DNA of 64,000 bases from Pseudomonadota bacterium (lineage in GTDB: Bacteria; Pseudomonadota; Gammaproteobacteria; Xanthomonadales; Xanthomonadaceae). A program made the position numbers and the translations under genes. The stretch's first letter is position 1. Each line of letters starts with the position of its first letter. The stretch covers positions 248,001 to 312,000 of the forward strand of contig JAKACT010000001.1 of the NCBI GenBank assembly GCA_021821195.1, read 5' to 3'. This document shows positions 1 to 64,000 of the stretch, piece after piece. The notes beneath the pieces are model-generated. The model was not told the origin of the DNA and did not search any database. It saw only the letters and a list, made by a program, of their open reading frames with translations.

Positions 1-2642
1 GTCTTGCCGGCCAGCTGCGGCGCGCTCAGCGTGACCTGCAGCGACTGCTGCGGGCGCACCTGTTTCTTCACCGCCAGGCCCACGGCGACGCGGCGGTCAC
101 GCCGATCCATCGGCACGAACGCCTCGCCCACCGCCCGCGCGGGGGTGATCTTGCTGGCCGCGCTGCCGCCACGGAACACCAGCGCGGTCACGTACACGTC
201 GTGGCGCTCCCAGTCCTGCGTCACCGGGATTTCCACCACGGTGCCCGGCTTCACGTCCACCGACTGCACGAACAGCATGCGGTCGCTTTCCACCATCACC
301 AAGCCCTTGCCGGCATGCGGCGGCGTCAGGGTGACCTTCAGCTTGTCGCCGGCGCGATAGGCGGTCTTGTCCAGCGCCAGCTTGACCTTGTCTGGGCGCG
401 CGTCCAGTCCGCGGTTCTCGTCGCCCCAGCCCCAGCCGGCGCGGAACGGATAGCGCATGGTCAGCCTGGTCGCCGGATCGAACACCTCCAGCCGGTAGTC
501 GCCCCACTCCACCGGGAAGTCGATGCGCGCCGCGGTGGTGCCGGCGTCGATGCTGCGCGTTTCCACGGTCTGGAAGCGACGGGTGAAATCGTGGCGCCAG
601 CCGCTGTCCTCGTCGTGGCTCCAGTGGTAGTCGCGGAGTTCGCGCACCAGCGACACCTTCAGCCCCGCAGCCGGCCGCGGGCGGCCGTCGCTGCCGTAGC
701 GCATCAGCTCGAACCCGGCGCTCGCATTGGCATTGGCGCCGTCCTCGTCGTCGAACAGCGGGCGCACGCCGACCAGCGCACCGGCCGGCCACAGCGTACG
801 AACGAGGCTGCGGTTGACGCTGCGGCCGCCGGACTCGAACAGGCTGCCCGCCACGATGGCCTGCACCGGCGTGGTGCCCTTCACTTCCTCGGGCAGCGGA
901 ATGTCCTTGCGCAGCTCGCCTTTCGCATCCAGCTCGGCATCGATGGCGTCCACGGCGTCCTTCGGCAGCGCCACGGTGGGATCGCCGAAGAACCAGCCCT
1001 TCAGATTCTCCAGCGGGTGCTGGTCCACCCGCACCGCCAGCTTGGCGGTGAAGCGGTTGCCGGCGGCCGGCGCGCCGTACAGGTAGGCGCCCTTGGCATG
1101 CAGCGCCAGCGGCTGGCCGGGGCGCAGGATCGGCGCCGCGCTGCCGAGGTCCAGCTTCATCCGCTCCGGCAGGAATTCCTCGATGCGCAGGCTCATGCCC
1201 TGCACCGCCTCCTTGCTGGCCGGATCCGTGCGGAACTCCACCTGCCAGCGGCCGGTGGGCGCTTCTGCAGGAATGGCTTTCTCGAAGCGGAAATAGCCCT
1301 GCGCACCGGGCTCGATCTTCGATTCGACGAAGGTCCTGCCATCCGGCTGCTTCAGGCGGACGAACAGGGATTGCGACTTGCCGCCCTTTGCCTGCACCGG
1401 CCGGCCGTCGAAGTCACGCAGCAGCGCGGAGACGCGCACGGTTTCACCCGGGCGGTAGAGGTCGCGGCCCGACCAGGCGAACACGTCGAACCAGGCCTGC
1501 TCGCGGCCGGCCACCGCGAACTCGGACAGGTCGAGCGCCGGCTGGTTGAACGGCAGCATCGACATGTCCTTGCCGCGCAACGCGGTGAGCACGTGGCCCG
1601 CGTCCAGCCGGTAGTCGAGCAGCGCGTTGCCGTTGCCGTCGGTGCTGCCCTTGAACACCGGCTGGCCGCGCGCATCCAGCACCCGCAGCTCGACGTTGGC
1701 CAAGCCGGCGCCACTGGCCAGCGAGGCTGTGTGCACGAACAGCTTGTCCTTGTAGGCACGCGCGTGCAGGCCGATGTCGCTGACGCTGAAGAAGGCAACC
1801 TCGAACTCGCCCCGGAAGCTGCCCGTCTTCTTCATCACCGCGAAGTACAGGCCGGGCTTCTGCAGTTCGGCGATGTCCTGCAGCGGCAGGTAGGTCAGCA
1901 CGCGCTCGTTGCGTTCGCCGCCCAGCACGAAGCGGTTGACGTACACCGGCTCGGCCAGCTTGCCGATCGGCGCGCGGCTGTCCGCGTCGTCCGGGTCGTA
2001 CCAGGACGGATCCAGCTCCCAGCTGCCGCGGCGGCCGCCGCGCTGGTAGTCGGCGAAGAACTTCGGCAGCGCATCGTCGCGCACGCGCAGGAACTCGACG
2101 TCGACCTCGTCCACGTTCACCGACACCACCGGCAGCCCGCGCGATTCCTTCGCCGGGATCACGCTGCCCTGCGAAGCGAAACCCACCGCGGGTTCCAGCT
2201 CGCCGGTGAACACCTTCAGTTCCAGGTCCTTGCCCAGCTTGCTGCCGTCGGCGGCGGTCAGCGCGGCGGAAATCCGCAGCGTGTAGTGCTTGTTGGCTTC
2301 GACATAGGGGAAACGCAGGGTCTTGCCGTCGTCGGACAGCGCCCAGCCGCCCTGGCCGTCGCCCTTGGCATCGATCACCAGCAGCTTGTCGAAGTCCTGC
2401 GTACCCACCAGCGGGCGCGAGAATTCCACCGCCACCGCCAGCCCGTCCGGGCGCTGGTCGGGCCAGGCGCGCGCCACCGCGAAGCCGGTGATCTTGGCGC
2501 GCTCGGCCTTGATCGCCTCGCCGCTGGGAGGCGGCAGCTGGCCGCCTGTATCGCGCTTGCAGCCGACGGTTCCCGTCGCCAGCAGGGCCAGCAGCAACAG
2601 CCCCAGCAGGCGCCCGGGCGCAAAAGTCCGTGCACGCGTCAT
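1..2642 (-). CDS. Alpha-2-macroglobulin family lipoprotein (N-terminal part, cut by window edge)
   Basis: The frame gives 880 residues and continues past the left edge, so the C-terminal half, where the thioester or bait region would lie, is not visible. The protein starts with a basic stretch, a Leu-rich hydrophobic segment and a TVGC lipobox-like cysteine followed by Lys, which suggests an outer-membrane-directed lipoprotein. After it come serial beta-domain (MG/MG2-like) sequences, including DLYRPGETVRV and LDKTAYRAGDKLKV, which are typical of bacterial alpha-2-macroglobulins of the YfhM/YfaS kind. Family members are thought to trap proteases in the periplasm. I chose the ATG at 2642 because a GGA-type ribosome site lies about 7 nt upstream; an in-frame ATG at 2654 is the alternative. 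No pbpC partner is visible. Confidence 0.88.
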   Translation of the reverse strand, partial: MTRARTFAPGRLLGLLLLALLATGTVGCKRDTGGQLPPPSGEAIKAERAKITGFAVARAWPDQRPDGLAVAVEFSRPLVGTQDFDKLLVIDAKGDGQGGWALSDDGKTLRFPYVEANKHYTLRISAALTAADGSKLGKDLELKVFTGELEPAVGFASQGSVIPAKESRGLPVVSVNVDEVDVEFLRVRDDALPKFFADYQRGGRRGSWELDPSWYDPDDADSRAPIGKLAEPVYVNRFVLGGERNERVLTYLPLQDIAELQKPGLYFAVMKKTGSFRGEFEVAFFSVSDIGLHARAYKDKLFVHTASLASGAGLANVELRVLDARGQPVFKGSTDGNGNALLDYRLDAGHVLTALRGKDMSMLPFNQPALDLSEFAVAGREQAWFDVFAWSGRDLYRPGETVRVSALLRDFDGRPVQAKGGKSQSLFVRLKQPDGRTFVESKIEPGAQGYFRFEKAIPAEAPTGRWQVEFRTDPASKEAVQGMSLRIEEFLPERMKLDLGSAAPILRPGQPLALHAKGAYLYGAPAAGNRFTAKLAVRVDQHPLENLKGWFFGDPTVALPKDAVDAIDAELDAKGELRKDIPLPEEVKGTTPVQAIVAGSLFESGGRSVNRSLVRTLWPAGALVGVRPLFDDEDGANANASAGFELMRYGSDGRPRPAAGLKVSLVRELRDYHWSHDEDSGWRHDFTRRFQTVETRSIDAGTTAARIDFPVEWGDYRLEVFDPATRLTMRYPFRAGWGWGDENRGLDARPDKVKLALDKTAYRAGDKLKVTLTPPHAGKGLVMVESDRMLFVQSVDVKPGTVVEIPVTQDWERHDVYVTALVFRGGSAASKITPARAVGEAFVPMDRRDRRVAVGLAVKKQVRPQQSLQVTLSAPQLAGK

Positions 2643-2728
2643 CGCGATGTCCATTCCGTGGGATCGCGCCGAGTATAGGGCGCCGGCATGGCCCCGCACG
2701 CTGGCCGGCGGGCTGCGCAACGCCCGCT

Positions 2729-2737
2729 GGGGGGGGG
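2729..2737. repeat. Nine-base poly-G tract
   Basis: A run of nine G lies between the HDOD gene stop (2744) and the start of the alpha-2-macroglobulin gene (2642). It is outside both reading frames. It is the longest mononucleotide run I noticed and could be slippage-prone, but nothing shows a regulatory role. Confidence 0.4.
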
Positions 2738-2743
2738 CGCGGT

Positions 2744-3859
2744 TCAGGCCAGCAGGCGCGACCACATGCCGGCGAAATCGGCGTGGACCCGACGGTGTTG
2801 CGCCCATGCCTCCAGCATCGCCAGGCCTTCGTCGCGGCTGAATTTCTCCTGCCGGGCCAGCATCGCCAGCGCCGCGGCAAGCCGGCCCGCACGCAGCGCG
2901 CGCCCCAGCGGGTCTGCCGGCATCGCGTCCGAACGCTGCGAATCAAGCGCGATCCCGATCCGATCGGACAATTCCCACGACACCGCGATGCGGTGCGCCA
3001 TCGGCGCCGTTTGTTCGTCGAGAACGCGGGCTACCGTGCGCGGATCCGGCGACAGGTGCGGGTGCAGCGCGTAGTTGTCGCGTAGCACCTGCGCCACCAT
3101 GATCGCCCCCAGCCCGTGCAGCAGCCCGACCATCTGCGCGGCGAACGCATCCTCCTGCCCGCGGCCGCCGCGGATCATGCCGGAAGCGACGTCCGCGGCC
3201 AGCTGGGTGTGTTCCCAGATCACCCCTGGCAGCCGGCCGAACGGGCCTTCGCCGGTCTGCATGACCGGCTGCACCAGCGCCGCGGCAATCACCGGGCGCA
3301 GCCCATCCAACCCGAGCAGGGTCGCGGCCCGCATCAGGCTTTCCACCGGCTTTTCCTGGATCCGGTAGAACGGGCTGTTGGCGATGCGCAGCAGGTTGGC
3401 CGATAGCGCCGGGTCTTCGCTGACGATGCGCGCGATGTGCTCCAGCGATACGTCGGGGTCGTTGATCGCCCGCATCAGCTTGGGCAGCAGGTAGGGCCGG
3501 CGCGGCATGTGCCGGGCCTGGAACTGCGTCCGCGACAGCAGGTTCGCGCAGGCGGCGGCGATGGCCGCGTGTGCGGCTGCAGCTTCCGCCGCTGCAATCG
3601 CGGGCGGCGCGGGCGCGGCGGTCTTGGTGTCCACCGCCAACGCATACAGCTCGCGCACCAGCGTGCGCCCGCGTGGAATGCCGGTGTCCGCGACGTCTCC
3701 TGCGTCGCCTGGCAGCCAGTCCTCGTCGATGTCCTGTGCATCCGCAGGGTCGACCGGCGGGCGCCGATCCGCCGCATCGGCACGCAGTGCCCACCATGCG
3801 CCGATCCCGGCCAGCACGGCCACCGTGCCCGCTATCGCCACCCATCCAACAGCATCCAT
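2744..3859 (-). CDS. Membrane-anchored HDOD domain protein
   Basis: This 371-residue protein begins with one transmembrane segment (about residues 4-23, WVAIAGTVAVLAGIGAWWAL). A variable Asp/Ala-rich linker follows, then an HDOD domain from about residue 120 to 320 (PYLLPKLMRAINDPDVSL, LSANLLRIANSPFYR, GLLHGLGAIM). HDOD domains are HD-like folds that usually lack full phosphohydrolase activity and act in signalling. The partner and signal are unknown. The ATG at 3859 has GGAG six bases upstream; an in-frame GTG lies 12 nt further out. It is on the same strand and just upstream of the alpha-2-macroglobulin gene, about 100 bp away, so cotranscription is possible. Confidence 0.82.
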   Translation of the reverse strand: MDAVGWVAIAGTVAVLAGIGAWWALRADAADRRPPVDPADAQDIDEDWLPGDAGDVADTGIPRGRTLVRELYALAVDTKTAAPAPPAIAAAEAAAAHAAIAAACANLLSRTQFQARHMPRRPYLLPKLMRAINDPDVSLEHIARIVSEDPALSANLLRIANSPFYRIQEKPVESLMRAATLLGLDGLRPVIAAALVQPVMQTGEGPFGRLPGVIWEHTQLAADVASGMIRGGRGQEDAFAAQMVGLLHGLGAIMVAQVLRDNYALHPHLSPDPRTVARVLDEQTAPMAHRIAVSWELSDRIGIALDSQRSDAMPADPLGRALRAGRLAAALAMLARQEKFSRDEGLAMLEAWAQHRRVHADFAGMWSRLLA

Positions 3860-3992
3860 CCGCGACTCCACCGGCCCTGTTCTACGTCCCGCATCCCGCT
3901 ACGTCCTGCGCGGGATGGGGACAGGCTAGCCGATGCACGCGCGGAAATGGCATCCGCGCGTGCGCCGGGCCCTGCCAGCCCGGCGTCGGGGC

Positions 3993-6569
<2,577 letters not shown>

Positions 6570-6676
6570 CGTGCGTCCGTTTCTCGTGGTGGTGCCTATC
6601 GTGAATTCCGGCCCGCAGGCAACCGGCGGAAACCTGTTCCGCAAGTGCGTCCAACGGGAATTTCCAACAACGGGAA

Positions 6677-6685
6677 ATCATACCA
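6677..6685 (-). promoter_or_regulatory. Probable extended -10 promoter of gyrA
   Basis: On the minus strand the bases TGGTATGAT form an extended -10 element with no good -35 at 16-18 nt. It predicts transcription starting about 100 nt before the gyrA ATG. The 288 bp between gyrA and mtnA (6570-6857) otherwise holds an AACGGGAA direct repeat at 6653-6660 and 6669-6676 and some GC-rich inverted repeats, but no gene that I can support. Confidence 0.4.
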
Positions 6686-6857
6686 TCCAGGGCCCCTTAA
6701 AGCACCCCGATTCCATCGGAAATCAAGCAGTTGCGCGGCCTGCGGGGCGCCATGCGGCGCGCAAGGGCGGCATTTCCCGCCGCAGGAAGCAGGGAGGCGG
6801 CTTGATCGCGAAGGCCACGTTGCCCCGCGAGGGCGGCAACGACACGCAGGCTACGCT

Positions 6858-7925
6858 TCAGGCGTCGAACAAACCGCGCATGCGCCCTGCGTCCGGCCGC
6901 TCGACCACGCCCTTTTCGGTGACGATGGCGTCGATCAGCGCATGCGGGGTCACGTCAAAAACCGGATTCCATGCGCGCACGCCGTCAGCCACCACGCGCT
7001 TGCCGCGGAACGACAGCAGTTCCGCCGGGTCGCGCTCCTCGATCTCGATCAGGTCGCCCGAAGCAGTGCCCATGTCGACGGTGGAGGACGGCGCCACCAC
7101 CATGAACTTCAGCCCGTGGTGCCTGGCCGCGATGGCCAGCTGGTAGGTGCCGATCTTGTTGGCGGTGTCGCCGTTCGCGCAAATGCGGTCGGCGCCCACC
7201 ACCACCCATTGCACCTGCCCGGTCTTCATCAGGTGCGAGGCGGCCGCATCGGCGACCAGGGTGGCGTCGATGCCGTCCTGCGCCAGCTCCCACACGGTCA
7301 GCCGCGCGCCCTGGTTCCACGGCCGGGTCTCGGTGGCGAACACGCGTTCGATGCGGCCGTCGGCCACGCCGGCGCGGATCACGCCGAGAGCGGTGCCGAA
7401 GCCGGCGGTGGCCAGCGAGCCGGTATTGCAGTGGGTCAGCACGCCGCTTCCGGGTGCGATCAGCGCGGCGCCGGCGCGTCCCATCGCACGGTTGGCGGCC
7501 AGGTCTTCGGTTTCGATGGCCAGCGCTTCGTCCTCCAGCGCCGCGCGCCAGTCATCGCCCGGATCCAGCGCGGCCAGCGCGCCGGCCATGCGCGCCAGCG
7601 CCCAGGCCAGGTTGACGGCAGTGGGACGGGCAGCGTTGAGCCGTTGGATGGCGGGCTCGAGCAGGCGCGAGGCTTCGGCTGGATCGGTGGACTCCAGCCC
7701 GCGGCCGGCCAGCACCACGCCCCAGGCCGCGGCGATGCCGATGGCCGGCGCGCCGCGCACGGTCAGCGCGCGGATCGCGTCGGCCACCTCGTCGCTGCTG
7801 CGGCAGATCTCGTGGACCACGGTGAACGGCAGCACGCGCTGGTCCAGCAGCTCCAGCGTTTCCCCGGTCCAACGGATCGGACGGACGTGGTCGTAACGGT
7901 CGTAATCGATGGCGGAATCATTCAT
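6858..7925 (-). CDS. mtnA: Methylthioribose-1-phosphate isomerase
   Basis: MtnA (355 residues) converts 5-methylthioribose-1-phosphate to the ribulose isomer in the methionine salvage pathway. It shows the family core [19 protein letters not shown] near residue 55, the catalytic cysteine in [19 protein letters not shown] and the catalytic aspartate in [18 protein letters not shown]. The length is normal. The start at 7925 ([17 protein letters not shown]) has no obvious ribosome site, so it is less certain than the rest. It is immediately upstream of gyrA on the same strand. Other salvage-type genes (an MtnE-like aminotransferase and an omega-amidase) sit about 20 kb away in a separate operon. 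Confidence 0.95.
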
Positions 7926-7992
7926 GCGTGCATTTAACCACGGCCATCGCGGGGCTCCTGCGCACCCCGCGATGCCGTCACGCATGGCTCGA

Positions 7993-8730
7993 TCAGAAGC
8001 TGCGGAATTCGGCGCGGCAGCCCTGCGATACCCAGATGCCGCTGCGGCCATAGCCCCAGCTGCGGCCTTCGATGCAGGACGCGCGCGACAGCTGGCGCAC
8101 CAGCTGCACGCCGGCGCGGGTGTTGGCCGCGCATTCGACGTAGCGCCCGTCGTTGGATTCGCAGCGGAACACGCGCCCGCCATAGCCGTAATCCGGGCGG
8201 TCCCAGCCGCCGCCGCGGCGCACCGCGAACTCGCCGCGGCAGCCCTGCGACACCCACACGCTGCCGCGCTCGGAACCCCAGCTGCGCCCTTCGATGCAGG
8301 CCGAGCGCGACACCTGCCGGACCAGCTCGGCGCGACCGCGACCGGGGAATGCGCAGCGGTTGTAGCGGCCGTCGTTGGAATCGCAGCGGACGATGTTGCC
8401 GTAGCCCTGTCCATAGCCATATCCATCGTCCCGGCCATAGCGGTCGCCGCCCCGGTCGGACAGGCGGAAGTCGGCGCGGCACCCCTGCGACACCCAGACA
8501 CTGCCGCGGCCGTAACCCCAGCTGCGCCCCTCGATGCACGGCGCCCTTGATATCTGCCGCTCCAGCAGTACGCGCCCGCCGCCGGTGGGACATTCACGGG
8601 TGCGGCCGTCGATGGATTCGCAGCGGATGACCTCATCCCGATAGCCGTCGCCGCCGTAGTACTGGGCGGCGGCGGGCGCCGCGGCAGAGCCGGCGAACAG
8701 GGCGACGGCAATGACAAGCTGGCTACGCAT
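7993..8730 (-). CDS. Secreted DUF3011 protein with three repeats
   Basis: This 245-residue protein has a signal peptide ([23 protein letters not shown]) and three copies of a DUF3011 unit about 74-80 residues apart. Each unit holds a paired-Cys core: a segment like RCESxDGR followed by C, then [28 protein letters not shown]. The repeated cysteines suggest disulfide-bonded periplasmic or surface modules. The linkers between units are rich in Gly, Tyr, Asp and Arg. DUF3011 is common in xanthomonads and its function is unknown. A strong AGGAGGAG site precedes the ATG at 8730. The gene stands alone between mtnA and epmA on the same strand. Confidence 0.85.
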
Positions 8731-8878
8731 GGGCTGGCTCCTCCTGGCTCGGCCCGGCATGGGCGCGATTCACGGTTCCGACTGTAGGCGCGCCGGATTA
8801 ACCGCAGGCAAAAATAGCGCGTTCGCCACCGCCCCGGACACGGCGCATTCAGATTTTCCGGCAGGCCGCCGGCCGTGC

Positions 8879-12195
<3,317 letters not shown>

Positions 12196-12315
12196 TTAGC
12201 GTTGCCGCGGTGGGCACCAACGGACGGCGCCGGATCCCGGCCCCGTCCGCATCCGCCCAAGCCGATCGCGCCAAGCCCAACGCCCACCGGAGCCGGGTCC
12301 GGGGTCGGCGGGGTT

Positions 12316-12531
12316 TCAGAGCACCCGCGGCGCGCTGGAAAAGTACCCGCCCGTGGTTTCGTAGTTGATCGCGCTGCTGGCGTTGAACAGCGCGGCGGTG
12401 GCGGTGAACTGGGTGGGACTGAGGAACACCTGGGTGGTCGCCGAGGAGCCTTCCAGCGTGTAGTAGAGCCAGTATTTCCTGTCGCTCGGCTTGTAGCCGA
12501 AGCTGTAACTTTCAACCTTCTTCCAAGCCAT
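12316..12531 (-). CDS. Small conserved-looking protein of unknown function
   Basis: The protein has 71 residues (MAWKKVESYSFGYKPSDRKY...) and is rich in aromatic residues and Ser/Thr, with no signal peptide or membrane segment. The pattern of beta-strand-like segments (YWLYYTLEG, TQVFLSPTQFTATAALF) suggests a small folded domain. I do not recognise a function. The ATG at 12531 has GGAG six bases upstream, clearly better than the in-frame ATG nine codons further out, and this supports real translation. It sits between zipA (69 nt upstream) and ligA (129 nt downstream) on the same strand, where related genomes usually have none. Confidence 0.6.
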   Translation of the reverse strand: MAWKKVESYSFGYKPSDRKYWLYYTLEGSSATTQVFLSPTQFTATAALFNASSAINYETTGGYFSSAPRVL

Positions 12532-12600
12532 GGCCTGCTCCGCAGTGGGTGTCCCCATGCCAACGGGGAAACCGGGCCAGGCAGGCCTGACCCGTGCGGG

Positions 12601-13317
12601 TTACCAGCGCGAGGTCCTGCCCAGCGGCGGCGCCGCATTCTGGCGATCGTAGGCGCGCAGCTCGTCGCGGATGTGCTGGATGCGCTGGCGGCCCAGCGCG
12701 CTGCGTTCCTCGTCCAGCACCACGCCGTCCAGCAGGTCGGCCATGCGCTGCGCCGCCGGCTCCATGGTTTCCCACGCGTCCAGCGCCGCCACCGGCGCCG
12801 GCAGGGTGAGGAAGAAGGCGATGGCCGGGGTTTCGACGTCGGCGATGCGGGCCATGTCGAAGCTGCCCGGCTTGATGATGTTGGCCACGCTGAAGATCGG
12901 CCCGGCTTCGGGACGGCCGTCCACCAAGCGGTGGAATACGTCCATGTAGCCGAAGGTCAGGCCCGCCTTCTCGGCCGCCACCACGATGTCGGGGCCGCGC
13001 AGCTTGTTGCCGGCCTTGGCGGCGACGTACAGCGAGATGATGCGGTCGAACTGGTCGACCGGGCGCTTGCCCAACTCGCCCTGCGGCGCGCCGGTGGCCA
13101 GCGGCAGCTCCTCCTGCCCGGCCTCGCCTTCGCCCCAGCTATCGGCCAACTGCTCGCCCAGCGAAGGCTCGGTGCGGTCGCCGGCCTCGCGCACGGCCTC
13201 GCGCGGCAGGCGGCGGCCCTGCCCGTCCTTGCGGCTGCGGCCGAAGAAGATGATCGCACCGAGCAGCAATGACATCGCCACCGCGATGCCAATCCGGAGC
13301 AGGGTCATGTCCGACAT
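12601..13317 (-). CDS. zipA: Cell division protein ZipA
   Basis: ZipA (238 residues) is the inner-membrane protein that tethers FtsZ filaments to the membrane and stabilises the Z-ring. It has the N-terminal membrane anchor (TLLRIGIAVAMSLLLGAIIFF), a short charged linker and the C-terminal FtsZ-binding domain (about residues 110-225; DMARIADVETPAIAFFLTLPAPVAALDAWETM). The linker is much shorter than the Pro/Gln-rich one of E. coli. The ATG at 13317 is preceded by GGAG at 8 nt. The gene follows smc by 22 nt and is probably cotranscribed with it. Confidence 0.93.
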   Translation of the reverse strand: MSDMTLLRIGIAVAMSLLLGAIIFFGRSRKDGQGRRLPREAVREAGDRTEPSLGEQLADSWGEGEAGQEELPLATGAPQGELGKRPVDQFDRIISLYVAAKAGNKLRGPDIVVAAEKAGLTFGYMDVFHRLVDGRPEAGPIFSVANIIKPGSFDMARIADVETPAIAFFLTLPAPVAALDAWETMEPAAQRMADLLDGVVLDEERSALGRQRIQHIRDELRAYDRQNAAPPLGRTSRW

Positions 13318-13339
13318 CAAGCAATCTCCATAAAGCGGT

Positions 13340-16300
13340 TCATGCGGCGCCGGCCAGGCGCGCGGCTTCGGCGAGGTCGACGGACACCAGGCGCGACACG
13401 CCCGGTTCGCGCATGGTCACGCCCGAGAGCTGCCGCGCGGCTTCCATCGTCGCCTTGTTGTGGGTGACGAACAGGAACTGTACCGCCTCGCTCATCTCGC
13501 TGACCATCGCGGTGAAGCGACCAACGTTGGCTTCGTCCAGCGGCGCGTCCACCTCGTCCAGCAGGCAGAACGGCGCCGGGTTGAGGCGGAAGATCGCGAA
13601 CACTAGCGCCACCGCGGTCATCGCCTTCTCGCCGCCGGACAGCAGGGTGATGTTGGACACGCGCTTGCCCGGCGGCCGCGCCATGATCGTCACGCCGGTA
13701 TCCAGCAGGTCATCGCCGGTGAGTTCCAGATAGGCATGGCCACCGCCGAACAGGCGCGGGTAGAGCTCCTGCACGCCGGCGTTGACGCGGTCGAAGGTGT
13801 CGCGGAACCGCCCGCGGGTCTCGCGGTCGATCTTGCGGATCGCCTCTTCCAGCGTCTCCAGCGCGGCGCTGAGGTCGGCGTCCTGCGCATCCAGGTATTC
13901 CTTGCGCTGCGCGGCTTCGGCATGTTCGGCGATGGCGGCGAGGTTCACCGGCTCCAGGCGGCGCAGCTTCGCGTCCAGTTCGCCAACCGTGCGTTCCCAT
14001 GCGCCCGCGTCGGCGTTTTCCGGCAGCGTGTTGAGCACTTCGTCCATGACGAAGCCGGCTTCGACCACCGCCGCCGTGAACTGCTCGGCCTTGAGCACCA
14101 GCGCCTGCTGGTCGAGGCGACGCTGGCCGATGGCCTCGCGCTGCGCCAGCGCCTGCGCGTCGCGCTGTTGGCGCACCTGCTCGTGCTGGCGCAGCTCGGC
14201 ATCGATGCCTTCCAGCGTCGAGCGCGCCTGCGCCAGCGCGCGATCGGCGCGCACGCGTTCCTCCAGCGCGGCCTGCCGCTCGGCTTCCAGCGCCTGCACC
14301 GGCGCATCGCCCTCGGCCATCTGCGCGGCAAGGTCCCCCAGGCGCGAATCCAGCTGCCCGCGCTGTCCGCCCATGCGCTCCAGCGCCTGCGCCAGCGCCA
14401 CCGCCTGTACCCGCTGCGATTCCAGCGTCAGCGCCAGCGCGTGGGCGGCGTCGCGCGATTCGCGGGCGGCGGTGCGGGCGGCTTCGCGCTTGTCGGTGAG
14501 GTAGCGGCGTTCGTTCTCCAGCGTCTGGCGGGCGGATTCGAGGTTGCCCATGCGGCCCAGCGCGTCCTCGATGCGGATGCGCGCTTCGGCGGCCTGTTCC
14601 TTGTTCGCTTCCAGCGCTTCGTCCAGCTGCGCCAGCTCGGCGTCGATGCGGGCGATGCGGTTGCGCGCGTTCTCCAGCCGGCCCTGCTGGCTTTGCAGCT
14701 GGCCGGCCAGTTCGGAGACGTTGCGGTGGGCCATGTAGAGCTGGCGCTGGGCGTCCTCGCGCTGCTGCTCCGCCACCAGATGGGCATCGCGCAGCTGGGT
14801 CAGGGTGGCGTCCAGCTCGCGCTCCCGCAGCTGGTGCTGTTCGATCTCGCCGCGCAGCGACTGGATTTCCTTCTCGCGCAGCAGCGCGCCCTGCTTGGCC
14901 GCGCCGGAACGGGCGATGCGCACCCAGCCGTCGCCGAGGCGTTCGCCGCCGCGGGTGATGACGGAGTCGCCCTCGCCCAGCGTGGCTTGCAGCGCGCGTG
15001 CATCGTTCAGCGTGTCGGCGGCGTGCAGGCGCGCCAGCAGGCGGCGGATCGCGCGCGGGCCCTGCACTTTCGAGGCCAGCGACGTGACGGGATACGCGGT
15101 GTCGTCGTTGGCGCCGGCGACCAAGGCCAGCCGGCCTTCGCCGAGTTCGCCCAGCGCATCGACCAGTTGCTCCGGCGCCTCGACGATCACGGCCTCGATG
15201 AGCTGGCCCAGTGCGGCTTCGACCGCGTTCTCCCAGCCGGCGTCCACCTGCAGCCGCTCGCCCACGCGGGCGGCGTCGTTCAGGCCGTGGGTTTCCAGCC
15301 ATTGCCTGGCCGCGCCCTTTTCCTGCCCCAGCGCGGCGGCCTGCAGCGTTTCCAGCGAAGAAAGCCGGCCGCGGGCGGCCTGCGCCTGCTTGCGCAGCTC
15401 GGCCAGTTCCGCCTGCGCGGCGCGCTGGCGTTCCTGCACCTCGGCGGTGGCCTGCTTGCGGGTCTCGACGTCAAAGGTCAGCGACTCCAGCGACTCCTTC
15501 TGCGTCTCATGCTGGAGCTGCAGCTGTTCGAAGGCGTCGGTGAGGGTGTCGAGGTCCAGCCCGGCGCGCTCCTCGCGCAGCTGCTGGCGGCGGCGGTCGG
15601 CGTCGAGGATCTGCCGGTCCAGGTGTTCGATGCGGGTGCGCTCGACGTCGCCGGCGCGCGCGGCCTCGGCCTGCTCGCGACTGTGCGCGTCCCAGCGCTG
15701 CTGCCAATCGGCCAGCCGCGCCTCGGCGTCGCGCAGCGCGTCCTGCCGCAGCAGGTCTTCTTCCTGCAGCAGCTCGAGCCGGGGCTCGGCCTCGGCCAGC
15801 GCCTCGCGCAGCACGTCGAGCTTCTGCTCATCGCCGCTGATGTGGCTGCCGAGCTCGGCCAGCGCTGCCTGCGCCTCGTCGCGCGCGCGTTGCAGGCGCA
15901 CCGACAGCTCGCGCTGGTGGGCGATCTGCTGTTCCACCCGCGCCAGCGTGCTGCCAACCTGGTAGACCGCGGCCTGCGCGGTGTTGAGCGCGTCGCTGGC
16001 GGTTTCGCGCCGCTCGCGCCCGGTTTCCAGCTCGCTTTCGGCATGGCGCTGCTCGGCGATCAACTGCTCGAGCCGGGTTTCCTCGCGCGCCAGCTGCTCG
16101 CGCAGGCCCTGCAGGCGGGCGTCCAGCGCGCGGAACTCCAGCGCCTTCCATTCGGCGTCCTTGACCCTGCGCTCGGCCTGGATGGCGGTGTACTGCTCGG
16201 CCTGCTTGGCCTGCCGCGCCAGGTGCTGCAGTTGCTTGCCGACTTCCTCGCGCAGGTCGTTGAGGCGGTCCAGGTTCTCGCGGGTGTGGCGGATGCGGGT

Positions 16301-16843
16301 CTCGGTTTCCTTGCGGCGCTCCTTGTACTTGGAGATGCCGGCGGCTTCCTCCAGGTAGACGCGCAACTCCTCGGGCTTGGCCTCGATGACCTGCGAGATC
16401 ATGCCCTGCTCGATGATCGAGTAGCTGCGCGGCCCAAGGCCGGTGCCGAGGAACAGGTCGGTGATGTCGCGGCGGCGGCACTTGCCGCCGTTGAGGTAGT
16501 AGCCGCTCTGGCCGTCGCGGCTGACCGTGCGCTTGACCGAGATCTCGTTGAACGCCGCGTATTCGCCGGTGATCGTGTGGTCGGAGTTGTCGAAGATCAG
16601 CTCGACGCTGGCCTGCGATACCGGCTTGCGCGCGGAGCTGCCGGAGAAGATCACGTCGGTGAGCGAGTCGCCGCGCAGGCGGCTGGCCGCGCTCTCGCCC
16701 ATCACCCAGCGGATCGCGTCGATGATGTTGGACTTGCCGCAGCCGTTCGGGCCGACGATGCCGGTCATGTTGGTCGGCAGGTGCAGCGTGGTCGGATCGA
16801 CGAAGGACTTGAAGCCGGACAGCTTGATGGTGGACAGGCGCAT
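13340..16843 (-). CDS. smc: Chromosome segregation ATPase SMC
   Basis: SMC (1167 residues) forms the condensin-like ring with ScpA and ScpB. The N-terminal ATPase half has Walker A GPNGCGKSN near residue 32. Two long coiled coils flank a hinge around residues 505-660. The C-terminal half has the signature LLSGGEKAMTAVALVFAIF and Walker B PFCLLDEVDAPLDEANV. The start MRLSTIKLSGFKSFVDP is the family start; a 10-codon upstream extension is unlikely. A TATACT -10-like sequence lies at 16963-16968 on the same strand just upstream. The partner genes scpA and scpB lie about 1 kb away on the opposite strand, so the whole complex is encoded in one neighbourhood. Confidence 0.98.
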   Translation of the reverse strand: MRLSTIKLSGFKSFVDPTTLHLPTNMTGIVGPNGCGKSNIIDAIRWVMGESAASRLRGDSLTDVIFSGSSARKPVSQASVELIFDNSDHTITGEYAAFNEISVKRTVSRDGQSGYYLNGGKCRRRDITDLFLGTGLGPRSYSIIEQGMISQVIEAKPEELRVYLEEAAGISKYKERRKETETRIRHTRENLDRLNDLREEVGKQLQHLARQAKQAEQYTAIQAERRVKDAEWKALEFRALDARLQGLREQLAREETRLEQLIAEQRHAESELETGRERRETASDALNTAQAAVYQVGSTLARVEQQIAHQRELSVRLQRARDEAQAALAELGSHISGDEQKLDVLREALAEAEPRLELLQEEDLLRQDALRDAEARLADWQQRWDAHSREQAEAARAGDVERTRIEHLDRQILDADRRRQQLREERAGLDLDTLTDAFEQLQLQHETQKESLESLTFDVETRKQATAEVQERQRAAQAELAELRKQAQAARGRLSSLETLQAAALGQEKGAARQWLETHGLNDAARVGERLQVDAGWENAVEAALGQLIEAVIVEAPEQLVDALGELGEGRLALVAGANDDTAYPVTSLASKVQGPRAIRRLLARLHAADTLNDARALQATLGEGDSVITRGGERLGDGWVRIARSGAAKQGALLREKEIQSLRGEIEQHQLRERELDATLTQLRDAHLVAEQQREDAQRQLYMAHRNVSELAGQLQSQQGRLENARNRIARIDAELAQLDEALEANKEQAAEARIRIEDALGRMGNLESARQTLENERRYLTDKREAARTAARESRDAAHALALTLESQRVQAVALAQALERMGGQRGQLDSRLGDLAAQMAEGDAPVQALEAERQAALEERVRADRALAQARSTLEGIDAELRQHEQVRQQRDAQALAQREAIGQRRLDQQALVLKAEQFTAAVVEAGFVMDEVLNTLPENADAGAWERTVGELDAKLRRLEPVNLAAIAEHAEAAQRKEYLDAQDADLSAALETLEEAIRKIDRETRGRFRDTFDRVNAGVQELYPRLFGGGHAYLELTGDDLLDTGVTIMARPPGKRVSNITLLSGGEKAMTAVALVFAIFRLNPAPFCLLDEVDAPLDEANVGRFTAMVSEMSEAVQFLFVTHNKATMEAARQLSGVTMREPGVSRLVSVDLAEAARLAGAA

Positions 16844-16962
16844 GCGCGACGGTGGACCCTTGGCGGCGCGCACTCGCGCCGCTGGAAAATTGGACTGACT
16901 CGATCCCCTAAACCATTGTTTTATCTAAGGGAAACTCTGCGGCAACCTGATGCCGACAGATG

Positions 16963-16968
16963 AGTATA
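16963..16968 (-). promoter_or_regulatory. Possible -10 element of smc
   Basis: TATACT on the minus strand lies 120 nt before the smc ATG, at the end of bolA. No convincing -35 is present at the expected distance. The leader between it and smc carries an imperfect inverted repeat around 16909-16931. Confidence 0.3.
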
Positions 16969-16974
16969 GCGGCG

Positions 16975-17286
16975 CTATGCGGCCTCGTCGGGGGTACGCG
17001 CGCGGATCGCCAGCGCGTGGATGTCGGTCTGCATCATCTCGCCCAGCGCGGCGTAGACCAGCCGGTGGCGGGCCAGCGGCAGCTTGCCGGCGAAGGCGGC
17101 ACTGACGATATCGACACCGAAATGCCCCTGCCCGCCGCGCGCACCGGCATGCCCGGCGTGCTTGTGGCTGTCGTCGGTGACCTCCAGCGAGAGCGGTGCC
17201 AGCGCCTGCGACAGCCGCTCGCGGATGCGCTCGACCCGTATCGGGTTCAACCGCGGGATGTCCGCCTCGCTCCAGCCGCCGCTCAC
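16975..17286 (-). CDS. BolA family protein
   Basis: The protein has 103 residues with the BolA fold signature: [26 protein letters not shown], then [41 protein letters not shown]. BolA proteins pair with monothiol glutaredoxins to bind and traffic Fe-S clusters, and some act as regulators. The conserved histidines around SHKHAGH and in ARHR are present. The start is a GTG that overlaps the yciI stop in the sequence GTGA, so the two genes are translationally coupled. BolA, YciI and SMC neighbours are common in xanthomonads. Which BolA paralogue this is cannot be told from sequence alone. Confidence 0.92.
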
Positions 17287-17582
17287 GGCAGCACCTTGCG
17301 GAACGGCCGCACGTCCACCCGCGTGTATACCCCGGCGGCACGGTAGGGATCGGCGTCGGCCCAGGCGCGGGCGGCCTCCAGCGAATCGAACCGGGCCACC
17401 ACCAGGCTGCCCGAGAACCCAGCCGGACCCGGATCCTCGGCGTCGATGGCCGGGCACGGGCCGGCCAGCAGTAGCCGGCCCTCGTCGCGCAGCGCGTGCA
17501 GGCGTGCCAGGTGTTCCGGCCGCGCGGCCTGCCGCTTTGCCAGCACGTCCTGTCCGTCGTAGCCCTCGATCACGTACCACAT
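17283..17582 (-). CDS. YciI-like protein
   Basis: This is a 99-residue protein of the YciI family, with a dimeric ferredoxin-like fold ([20 protein letters not shown] at the start, [18 protein letters not shown] in the middle, [22 protein letters not shown] near the end). The conserved His in [11 protein letters not shown] and the Asp in ADADPY are the presumed catalytic pair, but the reaction is unknown for most members. A GGAGGG site stands about 9 nt before the ATG. A TACAAT -10 at 17613-17618 on the same strand may be its promoter. It overlaps bolA by 4 bp. Confidence 0.9.
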
Positions 17583-17872
17583 CGCATCCGCCCTCCATGA
17601 ACCATTGCCGCCATTGTAGGGGCGGCCAGTGGACAGCCGCGGCGGCAGCCCGTACCCTTGGCCGATCGTGTAAGGCCCGATCCCGCGGCCCGCGCGGCCA
17701 TCCGGCGCCCCACACGCCGCCCCGCGCCCGCCGATCCGGCCTCCCGCCACCCGTTCCGATGCCGCCCGCTGGCCGGGTGCATGCGCGCAGTGGCGGATTG
17801 CTGCAGGCGCAAGGTGACCCGGCCGGTACGGCCATCGACACATGCCGTGGCCCGGAGGGGGCCGCAAACCAG
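17583..17872. other. Divergent intergenic region between yciI and scpA
   Basis: These 290 bp separate the leftward yciI-bolA-smc group from the rightward scpA-scpB-rluB group. A TACAAT hexamer (minus strand, 17613-17618) fits a yciI promoter. For scpA I see a GGAGG site at 17854-17858 but no clear promoter. No further gene is supported. Confidence 0.4.
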
Positions 17873-18805
17873 ATGACATCCGAATCCAGCAGCGGCCCGG
17901 CGGCCGATGCCCCCGCCCACAATCCGAGCATGCGCCCCGAACAGCAGGCCGCGCCGCAGCAGCAGGAAATGCCGCTGGCGATGGTGCTTGGACAGCCGGT
18001 GGTGGAAATCCCGAGGGATCTCTACATCCCGCCGGACGCGCTGGAAGTCATCCTCGACGCCTTCGAGGGCCCGCTGGACCTGCTGCTGTACCTGATCCGC
18101 CGGCAGAACCTGGACATCCTCGACATCCCCGTCGCCGAGATCACCCGGCAGTACGTGGACTACATCCAGGCCATGCACGAGATGCGCTTCGAGCTGGCCG
18201 CCGAATACCTGGTCATGGCCGCGATCCTGGCCGAGATCAAGTCGCGCATGCTGCTGCCGCGTCCGCCCAGCGAGGAAGGCGTGGAAGAGGATCCGCGCGC
18301 CGACCTGGTGCGCAGGCTGCAGGAGTACGAGCGCTACAAGAAGGCCGCCGAGGACCTGGACACGCTGCCGCGGCAGGACCGCGACACCAGCGTGGCCATG
18401 GCCCACGTGCCCGACCGCGCCGCCGTGCGGCTGCCGCCCCCGGTCGAACTGAAGGAAATGCTGCTGGCCCTGCACGACGTGTTCAAGCGCGCCGAGCTGT
18501 ACACCCAGCACGCGATCAAACGCGACGCACTGAGCGTGCGCCAGCGCATGGGCGAACTGCTGGAGCGGCTGGCCGGTGGCGCCTTCCACCGCTTCGAATC
18601 GCTGTTCACCGTGGAGGAAGGCAAGCTGGGCGTGGTGGTCACCTTCCTCGGCCTGCTCACGCTCGCCAAGGAACAGCTGATCGACATCGTGCAGGAGGCG
18701 CCGCTGGCGCCGATCTACGTGAAGTCGCTGACTTCGGGCGAAGACGCGCCCGCGCTGGACGAGCTGTCCAGCGAGTTCGATGACGCAACCGGGCCGAACG
18801 CATGA
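17873..18805 (+). CDS. scpA: Segregation and condensation protein A
   Basis: ScpA (310 residues) is the kleisin that closes the SMC ring. The conserved core starts after an N-terminal extension of about 55 residues rich in Gln, Pro and Ala, with [25 protein letters not shown] and [18 protein letters not shown]. The C-terminal winged helix ([28 protein letters not shown], split here as two motifs) binds the SMC head. The ATG at 17873 lies 14 nt after GGAGG. The stop overlaps the scpB start by 4 bp (ATGA). Confidence 0.95.
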
Positions 18806-19623
18806 CCGACATCGACCAATCCCTTGTCACCCGTATCGTCGAGGCCGCGCTGCTGGCGTCGCACCAGCCGCTGACGCTGGTCCAGCTGAAGGGCCTGTTC
18901 CCGCTGGACGAGCCGGCGCCAGGGGACAGCGTGGAAACCGCGCTGGCCGAGCTGCAGGCGGCCTGCGCGACGCGCGGCGTGGAACTGGTCGAGGTGGCCT
19001 CGGGCTGGCGCTTCCAGGTCAAGGGAGATGTCCACCCGTGGGTGGCACGGCTGTGGTCCGAGCGGCAGGCCAAGTACACCCGCGCGACGCTGGAGACGCT
19101 GGCGCTGATTGCCTACCGCCAGCCGATCACCCGCGGCGAGATCGAGCAGATCCGCGGCGTCACCGTGAACAGCAGCATCATCAAGGCGCTGGAAGAGCGC
19201 GAGTGGATCCGCGTGGTCGGCCATCGCGACGTGCCCGGCAAGCCCGAGCTGCTGGCCACCACCAAGACCTTCCTCGATTACTTCGGACTGAAGCGGCTGG
19301 ACGAACTGCCGCCGCTGTCGGAGCTGAAGGAGATCGGCGAGCTGGAACCGCAGCTGCCGTTCGCGCCGGCCATTCCGGCCGGGATGTCCGGCGGCGAAAT
19401 GGTGTCAGGGACCATTTCCGATGAAAACGACGCCATCGGGCAGCAAGACGAGGAAATGGTCCCTGACACCATTTCCATACCGGAGCAGTCGGATACAGAC
19501 GTCGACTCCGCTTCAGCAGACCAAGCTTTCGCAAGCGAAGACGCGAGCGAACCCCAACCCAACCAAGAACCCCACGGAGACGACGCGGATACCGCATCGT
19601 CGGAGCACACAGATGAGCAATGA
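18802..19623 (+). CDS. scpB: Segregation and condensation protein B with repeat-derived tail
   Basis: ScpB (273 residues) binds ScpA as a dimer and belongs to the SMC complex. The two winged-helix domains occupy about residues 1-185 (VEAALLASHQPLTLVQL, LETLALIAYRQPITRGEIEQIRGV, GRPELLATT-like PGKPELLATTKTFLDYFGL). From about residue 199 on, the frame reads straight through an inverted REP-like repeat pair (19396-19475), which encodes EMVSGTIS and EEMVPDTIS. An acidic, Ser/Asp/Glu-rich tail follows whose DNA is visibly less GC-rich than its neighbours. The last 11 bp overlap rluB. The conserved domains look intact, so the protein should work; the tail is probably a recent addition. Confidence 0.93.
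   Translation: MTDIDQSLVTRIVEAALLASHQPLTLVQLKGLFPLDEPAPGDSVETALAELQAACATRGVELVEVASGWRFQVKGDVHPWVARLWSERQAKYTRATLETLALIAYRQPITRGEIEQIRGVTVNSSIIKALEEREWIRVVGHRDVPGKPELLATTKTFLDYFGLKRLDELPPLSELKEIGELEPQLPFAPAIPAGMSGGEMVSGTISDENDAIGQQDEEMVPDTISIPEQSDTDVDSASADQAFASEDASEPQPNQEPHGDDADTASSEHTDEQ
19396..19475. repeat. Inverted pair of REP-like palindromes (REPIN-like) inside scpB
   Basis: Two 24-base copies, 19396-19419 and 19452-19475, are exact reverse complements of each other, separated by 32 bp. Each copy is itself a near-palindrome: 8-base arms GAAATGGT and ACCATTTC around GTCAGGG (or CCCTGAC). This is the layout of paired REP elements that are mobilised in trans by RAYT transposases. No RAYT gene is in the window, and I noticed no further copy here. 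The pair lies in frame within the scpB coding sequence and adds residues without a stop. Confidence 0.8.
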
Positions 19624-21262
19624 CACCCCCCGCCGCCCGCTGAGCCTGAAGCGCGCCGCCACCGAAACCGCCGCCCCGCAGATCAGCGAGCGCCTGCACA
19701 AGGTGCTGGCGCAGGCCGGCCTCGGCTCGCGCCGCGCGCTGGAAGCACGCATCGCCGACGGCCTGGTCAAGGTCAACGGCGAGGTCGCGCAGACCGGCAT
19801 GAGCATCACCGGCGGCGACAAGATCGAGATCGACGGCCGCACCTTCGTGGCCAGCGCGCTGACCGATCCGCCGCGCGTGCTGATGTACAACAAGCCGGAA
19901 GGCGAAGTGACCACCCGCGAAGACCCCGAAGGCCGCCCGACCATCTTCGACGCGCTGCCGTCGCTGAAGGGCGCGCGCTGGATCGCGATCGGCCGCCTCG
20001 ACATCAACACCACCGGCCTGCTGCTGCTCACCACCGACGGCGAGCTGGCCAACGCGATGATGCATCCCAGCCACGAGGTGGAACGCGAATACGTCTGCCG
20101 CGTGCGTGCGCCGGAAGGCGAGGAAACCGTGTCCGACAAGCTCGTCGACCGACTGGCCCGCGGCGTTGCGCTGGAGGACGGCCCGGCCAAGTTCGACGAG
20201 ATCGAACGCGTGACCGGCGCCAACGCCCCGCAGGAAAGCAGCCACGACTGGTTCCGGGTGCTGCTGAAGGAAGGCCGCAACCGCGAAGTGCGCCGGTTGT
20301 GGGAATCGCAGGGCTGCCAGGTCAGCCGCCTCAAGCGCATCCGCTACGGCCAGGTGCGCCTGCCGCAGCCGCTGCTGCGCGGGCACTCGCAGGAGCTGCC
20401 GCAGGCCGAGGTCGAGGCGCTGCGCAAGGCAGTCGGGCTGGAAGACGGCGCGCCGTCCGCGCTGACGCTGATGCCGGTGCTGGGCCAGCGCAAGGCCGGC
20501 AAGACCGTGGTCGCCGGCAACGCCCGTGGCCATGGCTACGTCGGCGGCCACACCACCGCCGATGAAGGCCGCGAACTGCGCCGCTTCGACGCCTTCCGCG
20601 AGGATCGCGGTCGCCGTGGCGCCCCCCGCAAGCCCGGTGGCCTGACCGTCAGCGGCGAAATGGCCGCGGCGCAGCGCGACAAGCGCCTGAAGGTGAAGGG
20701 TCCGCGCCAGCCGGGCCAGCGCATGAAGCCCGGCGAGCAGCGCGGCGACAACCCGGCGGCGATGCGTACCTGGTTCGTACCGGATGGCGTGGACACCGGC
20801 CCGTCCGGCCACCGCAACCCCGGCCAGCGTGGGCCGAAGAAGTTCGGCGACAAGCCCTATGGCGAACGTAGCGGCGGCGCAGGCCGCCCCGGCGGCGGCA
20901 AGCCGCGCGGGCCGGGAGCCGGTTTCGGCGGCGACGCCCGCGGCCCCAAGCCGTTCGGTGAGCGCGGCCCGCGCCGCGAAGGCGGCCCGGGCGCCGGTGA
21001 AGCGCGCCCACAGCGCGCGCCCAAGCCCTACGGCCATCCGGGCAATGCCCCGCACTTCCCGTCCGACCATGCCCACGGCGGCGGCTTCAATCCCTACGGC
21101 GGCGCCGGCCACGGCGACGCCCGCGGCCCGCGTGGCCCGCGGCCCGGTGGCCCACGTCCGGGCGGCCCGCGTCCGGGCGGCAACCGCAATGGTCCCGGCA
21201 ATGGCCCGCGTGGCCCGCGTCCGGCCGGCGGCAACCGCGGCCCACGCGGCGGTGGCAGGTAA
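19613..21262 (+). CDS. rluB: 23S rRNA pseudouridine synthase RluB-like, with long Gly/Arg/Pro tail
   Basis: RluB makes pseudouridine 2605 in 23S rRNA. An S4 RNA-binding domain (ISERLHKVLAQAGLGSRRAL) is followed by the RsuA-family catalytic domain, with the catalytic Asp in GRLDINTTGLLLLTTDGEL and the LKEGRNREVRRL motif. The conserved enzyme ends near residue 280, about the full length of E. coli RluB (291). Another 270 residues follow (20446-21262), basic and low in complexity, rich in Gly, Arg, Pro and Lys, ending in tandem RPGGP and RGPRP units. This looks like a disordered RGG-type RNA-binding tail. The ATG at 19613 overlaps the scpB end by 11 bp. Confidence 0.93.
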   Translation: MSNDTPRRPLSLKRAATETAAPQISERLHKVLAQAGLGSRRALEARIADGLVKVNGEVAQTGMSITGGDKIEIDGRTFVASALTDPPRVLMYNKPEGEVTTREDPEGRPTIFDALPSLKGARWIAIGRLDINTTGLLLLTTDGELANAMMHPSHEVEREYVCRVRAPEGEETVSDKLVDRLARGVALEDGPAKFDEIERVTGANAPQESSHDWFRVLLKEGRNREVRRLWESQGCQVSRLKRIRYGQVRLPQPLLRGHSQELPQAEVEALRKAVGLEDGAPSALTLMPVLGQRKAGKTVVAGNARGHGYVGGHTTADEGRELRRFDAFREDRGRRGAPRKPGGLTVSGEMAAAQRDKRLKVKGPRQPGQRMKPGEQRGDNPAAMRTWFVPDGVDTGPSGHRNPGQRGPKKFGDKPYGERSGGAGRPGGGKPRGPGAGFGGDARGPKPFGERGPRREGGPGAGEARPQRAPKPYGHPGNAPHFPSDHAHGGGFNPYGGAGHGDARGPRGPRPGGPRPGGPRPGGNRNGPGNGPRGPRPAGGNRGPRGGGR

Positions 21263-21291
21263 GCCACGGCGTTTTCCACCTGATGCAATAC

Positions 21292-21319
21292 CATCACGCC
21301 CGCAGCCGTGGGCGTGATG
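21292..21319 (+). terminator. Terminator of scpA-scpB-rluB
   Basis: A perfect 10-bp stem (21292-21301 with 21310-21319, CATCACGCCC and its complement) with an 8-nt loop is followed by a short TTT. It lies 30 bp after the rluB stop, in the gap between convergent genes. Confidence 0.6.
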
Positions 21320-21371
21320 TTTCCAGCGGCACGACCGCCAGTTCGCTAATGCGCCGCGGGCACGCCCGCCA

Positions 21372-23423
21372 TCACCCCTGCGCTGGCGACGGGCCCTGCT
21401 GCCAAGGCCCGCTAGCATGGGGCGGCTGCAGCGGCCCTTCGACCACCCGCCACTCGGCCAGCCCCGCCTCGCGCAGGCGGGCCAGGTCGGCCTCGCTGCA
21501 GGCGGCATCGACCTCGACCCGAGCCAGGCAAATCGCCTGGTTGCGGCCGCTGGCCTTGGCCAGGTACAGCGCGGAATCCGCCAGCCCAAGCGCGGCCGCC
21601 CACGACTGCCCCGGCATCATCGGATAGGCCACGATGCCCAGCGAAACGCTGGCCGGGATCGCCTGTCCCTCGAACATGATCGGTTCGCCGCCAATGGCAT
21701 CGAGCACCTTCCTCGCCACCAGCGGCAGCGCCGCGGCCGGCGTGGTGGGCAGTACCAGCACGAACTCTTCGCCGCCCCAGCGCGCCACCACGTCGTTCTG
21801 GCGCAGCTTCGCCTGCAGGCGCTTGACTGTTTCCACCAGCACCGCATCGCCCGCCGCGTGCCCGCGCGTGTCGTTGATCCGCTTGAACAAGTCCAGGTCC
21901 AGCAGCATCAAGCCGATGCCCTGCCCGGTGGGCGCCTGCTCCATCTGCTGCTGCAGCCCGTCCAGCATGGCCTGGGCGTGCCGGCGGTTGAATGCGCCGG
22001 TCAACGCATCGGTAGCCGACTGCAGGGCCAGCGCGGCGTTGACATGGGTCAGCTTGCGGTTTGCCCGCCGCGCGCGCTTGATCGATTGCCAGAACCCCAG
22101 CAACACCAGCCCCAGGATGATCGCGAGCGCGATCCACAGGCGCTGCTTCCAGCCTTCGGCCTCCAGCTGGCTTTGCTTGAGCTTGTTCTGCGCCGCAAGC
22201 TTCTCGATCTCGTCGGCCCTGCGCTGGGCGGAATATTTTTCCTGCAGGTCCAGCACTGCGGTTTCGCGCGCCTGCATCGCGCGTTTTTCCTGCAGGTCGG
22301 TGATGGTTTGCAGGGCGTCCAACGCTTCTTCGTAGCGCCTGGCTTCGCGCAGCACCCGCACCAGTTCCTGGGTGATCCCCAGCGTATAAACCTCGATATC
22401 CTCCTTCTTCGACAGCTCGATGGATTCGCGCAGCGCAGCCACGCCCTGGTCCACCTGCCCCAGCCCGGCCTGGGCAATGCCGATGTTGGCCAGCGGCGCG
22501 ATTGATTCGCGCTCCCTCCCTTCCCCACGCGCCAGCGCCAGCGCCTGCCGCGCATATTGCAACGTCCGCGGGTAGCCGCCGGGCTGCGACAGCCAGAAGT
22601 CGGCCAGGTTGTTCAGGATGATGATCTTGTCGCTGATCAGGTCCCGGTCATCGCCCACCAGCACCAACGCCTTCTCCAGCGCTGCGCGCTGCTTCGCGCG
22701 CTCCCCGGTGAGCGAATAGGCGTGGCCGAGGTCCAGCAGGATGGTGGGGCGCTGGGCTAGGTAGCCGATGTCCTCGGCCAGCCGGAAGGCATCGTTGCCG
22801 AGGTCGATGGCCCGCTTGGGGTCGCCACGATCCGCGTTCAGCGACGCCATTACGGCCAGATATTCCACCTCCGCCGCCACGTCACCGTCTTTCTTCGCCA
22901 GCTCGCTGGCGCGCACCAAGAGCGAAATGGCTTCGTTGTAGTCGTCTTGCCACTTGCCCAGAGCGGCCTGCGCCGACAGCAGTTCCCGCATGGCCTCCTG
23001 CGAACCCAACTGCTGCTGCAGGGCCCCAGCTTCGCGCAGGCGGGCGACGGCGGCCGCCCTGGTCGACTTGGCCGCGCCGCCGTCGTAGAACGCCGCCAGC
23101 GCCAGGTCGAAACGGCAGCGCACGCAGTCCTCGTCGTCGGCCATCCGCTCCAGCGCAGCGATGCTGGCGCGACGCACCTGCGGATGTTGGCCGCGCCTGG
23201 ATAAATCCAGCAGCGCACCGTGGTAGCTGGCGCGACGGGCCAGCGGCGCGTCCTTGCCCGGCACGTCATCCACCGCCTGCAGGCGGGTGATGGCTGCCGA
23301 TACCGACGGATAGCCATGCGCTTGGAAATCGCCCAGCACGTCGTCCATCCGCTCTTGCGCCATCGCCAGCGGCGATAGCATGCACAGCAACAACGCCGCG
23401 ACCAGCTGGATTCCAGATTTCAT
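21372..23423 (-). CDS. Periplasmic TPR sensor diguanylate cyclase (GGDEF)
   Basis: The protein has 683 residues. A signal peptide (MKSGIQLVAALLLCMLSPLAMAQ) precedes a periplasmic region of TPR-like helices (about 40-420), one transmembrane helix (LWIALAIILGLVLLGFW, near 427-445) and a cytoplasmic GGDEF domain (about 480-640). The active-site motif is GGEEF at residues 550-554, a functional variant. An RxxD inhibitory site (RQND, 541-544) sits five residues before it, so product inhibition by c-di-GMP is expected. There is no EAL domain. The start at 23423 was chosen because the signal peptide follows directly; a longer in-frame extension is not needed. The gene converges on rluB. Confidence 0.92.
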   Translation of the reverse strand: MKSGIQLVAALLLCMLSPLAMAQERMDDVLGDFQAHGYPSVSAAITRLQAVDDVPGKDAPLARRASYHGALLDLSRRGQHPQVRRASIAALERMADDEDCVRCRFDLALAAFYDGGAAKSTRAAAVARLREAGALQQQLGSQEAMRELLSAQAALGKWQDDYNEAISLLVRASELAKKDGDVAAEVEYLAVMASLNADRGDPKRAIDLGNDAFRLAEDIGYLAQRPTILLDLGHAYSLTGERAKQRAALEKALVLVGDDRDLISDKIIILNNLADFWLSQPGGYPRTLQYARQALALARGEGRERESIAPLANIGIAQAGLGQVDQGVAALRESIELSKKEDIEVYTLGITQELVRVLREARRYEEALDALQTITDLQEKRAMQARETAVLDLQEKYSAQRRADEIEKLAAQNKLKQSQLEAEGWKQRLWIALAIILGLVLLGFWQSIKRARRANRKLTHVNAALALQSATDALTGAFNRRHAQAMLDGLQQQMEQAPTGQGIGLMLLDLDLFKRINDTRGHAAGDAVLVETVKRLQAKLRQNDVVARWGGEEFVLVLPTTPAAALPLVARKVLDAIGGEPIMFEGQAIPASVSLGIVAYPMMPGQSWAAALGLADSALYLAKASGRNQAICLARVEVDAACSEADLARLREAGLAEWRVVEGPLQPPHASGPWQQGPSPAQG

Positions 23424-23565
23424 CGCCCCCCCAAGCCCCACCGGATTGTTGTACTCCCTTGCACGCCGCGGCTGCGTGACCACGTTGGCAATCACCGCGC
23501 AAACACCCCGCGCCAGCACCATGCCAGCGGCGCGGTAAGCTCGCCACACCCCAAAGGAGCCCCCC

Positions 23566-23949
23566 ATGCACGCGATCTTGTCGATCCTGCTACTGCTTGC
23601 CGACCCGCAGGCAGCAACCGCCACGGCCATGGACTATAGCGAAGCCAAGCGCCTGGCCGATGCCGACGAGGCCGCGGTGACTGGCCCGGCCAAGGAGGAA
23701 CTGCTGGCGGCGCAGGCCGCGCTGTTGGATGCCGGCGTGGCCGAATGCAACCGCTTCGACCTGCGCGGCGACGTCACCCCCTTCGTGGTGGTGATGCAGC
23801 TGGATGCGCAGGGGCGGGTCCAGCAAACCTGGCGGCAAGGCGGCTCGCCGCTGGCGATCTGCCTGCAGCGCTACGTGCGCGACAAGACGCTGGTGGCGCC
23901 GCCAACGGCGCCGTTCCACGCCTCGCTGGAGATCAGCTTCGACAAGTAG
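23566..23949 (+). CDS. Small exported protein of unknown function
   Basis: This 127-residue protein has a short hydrophobic N-terminus (MHAILSILLLLADPQAATA), probably a signal peptide. An Ala/Glu-rich helix follows, then a beta-rich part with two cysteines (GVAECNRFDLRGDVTPFVVV and PLAICLQRYVRD). The segment VVVMQLDAQGRVQQTWRQGGSPLA resembles TonB-C-like or related small periplasmic folds only vaguely. I do not recognise a function. An AAAGGAG site precedes the ATG. It is divergent from the diguanylate cyclase gene, 142 bp away, and followed by the pirin gene. Confidence 0.75.
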   Translation: MHAILSILLLLADPQAATATAMDYSEAKRLADADEAAVTGPAKEELLAAQAALLDAGVAECNRFDLRGDVTPFVVVMQLDAQGRVQQTWRQGGSPLAICLQRYVRDKTLVAPPTAPFHASLEISFDK

Positions 23950-24072
23950 CCCGAATAATCAGCATAAATAGAACAATTCGTCATTTTGCAGCGGATTGAA
24001 TCGAATTTACGCGCAATCCATGATGGCACCCAAGGCAACCGGCACCGCGCCGGCCCGCATTGGAGCAACGCC

Positions 24073-24942
24073 ATGAAGAAGGTCCTCGAAGTCGCTGGCG
24101 CCCCAAGCCGGCACTGGGTCGGCAACGGGTTTCCCGTGCACGGCATGTTCGGCTACAACGGTTCGGGCGTGGCCGAACGCAGTCCGTTCCTGATGCTGGA
24201 TTACGCCGCGCCGGTGCGGTTCGAGCCGACCACCGAGCGCCGCGGCGTCGGCCAGCACCCGCACCGCGGGTTCGAGACCGTCACCATCGTCTACGAAGGC
24301 GAGGTGGAACACCGCGATTCCACCGGCAACGGCGGCGTCATCGGCAAGGGCGACGTGCAGTGGATGACCGCCGCCGGCGGCATCCTGCACGAGGAATTCC
24401 ACTCGCGGGCCTATGCCGCCAGCGGCGGCCCGTTCGAGATGGTCCAGCTGTGGGTCAACCTGCCGGCCAAGGACAAGATGGCAGCGCCAGGCTACCAAGG
24501 CATCCTGAACGCGCAGATCCCCGCCATCGCCCTGCCGGACGGCGCCGGGACGCTACGGTTGATTGCGGGCGAATACGCCGGCCAGCGCGGGCCGGCACGC
24601 ACCTTCACCCCGATGAACGTCTGGGACCTGCGGCTGGCCGCCGGCCAGCGGCTGTCGCTGCCGCAGCCGGAGGGTTGGACCACCCTGCTGGTGGTGCTGG
24701 ACGGCACGGTGCAGGTGAACGGCGAGGCGATCGTCCGCGCCGCCCAGATGGCCACGCTGTCCACCGCCGGCAGCGGGGTGGAGATCGAGGCCAGCGGCGA
24801 GGCGAAGCTGCTGCTGTTGGCTGGCGAGCCAATCGACGAGCCGGTCGTGGGTCATGGCCCGTTCGTGATGAACAGCCAGCAGGAGATCATCCAGGCCATC
24901 GCCGATTTCAACAGCGGCAAGTTCGGGCGCATGGCGGGGTAA
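24073..24942 (+). CDS. Pirin family protein
   Basis: The protein has 289 residues and the double-cupin layout of pirins. The N-terminal cupin carries the metal-site motif GVGQHPHRGFETVTIVYEG with the further ligands EHRD and HEEFHS. The C-terminal cupin (about 165-270) has lost most ligands, as is usual. Bacterial pirins include quercetin dioxygenases and redox-responsive modulators, so the exact role is open. GGAG stands 8 nt before the ATG. The upstream 120 bp (23950-24072) are distinctly AT-richer than the surroundings, a likely promoter region with no element I can name with confidence. It converges on tpx. Confidence 0.9.
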   Translation: MKKVLEVAGAPSRHWVGNGFPVHGMFGYNGSGVAERSPFLMLDYAAPVRFEPTTERRGVGQHPHRGFETVTIVYEGEVEHRDSTGNGGVIGKGDVQWMTAAGGILHEEFHSRAYAASGGPFEMVQLWVNLPAKDKMAAPGYQGILNAQIPAIALPDGAGTLRLIAGEYAGQRGPARTFTPMNVWDLRLAAGQRLSLPQPEGWTTLLVVLDGTVQVNGEAIVRAAQMATLSTAGSGVEIEASGEAKLLLLAGEPIDEPVVGHGPFVMNSQQEIIQAIADFNSGKFGRMAG

Positions 24943-24980
24943 TCCCGGGCCTCGGCGGCACGCCTAAACCGCAAACGGAA

Positions 24981-25007
24981 CCGGCGTCCCTACGACAGGG
25001 ACGCCGG
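24981..25007 (+). terminator. Hairpin after the pirin gene
   Basis: A perfect 11-bp GC-rich stem (24981-24991 with 24997-25007) with a 5-nt loop stands 38 bp after the pirin stop. No T-tract follows, so it may be a weak terminator or a transcript-stabilising hairpin. Confidence 0.5.
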
Positions 25008-25025
25008 ATGCCGTATCACCGGAAA

Positions 25026-25047
25026 CGCGCCCGCGCCTGCGGGCGCG
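25026..25047 (-). terminator. Terminator of tpx
   Basis: On the minus strand a 9-bp stem CGCGCCCGC with a 4-nt loop (25026-25047) is followed by TTT. It lies 6 bp beyond the tpx stop. Confidence 0.6.
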
Positions 25048-25053
25048 CTGCCG

Positions 25054-25554
25054 TCAGCCCAGCGCAGCGAGGGCTGCAGCGTAATCGGGTTCTTCGGTGA
25101 TTTCCGGCACCAGCTGGGTGTACAGCACCTTGTCATGGTCGTCCAGCACCACCACCGCGCGCGCGGCCACGCCGGCCAGCGGGCCGTCTTCCAGCGCCAC
25201 GCCATAGTCACGCAGGAACTCGCGCCCGCGCATGGTAGAAAGCATGGTGACGTTGTCGAGCCCCTCGGCGCCGCAGAAGCGCTGCTGGGCGAACGGCAGG
25301 TCGGCGGAGATGCACAGCACCGCGGTGTTGGCGAGGCCCGCGGCGTCCTGGTTGAAATGGCGCACCGAGGCCGCGCACACGCCGGTATCGACGCTCGGGA
25401 AGATGTTGAGGATCTTGCGCTTGCCGGCAAAGTCCGCCAGCGCGCGGTCGGACAGGTCGACGCCGACCAGGCGGAACGCCGGCGCCTGGTCGCCGAGCTG
25501 CGGAAGCTGGCCGCCGACGCGGACCGGGTTGCCTTTGAGGGTGACGCTGGACAT
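25054..25554 (-). CDS. tpx: Thiol peroxidase
   Basis: Tpx (166 residues; E. coli 168) is an atypical two-cysteine peroxiredoxin that reduces hydroperoxides using thioredoxin. The peroxidatic cysteine is in [17 protein letters not shown] (about residue 60) and the resolving cysteine in [11 protein letters not shown] (about 94). The usual N-terminal LKGNPV and late [15 protein letters not shown] segments are present. The ATG at 25554 has a strong AGGAG site. It is monocistronic, bounded by a terminator. Confidence 0.97.
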
Positions 25555-25627
25555 ATGGAACTCCTGAGCAGAACGATGAATGGGACACCCATGCTAGGTC
25601 GGCAGGCGTAAGCCCGCCGTCATGGCG

Positions 25628-26398
25628 TCACGGCACCACGGCCGTCCATGCGGGCGTGGCGAACTTGTCCAGCGCCAGCGCTTCCGCCCGCGCCAGTTCG
25701 TCCGGGCGGACGGCAGCGTCGGACAGGCCGTGCGTATTGCGGAAAGTCTCGATCATGCGCGCGATGACCTCGGCGCGACCCAGCCCGGTCTGGCTGCGCA
25801 ACGGGTCCACCCGTTTGTTGGCGCTCTGGGTGGCCTTGTCGGACAGCTTCTCGCGGCCGATCCGCAGCACCTGCAGCATCTTGTCGGCATCGATGTCGTA
25901 GGCCATGGTCACGTGGTGCAGCACCGCCTTGCCGCGGCGCATCTGCGCGGCGCCGGCGATCTTGCCGGCCTTCGAGGCGATGTCGTTGAGCGGCTGGTAC
26001 CAAGCCTCGATGCCGAGCGTGCGCAGCGCCTCCAGCACCCACGCGTCCATGAACGCGTAGGACTGCTCGAACGACATCCCCGCCACCAGCGATTCCGGCG
26101 CCGACAGCGAATAGGTGATGGTATTGCCCGGCTCGATGAACATCGCGCCGCCACCGGTGATCCTGCGCACCACCTCGATGCCGTGGCGCGCCGCGCCGTC
26201 GGGATCCACCTCGTTGCGCAGCGACTGGAAGCGCCCGATCACCACCGCCGGCGACGCCCATTCCCAGACCCGCAGCGTCGGCGGGCGGCGGCCGGCCGCC
26301 ACCTCGTCGGTGAGTACTTCGTCCAGCGCCATGTGCAGCGCCGGCGATTGCGGCCCCGCGTGGACCAGCTGCCAGTCGAACGCACGCCAGGCGCTCAT
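25628..26398 (-). CDS. lplA: Lipoate-protein ligase A, catalytic domain protein
   Basis: The protein has 256 residues and is the biotin/lipoate ligase catalytic domain. It shows RRITGGGAMFIEPGNTITYSL (lipoate-binding loop), the catalytic lysine region SKAGKIAGAAQMRRGKAVLHH and a closing helical part. It lacks the accessory C-terminal domain present in E. coli LplA; that domain is encoded by the preceding gene, which overlaps it by 4 bp (ATGA). Together they would lipoylate E2 and GcvH proteins by ATP-dependent transfer of free lipoate. It is the last gene of the operon starting with the aminotransferase. Confidence 0.9.
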   Translation of the reverse strand: MSAWRAFDWQLVHAGPQSPALHMALDEVLTDEVAAGRRPPTLRVWEWASPAVVIGRFQSLRNEVDPDGAARHGIEVVRRITGGGAMFIEPGNTITYSLSAPESLVAGMSFEQSYAFMDAWVLEALRTLGIEAWYQPLNDIASKAGKIAGAAQMRRGKAVLHHVTMAYDIDADKMLQVLRIGREKLSDKATQSANKRVDPLRSQTGLGRAEVIARMIETFRNTHGLSDAAVRPDELARAEALALDKFATPAWTAVVP

Positions 26399-26727
26399 GC
26401 CGCCTCCGTCGCGTCGATGGCGCGCCGCACCGCGACCGCGACCGCGTCGGCGCTGATGCCGTACATCCGCACCTGCGCCGGCAGCGCCGCCTGCACCACT
26501 GCGGCCAGCGCCTCCGTATCGGCGTCTGTCCCCTGCCCGGCCAGCGCCGCGTTGATCGCGTCCAGCGCCTCGTCCGGTTCGAGGAAGAAATCCCCGCTCA
26601 CCGCCACCTGCGCCAGCCGACCGTGGTGGATGGCCACGTCGGCCACCACCAGCTTGCCGCCGGGCATCTTGTACTCGCCATGTCCGTGCATGCCGGCATT
26701 GTCCGCCGGCGCCGATGCCGCCGCCAT
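26395..26727 (-). CDS. Lipoate-protein ligase accessory subunit (LplB-like)
   Basis: The product (110 residues from ATG 26727, 114 from a GTG at 26739) matches the accessory C-terminal domain of lipoate ligases: HGEYKMPGGKLVVADVAIHH, GRLAQVAVSGDFFLEPDEAL, then helices to the end. In Thermoplasma the same domain is a separate LplB protein required for the adenylation step. The GTG at 26739 overlaps the stop of the omega-amidase gene in GTGA, which argues for the longer form; the ATG has slightly better spacing from GAGG. The stop overlaps lplA. A split enzyme with the accessory gene first is unusual for a gammaproteobacterium. Confidence 0.85.
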   Translation of the reverse strand: MAAASAPADNAGMHGHGEYKMPGGKLVVADVAIHHGRLAQVAVSGDFFLEPDEALDAINAALAGQGTDADTEALAAVVQAALPAQVRMYGISADAVAVAVRRAIDATEAA

Positions 26728-26735
26728 GACCCCGG

Positions 26736-27563
26736 TCACGCCTCGAGGTTGAAGGCATCCGCATCGCGCAGCGCCGGGAAGCGCTGGCGCTGCGCGTGCA
26801 GCTCCGCCGCCTGCAGGGTGGTGGTGGCCACCACTTCGGCGTCCATGCACTCGCTGACCGGCTGGCCGAGGAAATCGATCACCGCGCTGTCGCCGCTGTA
26901 GTGCAGGCCGTTGCCGTCAGTGCCGACCCGGTTGACGCCGACCACGTAGCTGACGTTCTCGATGGCGCGCGCGCGCAGCAACGTCTTCCACGCATAACTG
27001 CGCACCGACGGCCAGTTGGCGACGTACAGCGCCAGGTCGTAGTCCGGCAGGCCCGGGCGCGCGGCGTTGTAGCGGTTGCGCGAGAACACCGGGAAGCGCA
27101 GGTCGTAGCAGACCTGCAGCAGGATGTGCCAACCCTTCCATTCCACGATCACCCGGCGGTCGCCGGCGGCATAGCGTTCGTGCTCGTTGGCGAACGAGAA
27201 CAGGTGGCGCTTGTCGTAATGGGCCAGCCCGCCACCGGGCGCCGCGAACAGCATGCGGTTGTAGACGCCGTCGCCATCGCGCAACTGCACGCTGCCGGTA
27301 ACGGCGGCATCCAGCCGATCCGCCTGCTCCAGCAGCCAGTCCACGGTGGCGCCCTGCATGTCCTCGGCCGCGGCCACCGCGTCGTTGGAAAACCCGCTGG
27401 TGAAGGTTTCCGGCAGCACCACCAGGTCGGTGATGCCGTGCAGCGGCGCGATCAGCCCGGCGTAGTAGTCGCGGTTGGCCGCGGGGTCGTGCCAGCGGGT
27501 CTCGCCCTGCACGATCGAGACGCGCAGGTCGGACTGGGGAGCGGAATCATCCATGGAGGTCAT
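26736..27563 (-). CDS. Nitrilase-family omega-amidase (YafV/MtnU-like)
   Basis: The enzyme has 275 residues with the C-N hydrolase triad: Glu in VVLPETFTSGF, Lys in YDKRHLFSFANE and Cys in LLQVCYDLRFPVFSRN. The SFANEHERYAAG block and the NWPSVRSYAWKTLLRARAIEN block are typical of the YafV/Nit2 omega-amidase clade, which hydrolyses alpha-ketoglutaramate and alpha-ketosuccinamate. In the methionine salvage pathway this removes the product of glutamine-dependent transamination. The gene overlaps the Msr gene upstream (ATGA at 27560-27563) and abuts the LplB gene, so it is in the middle of the operon. The aminotransferase two genes upstream fits as its partner. Confidence 0.92.
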   Translation of the reverse strand: MTSMDDSAPQSDLRVSIVQGETRWHDPAANRDYYAGLIAPLHGITDLVVLPETFTSGFSNDAVAAAEDMQGATVDWLLEQADRLDAAVTGSVQLRDGDGVYNRMLFAAPGGGLAHYDKRHLFSFANEHERYAAGDRRVIVEWKGWHILLQVCYDLRFPVFSRNRYNAARPGLPDYDLALYVANWPSVRSYAWKTLLRARAIENVSYVVGVNRVGTDGNGLHYSGDSAVIDFLGQPVSECMDAEVVATTTLQAAELHAQRQRFPALRDADAFNLEA

Positions 27564-28894
27564 GCCTTGGGCGGATCGGGAAGGAATTTCAGCACGTTGC
27601 CGTTGATGCAGTAGCGCTTGCCGGTGGGCGGCGGGCCGTCGTCGAACACGTGCCCGAGGTGGATGCCGGAGCTGGTGCTGCGCACCTCGACGCGGCGCAT
27701 GCCGTGGCTGTCGTCCTGCAGGAATTCCAGCGCGCCGGGCATCGGCTCGAAGAAGCTCGGCCAGCCGCAGGCGCTGTCGAACTTGGCGTCACTGCGGAAC
27801 AGCGCCGCACCGCTGATGGGGTCGAAATAGGTGCCGGGGCGCGACTCGTACAGGTGCGCCCCCGTGCCCGGCAGCTCGGTGCCGGATTCGAAGGCGATGC
27901 GCTGCTGTTCGGGGCTGAGCAGGTGGAAACCCAGCCACTGCCAGAACTTCCTGGCATCGCCGGCGTAGCCCGTGAAGCGCGAGACCTCCTTGCCCTGCTG
28001 GAACAGCACGATGGTCGGCGTGCCCAGCAGCGGGCCGGCCAGCGTCCAGCCCGTCGGCGCCTTCTGCGACCGGGTCGTGGCGAAGGGCACGTCGGCCTTC
28101 CAGCCGGCCAGCACATCGGCCTCGAACTTCTCGCAATACGGGCAGTCCTCGGCGTCGTACACCACCAGCTGGCGGTCGGCGCGCAGCGTGCTGGCTTCCA
28201 GCGGCGGCGTGGTGGTGACCGCTGCGTCAAGGCCGAACTTCACCCCGGTGCCGCCCAGCCCGCAGTAGCCGTTCGGGTTCTTCTCGAGGTAGTCCTGGTG
28301 CGACTCCTCCGCGCGGTTGTAATGGCGCAGCGGGAGGATCTCGGTGGTGATCCGGCCATAGCCCGCGCGGGCGAGGTTCTTCTGGTAGATGTCGCGGCTC
28401 TGTTCGGCCAGCGTCTCCTGCGCCTGGGTGGTGAAATAGATCGCGCTGCGGTAGTTGCTGCCGATGTCGTTGCCCTGGCCGTCGGCCTGGGTGGGGTCGT
28501 GGTTTTCCCAGAACGCCGCCAGCAGGGTCATCAGGTCCAGCCGCTTGGGATCAAACCGCACCCGCACCACCTCGGCATGGTTGCGGGTCTGGCTGCGGCC
28601 GGCGCGGATCAGCCGCTCCTCGCGCAGCACGTCCTCGTAGGTCACTTTGGGCGCATCGCCACCGGCATAGCCCACCTCGACATCGGCCACGCCAGGGACC
28701 GCGCGCAGGCGTTTTTCCGCGCCCCAGAAGCAGCCCATGCCGAAATAGATGTCCTGCAGCTGTTGCGTGTCCATGGCGTCGCCTCCTGTCCGTGGCATGA
28801 CCGGGCGGGCCTGCAGGGCCCGCCATCCCAAGAATGCCGCTGCGCCCGTCAGCAGCAGTGCGAACAACAGGGCGATGGTCTTGTCGGCCTGCAT
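27560..28894 (-). CDS. msrAB: MsrA-thioredoxin-MsrB fusion methionine sulfoxide reductase, membrane-anchored
   Basis: The protein has 444 residues in four parts. An N-terminal hydrophobic anchor or signal (residues 6-24) is followed by MsrA (about 48-215) with catalytic C55 in GCFWG. A thioredoxin-like domain (about 235-320) follows, with CPYC at 251-254 and the cis-Pro loop GTPTIVLFQQGKEV. MsrB (about 325-440) has CGWPSF and catalytic C429 in RYCINGN. The two zinc CxxC pairs of many MsrB enzymes are missing (YFDPISGAALF). Neisseria PilB has the order thioredoxin-MsrA-MsrB; here the redox domain is in the middle. It would repair both sulfoxide stereoisomers on exported proteins. The ATG at 28894 has GGAGG at 5 nt. 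Confidence 0.93.
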   Translation of the reverse strand: MQADKTIALLFALLLTGAAAFLGWRALQARPVMPRTGGDAMDTQQLQDIYFGMGCFWGAEKRLRAVPGVADVEVGYAGGDAPKVTYEDVLREERLIRAGRSQTRNHAEVVRVRFDPKRLDLMTLLAAFWENHDPTQADGQGNDIGSNYRSAIYFTTQAQETLAEQSRDIYQKNLARAGYGRITTEILPLRHYNRAEESHQDYLEKNPNGYCGLGGTGVKFGLDAAVTTTPPLEASTLRADRQLVVYDAEDCPYCEKFEADVLAGWKADVPFATTRSQKAPTGWTLAGPLLGTPTIVLFQQGKEVSRFTGYAGDARKFWQWLGFHLLSPEQQRIAFESGTELPGTGAHLYESRPGTYFDPISGAALFRSDAKFDSACGWPSFFEPMPGALEFLQDDSHGMRRVEVRSTSSGIHLGHVFDDGPPPTGKRYCINGNVLKFLPDPPKA

Positions 28895-28915
28895 CACGGC
28901 CTCCGGGTTGTGGCG

Positions 28916-30064
28916 TTACAGCTTGGACAGGTGCTCGATGGCGCGGTTCACCGTGTCCTCGTTCTTGGCGAAACACAGCCGCAGCAGGCGCTGCCCGGCC
29001 GGCGCCGCCGCATAGAACGGCGACAGCGGGATGCCGGTCACGCCGTGCTCCACGGTCAGCCAGCGCGCGAACTCCAGGTCCGGCAGGTCGCTGACGGCCG
29101 AATAGTCCACCAGCTGGAAGTACCCGCCGGGCACCGGCAGCGGCTTGAACCGGGTCTGGGCCAGCTGCGCGCGGAAGCGGTCGCGCTTGTCCTGGTAGAA
29201 GGCGCCGAGCTGCTCGTAGTGTTCCGGCTCCTGCATGATCATTTCGGCGAAAGCGTGTTGCGACGGCGTGAAGCTGCAGAACACGTTGTACTGGTGGACC
29301 TTGCGGAACTCCGCCGACAGCGCCGGCGGCGCGATCGCGTAGCCCAGCTTCCAGCCGGTGCAGTGGTAGGTCTTGCCGAAGCTGGAAATGACGAAGCTGC
29401 GCTCGCGCAGTTCCGGGTACAGCAGCGCGGATTCATGGCGGGCGCCGTCGAACACGATGTGTTCGTACACCTCGTCGCTCAGCAGCACGATGTCGGTGCC
29501 CTGCAGCAACGCGATCAGGGCCTGCATGTCGGCGGCGGTGAACATTGCGCCGGACGGGTTGTGCGGGCTGTTGACCATCAGCATGCGCGTCTTCGGCGTG
29601 ATCGCCGCGCGCACCGCATCCCAGTCCGGGGCGAAGGTGGCCGGATCCAGCGGCACGTGCACCGCGGTGGCGCCAGCCAGCTCGATGGCCGGCTCGTAGC
29701 AGTCGTAGCAGGGGTCGAGGACGATGACTTCCTCGCCCGCGCGCACCACCGCGTGGATGGCATTGAAGATCGCTTCGGTGGCGCCGCTGGTGACGGTGAT
29801 CTCGGCATCCACGTCCGGGCGCCAGCCATGGCAGCGCTCGGTCTTGGCGGCGATGGCCTGGCGCAGCGCAGGAATGCCGGTCATCGGCGCGTACTGGTTG
29901 TGGCCGGCCTGCATGGCCCGCGACAGCGCGTCCACCAGCCGCGCCGGCACCGGGAAATCCGGGAAGCCCTGGCCAAGGTTGACCGCGCCGTGCTCGGCCG
30001 CCAGCTGCGACATCACGGTGAAGATGGTGGTGCCGACCTTCGGCAGTTTGGTGTCCAGACGCAT
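28916..30064 (-). CDS. Methionine/glutamine aminotransferase, YbdL (MtnE) type
   Basis: The enzyme has 382 residues (E. coli YbdL 386), a fold type I PLP aminotransferase. Visible are NLGQGFPDFPVPARLV, MLMVNSPHNPSGAMFT, the PLP-Asp region LLSDEVYEHIVFDG, the Schiff-base lysine in SSFGKTYHCTGWKLGY and the arginine in RLLRLCFAKNEDT. YbdL/KAT-type enzymes use methionine, its 2-oxo acid and glutamine, and serve as MtnE in methionine salvage. The ATG at 30064 lacks a clear ribosome site; an in-frame ATG at 30088 is an alternative. It is the first gene of the operon, 21 nt before msrAB. The omega-amidase downstream supports a glutamine-dependent salvage role. Confidence 0.92.
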   Translation of the reverse strand: MRLDTKLPKVGTTIFTVMSQLAAEHGAVNLGQGFPDFPVPARLVDALSRAMQAGHNQYAPMTGIPALRQAIAAKTERCHGWRPDVDAEITVTSGATEAIFNAIHAVVRAGEEVIVLDPCYDCYEPAIELAGATAVHVPLDPATFAPDWDAVRAAITPKTRMLMVNSPHNPSGAMFTAADMQALIALLQGTDIVLLSDEVYEHIVFDGARHESALLYPELRERSFVISSFGKTYHCTGWKLGYAIAPPALSAEFRKVHQYNVFCSFTPSQHAFAEMIMQEPEHYEQLGAFYQDKRDRFRAQLAQTRFKPLPVPGGYFQLVDYSAVSDLPDLEFARWLTVEHGVTGIPLSPFYAAAPAGQRLLRLCFAKNEDTVNRAIEHLSKL

Positions 30065-30163
30065 GTCGTTGCCGTTTGCAGCGGGCATTCCAGTGTACGG
30101 AATCCACGCCCGCCCGGATGCGCGTACGGGTGCAGACCGGTGGGCGCGCGCCGGGCGGGCCGG

Positions 30164-30169
30164 TAGAAT
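30164..30169 (+). promoter_or_regulatory. -10 element directly in front of ccmA
   Basis: TAGAAT at 30164-30169 would place the transcription start at about 30175-30177, only 2-4 nt before the ccmA ATG at 30179. There is no ribosome binding site. This suggests a leaderless or nearly leaderless mRNA. The -35 region is poor. Confidence 0.4.
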
Positions 30170-30178
30170 CGGCGGCCC

Positions 30179-30826
30179 ATGCCCGATTCCCGCACGCCTT
30201 CCCGCCCCCTGCTCGCCGCGCACGGGCTGGCATTCTCGCGCGACGAGACGCCGGTGTTCGGGCCGCTGGATTTTTCCGTCGACGCGGGCGAGGCGCTGCT
30301 GGTGCAGGGCGGCAATGGCGCGGGCAAGACCACGCTGCTGCGCGTGCTGGCGGGCCTGCTGCGCGCCGACACCGGCAGCGTGGACGTCGATGGGCAGCCC
30401 GCGCGGCCCGAGTCCCGCGCCCGCCACATCGCCTACCTGGGGCACCTGCCGGGCCTGAAGGCCGACCTGTCGGCGCTGCGCAACCTGGAATACCTGTGCG
30501 GGCTGCACGGCCGTCGCGCCCGGCAGACGCCTGGGGCGGCGATGGCCATCGTCGGCCTGGGCGGGTTCGAAGACGCGCCGCTGCGCACTCTCTCCGCCGG
30601 GCAGAAAAAGCGCCTCGGACTGGCAAGGCAGTGGCTGTCGCCGGCGCCGCTGTGGCTGCTGGACGAGCCCTACGCCAACCTCGACCTGGACGGCATCCAG
30701 CTGGTCAACCGGATGGTGGAGGCGCACCTGCGCGAAGGCGGCGCCGCGCTGATCACCACCCACGGCGCCTACGCCGCGCCGCCGGTGCGCACCCGCCTGC
30801 TGGAATTGAAGAGGCCCGCGCCATGA
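30179..30826 (+). CDS. ccmA: Heme exporter ATP-binding protein CcmA
   Basis: CcmA (215 residues) is the ATPase of the CcmABCD complex, which releases heme-loaded CcmE during cytochrome c maturation. It has Walker [10 protein letters not shown] (about residue 41), the signature [16 protein letters not shown], Walker [13 protein letters not shown] and the switch His in ALITTHGAY. It is the first gene of the ccm cluster. The stop overlaps the ccmB start in ATGA. A -10 hexamer lies just before the start codon. Confidence 0.97.
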
Positions 30827-31494
30827 TGTGGCAGGCCGCCCGCGCATTGATGATCCGCGACCTGCAGCTGCTGTGGGCGCGCCGTGGCGACGCCCTGCAG
30901 CCGGCGCTGTTCGCGCTGTTGACCGTGGTGTTGTTCGCGCTGGGCTTGGGCGGCGATGCCAAATCGCTGGCGCCGGTGGCCGCGGCGGTGCTGTGGCTGG
31001 CCGCCCTGCTGGCCGGGCTGCTGGCGCTCGACAACCTGTTCCGTGGCGACGCCGAGGACGGCTCGCTGGAGCAGTGGATGCTGGCGCCGGTGCCACTGTG
31101 GTGGCTGGTGCTGGTGCGCACCCTGATGCACTGGGCCACCACCGCCCTGCCACTGGTCATCGCGGTACCGCTGCTGGGCGAACTGCTGCACCTGCCGCAT
31201 GCGCAGCTGCCGGTGCTGATGCTGTCGCTGCTGCTGGGCACGCCGATCCTCAGCCTGCTGGGCGCGGTGGTCGCCGCGCTGACCGTGGGCATGCGCCGCG
31301 CCGGCATCCTGGTCGCGCTGCTGGCGCTGCCGCTGTACGTGCCGGTGCTGGTGTTCGGCGCAGGTTCGGTGGCGGCGCACGCGCAGGGCTTCGATGCGGT
31401 CGGCGCGCTGCTGCTGCTGGGTGCCGGGCTGGCGCTGGCGCTGGCGCTGGCCCCGGTCACCGCCGCCGCCGCGCTGCGCATCGCCCATTCATGA
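30823..31494 (+). CDS. ccmB: Heme exporter permease CcmB
   Basis: CcmB (223 residues) is the six-helix membrane subunit of CcmABCD. Hydrophobic segments begin at [37 protein letters not shown] and continue to [20 protein letters not shown]. The conserved [32 protein letters not shown] stretch, here around residues 67-98, marks the family. The first of two adjacent ATG codons overlaps the ccmA stop. Confidence 0.95.
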
Positions 31495-31506
31495 GGCAGC
31501 GCGGGC

Positions 31507-31549
31507 TTGAGATGGATCAATGTCCATTTAACGAATGGAGTACGACAAT
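31507..31549 (+). promoter_or_regulatory. FNR/Anr-type site and -10 of the azurin gene
   Basis: TTGAGATGGATCAA (31507-31520) matches the FNR-family consensus TTGATnnnnATCAA at nine of ten bases. A -10-like GACAAT lies at 31544-31549. The centre of the site falls about 42 nt before the predicted start at 31556, the usual position for FNR activation. Azurin genes of Pseudomonas are known Anr targets. This suggests oxygen-limited induction of azurin independent of ccmA-ccmB. Confidence 0.6.
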
Positions 31550-31598
31550 GGCGCGCCTGGCCCTAGCGGCCAGCCCCATTCTTTTTGGAGCATTTGCA

Positions 31599-32171
31599 AT
31601 GAAGTCCCGTCACATCCTGCTCGCCGGTGCGGTTGCGCTGGCCCTCTCCGCCTGCGGCAACTCGTCCGCGCCCGCCGACTCCGCCGCCCCGGCCGATGCG
31701 GCGCCGGCCGCCGAAGCCCCCGCCGCGGCCCCGGTCGAGGCGGCTCCGGCCGAAGCCGCCCCGGCCGCCGCCAGCACCAAGCCGGCCGTGGTCGAAAACT
31801 GCGCCACCACCATCGAATCGAACGACGCGATGCAGTACAACGCCGACTCGATCACCGTGCCGGCCAGCTGCACCCAGTTCACCATCAACCTGAAGCACGT
31901 CGGCACCATGGCCGCCAACGTCATGGGCCACAACGTGGTGATCGCCAAGGAAGCCGACATGGCCGGCATCGCCGCCGACGGCGCCTCCAACGCCGCCGAG
32001 CACGTCAAGGAAGGCGACGCGCGTTCGATCGCCCACACCAAGGTCATCGGCGGCGGCGAGTCTGCCTCGGTGACCTTCGACGTGGCCAAGATCAAGGACG
32101 GCGGCTACAAGTTCTTCTGCAGCTTCCCGGGCCACCTGGCGCTGATGCAGGGCTCCATCCAGGTCCAGTAA
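31599..32171 (+). CDS. azu: Azurin (lipoprotein type)
   Basis: Azurin (190 residues) is a type I copper electron carrier. It begins with a lipoprotein signal (lipobox LSAC, Cys19), then an Ala/Pro/Glu linker of about 45 residues, then the azurin domain. Copper ligands are His in VMGHNVVIAKEADM and Cys, His, Met in FFCSFPGHLALMQG. The disulfide cysteines are in VVENCATTI and VPASCTQF. The long Ala/Pro linker resembles the tethered, outer-membrane azurins (Laz) of Neisseria. GGAG stands 9 nt before the ATG. The gene lies between ccmB and ccmC, which is unusual, with its own FNR-type promoter. Confidence 0.95.
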   Translation: MKSRHILLAGAVALALSACGNSSAPADSAAPADAAPAAEAPAAAPVEAAPAEAAPAAASTKPAVVENCATTIESNDAMQYNADSITVPASCTQFTINLKHVGTMAANVMGHNVVIAKEADMAGIAADGASNAAEHVKEGDARSIAHTKVIGGGESASVTFDVAKIKDGGYKFFCSFPGHLALMQGSIQVQ

Positions 32172-32176
32172 TCCGC

Positions 32177-32196
32177 GCCACCCGCGGCCGGGTGGC
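32177..32196 (+). terminator. Hairpin after the azurin gene
   Basis: A 7-bp stem (GCCACCC, 32177-32183, with 32190-32196) and a 6-nt loop begin 6 bp after the azurin stop. No T-tract follows, so termination would be partial; ccmC could be read through or use a weak extended -10 (TGGTATCCT, 32248-32256). Confidence 0.4.
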
Positions 32197-32304
32197 CCAC
32201 GCCGCCCGGCCGTTGCCGGAAATCCGGGTACCGGCCCGCCCGCGGGCTGGTATCCTTCGCAGGATTGCCCACGGCGCGTCCACGCCGCTCCTGCCAAGGC
32301 CAAG

Positions 32305-33057
32305 ATGTCTCCGCTGATCCGCTGGTTCCACCAACTCGGCTCGCCCCCGTACTTCGATCGCTTCGCCGCCCGCTGGACGCCGTGGGCCTGGCTGCTGGGG
32401 CTGGTGGCGATGGTCGTGGGCCTGTACGGCGCGCTGTTCCAGGTGCCCGCCGACTACCAGCAGGGCGACAGCTTCCGCATCCTCTACATCCACGTCCCGG
32501 CGGCCTGGATGAGCATGGCCATCTTCGGCCTGATGGCGTTCTATTCCGCGATCGCGCTGGTCTGGCGGATCAAGCTCTGCGAAATCCTGGCGATGGCCTG
32601 CGCGCCCACCGGCGCCGCCTTCACCTTCGTCACCCTGGTGACCGGCTCGATCTGGGGCAAGCCGATGTGGGGCACCTGGTGGGACTGGGACCCGCGCCTG
32701 ACCACCGAGCTGATCCTGCTGTTCCTGTACCTGGGCGTGATGGGCCTGTACGCCGCCATCGACGACCGCCGCAATGCCGCCCGCGCGGCCGGCCTGCTGG
32801 CCATCGTCGGGGTCGCCCTGCTGCCGGTGATCCGCTGGTCGGTGGTGTGGTGGAACTCGCTGCACCAGGGCCAGACCATCCGCGTGTTCGGCGAGTCCAG
32901 CATGGACGCCAGCATGATGTGGCCGCTGGTGTGGATGATCGTCGGCACCAAGCTGTGGTTCGTCGGCTCGCTGCTGGCCCGCGCCCGCGCCGACAACCTG
33001 CGCCGCGAGGCCGCCAAGGACTGGGTCTCGAAGCTGGCCGCCGGGGAACCGCGATGA
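32305..33057 (+). CDS. ccmC: Heme transporter CcmC
   Basis: CcmC (250 residues) loads heme onto CcmE in the periplasm. Six membrane helices are visible, together with the tryptophan-rich heme-handling motif GTWWDWDPRLTTELILLFLY and the flanking histidines in RILYIHVPAAWMS and WNSLHQGQTIRV. It is typical in length. The stop overlaps the ccmD start in ATGA. The gene is separated from ccmB by the azurin gene. Confidence 0.97.
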   Translation: MSPLIRWFHQLGSPPYFDRFAARWTPWAWLLGLVAMVVGLYGALFQVPADYQQGDSFRILYIHVPAAWMSMAIFGLMAFYSAIALVWRIKLCEILAMACAPTGAAFTFVTLVTGSIWGKPMWGTWWDWDPRLTTELILLFLYLGVMGLYAAIDDRRNAARAAGLLAIVGVALLPVIRWSVVWWNSLHQGQTIRVFGESSMDASMMWPLVWMIVGTKLWFVGSLLARARADNLRREAAKDWVSKLAAGEPR

Positions 33058-33230
33058 GCTACCGCGAATACGTCATCGCCGCCTACGCGGTATTCGCCGC
33101 GATGCTGCTGTGGGACTTCCTGGTCCCGAAGCTGCAGGTCCGCGCCGCCCTGCACGCCGCCAGGCTGCGCGCTGCGCGCCGGCAGGCCGCCCCCCCTCCC
33201 GATACCGAACGCCCGCTGTCGCGGGACTGA
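33054..33230 (+). CDS. ccmD: Heme exporter protein CcmD
   Basis: CcmD (58 residues) is a small single-helix protein that helps release CcmE from CcmC. It begins [29 protein letters not shown] and continues into a basic cytosolic tail. The conserved Tyr and Tyr/Val pattern before the helix is present. It overlaps ccmC by 4 bp and precedes ccmE by 10 bp. Confidence 0.92.
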
Positions 33231-33240
33231 CCAGGACGCC

Positions 33241-33726
33241 ATGCACCCCACCCGCAAACGCCGCCTGCTGCTGATCCTCGCCCTGGTCGCCGTCGCCGGC
33301 GTGGCGACCGCGCTGGTCGCGATGGCGCTGCAACGCAACGTCGCCTATCTCTACACGCCCCATGAAGTGCTGGGCGGCAGCGCCGGGGACAACGTGCGCA
33401 GCGGCGAGGCCCGCTTCCGCCTCGGCGGGATGGTCGCCAAGGGTTCCTTCAAGCGCGCGCCGGGCTCGATGGAGGCGCATTTCGACGTCGACGACGGCGA
33501 TGCGCGCCTGCCGGTGGTCTATACCGGCATCCTCCCCGACCTGTTCCGCGAGAACCAGTCGGTGGTGGCCACCGGGCGGATGCAGGGCGACGTGTTCGTG
33601 GCCGAGGAAGTGCTGGCCAAGCACGACGAGACCTACATGCCCAAGGAAGTGGCCGACAAGATGGGCGCCGCGCACAAGAAGCACAACGTGCAGGATAAGA
33701 CGGCACCTGCGGAAGGCGCACCCTGA
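33241..33726 (+). CDS. ccmE: Cytochrome c-type biogenesis heme chaperone CcmE
   Basis: CcmE (161 residues) carries heme covalently on a histidine and passes it to CcmF. The N-terminal anchor ([23 protein letters not shown]) is followed by a beta-barrel domain with [12 protein letters not shown] and [21 protein letters not shown]. The heme-binding His lies in AKHDETYMP. The C-terminal tail is disordered. The last base of the stop is the first of the ccmF ATG (TGATG). Confidence 0.97.
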
Positions 33727-35651
33727 TGCTTCCCGAACTTGGCCAGGTCGCGCTGCTGCTGGCGCTGCTGGTGGCGGCGCTGCAGGCGCTGCTGCCCCTG
33801 CTGGGCGCCCAGCGCGACATCCCGGTGCTGATGGCGGTGGCGCGGCCTGCAGCATGGCTGCAATTGCTGCTGGTCGGGCTGTCCTTCGCCATCCTCACCC
33901 ATGCCTTCGTGGTCGGCGATTTCTCGGTGCAGTACGTGGCCGAGAACTCCAATTCGCTGCTGCCCAAGCTCTATCGCTATACCGCCGTCTGGGGCGCGCA
34001 CGAAGGCTCGCTGCTGCTGTGGGCACTGGTACTGGCGCTGTGGACCGCGGCGGTGGCGCGGTTCTCGAAGGCATTGCCGCAACCGGTGGTGGCGCGCGTG
34101 CTGGGGGTGATGGGGATCGTCTCGGTCGGTTTCCTCGCCTTCCTCGTGTTCACCAGCAATCCGTTCATCCGCATCCTGCCGGCCGCGGGCGAGGGTCGCG
34201 ACCTCAATCCCCTGCTGCAGGACCCGGGGCTGATCGTGCACCCGCCGATGCTGTACGCCGGCTACGTGGGCTTCGCGGTGCCGTTCGCCTTCGCCATCGC
34301 CGCCCTGCTGGAGCGCCGCATCGACGCCCAGTGGCTGCGCTGGACGCGGCCCTGGACCAACGTGGCCTGGGCCAGCCTGACCCTCGGCATCGCGCTGGGG
34401 TCGTGGTGGGCCTACTACGAGTTGGGCTGGGGCGGCTGGTGGTTCTGGGACCCGGTGGAGAACGCCAGCTTCATGCCGTGGCTGGCCGGCGCCGCGCTAC
34501 TGCATTCGCAGGCGGTCACCGAAAAGCGCGGCAGCTTCGGCGGCTGGACGCTGCTGTTGGCCATCGCCACCTTCTCGCTGTCGCTGCTGGGCACCTTCCT
34601 GGTGCGCTCCGGCGTGTTGACCAGCGTGCATGCGTTCGCCGCCGATCCGGGCCGCGGCCTGTTCGTGCTGATCTTCCTCGGCATCGTGGTCGGCGGTTCA
34701 CTGGTGCTGTACGCGCTGCGCGCGCCGGACACCGAGAGCAACGCGAAACCCTTCACTGCGGGCTCGCGCGAAACCCTGCTGCTGGTCAACAACCTGCTGC
34801 TGGCCACCGCCTGCGCGATGGTGCTGCTAGGCACCCTGTACCCGCTGCTGGCCGATGCGCTGGAGCTAGGCAAGATCTCGGTGGGCCCGCCCTACTTCGC
34901 GATCATGTTCACCCTGCTGATGGCGCCGCTGGTGGCGCTGGTGCCGCTGGGCCCGCTGACCCGCTGGCAGCGCGAGCAGATGGCCAACCCATTGCGTCTG
35001 TTGCTGCCGTGGGCGGCGCTGGCGCTGGTCGCCGGCGTGGCGGCGTTCTTCCTCGCCCCGCAAGGCCAGTGGAAGACCGCCGCCGGCATCCTCGGCGCGG
35101 TCTGGGTGGGCGCGGGCACGCTGCGCTTCGCCTGGTCCCGCCTGCGTTCCGCCGGTGGCCGCCTGACCCGCGAGATGTGGGGCATGGTGCTGGCCCACCT
35201 GGGCATCGCGGTGTTCCTGGTCGGCGCGCTGCTGGTGGAAGGCCTGAACCTGCAGCGCGAGCTGGCGGTGAAGGCCGGCGACACGGTCACGCTGGGCAAT
35301 TACGCGTTCCGCTTCGACGGTATCGTAGAAACCAACGGCCCGAACTACGTGGCCGACCGCGGCACCGTGCAGGTGCTGCGCGACGGCCGCATCACCCACA
35401 CCCTGCATCCCGAGAAGCGCAGCTACCGCGCCGGCGGTCAGGTGATGACGGAATCCGGGATCGCCCGCGGCGTGTTCGCCGATGCCTACGTGGCGATCGG
35501 CGAATCGCTGGGCAACGATGCCTGGGCGCTGCGCGTCCACGTCAAGCCGTTCGTGCGCTGGATCTGGGCCGGCGCGCTGCTGATGGCGCTGGGTGCCGTC
35601 GTCACCGCTTTCGACCGGCGCTTCCGCAGCGTGCGCAAGGATCTCCAATGA
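33726..35651 (+). CDS. ccmF: Heme lyase subunit CcmF
   Basis: CcmF (641 residues) forms the heme lyase with CcmH and CcmI. It is a polytopic membrane protein with about 14-15 helices. The WWD-type domain reads GWGGWWFWDPVENASFMPWL, and conserved histidines occur in AVWGAHEGSLLLW and LIVHPPMLYAGY. The periplasmic domain near residue 500-590 and the last helix are present. The family length is typical. It is followed by ccmG after a short gap. Confidence 0.97.
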   Translation: MLPELGQVALLLALLVAALQALLPLLGAQRDIPVLMAVARPAAWLQLLLVGLSFAILTHAFVVGDFSVQYVAENSNSLLPKLYRYTAVWGAHEGSLLLWALVLALWTAAVARFSKALPQPVVARVLGVMGIVSVGFLAFLVFTSNPFIRILPAAGEGRDLNPLLQDPGLIVHPPMLYAGYVGFAVPFAFAIAALLERRIDAQWLRWTRPWTNVAWASLTLGIALGSWWAYYELGWGGWWFWDPVENASFMPWLAGAALLHSQAVTEKRGSFGGWTLLLAIATFSLSLLGTFLVRSGVLTSVHAFAADPGRGLFVLIFLGIVVGGSLVLYALRAPDTESNAKPFTAGSRETLLLVNNLLLATACAMVLLGTLYPLLADALELGKISVGPPYFAIMFTLLMAPLVALVPLGPLTRWQREQMANPLRLLLPWAALALVAGVAAFFLAPQGQWKTAAGILGAVWVGAGTLRFAWSRLRSAGGRLTREMWGMVLAHLGIAVFLVGALLVEGLNLQRELAVKAGDTVTLGNYAFRFDGIVETNGPNYVADRGTVQVLRDGRITHTLHPEKRSYRAGGQVMTESGIARGVFADAYVAIGESLGNDAWALRVHVKPFVRWIWAGALLMALGAVVTAFDRRFRSVRKDLQ

Positions 35652-35661
35652 AGGGCCTCGC

Positions 35662-36207
35662 ATGAAAACCTCCCGCTGGCTGCCGCTGGCCGCCTTCGCC
35701 CTGCTCGCCGCGCTACTGGCGGCGGGCGTGTGGATGAGCCGCAAGCCCAACCGCGATGCCCTGCCCTCGCCACTGATCGGCAAGCCGGCGCCGGAGTTCG
35801 CGCTGCCGGTACTGCACGACCCCACCTACACGGTGAAGCTGTCCGACCTGCGCGGCCAGCCGTTCCTGATGAACGTGTGGGGCAGCTGGTGCGTGGAGTG
35901 CCGGGTGGAGCACCCGGTGCTGACCAAGTTCGCCGAGACCAAGCGCCTGCGCGTGGTCGGCTACAACTGGAAGGACGAGCCCGCCGACGCGCTGCGCTGG
36001 CTGGAGCAGTTCGGCAATCCGTTCATGGTGGTGCTGTCCGACGTGGAAGGCCGCACCGCGCTGGACTGGGGCGTGTACGGCGCGCCGGAAACCTTCCTCG
36101 TGGACGGCAAGGGCATCGTGCGCTGGAAGCACGTGGGCCCGCTGACCGACGAACTGATCGCGAAGGAACTGCTGCCGCTGGTCGCCAGGATCGAGGCCGA
36201 GCGATGA
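35662..36207 (+). CDS. ccmG: Thiol:disulfide oxidoreductase CcmG (DsbE)
   Basis: CcmG (181 residues) keeps apocytochrome c cysteines reduced for heme attachment. It has an N-terminal membrane anchor (LPLAAFALLAALLAAGVWM) and a thioredoxin domain. The active site reads WGSWCVECRVEHP, so CxxC is CVEC, with the acidic residue in the third place. The Gly-Ala-Pro-Glu segment (VYGAPETFLVDGKGIVRWKHVG) is the CcmG/DsbE hallmark. It overlaps ccmH by 4 bp. Confidence 0.96.
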   Translation: MKTSRWLPLAAFALLAALLAAGVWMSRKPNRDALPSPLIGKPAPEFALPVLHDPTYTVKLSDLRGQPFLMNVWGSWCVECRVEHPVLTKFAETKRLRVVGYNWKDEPADALRWLEQFGNPFMVVLSDVEGRTALDWGVYGAPETFLVDGKGIVRWKHVGPLTDELIAKELLPLVARIEAER

Positions 36208-36695
36208 GCCAGGTCGCCAACTTCCTTGGCCGGGGCAGGATCCGGATTGCCGGCCTGTCCCTTGGCTTGGTGCTGGCGTGCGGGCTTGCGCAGCCCGCCT
36301 TCGCCCAGGCCAACCAGCAGGCCGACGCCGCGCCGTTGCAGTTCCAGGATGCCGCCGAGGAAGCCCGCTTCCACGCGCTGACCCTGCAGTTGCGCTGCGT
36401 GATGTGCCAGAACCAGTCGCTGGCCGACTCCAACGCGCTGATCGCGCTGCAGCTGCGGCGCGAAGTGCTGGAGCTGATGCGCAAGGGCATGAGCGATGCG
36501 CAGATCAAGGACTACCTGGTGCAGCGCTACGGCGAATTCGTGCTGTACAAGCCGAAGCTGGAAGGCGGCACCCTGCTGCTGTGGATCGGCCCGGCGGTGG
36601 TGCTGCTGGCCGGCGCCGGCGTGGTGGCCGCCATCGTGCGCCGGCGCAAGCCTGCGGCCAACCCGGCCGCCAGCGACGACGGGCAGGAGTGGTGA
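36204..36695 (+). CDS. ccmH: Cytochrome c-type biogenesis protein CcmH
   Basis: CcmH (163 residues) binds apocytochrome c through its LRCVMCQN motif (about residues 64-70) and works with CcmF. A signal peptide (IAGLSLGLVLACGLAQPAFAQ) precedes it, and one helix (GGTLLLWIGPAVVLLAGAGVVAAI) anchors it in the inner membrane. It is the short CcmH form; the TPR part is a separate downstream gene, as in Pseudomonas. The stop and the next start share bases (TGATG). Confidence 0.96.
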   Translation: MSQVANFLGRGRIRIAGLSLGLVLACGLAQPAFAQANQQADAAPLQFQDAAEEARFHALTLQLRCVMCQNQSLADSNALIALQLRREVLELMRKGMSDAQIKDYLVQRYGEFVLYKPKLEGGTLLLWIGPAVVLLAGAGVVAAIVRRRKPAANPAASDDGQEW

Positions 36696-37696
36696 TGGCC
36701 GCCTTCCTCGGTTTTGCCGCGCTGCTGTGCCTGATCGTGCTGGCCGCGCTGCTGCGCCCGCTGTGGCGCGATGCGCGCGGCGTGGCGCTGGGCATCGGCC
36801 TGATCACCCTGCTTTCCACCGGCCTGCTGTACCGGCTGGTGGGGACACCGCAGGCACTGGACCCCGCCGCCCGGCAGGCGCCGCGCACCCTGGAGGAGGC
36901 GGTGGTCCAGCTCAAGGCCGCGCTGGCCCGCGACCCGCAGCAGGCGCAAGGCTGGGCGCTGCTCGGCCAGGCCTACCTGCGCATGGACGATGCCACCAAC
37001 GCCCGCGACGCCTTCGCCAAGGCCGCCAGGCTTGCCCCCGACAACGCCGACTTCCTCACCGAAGCCGCGCAGTCGCGCGCCATGGCCCACCCCAGCCGCG
37101 CGTTCGACGCCGAAGCGCTGGCGCTGCTGGAGGCCGCGCTCAAGGCCGATCCCAACCACCAGCGCGCGCGCTGGTTCCTCGGCGTGGCCCAACGCCAGGC
37201 CGGCAAGCATGCGCAGGCCGCCGCCATCTGGGCGCCGCTGCTGACGCAGGTCAGCGCCGACACCGCCACCAGCCTGCGCAAGGAAATCAACGCCGCCCGT
37301 GCCGATGCCGGCCTGCCGCCGCTGGCCGAAGCCGCCGCGCAGCCCGCCGCGACCGCCCTGCTGGAGGTGGAAGTGGCGCTGGACCCGGCGTTGGCCGAGC
37401 GGGTACGCCTGCGGCCGGATGCCACGGTCTTCGTGATCGCCCGCCAGCCCGGTTCGCCGATGCCGGTGGCTGCGCAGAAGCACGCGGCCTCGGAACTGCC
37501 GTTCAGCGCCGCACTTAGTGATGCCGACAGCCCCATGCCCACCCTCAAGCTGTCGCAGATGCGGGAAATCGAGCTGGTGGCGCGGCTGTCCGCGAGTGGC
37601 GATGCCAGCCGTCAGGAAGGCGACCTGGAGTCCAAGCCGGTGCGGGTGGAATTGCCGGCCGACAAGCCGGTGCGGCTGGTGATCGGCGCACGGTAA
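36695..37696 (+). CDS. ccmI: Cytochrome c biogenesis TPR protein CcmI (CycH)
   Basis: The protein has 333 residues. Two N-terminal helices (FLGFAALLCLIVLAALLRPL and VALGIGLITLLSTGLLYRLVG) are followed by TPR repeats (EEAVVQLKAALARDPQQAQGW, LGQAYLRMDDATNARDAF, LALLEAALKADPNHQRARWF) and a C-terminal beta domain (about 230-333). CcmI chaperones apocytochrome c to CcmFH. It is the last gene of the ccm cluster. An in-frame GTG just before the ATG is an alternative start. Confidence 0.92.
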   Translation: MAAFLGFAALLCLIVLAALLRPLWRDARGVALGIGLITLLSTGLLYRLVGTPQALDPAARQAPRTLEEAVVQLKAALARDPQQAQGWALLGQAYLRMDDATNARDAFAKAARLAPDNADFLTEAAQSRAMAHPSRAFDAEALALLEAALKADPNHQRARWFLGVAQRQAGKHAQAAAIWAPLLTQVSADTATSLRKEINAARADAGLPPLAEAAAQPAATALLEVEVALDPALAERVRLRPDATVFVIARQPGSPMPVAAQKHAASELPFSAALSDADSPMPTLKLSQMREIELVARLSASGDASRQEGDLESKPVRVELPADKPVRLVIGAR

Positions 37697-37713
37697 CCGC
37701 CGGTTCATGCCGG

Positions 37714-37730
37714 CATGCCTAAAAGGCATG
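37714..37730 (+). terminator. Weak hairpin at the end of the ccm cluster
   Basis: A 7-bp stem CATGCCT/AGGCATG with an AAA loop stands 18 bp after the ccmI stop and 57 bp before metX. It lacks a T-run. It may terminate ccm transcripts weakly or be part of a metX leader. Confidence 0.35.
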
Positions 37731-37786
37731 ACCGTCCGTTTCGCCAGGGGGGATGATGGCCTACCGGTCTTCCCCCTCGTACCGCC

Positions 37787-38941
37787 ATGGCCGAATTCAT
37801 CCCCCCCGGCACCCGCTGGTTCGATCTGCCCTCGCCGTTTCCTATGAAGCGCGGCGGGGCCCTGCACGGCGCGCGCCTGGCCTATGAAACCTGGGGCCGG
37901 CTGGATGCCGACGGTGGCAACGCCATCCTAGTCCTCACCGGCATGTCGCCGGATGCGCACGCAGCGTCCAGCGAAGCCGACCCCGCGCCGGGCTGGTGGG
38001 AATGGATGATCGGCCCCGGCAAGCCCATCGACACCCGCCGCTGGTTCGTCATCTGCGTCAACCCGCTGGGCAGCTGCAAGGGCAGCACCGGGCCGGCTTC
38101 GATCAATCCCGGGAGCGGCCAACCCTATCGCCTGGACTTCCCCGAGCTGTCGATCGAGGACGCCTCCGACGCCTCCGCGGCGCTGGTGCGCGGGATGGGC
38201 ATCCAGCGGCTGGCCTGCGTGGTCGGCAACTCGATGGGCGGGATGGGCGCGCTGGCGCTGCTGGCGCGCCACCCGGGCATCGCCCGCAGCCACGTCAACA
38301 TCTGCGGCGCGGCGCGCGCGCTGCCGTTCTCCATCGCCATCCGCTCGCTGCAGCGCGAGGCCATCCGCCTCGACCCGCAGTGGAACGGCGGCACCTACGA
38401 CGATGCCGAACACTATCCGGAAAACGGCATGCGCATGGCGCGCAAGCTCGGCGTCATCACCTACCGTTCGGCGCTGGAGTGGGACGGCCGCTTCGGCCGG
38501 GTGCGGCTGGACTCCGATCGCCGCGAGGGCGAGGACCCCTTCGGACTGGAGTTCGAGGTGGAAAGCTACCTCGAGGCCCACGCGCGCCGCTTCGTGCACA
38601 AGTACGACCCCAACTGCTACCTCTACCTAAGCCGCTCGATGGACTGGTTCGACCTCGGCGAGGCGCACGCCGGCGATACCGCGGGCGGTCTGGCCGCCAT
38701 CGAGGGCGTGCGCCACGCGCTGGTGATCGGGGTCAAGACCGACATCTTGTTCCCGATCCAGCAGCAGGAAGAGATCGCCGCCGGCCTGCGCAACGCCGGC
38801 TGCGACACCCGCTTCCTGCCGATGCCGTCGCCGCAGGGCCACGACGCCTTCCTGGTCGACGAGGCGCGCTTCGGCCCCGCCGTCGCCGGCTTCCTGCGCG
38901 CGCTGCCGGCCGCGGCCCTGCCCAGCGGCAAGGTAGCCTGA
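37787..38941 (+). CDS. metX: MetX-family acyltransferase, probably serine O-succinyltransferase
   Basis: The enzyme has 384 residues, an alpha/beta-hydrolase acyltransferase. The nucleophile is in VVGNSMGGMGAL and the acid/base pair lies in KTDILFPIQQQEEI and PSPQGHDAF. The family acylates homoserine for methionine synthesis, but the Xanthomonas members (MTEFIPPGTR-like start, AIRSLQREAIRLDPQWNGG block) have been shown to be serine O-succinyltransferases feeding cysteine synthesis. This protein looks like those, so I favour that activity; the exact substrate needs assay. No sulfhydrylase gene follows; a tRNA gene is next. I see no SAM riboswitch upstream. Confidence 0.9.
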   Translation: MAEFIPPGTRWFDLPSPFPMKRGGALHGARLAYETWGRLDADGGNAILVLTGMSPDAHAASSEADPAPGWWEWMIGPGKPIDTRRWFVICVNPLGSCKGSTGPASINPGSGQPYRLDFPELSIEDASDASAALVRGMGIQRLACVVGNSMGGMGALALLARHPGIARSHVNICGAARALPFSIAIRSLQREAIRLDPQWNGGTYDDAEHYPENGMRMARKLGVITYRSALEWDGRFGRVRLDSDRREGEDPFGLEFEVESYLEAHARRFVHKYDPNCYLYLSRSMDWFDLGEAHAGDTAGGLAAIEGVRHALVIGVKTDILFPIQQQEEIAAGLRNAGCDTRFLPMPSPQGHDAFLVDEARFGPAVAGFLRALPAAALPSGKVA

Positions 38942-38955
38942 ACGCGCCACTCGGC

Positions 38956-38961
38956 TATACT
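38956..38961 (+). promoter_or_regulatory. -10 of tRNA-Leu
   Basis: TATACT stands 11 nt before the tRNA 5' end, in the short gap after metX. The -35 region, which falls inside metX, is not convincing. Confidence 0.45.
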
Positions 38962-38971
38962 GCGCGCCCGC

Positions 38972-39058
38972 GCCGGAATGGCGGAATCGGTAGACGCAGC
39001 GGACTCAAAATCCGCCGCCCTTAAAAGCGTGTGGGTTCGAGTCCCACTTCCGGCACCA
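38972..39058 (+). tRNA. tRNA-Leu (anticodon CAA)
   Basis: The 87-nt gene, including an encoded CCA, folds with acceptor stem GCCGGAA/TTCCGGC, an anticodon stem GCGGA/TCCGC around the loop CTCAAAA (anticodon CAA), the long variable arm of a class II tRNA and the T loop GTTCGAGTC. It reads UUG leucine codons, which are rare in such a GC-rich genome. Confidence 0.97.
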
Positions 39059-39062
39059 ATGC

Positions 39063-39090
39063 AAGGGCCAGGCTCCATAGCCTGGCCCTT
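39063..39090 (+). terminator. Terminator of tRNA-Leu
   Basis: A perfect 12-bp stem (39063-39074 with 39079-39090) with a CCAT loop is followed by a T-rich TGTCTT, 4 bp after the tRNA. It is a strong factor-independent terminator. Confidence 0.8.
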
Positions 39091-39203
39091 TGTCTTGCCA
39101 GCGAGGCCTCCCTTCGCATGTCGCTCCCGATGACGGCGGCAGCGGATCGCCAGCCCTGCTGCATTAGACTCCGCGGGTGACGCTTTCCCGCCCAACCGCA
39201 TCC

Positions 39204-39782
39204 ATGCCGCAGATCGCCTTCCCCGGAAGCGCGCGCTTCCACGCCATGCTCGATGCCGCGGTTGCGCTGGGCGAGGTGCATGCCGTCACCGCAGCGCTGC
39301 GCGATGCGCTGCAACGGTTGATCGCCGATCCCGGGGTTTGCTTGCCCGAGTGCGTGCACGCGCCGCTGGCCGGGCACTACGCGCGGCGCGAACTCTACCG
39401 CAGCGCCGAGCACGGCTACAGCGTGGTGGCCATGACCTGGGGCCCTGGGCAGGGCACGCCGCTGCATGACCACGACGGCCGATGGTGCGTGGAAGGGGTC
39501 TGGCAGGGCCAGCTGGACATCGTCCAGTACGAACTACTGGAACAGGCAGGCGAGCGGTTCCGCTTCCGCGTCGCAGGGCGCAGCAGCGCTGGCCCCGGCA
39601 GCGCCGGCAGCCTGGTCCCGCCGCACGAGTACCACACCCTCCACAACGCGGATCCGGACCGCGTCGCGGTCTCGGTGCATGTCTACCAGGCGCCGCTGGA
39701 AAGCTGCGCGAGCTTCCGCCCACGGGAAGACGGCTGGTTCGTGCGCGAATCCACGCGGCTGGCCATCGACGAAGCCGCCTGA
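39204..39782 (+). CDS. Cysteine dioxygenase family protein
   Basis: The protein has 192 residues with the cupin fold of bacterial cysteine/3-mercaptopropionate dioxygenases, which oxidise thiols to sulfinates with a mononuclear iron. Ligands are H88 and H90 in PLHDHDGRWC and a His in PPHEYHTLH. The position matching rat Cys93 is Cys (C95), and the Tyr157 equivalent is present in VSVHVYQAP. Both residues of the Cys-Tyr crosslink are therefore available, which most bacterial homologues lack. The ATG at 39204 fits homologues; a GTG 27 nt earlier is possible. It converges on an FAD oxidoreductase 16 bp away. Confidence 0.88.
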   Translation: MPQIAFPGSARFHAMLDAAVALGEVHAVTAALRDALQRLIADPGVCLPECVHAPLAGHYARRELYRSAEHGYSVVAMTWGPGQGTPLHDHDGRWCVEGVWQGQLDIVQYELLEQAGERFRFRVAGRSSAGPGSAGSLVPPHEYHTLHNADPDRVAVSVHVYQAPLESCASFRPREDGWFVRESTRLAIDEAA

Positions 39783-39798
39783 GCCCATCGTGCGGCGA

Positions 39799-41199
39799 TT
39801 AGGCCGTGGGAGCCACCGGCTCGGCGAACGTCGCACGCAAGTGATCGGACAGCGCCCGGGCCTGTCCGCGCAGTTCCGGAATCGCCAGGCTCTCCCACAG
39901 CGTGCCGATCCGCATCGCCCCCAGCACGAACAAGCCCGGATCGGGCCGGCCACGCGCATCCAGCACGCGCCCCGGCTCCTCGCTGGCGATGCCGATGCCG
40001 TGGGGGCCGGGCAGCACCCGTCCGCGGGCACGCAGCGCGCCGAACAGCGTGTCCGGCTGTAGGTCGATGTGGGTTTCAACGCCGGTGGCGTTGATGAGCC
40101 AATCGGCGCCGATCACCTCCTCGCCATCGCCGTGGCGCGGCCGATATCGGATGCCATGGCCGCCATCCGCGCGCGCTTCCACCGACTGTAGGCGGCCCGC
40201 CACCGCGTCCAGCCGCCCATCGGCCCGCAGGGCCTCCAACACCTGCGCCACCTGCGGCGCGATGCGGTGGCGATGGATGTCCCAATGGCGCACCAGGTGG
40301 CGCAGGAAGCGCTGCTGCTCGGCATGGCCCAGCGAGCGCCACAGCGCCTGCCCGTGCGGACGCAGGCGGTCGAACACCCACTGCCAGGGCTCGCCGGCCT
40401 CGCTGGCCGCACGCGTCCACGCACGGACCAGGCGTAGCCGTTCGCGCAGGTCGAGCGCCAGCAACGCATCGATGGGCGCACTGTCGGCGCCGCCGGTCGC
40501 CGCATGCGCCAGGGGCATCAAGCCGTGCCGCGACAGCACCCGGATGCGGCCGCGATGTCCGCCGTGGACGAGGCTGAGCACCGCGTCCACCATGCTCAGT
40601 CCGGAGCCGACGATGCAGACGTCGGCCTCGGCGGGAATGGCGGCCACGCCCGCGTAATCCCAGGCATCGGCCAGGCGCATGTCGCCGTGCAGCCGCGCGG
40701 CGGGAATGCGCCGCGGCGCATTGCCCACCGCCAGCACCACCGCGCGGGCCGCCAGGGTGGCGCCGGACGCAAGCGTCAGCAGGTTGTCGCCCGCGCGGCG
40801 TTCGATATCGGTTGCCCGCTCGCGCAGCCATTGCAGCGCCGGATGGCGCGGCTGCGCGCGCAGGGTCTCGCGCAGGTAGCGGCCGTATTCGCGGCGCGGC
40901 ACGAAGCTGCTGGACAACGCCTCGGCCGCGCCGGCATCGCCATTGGACAGGAAGCGCACGAAATGCCCCGGGTCTTCGGCGAACGCACTCATGCGGCCGG
41001 CGGTGACGTTCAGCAGGTGCGCGGGCTGCTGGGTGGCGTAGGCGGCGCCGCGGGCCAGTTCGGCGGCGGGCTCGATGATGGCGACGCGCAGGCGGCAGGC
41101 GGGATCGGCCAGCAGGCGGGTGGCGACCAGCACGCCGGCGGCGCCGCCACCGACGATGGCGACATCAACGCCATGGGGCCCGGCGGATTCAGGGGACAT
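39799..41199 (-). CDS. FAD/NAD(P)-binding oxidoreductase
   Basis: The protein has 466 residues. The Rossmann FAD motif VDVAIVGGGAAGVLVATRLL is near residue 12. It has LLNVTAGRMSAFAEDPGHFVRFL, a second dinucleotide motif ADVCIVGSGLSMVDAVLSLVHGG and the late segment DWLINATGVETHIDLQ. This is the NAD(P)-binding-9 type of flavoprotein, whose substrate is not known. Homologues often lie beside cysteine dioxygenase genes, as here (convergent). A TACAAT at 41229-41234 (minus strand) may be its -10. The start at 41199 is chosen by conservation of the GGG motif; the ribosome site is poor. Confidence 0.85.
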   Translation of the reverse strand: MSPESAGPHGVDVAIVGGGAAGVLVATRLLADPACRLRVAIIEPAAELARGAAYATQQPAHLLNVTAGRMSAFAEDPGHFVRFLSNGDAGAAEALSSSFVPRREYGRYLRETLRAQPRHPALQWLRERATDIERRAGDNLLTLASGATLAARAVVLAVGNAPRRIPAARLHGDMRLADAWDYAGVAAIPAEADVCIVGSGLSMVDAVLSLVHGGHRGRIRVLSRHGLMPLAHAATGGADSAPIDALLALDLRERLRLVRAWTRAASEAGEPWQWVFDRLRPHGQALWRSLGHAEQQRFLRHLVRHWDIHRHRIAPQVAQVLEALRADGRLDAVAGRLQSVEARADGGHGIRYRPRHGDGEEVIGADWLINATGVETHIDLQPDTLFGALRARGRVLPGPHGIGIASEEPGRVLDARGRPDPGLFVLGAMRIGTLWESLAIPELRGQARALSDHLRATFAEPVAPTA

Positions 41200-41349
41200 G
41201 GGCAAGCAACAGGAGCTCCGGAGCCGGCATTGTAATTGCCGGGGCATCGGCGCCGCTGGCCGTCACCCACGGGTCATCCCGGCGACACCGGCCGGTCACC
41301 GCCGTCGCCGAGGCTGTGCCGCGACCAGCCCGTGCTGGCGGAGTCGCCC

Positions 41350-42498
41350 ATGCGCTACGGCATCGTTACCGAAACCTATCCGCCCGAAGTCAACGGCGTG
41401 GCGCTGACCGTGCAGGGGCTGGAACAGGGCCTGCGCCAGCGCGGCCATGAAGTGACGATGGTGCGCCCGCGACAGGATGGCGAAGTCGATCCTCCTGCCG
41501 GCACGCTGCTGGTGCGCGGCGCCGCCCTGCCCCGCTATCCCGGCCTGAAGTTCGGCCTGCCCGCCACCCGCCTGCTGCATGCGCACTGGCGGCAGGCGCG
41601 TCCCGATGCGATCTACGTGGCCACCGAAGGACCGCTGGGCTGGTCGGCGCTGCGCGCCGCGCGCAGGCTCGGTATCCCGGCCGCCACCGGCTTCCATACC
41701 CGCTTCGACGACTACGTGCGCAGCTATGGCGCGCCGTGGCTGGAAGCCACGGCGCTGCGCTGGATGCGGCATTTCCACAACGGCGCGCAGGCAACGCTGG
41801 TGCCGACGCTGGAACTGCAGGCGTTCTTGCAGGCGCAGCAGTTCCGCAGCGTAGTCCGGCTGTCGCGCGCGGTGGACACCACGGCGTTCCATCCCGACCA
41901 CCGCGATGAAGCGCTGCGGCGGGATTGGGGACTGGATCCGCACGCGCTGGCGGTCATCCACGTCGGCCGCATCGCGCCGGAGAAGAACCTGCCGCTGGCG
42001 GTGCGCGCGTTCCGCGAGCTGCAGCGGGTGCGCCCGGATGCGCGCTTCGCCTGGGTCGGCGACGGCCCCGCGCGCGAAGCGCTGCAGCGCGAGAACCCGG
42101 ACTTCGTCTTCTGCGGCATCCAGCGCGGCGAAGCCCTGGCCCGGCATTTCGCCAGCGGCGACCTGTTCCTGTTCCCCAGCCGCAGCGAAACCTTCGGCAA
42201 CGTCACGCTGGAAGCGTTGGCCAGTGGCGTGCCGGTGATCGCCTTCGACTACGGCGCCGCGCGCGAATTCCTGCGCACCGACGTCCATGGCGCGGCGGTC
42301 GCCCTGCATGACGACACCGGCTTCATCGCCGCCTGCCTACGCATGGCCAGCGACGACGCACTGCGCGCACGCATGCGCCCGGCCTGCCGCGACGCGGTGG
42401 CGGCACTGCGCCCGGCGCGGGTGGCCGAGGCCTTCGACCACCTCCTGCAATCGCTGGCCATCCGGAGCGACATCCATGCCGCGCCCACCGTCACCTGA
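41350..42498 (+). CDS. GT4-family glycosyltransferase
   Basis: The enzyme has 382 residues with the GT-B fold of glycosyltransferase family 4: ETYPPEVNGVALTVQGLEQGLRQRGHEVTMVRP-type N-domain (about 1-190), then VGRIAPEKNLPLAVRAFRELQ and the E-x7-E site SETFGNVTLEALASGVPVI. Proteins of this set resemble GDP-mannose-dependent alpha-mannosyltransferases such as MgtA/PimB-like enzymes, but the acceptor is unknown. It overlaps a PAP2 phosphatase by 23 bp, a pairing that suggests lipid-linked glycan or glycolipid synthesis. It is divergent from the FAD oxidoreductase. Confidence 0.88.
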   Translation: MRYGIVTETYPPEVNGVALTVQGLEQGLRQRGHEVTMVRPRQDGEVDPPAGTLLVRGAALPRYPGLKFGLPATRLLHAHWRQARPDAIYVATEGPLGWSALRAARRLGIPAATGFHTRFDDYVRSYGAPWLEATALRWMRHFHNGAQATLVPTLELQAFLQAQQFRSVVRLSRAVDTTAFHPDHRDEALRRDWGLDPHALAVIHVGRIAPEKNLPLAVRAFRELQRVRPDARFAWVGDGPAREALQRENPDFVFCGIQRGEALARHFASGDLFLFPSRSETFGNVTLEALASGVPVIAFDYGAAREFLRTDVHGAAVALHDDTGFIAACLRMASDDALRARMRPACRDAVAALRPARVAEAFDHLLQSLAIRSDIHAAPTVT

Positions 42499-43030
42499 GC
42501 GACCGCTGTCCATGGAACACGGCTGGTGCCTGCGCGCCAACGCGCTATGCGCGCGCCGCCTGCCGTTCCGCTATTTCGCCACCGCCAGCCGGCTGGGCGA
42601 TGGCGTGTCCTGGTACGCCTTGATGGGCCTACTGGTGCTAGTGGACGGCCTCGACGGCCTGCGCGCATCGTTGCACCTAGCTGCCACCGGCTTCGTCGCG
42701 CTACTGCTGTACAAATGCCTGAAGCGCTGGACACGCCGCCCGCGCCCGTTTGCCAGTGACCTGCGCATCCGCGCCTGGGTGGCGCCGCTGGACGAGTTCA
42801 GCTTCCCGTCCGGGCATACCCTGCACGCGGTCGCCTTCAGCGTGGTGGCGGTGGCGCACTACCCGCTGCTGGCTTGGCTGCTGGTGCCGTTCACTGCCAG
42901 CGTCGCCGTCTCCCGCGTCGTGTTGGGCCTGCACTACCCCAGCGACGTGCTGGCCGCCACCGGCATCGGCGGTACGCTGGCGGCGGCATCGTTGTGGCTG
43001 GCGCGCGCGATCGGAATGCCGCTCCCGTAA
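42476..43030 (+). CDS. PAP2-family phosphatase
   Basis: The protein has 184 residues and several membrane helices. All three PAP2 motifs are present: KRWTRRPRP, FPSGHTLHA and SRVVLGLHYPSD. It probably dephosphorylates a lipid phosphate such as phosphatidate or undecaprenyl diphosphate. GGAG stands 8 nt before the ATG at 42476, which overlaps the glycosyltransferase end by 23 bp; an ATG at 42512 is the alternative. Translational coupling to the glycosyltransferase fits a joint role at the membrane. Confidence 0.88.
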   Translation: MPRPPSPERPLSMEHGWCLRANALCARRLPFRYFATASRLGDGVSWYALMGLLVLVDGLDGLRASLHLAATGFVALLLYKCLKRWTRRPRPFASDLRIRAWVAPLDEFSFPSGHTLHAVAFSVVAVAHYPLLAWLLVPFTASVAVSRVVLGLHYPSDVLAATGIGGTLAAASLWLARAIGMPLP

Positions 43031-43084
43031 CGACGGCCCGATCACCGCCTGCACAAGGGGCATCGAGCCCGGCAGCGCCGCCGT

Positions 43085-43090
43085 TACAAT
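43085..43090 (+). promoter_or_regulatory. -10 of the SDR-nei-kynurenine operon
   Basis: TACAAT lies 24 nt before the SDR ATG, with an AGGGAG ribosome site between them. The -35 is weak. It is the only promoter-like sequence I see before the six-gene plus-strand run that ends at 47829. Confidence 0.45.
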
Positions 43091-43113
43091 CGGGGCCTGC
43101 CTAGGGAGCCCGC

Positions 43114-43899
43114 ATGAACCTCGATCTTTCCGGCAAACACGCGTTGGTCTGCGGTGCGTCCGAAGGCATCGGCCGCGCCGCCGCGGTGGAATTGGCGCAG
43201 CTCGGCGCCAGCGTCACCCTGCTGGCGCGCCGCGCGGACGTGCTGGGCGAGATCGCCGCGGCGCTGCCCCGCGTACACGGACAGTCACATGGTTGCCTCG
43301 CCGCCGACCTTGCCGACACCGATGCCCTGCGCGGTGCCGTGGCCGCGCTGGCGGCGCGCGCGCCGGTGCACATCCTGATCAACAACACCGGTGGCCCGCC
43401 CGGCGGCCCGGCGCACGGCGCCTCCATCGACGCCTACCTCGATGCCTTCCGCAAGCACCTGCTCGCCAACCAGACGCTGGTGCAGGCGTTGCTGCCGGGC
43501 ATGCGCGCGGCGCGCTGGGGCCGCATCGTCAACGTGATCTCGACCTCGGTGTACGAGCCGATCCCCAACCTCGGCGTGTCCAACACCATCCGCGGCGCGG
43601 TGGCCAGCTGGGCCAAGACCCTCTCGCGCGAACTCGGCGGCGACGGCATCACGGTCAACAACGTGCTGCCCGGCTACACCCGCACGCGCCGGCTGGAGCA
43701 GATCCTAGCCGACCGCAGCGCGGCCTCCGGCAAGACCCAGGACGAGGTGGCGCAGGCGATGCTGGCCACGGTGCCGGCGGGCCGCTTCGCCGAAGCCGAA
43801 GAACCCGGTGGCGTGATCGCCTTCCTGTGCAGCCCCGCCGCGGGCTACGTCAACGGCCAGTCCATCGCGGTGGACGGCGGCCGCATGCAGTCGATCTGA
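43114..43899 (+). CDS. Short-chain dehydrogenase/reductase lacking the usual Tyr/Lys
   Basis: The protein has 261 residues and the SDR Rossmann motif ALVCGASEGIGRAAAVELAQ, the NNTGG block and the C-terminal VNGQSIAVDGG. The active-site serine is in VNVISTSVYEPIPNLG. At the positions of the catalytic Tyr and Lys (YxxxK) it has S and R (SNTIR), so classic hydride-transfer chemistry is doubtful. This is a recurring divergent SDR group (EPIPNLGVSNTIRGAV). It is the first gene of the run, 4 bp before nei. Its job there is unclear. Confidence 0.85.
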   Translation: MNLDLSGKHALVCGASEGIGRAAAVELAQLGASVTLLARRADVLGEIAAALPRVHGQSHGCLAADLADTDALRGAVAALAARAPVHILINNTGGPPGGPAHGASIDAYLDAFRKHLLANQTLVQALLPGMRAARWGRIVNVISTSVYEPIPNLGVSNTIRGAVASWAKTLSRELGGDGITVNNVLPGYTRTRRLEQILADRSAASGKTQDEVAQAMLATVPAGRFAEAEEPGGVIAFLCSPAAGYVNGQSIAVDGGRMQSI

Positions 43900-43903
43900 G
43901 CCG

Positions 43904-44731
43904 ATGCCCGAAGGCCCGGAAATCCGTCGCGCCGCCGACCGCCTGGCCGCGGCGGTGGCCGGGCAAACCGTGCTCCGGGCACGGTTCGCGTTTGCGCAGC
44001 TGCAGCGTTTCGAAGGCGAGCTGGTGGGCAGCCGCATCCTCTCCATCACCCCGCGCGGCAAGGCGCTGCTGACCGCCTTCGACAACGGCTGGATGCTGTA
44101 CAGCCACAACCAGCTGTACGGCGTATGGAAGGTGGCGCTGCCGGGCCAGCGCCCGGACACCACGCGCAGCCTGCGGGTGGCGCTGGAAACGGCCAGTGCG
44201 GCGATCCTGCTGTATTCGGCTTCCGACATCGAGCTGTGGCGCAGCGACGAGATCGAGGCGCATCCGTTCCTGCAGGGGCTGGGGCCGGACGTGCTGGATC
44301 CGGCGCTGGATGTGGAGGCCGTCGCCGCGCGCCTGCTGTCGCCGGCCTTCCGCGGCCGTGCGCTCGGCGCGCTGCTGCTGGACCAAGGCTTCCTTGCCGG
44401 GATGGGCAACTACCTGCGCGCGGAGGTGCTGTTCGATGCCGGCCTGCATCCGGCCTCGCGCCCGCGCGAGCTGGATGCGGCCCAGGCCACCCGGCTGGCG
44501 CGGGCGCTGCTGGCGATCCCGCGCCACAGCTATGCCACCCGCGGCATCGAGCCCACGAAGGGCATGCGCGCCGACTACCTGGCGCACGAAGGCGAGCGCT
44601 TCCGCTTCCATGTATTCAAGCGCGAAGGCCAGCCCTGCGAGCGCTGCGGCACCCCGATCGCACGCATCGCCAGCCAGTCGCGGCCCTTGTTCCTGTGCCC
44701 GCATTGCCAGCCGTCACGCCCGCCGCAGTAA
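43904..44731 (+). CDS. nei: Endonuclease VIII (Nei)
   Basis: Nei (275 residues; E. coli 263) is a DNA glycosylase and AP lyase for oxidised pyrimidines. The catalytic N-terminus MPEGPEIRRAADRLA keeps Pro2 and Glu3. The H2TH helices (GFLAGMGNYLRAEVLFDAG) and the C-terminal zinc finger (CERCG ... CPHC) are intact. The N-terminal IRR and the pattern of the Lys/Arg void-filling region favour Nei over Fpg. It follows the SDR by 4 bp and precedes the aldehyde dehydrogenase by 9 bp. A repair enzyme within a catabolic operon is odd. Confidence 0.94.
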   Translation: MPEGPEIRRAADRLAAAVAGQTVLRARFAFAQLQRFEGELVGSRILSITPRGKALLTAFDNGWMLYSHNQLYGVWKVALPGQRPDTTRSLRVALETASAAILLYSASDIELWRSDEIEAHPFLQGLGPDVLDPALDVEAVAARLLSPAFRGRALGALLLDQGFLAGMGNYLRAEVLFDAGLHPASRPRELDAAQATRLARALLAIPRHSYATRGIEPTKGMRADYLAHEGERFRFHVFKREGQPCERCGTPIARIASQSRPLFLCPHCQPSRPPQ

Positions 44732-44740
44732 ACTGGTGGA

Positions 44741-46192
44741 ATGCGACGGTTCGGACATGTCATCGGCGCGGCCCGCGGCGAAGCGACCAGCACCCGCTGG
44801 CTGCCGGTCTTCGATCCCGCACATGCGCAACCGTATGCACAGGTCGCCAATGGCGATGCCGCCGATGTCGAGGCGGCGATTGCAGCCGCCGAAGCCGCGG
44901 CGCCGGCTTGGGCCGCGCTGCGCCCCAGCGAGCGAGCGCGCCACCTGGAACGGTTGGCCGATGCGCTGGAAGCCCAGCTCGACGCGTTCGCCCATGCCGA
45001 AGCCATCGACGCCGGCAAGCCGCTGGCGCTGGCGCGCGACATCGAGATCCCGCGGGCGATTTCCAACCTGCGCTTCTTCGCCCACGCCGCCACCCAATTC
45101 GCCAGCGAATCCCACCATGGCGAAGCCGGCCTGAACTACACCCTGCGCCTGCCGCTGGGCGTGGTGGGCTGCATCAGTCCGTGGAACCTGCCGCTGTACC
45201 TGTTCACCTGGAAGATCGCGCCGGCGCTGGCCGCCGGCAACGCGGTGGTGGCGAAGCCTTCGGAGATCACGCCCGCCACCGCCACCCTGCTCTGCCAGCT
45301 GGCGCTGGATATCGGCCTGCCGCCGGGCGTGCTCAACCTCGTCCACGGCCTGGGCCCGAACGTGGGCGAAGCGTTGGTGGCGCACCCGCGGGTCAAGGCG
45401 ATCTCGTTCACCGGCAGCACCGCGGTGGGCCGGCGCATTGCCGGCATCGCCGGGCCGCTGCTGAAGAAGGTCTCGCTGGAATTGGGCGGCAAGAACGCCA
45501 CGCTGGTGTTCGCCGACAGCGACTGGCGCGCCAACCTCGACACGCTGGTGCGCAGTGCGTTCCAGAACAGCGGGCAGATCTGCCTGTGCGGCTCGCGGCT
45601 GCTGGTGGAACGCGGCATCCATGACGAGTTCCGCGACGCCTTCGTCGAACGCGCCGGCGCGCTGCGGCTGGGCCCGCCGCTGGATCCCGACACCCAGCTA
45701 GGCCCGATGGTGTCGCAGGCCCATTTCGACAAGGTGCTGGGCTGCATCGAGCGCGCGCGCAGCGAGGGCGGCCGGGTGCTGTGCGGCGGCGAGGCGCTGG
45801 ACCACCCGGGCTGGTTCATCGCCCCCACCGTGATCGAAGGCCTGGGCCCAGGCTGCGCGACCAACCGCGAGGAAATCTTCGGCCCGGTGGTGACGCTGCA
45901 ACCCTTCGACGACGATGCCGAGGCGCTGGCGCTAGCCAACGCCTCCGACTACGGCCTGTCCGCCAGCGTGTGGACGCGCGACCTAGCCCGTGCGCATGGC
46001 ATGGCCGCGCAGCTGCGCACCGGCATCGTCTGGATCAACAGCTGGCTGATGCGCGACCTGCGCACGCCGTTCGGCGGCAGCCAGGCGTCCGGGCTCGGCC
46101 GCGAAGGCGGACTGGAAGCCATGCGCTTCTTCACCGAACCGCGCAACGTCGGCATCGCCCTTCCCCCCATTCCCCCACAAGGCAACACATGA
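44741..46192 (+). CDS. 2-aminomuconic 6-semialdehyde dehydrogenase (AmnC/NbaE-like)
   Basis: The enzyme has 483 residues and belongs to the aldehyde dehydrogenase superfamily. It shows the NAD site (ISFTGSTAVGRRIAG), the general base in LELGGKN and the nucleophile in QNSGQICLCGSRLLVE, followed by EEIFGPVV. The ISPWNLPLYLFTWKIAPALAAGN segment groups it with 2-hydroxymuconic and 2-aminomuconic semialdehyde dehydrogenases. The two downstream genes for 2-aminomuconate deaminase and 3-hydroxyanthranilate dioxygenase support the aminomuconate substrate. It overlaps the carbonic anhydrase gene by 4 bp. Confidence 0.88.
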   Translation: MRRFGHVIGAARGEATSTRWLPVFDPAHAQPYAQVANGDAADVEAAIAAAEAAAPAWAALRPSERARHLERLADALEAQLDAFAHAEAIDAGKPLALARDIEIPRAISNLRFFAHAATQFASESHHGEAGLNYTLRLPLGVVGCISPWNLPLYLFTWKIAPALAAGNAVVAKPSEITPATATLLCQLALDIGLPPGVLNLVHGLGPNVGEALVAHPRVKAISFTGSTAVGRRIAGIAGPLLKKVSLELGGKNATLVFADSDWRANLDTLVRSAFQNSGQICLCGSRLLVERGIHDEFRDAFVERAGALRLGPPLDPDTQLGPMVSQAHFDKVLGCIERARSEGGRVLCGGEALDHPGWFIAPTVIEGLGPGCATNREEIFGPVVTLQPFDDDAEALALANASDYGLSASVWTRDLARAHGMAAQLRTGIVWINSWLMRDLRTPFGGSQASGLGREGGLEAMRFFTEPRNVGIALPPIPPQGNT

Positions 46193-46854
46193 AAAAGGAA
46201 CTCGACACCCTGCTGCGCAACAACCAGGGCTGGGCCGAACGCGTCACCCGCGAGGACCCGACCTTCTTCGAACGCCTGTCCAAGCAGCAGGCACCCAAAT
46301 ATTTGTGGATCGGCTGCTCGGACTCGCGCGTGCCGGCCAACCAGGTCATCGACCTGGTGCCGGGCGAGGTGTTCGTCCATCGCAACATCGCCAACGTGAT
46401 GGTGCATACCGACCTCAACTGCATGTCCACCATCCAGTTCGCGGTCGACGTCCTCAAGGTGCGGCACATCCTGGTGGTGGGGCACTACGGCTGCGGCGGC
46501 GTCGGTGCGGCCCTGCACGGCACCCGGCTGGGGCTGGCCGACAACTGGATCCGCCATGTCGGCGACGTGGCGCAAAAACATGCCGGACTGCTAGGGCAGC
46601 TCCCGGCGGAAGCGCGCCACGACACCCTGTGCGAGCTCAACGCCATCGAACAGGCGGAAAACGTCTGCCTGACCACCGTGGTGCAGGACGCCTGGGCGCG
46701 CGGCCAGCAGCTGGCAGTGCACGGCTGGGTCTACAGCCTGGCCGATGGCAAGGTGCGCGAGCTGGCGATGGACGTCGATGCGCCGGAGGCGCTCGCCTCC
46801 GTTTACGCCGCGGCCATCGCGAGCGTGCGCGGGCGTCGCGGGATCAGCGGGTGA
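46189..46854 (+). CDS. can: Beta-class carbonic anhydrase
   Basis: The enzyme has 221 residues and interconverts CO2 and bicarbonate. Zinc ligands are C43 in IGCSDSRVPA, H99 and C102 in VVGHYGCGG, with the Asp45-Arg47 dyad. It resembles E. coli Can in length and motifs. It lies between the aminomuconate-semialdehyde dehydrogenase and deaminase genes and overlaps both (ATGA at 46189-46192 and GTGA at 46851-46854). The kynurenine branch includes a decarboxylation, so rapid CO2 hydration might be the reason, but that is an inference. Confidence 0.94.
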   Translation: MKKELDTLLRNNQGWAERVTREDPTFFERLSKQQAPKYLWIGCSDSRVPANQVIDLVPGEVFVHRNIANVMVHTDLNCMSTIQFAVDVLKVRHILVVGHYGCGGVGAALHGTRLGLADNWIRHVGDVAQKHAGLLGQLPAEARHDTLCELNAIEQAENVCLTTVVQDAWARGQQLAVHGWVYSLADGKVRELAMDVDAPEALASVYAAAIASVRGRRGISG

Positions 46855-47279
46855 CGCTCCCCGGCATCCATGCCGCCGCCGCGCCCAAGGCGGTAGGCCA
46901 CTACCCACATGCGCGCCGCGTGGGTGGCCTGCTGTTCCTGTCCGGCATCGGCCCGCGCAATCCCGCCGATGACTCCATCCCCGGTAACGACTACTTCGCC
47001 GACGGGCGCCTGCGCGGTTACGACATCGAGGCACAGGCGCGCGCGGTGCTGGCGAACGTGCGCGCGGTGCTGGAAGCCAGCGGCGCGCGCTGGGAGGACC
47101 TGGTCGACGTGACCGTGTTCCTGACCGACATGGCACGCGACTTCCGGGCCTGGAACGCGGTCTGGGCCGAGCATTTCCCGGATCCGGCCAGCGCGCCCTG
47201 CCGCACCACCGTCGGCATCACCGCGCTGCCCACCCCGATCGCCATCGAACTCAAGTGCATCGCCCGGATCGAGGACTGA
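46851..47279 (+). CDS. 2-aminomuconate deaminase, RidA family (AmnD/NbaF-like)
   Basis: The protein has 142 residues with the RidA/YjgF fold: [54 protein letters not shown] and the late [14 protein letters not shown]. The conserved Arg of RidA-type imine hydrolysis is at PCRTTVGI. Known 2-aminomuconate deaminases of Pseudomonas (AmnD, NbaF) are RidA-family proteins of this length. It starts with GTG, overlapping the carbonic anhydrase stop in GTGA. It is 4 bp before the dioxygenase gene. Confidence 0.88.
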
Positions 47280-47283
47280 AGCC

Positions 47284-47829
47284 ATGTTGCCCGCCGCTTT
47301 CAACCTGCACGCCTGGATCGAGGAGCACCGCCACCTGCTGCAGCCGCCGGTGGGCAACAAGTGCATCGTCCAGGACGACTTCATCGTGATGGTGGTCGGC
47401 GGGCCGAACGCGCGCACCGACTACCACTACGAGGAAGGGCCCGAGTGGTTCTACCAGCTGGAAGGCGAGATGGTGCTGCGGGTGCAGGAGGACTTCGACG
47501 GCGAGCGCGGCACGCTGCGCGACATCCCGATCCGTGCCGGCGAGGTCTTCTACCTGCCGCCGCGGGTGCCGCATTCGCCGCAGCGCATGCCGGGGTCGGT
47601 CGGGCTGGTGATCGAGCGCAAGCGCCTGCCGCACGAGGACGACGCGCTGATGTGGTTCTGCGTGGCCTGCAACCACCGGCTGTACGCGGACTTCTTCCAT
47701 CTGGTCGACATCGAGCAGGACTTCCTGCGGGTGTTCGAGACGTTCTATCGCGACGACCACCTGCGCACCTGCAAGCAGTGCGGCACCCTCAACCCGCGGC
47801 CGGGCCGCTACGAGCAACCGGCGGAATAG
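47284..47829 (+). CDS. nbaC: 3-hydroxyanthranilate 3,4-dioxygenase
   Basis: The enzyme has 181 residues and opens the ring of 3-hydroxyanthranilate to 2-amino-3-carboxymuconate semialdehyde. The iron site is formed by [19 protein letters not shown] and the His in [11 protein letters not shown]. The C-terminal rubredoxin-like four-cysteine metal site is complete (WFCVACN and [11 protein letters not shown]), as in bacterial HAAO enzymes. It is the last gene of the operon. The ring-opening product can go to quinolinate (NAD) or, after a decarboxylase not seen here, to 2-aminomuconate. Confidence 0.96.
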
Positions 47830-47878
47830 TCCCGGGCCGCACTTCCACCGGGCGCCCGCCGGCGTCGCCGAAGCAAAG

Positions 47879-47904
47879 AAAAAGCGGGCCAAGGCCCGCT
47901 TTTT
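47879..47904. terminator. Bidirectional terminator between nbaC and pnp
   Basis: A 12-bp stem (47879-47890 with 47893-47904) has an A-tract on one side and five T on the other, with an AA loop. It works in both directions and separates the convergent kynurenine operon and the nusA-pnp cluster. Confidence 0.9.
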
Positions 47905-47928
47905 CGTGTCCGGCCGGGGAAGCGGCGA

Positions 47929-50034
47929 TTACTCGCCGGTGCCCTCGCCTTCGGTCACGGCCTTGATCGACAGGCGGATGCGGCCCTGCTTGTCGACTTC
48001 CAGCACCTTGACCTTGACCATGTCGCCTTCCTTCAGCACGTCGGACACCTTCTCCACGCGCTCGCTGGAGATCTGCGAGACGTGGACCAGGCCGTCCTTG
48101 CCGGGGGCGATGGTCACGAACGCGCCAAAGTCCATGATCTTGGCAACCTTGCCCTCGTAGATCCGGCCCGGCTCGACGTCCGAGGTGATCTGCTCGATGC
48201 GCGACTTGGCGGCCTGGCCGGCGGCGGCGTTCACCGAGGCGATGGTGATGGTGCCGTCGTCCTGGATGTCGATCTGGGTGCCGGTTTCCTTGGTGATCGC
48301 CTGGATCACCGAACCGCCCTTGCCGATCACTTCGCGGATCTTGTCCGGATGGATCTTGATGGTCAGCAGGCGCGGCGCGAACTCGGACAGCTCACCGCGC
48401 GGCGCGGTCAGCGCATTGGCCATTTCGCCGAGGATGTGCAGGCGGCCGGCCTTGGCCTGCGCCAGCGCCACCTTCATGATCTCCTCGGTGATGCCCTGGA
48501 TCTTGATGTCCATCTGCAGGGCCGAGATGCCGTTGCTGGTGCCGGCGACCTTGAAGTCCATGTCGCCGAGGTGGTCCTCGTCGCCGAGGATGTCGGACAG
48601 CACCACGAAGTCGTTGCCTTCCTTCACCAGGCCCATGGCGATGCCCGCCACCGGCGCCTTCACCGGCACGCCCGCGTCCATCAGCGCCAGCGATGAACCG
48701 CAGACCGAGGCCATCGAGGAGGAGCCGTTCGACTCGGTGATTTCCGAGACCACGCGGATGGTGTACGGGAACGCTTCCATGGTCGGCATCACCGCCAGCA
48801 CGCCGCGCTTGGCGAGGCGGCCGTGGCCGATCTCGCGGCGCTTCGGGCCCATCATGCGGCCGGCTTCACCCACCGAGTAGGGGGGGAAGTTGTAGTGGAA
48901 CAGGAAGTGTTCCTTGTACTCGCCGGCGACGGCGTCGATGACCTGGCCGTCACGCGCGGTGCCGAGGGTCACGGCGACGATCGCCTGCGTCTCGCCGCGG
49001 GTGAACAGCGAGGAGCCATGCACGCGCGGCAGCACGCCGACCTTGGAGCTGATCGGGCGGACGGTGTCGAGCGCGCGGCCGTCGATGCGCACCTTGGTGG
49101 CCAGCACCGAGCCACGCATGGTCTGGTATTCCAGCTCGCCGAATTCCTTCGACATCTCGCCGGCGCTCCAGCCCGCTTCCTCGGCGCGACCGGCCAGGGC
49201 CTGCATCACGTCCTTCTTGATCGCGGAGATGGCGTCGCGGCGCTGCAGCTTGTCACGCACCTGGAACGCTTCGGCCAGCTGGTTGCCCACCGCTTCCTTC
49301 AGCGCGTTGACCAGCGCGTCGTTGCGGGCCGGCGCCTTCCAGTCCCACGGCTTGGTGCCGGCGGCGGTGACCAGTTCGTTGATCGTGTTGATGGCCACCT
49401 GCATGTGCTTGTGGCCGAACATCACCGCGCCCAGCATCACGTCCTCGGACAGCTCGGCGGCCTCCGATTCGACCATCAGCACGGCTTCGCTGGTGCCGGC
49501 GACCACCAGCTCGAGCTGGGATTCCTTCAGCTCGCTGACGGTCGGGTTGAGCAGGTACTGGCCGCCCTTGTAGCCGACCTTGGCCGCGCCGATCGGGCCC
49601 TGGAACGGGGCGCCGGTCAGGGCGACGGCGGCGGAGCAGCCGATCAGCGCCAGGATGTCGCCGTCCACTTCCGGGTTCAGCGACATCACCGTGGCGATGA
49701 CCTGCACTTCGTTCTTGAATTCTTCCGGGAACAGCGGACGGATCGGGCGGTCGATCAGGCGGCTGGTCAGGGTTTCCTTCTCGGTGGCGCGGCCTTCGCG
49801 CTTGAAGAAGCCACCCGGGATGCGGCCGCCGGCGTAGAACTTCTCCTGATAGTCGACGGTCAGCGGGAAGAAATCCTGCCCTTCGCGCTGGGTCTTGGCC
49901 GCCACGGCGGTGCACAGCACCACGGTGCCGTCGCACGACACCATCACCGCGCCACCTGCCTGGCGCGCGATCTCGCCGGTTTCGAGGGTGACGGTCTGGT
50001 TGCCGTACTGGAAGCTCTTGCTGATCTTCGCCAC
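47929..50034 (-). CDS. pnp: Polynucleotide phosphorylase
   Basis: PNPase (701 residues) degrades RNA from the 3' end using phosphate and belongs to the degradosome. Two RNase PH-like cores are seen ([30 protein letters not shown]-like [18 protein letters not shown]). KH ([16 protein letters not shown]) and S1 ([23 protein letters not shown]) domains follow. The active-site aspartates lie in [18 protein letters not shown]. The start codon is GTG at 50034, with AGGA at 8 nt. It is 161 nt downstream of rpsO, across a hairpin, and ends at a bidirectional terminator. Confidence 0.98.
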
Positions 50035-50159
50035 TTGGGAATCCTTGGTTTGACTGGTTCATCGACGCAGGCAAGCCCCGCTTGCTGCGCTGCATCGCGA
50101 CATGCGATGCGGAGTTGCGGACTGGCCGCGATCGGGTGGAACGGGTACCGCAGAAACGA

Positions 50160-50185
50160 ACCGCGGCGCATTCCTGCGCCGCGGT
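50160..50185 (-). terminator. Hairpin between rpsO and pnp
   Basis: On the minus strand an 11-bp GC-rich stem (50160-50185, loop GGAA) starts 10 nt after the rpsO stop and is followed by TCGTTTCT. It matches the position of the E. coli rpsO terminator and could also serve as an RNase III processing site for pnp. Confidence 0.7.
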
Positions 50186-50195
50186 GGGTGTCCTC

Positions 50196-50456
50196 TTAGC
50201 GACGCAGGCCGAGCTTGCCGATCAGCGCCTTGTAGCGGTCCGCATCCTTCTGGTGCAGGTAGTCGAGCAGGCTGCGACGGCGGTTGACCATCATCAGCAG
50301 GCCGCGACGGCTGTGGTGATCCTGCTTGTGGGCCTTGAAGTGCTCGGTGAGCAGTTCGATGCGGGCGGTCAGCAGGGCAACCTGGACTTCCGGCGAGCCG
50401 GTGTCGTTGTCGCCGCGCTTGTGTTCGTTGATGACTTTCTGGGTGTCGATGGACAT
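50196..50456 (-). CDS. rpsO: 30S ribosomal protein S15
   Basis: S15 (86 residues; E. coli 89) binds 16S rRNA at the central domain early in subunit assembly. [33 protein letters not shown] and [20 protein letters not shown] are the family signature. The ATG at 50456 is the family start. Its own promoter lies in the truB end, and the 108-nt leader contains a hairpin (50489-50508), where S15 autoregulation may act. Confidence 0.98.
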
Positions 50457-50570
50457 GATTGCCTCGTAGTCGCGTGACCGGCAGGAACGGGCGAAAAGAG
50501 CATCGCCCGCACCGCACGGCTCGCCGTGATGATGCGGATGGAAAGAAGATTTGCCCGGATGAGCAGCGGG

Positions 50571-50600
50571 ATTATAGCCCGCGCCGGGAGTCACGGGCAA
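50571..50600 (-). promoter_or_regulatory. Promoter of rpsO
   Basis: A perfect TATAAT -10 (50571-50576, minus strand) and TTGCCC -35 (50595-50600) are separated by 18 nt. The predicted start is near 50564, giving a leader of about 108 nt before rpsO. Confidence 0.65.
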
Positions 50601-51607
50601 TGCGGCGTCTCGGCCTGCCCGCCGGTGCAGGCGGCCCAGCGGAACAGTCGCGCCGGGCGCAGCCCGCCATCGGCATCGACATCGCCCAGACCCAGACCAC
50701 GGCCCTGCTCATCGAGGATCGCCACCTGCAGACCGCGCGGCGGATACGGGCCGCGCAGGCCCTGGCCGCGCCCCAGCCGCTGCGCCTGCGCCGCGTTGAC
50801 CCGGACCTCCGGCCACGAGGCCATGCCGGCCTCTATCGGCAATAGGCAGGCATCGAGCACGCGTTCCCCGGCCTGCTCGCGCAGCTCCTCCAGCGCCGCC
50901 AGCGTCCACATCCGCGGCTCGCGGAACGGGTCCACCCACAGCCGGCGCAGCTGCGCCACGTGGGCGCCGCAGCCCAACAGCTCGCCGAGGTCGCGCACGA
51001 GGCTGCGCACGTAGGTGCCGGAACCGCATTCCACGTGCAGGCGCAGGTTGGGGGACGCGCCGTTTTCCAGCTGGCCATCCAGGAGGTCGGCGGCGTTGAG
51101 CAGGTCGAAGGCATGCACTTCGACCTCGCGCGGCTCCACTTCGATCACCTCGCCGCGCCGGGCCTTGGCGTAGAGCGGCTCGCCGCCGCGCTTGAGCGCC
51201 GAATAGATCGGCGGCCGCTGCTGGATGCGCCCGGTGAAGGTGCGTAGCGCCGCGTCGATGGCGTCGATGGTGAGCGGAGGCACCGGCCGCTCGCGCAGCA
51301 CCTGGCCGTCGGCATCGTCGGTATCGGTGACCACGCCCAGCCGGACCACGGTTTCGTAGGCCTTGCGCGCACCCAGCAGGCCGCCGGCGATCTTGGTCGC
51401 TTCGCCGAAGCAGACCGGCAGCAGCCCGGTCGCCAGCGGGTCCAGGCTGCCGGTGTGACCGCCCTTCTCGGCGCGGAACAGGTGGCGCACGCGCTGCAGG
51501 GCCTGGTTGGACGACAGGCCCTGCGGCTTGTCCAACAGCAGGATGCCGTCCAGGCGGCGGAACACGGTGCGCGGGCGGCGCTCGCGCGGGTTATTCGGCG
51601 TCGCCAC
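50591..51607 (-). CDS. truB: tRNA pseudouridine55 synthase
   Basis: TruB (338 residues) modifies U55 of nearly all tRNAs. The catalytic Asp is in [24 protein letters not shown]. The [16 protein letters not shown] and [19 protein letters not shown] motifs and a C-terminal PUA domain are present. The start is a GTG overlapping rbfA by 17 bp; no better start is available before the conserved [17 protein letters not shown]. The 5'-end of the rpsO promoter lies at its 3' end. Confidence 0.96.
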
Positions 51608-51962
51608 TGCCGTGCAGGTCGGGCAGGTCGCGCAGCAGGTTGTCGATGCGCTCGCCGCGATCCACCGATTCGTCGTAGTGGAAATGCAGCTCCGGCACGT
51701 GCCGCATCTTCACCGCACGCGCCAGCTGGTAGCGGATCTCCGGGGCCAGCGCCTTCAGCGCCTTGACCGTCGCCGCGGCCCGGTCGGCCTGCAGCACGGT
51801 CACGAACACCTTAGCGTGCGCCATGTCGCGGGTGACTTCGACGTCGGACACGCTGGACGACGCCAGCCCGTGCTCGCGCACGGCCGCGTGCACCAGCGTG
51901 CCCAGCTCGCGGCGGAGCTGGGCGGAAACGCGGTCGGTGCGGTGGAAGGATTTCTGCGCCAT
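51591..51962 (-). CDS. rbfA: 30S ribosome-binding factor A
   Basis: RbfA (123 residues) helps mature the 16S rRNA 5' end and is needed in the cold. The KH-like domain includes [37 protein letters not shown] and [22 protein letters not shown] took the ATG at 51962; a GTG four codons upstream is too close to its AAGG site. It lies 15 nt after infB and overlaps truB. Confidence 0.96.
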
Positions 51963-51977
51963 GGCGGAAGGCACGCC

Positions 51978-54584
51978 TTACAGCGTGCGCTGCACCTCGA
52001 TGCGCTCGAAGCATTCGATCTGGTCGCCGGGCTTTACGTCGTTGTACGCCTTCACGCCGATGCCGCACTCGGTGTTGACGCGGACTTCGTCCACGTTCTC
52101 CTTGAAGCGGCGCAGCGATTCCAGCTCGCCCTCGAACACCACCACGCTGTCGCGCAGCACGCGGATCGGCTTGGACTTCTTGACCACGCCCTCCACCACC
52201 ATGCAGCCGGCGACCGCGCCGAACTTGGAGCTGCGGAACACGTCGCGGACCTCGGCGATGCCGATGATCTCCTCGCGGATTTCCTTGCCCAGCACGCCGG
52301 ACGCGATCTGCTTCACCTGGTCGATGACGTCGTAGATGATCGAGAAGTAGCGCAGGTCGACGCCGTTGCCTTCGATGACCTTGCGGGCGGACGCGTCGGC
52401 GCGCACGTTGAAGCCGATCACGGTGGCCTTCGAGGTCATCGCCAGCTGGGCGTCGGACTCGGTGATGCCGCCGACGCCGGAGCCGATCACGTTGATCCGG
52501 ATCTGCTCGTTGGACAGGCCGGTCAGCGCCTCGCGCAGGGCCTGCATGGTGCCGTGCACGTCGGCCTTGACCACCAGGTTGAGGGACAGCTGCGCCGCAC
52601 CCTCGCCCATCTGCGCCATGATGTCTTCCATGCGGTTGCCCGCGGACGCCACCAGCCGCATCTCGCGACGCTTGGTATCGCGCTGCTGGGCCACGTCCTT
52701 GGCCAAGCGCTCGTCGGCGACGACGACGAAGTCATCGCCCGCCTCCGGCACGCCGGACAGGCCGAGGATCTGCACCGGGATCGACGGGCCGGCGGACTGC
52801 ACCTGGCTGCCGGTCTCGTCGAACAGCGCGCGCACGCGGCCGTACTGGATGCCGCAGACCAGGTAGTCGCCCTTGGACAACAGGCCCTGCTGCACCAGCA
52901 CCGTGGCGACCGGGCCGCGGCCCTTGTCGAGCGCGGATTCGATGACCACGCCGGTGGCGCGGCCTTCCGGCACCGCCTGCAGGTCGAGCACTTCCGCCTG
53001 CAGCGAAACCGCGTCGAGCAGGTCGTCCACGCCCAGGCCGGTCTTGGCCGACAGCTCCACCATCTGCACGTCGCCGCCGAAATCCTCGGCGACCACGTCG
53101 TGCGCCAGCAGATCGTTCTTGACCCGCGACGGATCGGCGTCGGACTTGTCGATCTTGTTGATGGCGACGATCAGCGGCACCTTCGCCGCCTTCGCGTGCT
53201 GGATCGCCTCCACCGTCTGCGGCATCACGCCGTCGTCGGCCGCGACCACCAGGATCACGATGTCGGTCAGCTTGGCGCCGCGCTGGCGCATGTGGGTGAA
53301 CGCCGCGTGGCCGGGGGTGTCGAGGAAGCTGATCACGCCCTTCGGCGTGGTCACGTGGTAGGCGCCGATGTGCTGGGTGATGCCGCCGGCTTCGCCGGTG
53401 GCGACCTTGGTGCGGCGGATGTAGTCCAGCAGCGAGGTCTTGCCGTGGTCGACGTGGCCCATGATGGTGACCACCGGCGGACGCGGGGTCTTGTCGCCCT
53501 GCACTTCCTCGGCGTGCGCCAGCAGCTCGGATTCGGCGTCGCCCGCATCGGCATGCACGGCCTTGTGGCCGAGTTCCTCGGTGACCAGCGCCGCGGTGTC
53601 GTGGTCGATGGTCTGGGTGATGGTGGCCATCACGCCCATCTTGAACAGCGCCTTCACCACTTCGCCGCCCTTCAGCGCCAGTTTCTGGGCGAGGTCGCCG
53701 ACGGTGATCGCATCGCCGATGGCGATTTCGCGAATCACCGGCGCGGTGGGCTTGTTGAAGCCGGTGCCCGTGCGCGACTGGTCCAGCGAGCGCTTGGCCG
53801 GCTTGCCGCGGCCACGCGGCGCATTGCTGCGGCGCGCGCGGTCGGACGGGGACAGGTGCAGCTGGCCAGCGAAGCGCGCGGTGCTGTCGTCGTCCTCGAC
53901 GCCGGCCTGCATGACGTGCGAGCCGCGGTGCGCGGGCTTGCCCTTGGCGTGCGCGGCGCCCTTGTCGGCCTCGCGCACCGGTGCAGCCGGCTTCGGCGCA
54001 TGGCCGTGGCCATGGCCCTTGGGCTTGCCGGAATCCTCCAGCGCAACCTCGGCGGCGGCGGCGGCCTCGGCGGCGGCGCGCTCGGCGCTTTCCTGCTCGC
54101 GGCGACGGATCTCCGCCAGCTCCTCGGCCCGCTGCCGGTCCTTTTCCGCCAGCGCCTGCTGCTCCGCGACGTTGCGCGCGCGGGATTCCTCCAGCTTGCG
54201 CAGCGCATCGGCACGCTCGGCGTCCAGCTTTTCGTTCGCGCTCAGCGGCCGGCCTTCACCCGGCTTCAGGGTGATCTTCTTGCGGGTCACCACCTCGACG
54301 GTGCTGGCACTGCGGCCGGCCTTGCCGCCGCCGCCCACGGTGATCTCCTGCTTGCGGCTGCGGCTCAGGGTGATCTTGCCCGGCGCGATGACTTCCTCGG
54401 CCGGCTTGTCGGCCTTGCCGTGCGCGCGGCGCAGGAAGCCGTGCAGCTTGAGTTTCTCGGCGCTGGTGATGACCTGGTCGGGACCGCTGAACTTCATGCC
54501 GGCCTCGGCCAGCTGTTCCAGCAGTTTATCGACCGGCGTGTTCACCAGTTCGGCCAGCTTGCGGATGGTGGTTTGCTGCGACAT
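51978..54584 (-). CDS. infB: Translation initiation factor IF-2
   Basis: IF-2 (868 residues) brings fMet-tRNA to the 30S subunit and promotes subunit joining. The N-terminal domain ([25 protein letters not shown]) and a long Ala/Glu/Arg linker precede the GTPase domain, with G1 [10 protein letters not shown]3 DTPGHAAF and G4 NKID. The C-terminal domains for fMet-tRNA are complete, ending in [11 protein letters not shown]. The start follows homologues; an upstream in-frame extension to 54662 is not supported. It is downstream of nusA, with a palindrome in the gap. Confidence 0.98.
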
Positions 54585-54638
54585 TCGGTTTCCGGTGTCT
54601 TTGGCCGCCACGGGGGCGACCGAATCTGTGGATTGTAG

Positions 54639-54656
54639 GGCGGGCTCCAGCCCGCC
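54639..54656. repeat. REP-like palindrome between nusA and infB
   Basis: An 8-bp perfect palindrome (GGCGGGCT, CC, AGCCCGCC) is preceded by TGTAG on the plus strand. The form TGTAG plus a GC-rich hairpin resembles short interspersed palindromes of xanthomonads and pseudomonads. On the transcribed strand it would form a hairpin followed by CCTACAAT, which could modulate readthrough from nusA to infB, or mark a -10 (TACAAT). Confidence 0.55.
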
Positions 54657-54700
54657 GGCCAATCAGGCAGCACGGGCCGGGGCCCGCGCCGTGCCAGGCG

Positions 54701-56194
54701 TCATTCGAACCAGTGCTTGCGCGCTTCCATGATCAGCACCGCGGCGCGTTCCTCGCCCATGCCCTCGAGGTCGGCGATCTCGTCGGTTGCGGCTTCGGCC
54801 AGCTCCTCGCGGGTGCGCACGCCACGCTCGGCCAGTGCATAGGCGGTGGTTTCGTCCATGCCTTCGAGCGAAAGCAGGTCCTCGGCCGGCTGGTTTTCCT
54901 CCAGGGTCTCCTCGGCCGCCAGCGCCTCGTTGAGCAACGCATCGCGGGCGCGCGAACGCAGCTCCTCGACGATGTCCTCGTCGAAGCCCTCGACCGCCAG
55001 CAGTTCCGCCACCGGCACGTAGGCCACTTCCTCGACGGTGCTGAAGCCTTCGCTGACCAGGATGCCGGCGATTTCCTCGTCCACTTCCAGCTTGTCCATG
55101 AACAGCTGGCGGGCGGCGGCCTGCTCGGCCTCGGACTTGGCCTGCACCTGGTCGGCGGTCATCACGTTGAGCTGCCAACCGGTTAGCCGGCTGGCCAGGC
55201 GCACGTTCTGGCCGCCGCGGCCGATCGCCTTGGCGAGGTTCTCCTCGGCCACGGCGAGGTCCATCGAATGCTTGTCCTCGTCGACGATGATCGACTGCAC
55301 CTCGGCCGGCGCCATCGCGTTGATGACGAACTGGGCGGGGTTGTCGCTCCACAGGATGATGTCCACGCGCTCGCCGTTGAGCTCGTTGGTCACCGCCTGC
55401 ACGCGCGAACCGCGCATGCCGATGCAGGCGCCGATCGGATCGGTGCGGTTGTCGTGGGCGAGCACGGCGATCTTGGCGCGGTCGCCCGGGTCGCGGGCGC
55501 AGCCCATGATCGAGACCAGGCCCTGGCCGACTTCCGGCACCTCGAGCTTGAACAGCTCGATCATGAATTCAGGCGCGGCGCGGCTGATGAACAGCTGCGG
55601 GCCGCGCGGCTCGCTGCGCACGTCGAACAAGTAGCCGCGCACGCGGTCGCCGGTACGCAGCACGTCGCGCGGGATGCCCTTGTCCTTGGAGATGATCGCC
55701 TCGGCGTTGCCGCCCAGGTCGACGTAGACGTTGCCGCGCTCGACGCGCTTGACCACGCCGGTGACCAGCTCGCCCACGCGGTCCTTCCATGCATCGACCA
55801 CCTGCTGGCGCTCGGCCTCGCGCACCCGCTGCACGATCACCTGCTTGGCGGCCTGCGCGGCGATGCGGCCGAACTCGGGATTATCGATCTGCTCTTCGAT
55901 GTAGTCGCCGACCTCGACCTCGTCGCTCTCGTCCAGCGCGTCCATCAGGCGCACCTGGCGGTCCGGGGATTCCATCACCACGTCGTCGGCCACCACTTCC
56001 CAGCGGCGGAAGGTCTCGTAGCTACCATCCTTGGGATCGATCTGCACGCGCACCAGCACGTCCTGCTCGGCGTATTCGGCGCGCTTCTTCGCGGCCGACG
56101 CCAGCGCGGCTTCGATGGCCTCGAGGATCACCGATTCCGGCACGCCCTTCTCGGCCGCGACCGCATCGACGACCAGCAACAGTTCCTTGCTCAT
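54701..56194 (-). CDS. nusA: Transcription termination/antitermination factor NusA
   Basis: NusA (497 residues) binds RNA polymerase and governs pausing, termination and antitermination. The N-terminal polymerase-binding domain is followed by S1 (GELVTGVVKRVERGNVYVDLGG), KH1 and KH2 (PIGACIGMRGSRVQAVTNEL, EENLAKAIGRGGQNVRLASRL) and two C-terminal acidic HhH repeats (VEGFDEDIVEELRSRARDAL, LEGMDETTAYALAERGV). The length equals that of E. coli. It starts 6 nt after rimP. Confidence 0.98.
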   Translation of the reverse strand: MSKELLLVVDAVAAEKGVPESVILEAIEAALASAAKKRAEYAEQDVLVRVQIDPKDGSYETFRRWEVVADDVVMESPDRQVRLMDALDESDEVEVGDYIEEQIDNPEFGRIAAQAAKQVIVQRVREAERQQVVDAWKDRVGELVTGVVKRVERGNVYVDLGGNAEAIISKDKGIPRDVLRTGDRVRGYLFDVRSEPRGPQLFISRAAPEFMIELFKLEVPEVGQGLVSIMGCARDPGDRAKIAVLAHDNRTDPIGACIGMRGSRVQAVTNELNGERVDIILWSDNPAQFVINAMAPAEVQSIIVDEDKHSMDLAVAEENLAKAIGRGGQNVRLASRLTGWQLNVMTADQVQAKSEAEQAAARQLFMDKLEVDEEIAGILVSEGFSTVEEVAYVPVAELLAVEGFDEDIVEELRSRARDALLNEALAAEETLEENQPAEDLLSLEGMDETTAYALAERGVRTREELAEAATDEIADLEGMGEERAAVLIMEARKHWFE

Positions 56195-56200
56195 GCCCGC

Positions 56201-56833
56201 TTACTCCGCATCGTGCGACCCGCTGGCCGCCGGCTTGTTGGTTGGATTCTTCTTCGCCGCGGGCTTGCCCGCCGCGCCTTGTTTCTTGCCCGGCTGCTTC
56301 TGCTTGCCCGGCCGCATGTCGCGCCCGGACTTGTCCAGCGCCGGCGCCAGGCCCAGCGCGGCCCAGTCGGGGACCAGCCGCGCCTTCTCGATATTGGCCG
56401 CAGGCGCCGCGAACTCCGCGCCGTCCACGTCGAACACCACGGTATCGCCGTCCACGCGCAGGATCGCGCCCTGCAGGCGGCGACGGCCGTCCTGCGGCAG
56501 CTTCAGGGTGACCTTGGCGCTTTCGCCGACGAACCGGGCGAACTGCGCCGCGCCGAATAGCGGGCGGTCGATCCCCGGCGAAGACACCTCGAGGGTGTAA
56601 TTGCCGGTGATCGGGTCCTCGACGTCGAGCTGCGCAGACACTTCGCGGCTGACCGCTTCGCATTCCTCGATGCCGACGCTGCGGGCCTCGGCTTCCGCCT
56701 GCGGCACGTCGATGTACAGGCGCACGGTGGCGCCGCCCGGTGCGGGCAGGTATTCGATGCCAAGCAGCTCCAACCCCATCGATGCGATGGTGGGCGAAAG
56801 CAACGCGGCGATGTCGTCGGCCTTGTCTGTCAC
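56201..56833 (-). CDS. rimP: Ribosome maturation factor RimP
   Basis: RimP (210 residues) is needed for 30S maturation. The two domains contain [24 protein letters not shown]-type N-terminus and [19 protein letters not shown]. After about residue 155 there is a Lys/Gly/Pro-rich extension ([20 protein letters not shown]) that E. coli RimP lacks. The start is GTG at 56833 with AGGAAG upstream. It is the first protein gene of the nusA operon, just after the metY terminator. Confidence 0.96.
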
Positions 56834-56879
56834 GTCTTCCTGCCGGAAACCTGAAATGCGGAACTAAAACCCAGAAACG

Positions 56880-56904
56880 AAAAAAGGGCCCTCTGGGCCC
56901 TTTT
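56880..56904 (-). terminator. Terminator between tRNA-fMet and rimP
   Basis: On the minus strand the 10-bp stem AAAAGGGCCC/GGGCCCTTTT with a 3-nt loop is followed by six T in all. It lies 76 nt after the tRNA. As in E. coli metY, part of the transcription probably reads through into rimP-nusA. Confidence 0.8.
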
Positions 56905-56980
56905 CCGATGACGCTGGATTGCGAAAGCTTGGAGGGACTTTCGCGGCCCGAGCCTAGTGTCGAAACGCAACACTGGAACT

Positions 56981-57057
56981 TGGTAGCGGGGGCAGGATTT
57001 GAACCTGCGACCTTCGGGTTATGAGCCCGACGAGCTGCCAGACTGCTCCACCCCGCA
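56981..57057 (-). tRNA. metY: Initiator tRNA-fMet (anticodon CAT)
   Basis: The 77-nt gene, with encoded CCA, has the initiator hallmarks. Position 1 (T) and 72 (T) do not pair, where E. coli has C and A. The anticodon stem ends in GGG/CCC (TCGGG CTCATAA CCCGA). The T-loop is TTCAAAT. It heads the rimP-nusA-infB cluster, as metY does in E. coli. Confidence 0.97.
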
Positions 57058-57069
57058 GCAGAGTCGCTC

Positions 57070-57098
57070 ATTGTAGGGAAGCCGCCGCATTCGCGCAA
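57070..57098 (-). promoter_or_regulatory. Promoter of metY-nusA operon
   Basis: On the minus strand TTGCGC (57098-57093) and TACAAT (57075-57070) are separated by 17 nt. The start would be near 57063, a few bases before the tRNA 5' end at 57057. Confidence 0.65.
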
Positions 57099-57174
57099 GC
57101 ACTTTCATCAAAGACATTCCATCAGGGCCATCGCTTGCCGTGCCTGCACGCCGGCAGGCACCGCGGCGATGCCG

Positions 57175-57588
57175 TCACGCCAACGGAAACGGCGGACGGA
57201 TGCCTGCCGCCAACCGCGTCCCCAGCCAAACCAGCAGCAGCCCCGCGGCCAGCGTCGTACCGAGATAGACCAGCGCCACGCCAGCGCGCGGCGAACGCGC
57301 CAGCAGCAGGCATTCCAGCATCAGCGAAGAATAGGTGGTCAGCCCGCCGAGCAAGCCAACGATCAAGAATGCGCGCCAATACAACGCCTGCGGGCCACGC
57401 CCCTCCAGCCATACCGCCAGGAAGCCGATCGCGAACGAACCGACCAGGTTGGCGGCCAGCGTGCCCCACGGGAAACCTTCGCCCAGCCGGCGCAACAGCG
57501 CGCCACCCAGCCAGAAGCGCCCGGCCGCGCCCAGCGCACCGCCGCACATCACCAGCGCCAGCTGCTGCCACCAAATCGTCGCCACCAT
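57175..57588 (-). CDS. crcB: Fluoride channel CrcB (Fluc)
   Basis: CrcB (137 residues) is a four-helix dual-topology fluoride channel. GGALGAAGRFWLGGAL, GTLAANLVGSFAIGF and the pore motif GLLGGLTTYSSLMLE are present. A GAGGAG site precedes the ATG. It follows rarA by 54 nt on the same strand, so it is part of the ftsK-lolA-rarA run. No fluoride riboswitch is in the short upstream gap. Confidence 0.95.
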   Translation of the reverse strand: MVATIWWQQLALVMCGGALGAAGRFWLGGALLRRLGEGFPWGTLAANLVGSFAIGFLAVWLEGRGPQALYWRAFLIVGLLGGLTTYSSLMLECLLLARSPRAGVALVYLGTTLAAGLLLVWLGTRLAAGIRPPFPLA

Positions 57589-57642
57589 TCGCTCCTCGCC
57601 TGCCTTCGCAGCGCGTGCCTGCCCTTCGGCGGCGCAGTATGC

Positions 57643-59001
57643 CTAGCCGCCGGATCCACCGCGCGCGCGGGCGCGCGCCTCGCGCAGGGCGTCGAGTTTT
57701 TCCTTGAGCTTGATCTCCAGCCCGCGCGCCACCGGCCGGTAGTAGGTGCGTTCGCCCATGCCGTCGGGGAATGCAGCCTGGTCGAGGGCGATGCCGCCTT
57801 CCACGTCATGGTCGTACTGGTAGCCCTTGCCGTGGCCCAGCGACTGCATCAGCCGGGTCGGGGCGTTGCGCAGGTGCATCGGCACCGGCTGCGTGCCCAG
57901 CGCGGCGATGTCCGCGCGCGCGGCCTTCAGCGCCATGTAGCTGGCGTTGGACTTGGCGGTGCTGGCGAGGTAGATGGCCAGGTTGGACAGCGCGATGTCG
58001 CCCTCCGGCGCACCGATGCGGTCGTAGGCGTTCCACACGTTGATTGCCATTTCCAGCGCGCGCGGATCGGCCAGGCCGACGTCCTCCACCGCCATGATGG
58101 TGAGCCGGCGCAACAGGTAGGACGGATCGCAGCCGCCATCGAGCATGCGCGCCAGCCAGTAGATCGCGCCGTCCGGGTTGGAGCTGCGCACCGATTTGTG
58201 CAGCGCGGAGATCTGGTCGTAGAACTGGTCGCCGCCCTTGTCGAAGCGGCGGGTGCGGTCGGCCAGCACCTGGTGGAGGGTGGCCTCGGTGATCTCGCCC
58301 CCCTCGCCTTCCGCGATGTCGGCGGCGATCTCCAGCAGGGTCAGCGCGCGGCGGACGTCACCATCGGCCGCGGACGCGATTTCACCCAGCGCTACATCGT
58401 CGATGCGCAGGCCACGCCCGCCCAGCCCCCGCCCCTCATCCTCCAGCGCCTGCCGCAGCGCGCGCGCGATGTCCGGCGCCGATACCGCTTCCAGCACGTG
58501 CACGCGGCAGCGCGACAGCAGCGCGGAGTTCAGCTCGAACGAGGGGTTCTCGGTGGTGGCGCCGACGAACAGGATGGTGCCGCGCTCGATATGCGGCAGG
58601 AACGCGTCCTGCTGCACCTTGTTGAAGCGGTGCACCTCGTCCACGAACAGCAGCGTGCGGCGGCCGGCGTCGAAGCGCGCCTGCGCTTGCGCCAGCACCT
58701 CGCGCACCTGCGGCAGGCCAGACAGCACCGCGGAGATCGCCACGAATTCGGCATCGGCATGTTGCGCCAGCAACAGCGCCAGCGTGGTCTTGCCGCAGCC
58801 CGGCGGGCCCCACAGGATCATCGAATGCATGCGCCCCGACTGGATGGCGCGGCGCAGCGCGGAGGCGGCGCCCAGTAGGCGCTGTTGGCCGACCATGTCG
58901 TCCAGCGTGCGCGGGCGCATGCGCTCGGCGAGCGGGCGCAGCGCCTCGTTCTGGACAGCCAGCAGGTCGGTGGCGGGATCGGGGGAACGCGGGCGCGACA
59001 T
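57643..59001 (-). CDS. rarA: Replication-associated recombination ATPase RarA (MgsA)
   Basis: RarA (452 residues) is a clamp-loader-like AAA+ ATPase acting at stalled forks. Walker A is GPPGCGKTT (about residue 66), Walker B LLFVDEVHRFN, sensor 1 GATTENPSFELNSALLSRC. The C-terminal tetramerisation part holds DPRALEMAINVWNAYDRIG-like AMINVWNAYDR and the late PVARGLEIKLKEKL. It follows lolA by 29 nt, as in many gammaproteobacteria. Confidence 0.97.
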   Translation of the reverse strand: MSRPRSPDPATDLLAVQNEALRPLAERMRPRTLDDMVGQQRLLGAASALRRAIQSGRMHSMILWGPPGCGKTTLALLLAQHADAEFVAISAVLSGLPQVREVLAQAQARFDAGRRTLLFVDEVHRFNKVQQDAFLPHIERGTILFVGATTENPSFELNSALLSRCRVHVLEAVSAPDIARALRQALEDEGRGLGGRGLRIDDVALGEIASAADGDVRRALTLLEIAADIAEGEGGEITEATLHQVLADRTRRFDKGGDQFYDQISALHKSVRSSNPDGAIYWLARMLDGGCDPSYLLRRLTIMAVEDVGLADPRALEMAINVWNAYDRIGAPEGDIALSNLAIYLASTAKSNASYMALKAARADIAALGTQPVPMHLRNAPTRLMQSLGHGKGYQYDHDVEGGIALDQAAFPDGMGERTYYRPVARGLEIKLKEKLDALREARARARGGSGG

Positions 59002-59030
59002 CCCCGGATTCTACCCGCGCCGGCGCAGGC

Positions 59031-59648
59031 TCAATTGCCGATCACGTCCACGCCCTTGGCCGGGGCATAGGCGAAGGTGCCCTTGGCGAAGGCCGGATTG
59101 CGCTGCCAGCCGGAAAACGCGATGGCGGTGCGCTGGCCCAGCGCGTCCACGTATTCCAGCCGCGACAGCTGGCCGCCGGCAAAGCCCAGGCGGGCGGTCT
59201 TGAAGCTTGCGTCGGCGGTGCGCGGCGCCACCTCCAGCCAAGCGACGCCATCGCGGCTGCCGCCATCCTTGACCGCGAAATCGCGTTCCAACCGCGCCGG
59301 CTCCAATAGGATCGCCAGCGGGCTGTTGGCTTCTTCCGGGCCCTGCGGGCGGCGGGTGGCCTGGTTCAAGTCGGGATCGACCACCCACACGGTCTTGCCA
59401 TCGGCCACGACCAGCTGGGCATAGGGCTTGGTGTATTCCCAGCGGAACAGGCGCGGCGCGGACACCGCGACGCGGCCGCTCGAGGCTTCCTTCTGCTTGC
59501 CGCGCACGTCGAACACCTGCTGGCTGAACTGCCCGTCCAGCCCCTTCAGGCCCTTGGTGAATGCGGCCAGATCCTCGCGCGCGCCGGCGACGGCGAAGTT
59601 GCTGGCCAACAGCAGCGCGACGGACAACACGGTGGGGACGATGCGCAT
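59031..59648 (-). CDS. lolA: Outer-membrane lipoprotein carrier protein LolA
   Basis: LolA (205 residues) ferries lipoproteins across the periplasm to LolB. A signal peptide (MRIVPTVLSVALLLASNFAVAGA) precedes the conserved LDGQFSQQVFDVRGK, SSGRVAVSAPRLFRWEYTKP and the closing FAYAPAKGVDVIGN. An AGGAG site is 9 nt before the ATG. It lies 109 bp after ftsK. Confidence 0.96.
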   Translation of the reverse strand: MRIVPTVLSVALLLASNFAVAGAREDLAAFTKGLKGLDGQFSQQVFDVRGKQKEASSGRVAVSAPRLFRWEYTKPYAQLVVADGKTVWVVDPDLNQATRRPQGPEEANSPLAILLEPARLERDFAVKDGGSRDGVAWLEVAPRTADASFKTARLGFAGGQLSRLEYVDALGQRTAIAFSGWQRNPAFAKGTFAYAPAKGVDVIGN

Positions 59649-59757
59649 CGGAAATTCTCCTGGCGTGGATGCGGTGCAGTGTCCCGCAGGGAAGCTGAAT
59701 GCGCCGCGATGACCGGCGCCGGATCAGCCATGCGACTGGCCGCGCGTTGCCGCCGAT

Positions 59758-62130
59758 TCAGGCCCGCGGCGGCGGCGGCGCCAGCACGGTGCGGTCGCCG
59801 TTGTGCTCGGGCGTGCTGACGATGCCGGCCGCTTCCATCGCCTCGATCAGCCGCGCGGCGCGGTTGTAGCCGATTTTCAGCCGGCGCTGCACGCCGGAGA
59901 TCGACGCACGACGGGTTTCGGTGACGATCTGTACCGCCTGGTCGTACAGCGGATCGGCCTCGGGGTCGTCGCTGCCGGCCGCTTCGGGCAGGCCGTTCGC
60001 GCCCACGCTGCTGCCGTCGTACAGGGTCTGCGCCTCTTCCAGCACGCCTTCGATGTAGTCCGGACCGCCAACCTGCTTCAGGTGCTCGACCACCCGGTGC
60101 ACTTCCTCGTCGGACACGAACGCGCCGTGCACGCGTTCCGGCATCGCGGTGCCCGGCGGCAGGTACAGCATGTCGCCGTGGCCTAGCAGGGTTTCCGCGC
60201 CGCTCTGGTCGAGGATGGTGCGGGAGTCGATCTTGGAACTGACCTGGAACGCGATGCGGGTGGGGATGTTGGCCTTGATCAAGCCGGTGATCACGTCCAC
60301 CGACGGCCGCTGGGTGGCCAGGATCAGGTGGACGCCGGCGGCGCGCGCCTTCTGCGCCAGCCGCGCGATGAGTTCTTCGACCTTCTTGCCGACGATCATC
60401 ATCATGTCGGCGAATTCGTCGATGAACACGACGATGAACGGCAGCGGCTCCAGCGTCGGCGGCGCCTCGTCCATGCCCGGGGTGGGCTTGAACAGCGGGT
60501 CCAGCAGCGGCTGGCCGGCGTCGGCGGCGTCCTTCACCTTCTTGTTGAAGCCGGCCAGGTTGCGCACGCCCACCGCGCTCATCAGCTTGTAGCGGCGCTC
60601 CATCTCCGCCACGCACCAGCGCAGGCCGTTGGCGGCCTCCTTCATGTCGGTGACCACCGGCGCCAGCAGGTGCGGGATGCCCTGGTAGACCGACAGCTCC
60701 AACATCTTCGGGTCGATCATCAGCATCCGCACGTCCTTGGCTGAGGCCTTGTACAGCAGCGACAGCACCATGGCGTTGACCGCCACCGACTTGCCCGAAC
60801 CCGTGGTGCCGGCCACCAGCAGGTGCGGCATGCGCGCCAGATCGGCCACGATGGGTTTCCCGGCGATGTCCTTGCCCAGCGCCAGCGTCAGCGGACTGCC
60901 GGCCTTGTCGTATTCCTTCGACCGCAGCAGTTCGCTGAGGTAGATCATCTCGCGGTGGGTGTTCGGCGTTTCCAGGCCGATCACCGACTTGCCCGGGATC
61001 ACGTCCACCACGCGCACCGACTTCACCGACAGGCCGCGGGCGATGTCCTTGTCCAGCGAGGAAATCTGGCTGACCTTCACCCCCGGCGCCGGCTGCACCT
61101 CGAAGCGGGTGATCACCGGGCCCGGATAGGCGCCGACGACTTCGGCGTCGATGCGGAAATCCTTGAGCTTGAACTCGATCTGCCGCGACAGCGTTTCCAG
61201 CGTCTGCGCGTCGTAGCCCTTGGGCTGCGGCTTGGGGTCGTCCAGCAGGGCCAGCGGCGGGATGCCGCTGCCGTCGTCGGCGTGGAACAGCGGGATCTGC
61301 TGCTCGCGCTTGGCGCGCTCGCTTTTTTCCACCGCGGGCGCGGCCGGTGGCTCGATCTTGACCTTCTCGCGGCGCAGGCGGATCTCGCTGTCGGCCTTGC
61401 GCGCCACTTCACGTTCCTCGCGCAGCGCACGCGCCTCGTTCCACTCGCTGGCCTGCTTCACGCCCTGCCGCGCGCCGTGGTCCAGCAGTCCCGGCAGGGC
61501 CAGCACCCACGCGCCGATGCGGTCCATCACCGCCAGCCACGACAGTCCGGTCGCCAGCGTCACCGACACCAACAACAGGCTGATCAGGAACAGGTTGGAG
61601 CCCAGCGGGCCGAAGCCGCGCTGCAGCGACCGCCCGGTCAGCTCGCCGAGGATGCCGCCACTGCCAGCCGAGAAATCGTTGCCGCCGCCGACGCGCAGGT
61701 ACAACAGCCCGCAGCCCGCGACCAGGAAACCGACGATGCCGACCAGCCGCAGCGCCGGCCCCAGGTCGGCTTCGCCGTCGCCGTCCGTGTCCATGCCGAA
61801 CAACGCGATCCATGCGATCGCACCCAGCACCAAAGGCAGCAGGAAGGCGACGTAGCCACACAGGAACAACAGGAAGCTGGCGATCCATGCGCCGGCCACG
61901 CCGCCAACGTTGTGGATGGGCGCCAGCAGGCTGGAATCACGGTCGAAGCCGGGGTCGGCCGGCGAATACGTGAACAGGCAGGCCAGCAGGTACAGCAGCA
62001 TCGGCGCGATCACGATCAGGGCGAGATCACGCCACAGGCGCTGCCGACGCGGGCTTTCCGCCGCGCGCGCGCTGCCTGTTTTCGCCGCCGCCTTACGGCT
62101 GCCGCCGACCTCGGATACCGCTTTCGCCAC
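59758..62130 (-). CDS. ftsK: DNA translocase FtsK
   Basis: FtsK (790 residues) couples chromosome segregation to division. Four or five N-terminal helices (about 33-215) anchor it. A short linker (about 220-320) leads to the motor, with Walker [15 protein letters not shown] and Walker [14 protein letters not shown]. The C-terminal gamma winged helix ([21 protein letters not shown]) reads KOPS sites. The linker is far shorter than in E. coli, as in other FtsK/SpoIIIE proteins of this size. The start is GTG at 62130, 45 nt after ald. Confidence 0.97.
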
Positions 62131-62175
62131 CTGCGATCAGACCTCAGGAAATCCCCATAGGCCTTTGATAATACG

Positions 62176-64000
<1,825 letters not shown>

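Follow-up and report, generated by a model that had tools for sequence, protein, structure and literature searches.

The stretch of DNA analyzed here (the window, 64,000 nucleotides), from a genome assigned to Thermomonas on the basis of its nearest relatives, contains a six-gene run on the plus strand between positions 43114 and 47829, followed by an inverted repeat:

43114 to 43899, plus strand: SDR, a short-chain dehydrogenase; 4-base gap to Nei
43904 to 44731, plus strand: Nei, endonuclease VIII (NF007763, 365.7 bits, cut-off 252); 9-base gap to AMSDH
44741 to 46192, plus strand: AMSDH, predicted 2-aminomuconate-6-semialdehyde dehydrogenase (PF00171; best solved match 4u3w, 465.9 bits)
46189 to 46854, plus strand: beta-carbonic anhydrase (CA), putatively of the E. 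coli Can type (PF00484; NF007756, 290.8 bits, cut-off 251)
46851 to 47279, plus strand, GTG start: RidA-fold protein (PF01042; best solved match 6izh)
47284 to 47829, plus strand: HAO, 3-hydroxyanthranilate 3,4-dioxygenase (TIGR03037, NF009763)
47878 to 47905: inverted repeat of 12 pairs, between HAO and the convergent pnp gene

Among the distal four genes, AMSDH, CA, RidA, and HAO, the first two overlap by 4 bases (ATGA), as do CA and RidA (GTGA), and 4 bases separate RidA from HAO. These coordinates and junctions agree with the initial annotation, which had the four genes overlapping or lying at most 4 bp apart; the run, however, begins two genes earlier than described there, with SDR and Nei on the same strand. 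CA is probably co-transcribed with its neighbors. The operon had also been said to end at a terminator. An inverted repeat is indeed present 3′ of HAO, but the terminator scan scored it on the minus strand only, and the scan alone is not significant, with 2 terminator-like matches in the region versus a shuffled mean of 2.0; the same scan returned 0 promoter-like sites in the region. Because a T run lies inside the stem, function in both directions is possible, and the repeat is likely a terminator common to HAO and pnp.

The enzyme identities are predictions based on similarity scores against NCBIfam models and solved structures. HAO exceeds the cut-offs of two equivalog models (TIGR03037, 234.1 bits against 145.95; NF009763, 247.5 bits against 220), carries two C-terminal CxxC pairs, and also matches solved relatives. 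CA contains CSDSR at 43 and HYGC at 99, which we take to be the zinc-site motifs, and its NF007756 score suggests an enzyme of the Can type. The solved-structure matches of the dehydrogenase are headed by the AMSDH 4u3w, followed by the AMSDH entries 7bzv and 4npi. The RidA-fold protein, whose position is conserved among the loci of the family, has a 2-aminomuconate deaminase as its best solved match (6izh, 78.8 bits) and, by this similarity, is probably such a deaminase itself. It is extremely unlikely that the dehydrogenase and the RidA-fold protein act on substrates other than kynurenine intermediates. Such activity could be argued from the dehydrogenase, which reaches no NCBIfam cut-off among the matches listed (25 of 41 models), and from the RidA-fold protein, which scores 90.5 bits against TIGR00004, below the cut-off of 106.25, and reaches no curated cut-off among the matches listed. 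The best solved matches of both proteins argue otherwise, as do the occurrence of AMSDH and of RidA, each in 45/66 family loci, and the makeup of the 17 CA-containing loci without RidA (15 CA-HAO-KynU-KMO, 1 CA-HAO, and 1 SDR-CA-HAO). As for the two proximal genes, SDR is found near AMSDH in 40 of the 45 family loci with AMSDH; outside the family, 3 of 5 loci with AMSDH have it nearby. Nei, present in 10/59 family loci, is probably a passenger in the run.

Gene content, order, and distribution were computed, as was a second gene group. The decarboxylase ACMSD, kynureninase (KynU), and kynurenine monooxygenase (KMO), which had been supposed to be encoded elsewhere or absent, are indeed encoded elsewhere, grouped at C4:116994-120611 on the same contig, 178.8 kb from HAO. 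The run itself has no decarboxylase, as noted initially, but the genome does. ACMSD (C4:116994-118004; PF04909) scores 396.1 bits against the solved ACMSD 2wm1 and carries the motifs HAH, HPWD, HGGG, and GTDYP, presumably its metal site; it has no NCBIfam match at 0.001. Further PF04909 matches (L004, L005, and L006) occur in the genome. KynU scores 468.8 bits against TIGR01814 (cut-off, 246.4), and KMO scores 507.6 bits against 5fn0. A match to tryptophan 2,3-dioxygenase (TDO) on contig C6 covers the full length of the TIGR03036 profile with 381.9 bits, just under the cut-off of 390.7. NadA and NadC exceed their curated cut-offs, and NadB falls just below; thus, the suggested genome search for ACMSD, kynU, kmo, and nadC/nadB returned matches to all of them. 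Absence of the pathway is ruled out, with ACMSD, KynU, KMO, TDO, NadA, NadB, and NadC all matched. A KynB-type kynurenine formamidase (PF04199), present in 40/149 family genomes, has no match in this genome. Since NadA, NadB, and NadC are matched in addition to ACMSD, the kynurenine branch is here more likely degradative.

The lower kynurenine and 2-nitrobenzoate (nba, onb) pathway, as described in the portions of the literature consulted, employs four enzymes that are also predicted for this genome: HAO, ACMSD, AMSDH, and 2-aminomuconate deaminase, the last only as a probable assignment here. In the Cupriavidus onb cluster, the corresponding steps are carried out by OnbC, OnbD, OnbE, and OnbF (PMC5817917, in part). 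Compared with nba and onb as outlined there, the run described here additionally contains an SDR and a beta-CA, and its ACMSD is encoded at a separate site, in one group with KynU and KMO. The term "carbonic anhydrase" has 0 occurrences in the main text of each of PMC5817917, PMC4217691, and PMC3568101, and the literature searches returned no account of the CA-HAO pairing. A kynurenine route to NAD in Xanthomonadales is credited to Lima et al. 2009 (as cited in PMC4217691, referenced in PMC10143591). As far as these citing papers describe it, that route has the HAO-KynU-KMO core in common with the present genome, which differs in matching NadA, NadB, and NadC as well as ACMSD. A NadA match is absent in 106/149 family genomes.

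The full order SDR-AMSDH-CA-RidA-HAO-ACMSD-KynU-KMO is found in 29 of the 66 family loci read and in 25 of the 44 loci of a named collection, with contig ends truncating some of the other loci and some genomes being common to both sets. Of the 102 family genomes with ACMSD, 87 carry it downstream of HAO at a distance of at most 10 kb (86 by coordinates, plus G076, where HAO and ACMSD touch), so the gap between the two genes here is a local rearrangement. Beyond what the initial annotation could see, CA and ACMSD share one cluster in the majority of relatives that have ACMSD. All 43 family loci holding AMSDH, CA, and RidA place CA between the other two. By direct counts, CA is present in 60 of the 66 loci, asnS in 47 (upstream, on the same strand), and sbcB in 42; among the 19 loci without asnS, 8 have less than 5.5 kb upstream. 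Direct counts are preferred for these three genes, the neighbor-gene picker being one that overlooks genes (HAO itself, 48/66). Other recurring neighbors are an FMN-binding/PaiB-like protein (35 of 66 loci), a small protein (45 of 66), and a 297-residue ORF that is perhaps a shadow frame (54/66). In the window and in loci L043 and L044, CA moved together with HAO, and in the latter two, asnS is not upstream. An extra stretch of G034 (L102) gave no match. Conservation of the neighborhood may explain much of the adjacency of CA and HAO.

Inspection of relatives, as had been suggested, places CA next to HAO in 131 of the 139 family genomes with HAO (125 by coordinates and six, G001, G011, G040, G049, G053, and G130, read directly), and the pair occurs in 49 of the 51 genera of the family with HAO. 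The coordinate comparison had no CA row for 10 of the 139 genomes: these six, G009, G059, G131, and G041. Three HAO genomes, G009, G059, and Thermomonas flagellata (G131), have no beta-CA match and are not among the 18 genomes with alpha-CA matches; their completeness is 99 to 100%, so the family does not strictly depend on this enzyme. G041 matches CA only weakly, and no CA occurs at its HAO locus over the 1.67 kb that remain before the contig ends. Four genomes, all of one genus, have CA and HAO on different contigs; G110 among them is undecidable, with only 234 bp of its contig preceding HAO. CA is also present in 8 of the 10 family genomes without HAO.

The anhydrase had been proposed to serve the CO2 released by ACMSD. 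CA adjoins HAO in 99 of the 102 family genomes with ACMSD and in 32 of the 37 without it (the ACMSD threshold was passed by 103 genomes, and G118, at 27% identity, is counted among those without). The somewhat higher frequency with ACMSD, the invariant placement of CA between AMSDH and RidA, and the existence of ACMSD in this genome speak for the proposal. However, CA persists in those 32 genomes without the decarboxylase, and, conversely, T. flagellata and G009 keep an ACMSD cluster with neither a beta-CA nor an alpha-CA match. Outside the family, in the stretches read, ACMSD is present in 9 of 13 HAO loci and CA in none of the 13, hence in 0/9 of those with ACMSD; five Streptomyces loci with ACMSD likewise have no CA. 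Furthermore, the CO2 from one pathway is small compared with respiratory CO2. Thus, cluster co-occurrence does not indicate an anhydrase dedicated to ACMSD. The gene distribution largely contradicts such a role, and it is very improbable that CA is a pathway part hydrating the CO2 from ACMSD.

Either branch of the pathway frees one CO2 per 3-hydroxyanthranilate, via ACMSD or NadC, and CA could accordingly be tied to HAO or to the NAD branch, through CO2 from either branch or through a need to keep CA and the HAO step under one promoter for some other reason. On the family tree (which omits 18 of 80 rows, those having only HAO of its three genes), ACMSD changes five times, and after four of these changes CA stays by HAO in at least one descendant. 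This retention favors such a tie, as do the pairing in all but two genera and the adjacency in 26 coordinate-listed genomes matching neither ACMSD nor NadA. G131, G009, and G059, which have HAO clusters but no beta-CA match, weigh against it, together with the genomes that have CA but no HAO and the genus in which the two are on separate contigs. Many loci keep the flanking asnS and sbcB too, so the CA-HAO adjacency needs no special cause, and the idea that CA was specially retained is weakened; a tie to HAO or the NAD branch is improbable. Functional coupling of CA to 3-hydroxyanthranilate oxidation, whether by co-expression, protein contact, or moonlighting, would account for a pair that spans these genera and outlasts the loss of the surrounding degradative genes in several lineages, and is decidedly improbable. 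In a far bolder form of this candidate, CA would fill a missing hydrolase step, such as that of the formamidase, whose usual KynB family is unmatched here. The T. flagellata genome, which matches neither CA nor KynB, speaks against that form.

CA has the attributes of a Can/YadF-type housekeeping beta-CA: it exceeds the NF007756 cut-off, carries both the CSDSR and HYGC motifs, and is the only beta-CA found in this genome, which has no alpha-CA match. It departs from that type in sitting within a catabolic run, where it overlaps each neighbor by 4 bases. CA-knockout E. coli, Ralstonia eutropha, and yeast do not grow in ambient air, a failure attributed to bicarbonate-requiring housekeeping carboxylases (PMC3364446, in part). 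The sole beta-CA found, with its Can-type score, makes a housekeeping enzyme in an old cluster the best reading. Quite probably, then, the locus belongs to a split degradative kynurenine set, in which CA is a general Can-type enzyme that was inherited there and is not dedicated to the CO2 from ACMSD.

Under this preferred reading, the run would encode some of the steps by which a Thermomonas species degrades kynurenine through the lower pathway. Opening of 3-hydroxyanthranilate by HAO would be followed by decarboxylation of the product by ACMSD, whose gene lies in the group with KynU and KMO some 179 kb off; AMSDH would oxidize the semialdehyde, and the RidA-fold deaminase would remove ammonia from 2-aminomuconate. 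The single cluster seen in most family genomes with ACMSD would have broken between HAO and ACMSD in this Thermomonas lineage, leaving the front half beside pnp. The beta-CA, as the general Can-type enzyme of the cell, would supply bicarbonate for carboxylases; its arrival between AMSDH and RidA would date from early in the history of the family, and it would mostly have stayed. We infer the enzyme activities, the co-transcription, the housekeeping role, and the direction of gain and loss in this scheme. Against a purely housekeeping view, CA (60/66) is more constant than asnS (47) or sbcB (42), although CA is the nearer gene and the stretch is short at several loci; this constancy, along with the movement of CA with HAO, means that a pathway-linked reason may also be at work. 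The three near-complete genomes without an alpha- or beta-CA match run against the general-enzyme view.

The relatives amount to a natural experiment by which a plausible story, an anhydrase for the CO2 released by ACMSD, is corrected as unsupported, and the apparently missing decarboxylase reflects a split cluster.

The initial annotation described a four-gene set encoding 2-aminomuconate-6-semialdehyde dehydrogenase (AMSDH), a beta-carbonic anhydrase (CA), a RidA-fold protein, and 3-hydroxyanthranilate 3,4-dioxygenase (HAO), and this set is present, entirely on the plus strand; two of its junctions are 4-base overlaps and the third is a 4-base gap. Two further genes on the same strand precede it, with gaps of 4 bases (SDR to Nei) and 9 bases (Nei to AMSDH).

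43114-43899, +, SDR
43904-44731, +, endonuclease VIII (Nei)
44741-46192, +, AMSDH (best solved match)
46189-46854, +, beta-carbonic anhydrase (score over the curated cut-off)
46851-47279, +, RidA-fold protein, putative deaminase (best solved match)
47284-47829, +, HAO (score over the curated cut-off)
47878-47905, 12-pair inverted repeat between HAO and the convergent pnp

The terminator scan yielded no more hits than shuffled sequences did. The most likely function of the gene run, judged from its combined content, is the 2-aminomuconate route, in which HAO, the decarboxylase ACMSD, AMSDH, and a deaminase would act in succession; PMC5817917 describes the onb pathway as likewise comprising these four steps. 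The SDR is found near AMSDH in 40 of the 45 AMSDH loci of the family Xanthomonadaceae and in 3 of 5 outside it, and may have a role in the step after 2-aminomuconate.

The remaining pathway genes were sought in the whole assembly (2.92 Mb, 98% complete), in which the window is C4:248001-312000 and whose nearest named relatives are Thermomonas species. ACMSD is encoded elsewhere, as the initial annotation allowed, at positions 116994-118004 of the same contig (C4), 178.8 kb from HAO, and is directly followed by kynureninase (KynU) and kynurenine monooxygenase (KMO), ending at 120611. Tryptophan 2,3-dioxygenase (TDO) scored just below the cut-off on another contig, C6, apart from the other kynurenine genes; ORFs around it (TDO: L009:8962-9849) look, from their sequences, like genes for a POT-type transporter, HPPD, and homogentisate dioxygenase. 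No match to PF04199, the formamidase family usual in bacteria, turned up in this genome, though TDO, KynU, and KMO are present, and a match was likewise absent from 109 of the 149 family genomes, this one included. NadA (contig C13) and NadC (C4) scored over their cut-offs, and NadB, which follows NadA, fell just below its own (521.2 versus 528; 444.7 versus 452.75). These matches suggest that NAD can probably be made from aspartate, which would leave the kynurenine branch free for degradation. NadA is patchy within the genus, being matched in three of the five genomes sampled (G000, which holds the window, G081, and G107) and unmatched in G051 and G131; all five have HAO and ACMSD.

Among the 149 family genomes, HAO was found in 139, beta-CA in 144, and NadA in 43; 103 genomes passed the threshold set for ACMSD, a number reduced to 102 by dropping a weak match of 27% identity (G118). 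By coordinates, 125 of the 139 HAO genomes have CA upstream of HAO and in the same orientation, and direct reading adds six more, for 131 of 139 genomes and 49 of 51 genera. Of the eight genomes that depart from this, four belong to a single genus and have CA and HAO on separate contigs, including one (G110) whose contig begins 234 bp before HAO, which leaves this case undecided; three have no beta-CA match (G009, G059, and G131); and one (G041) has a contig that stops 1.67 kb upstream of HAO. CA and HAO are neighbors in 99 of the 102 genomes with ACMSD versus 32 of the 37 without it. In 29 of these 32 ACMSD-less pairs, the CA and HAO matches are 103 to 341 bp apart (median, 136), leaving no room for a RidA gene between them. 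Conversely, Thermomonas flagellata (G131) and G009 keep the order SDR-AMSDH-RidA-HAO-ACMSD-KynU-KMO and have neither a beta-CA nor an alpha-CA match. In T. flagellata (99% complete; loci L147 and L045), 117 bp separate the AMSDH and RidA matches, the position of CA in relatives. The proposal that CA handles the CO2 released by ACMSD is thus not supported, given that CA is kept without ACMSD and ACMSD occurs without a CA match.

CA might instead be tied to HAO. As a control, 66 family loci were read for other neighbors: CA is present in 60, asnS (asparaginyl-tRNA synthetase) in 47, and sbcB (exonuclease I) in 42. Where present, asnS is always upstream on the same strand, at a median of 6.0 kb from HAO, and 8 of the 19 loci without it have less than 5.5 kb of upstream sequence. 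Because asnS and sbcB are also widely kept, the whole neighborhood is conserved in the family, and the CA-HAO pair may merely share in this conservation; a special coupling is possible and is not needed by the data. The lineage of the window seems to have departed from the asnS/sbcB neighborhood.

On a quick tree of 62 rows built from HAO, KynU, and KMO, with 22 of 59 inner branches open, five changes of state in the family are required to explain where ACMSD occurs; such counts give no direction, and gain or loss was inferred from outgroups. With the tree as read, every sampled descendant of three of these events has CA next to HAO; after the fourth, one of three rows keeps it there (L094; not L050; L140 undecided), and after the fifth (L099) CA is not beside HAO. 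Among 370 genomes drawn from the class, 17 have HAO, and 13 of the 17 fall outside the family; ACMSD is present in 9 of these 13 loci and CA in none over the stretch read, some stretches being ended by contig edges, and one locus carries the complete SDR-AMSDH-RidA-HAO-ACMSD-KynU-KMO order. AMSDH, RidA, HAO, and ACMSD likewise occur together, with no CA, in five Streptomyces loci. Since CA is absent from these clusters, the cluster probably predates the CA within it. The earliest family branch in the tree, G041, has HAO-ACMSD-KynU-KMO and no CA upstream to the contig end; just upstream of HAO, in the place of CA, its locus (L086) holds a putative TetR-type regulator gene and a putative gene for an acyl-CoA-binding protein.

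Of the 102 genomes with ACMSD, 87 have the gene no more than 10 kb downstream of HAO, six carry it farther off on the same contig (G000, G046, G075, G102, G106, and G127), and nine have it on a different contig, which indicates that the cluster was split or loosened in several genera. The full order, SDR-AMSDH-CA-RidA-HAO-ACMSD-KynU-KMO, was read in 29 of the 66 family loci and a reduced CA-HAO-KynU-KMO order in 15, some of the remainder being cut by contig ends; a named collection, overlapping the 66 in some genomes, has the full order in 25 of 44 loci. The gene next after HAO is pnp in the window and in L043/L184, L044/L146, L142, L144, and L145, versus ACMSD in L045/L147, L046, and L176 of the same genus; the cluster was thus rearranged and split within the genus itself.

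The CA of the window is the sole beta-CA found in its genome, which has no alpha-CA match, and CA is also present in 8 of the 10 family genomes without HAO, the other two being 71% and 75% complete. According to PMC3364446, knocking out CA in E. coli, R. eutropha, or yeast prevents growth in ambient air, a failure put down to bicarbonate-requiring carboxylases; CA is therefore most likely the general enzyme of the cell. A search of the open literature found no account of a CA among kynurenine genes, and novelty is claimed with that reserve. Overall, apart from one small puzzle, the CA-HAO linkage, this is an ordinary pathway in a family-wide gene order.
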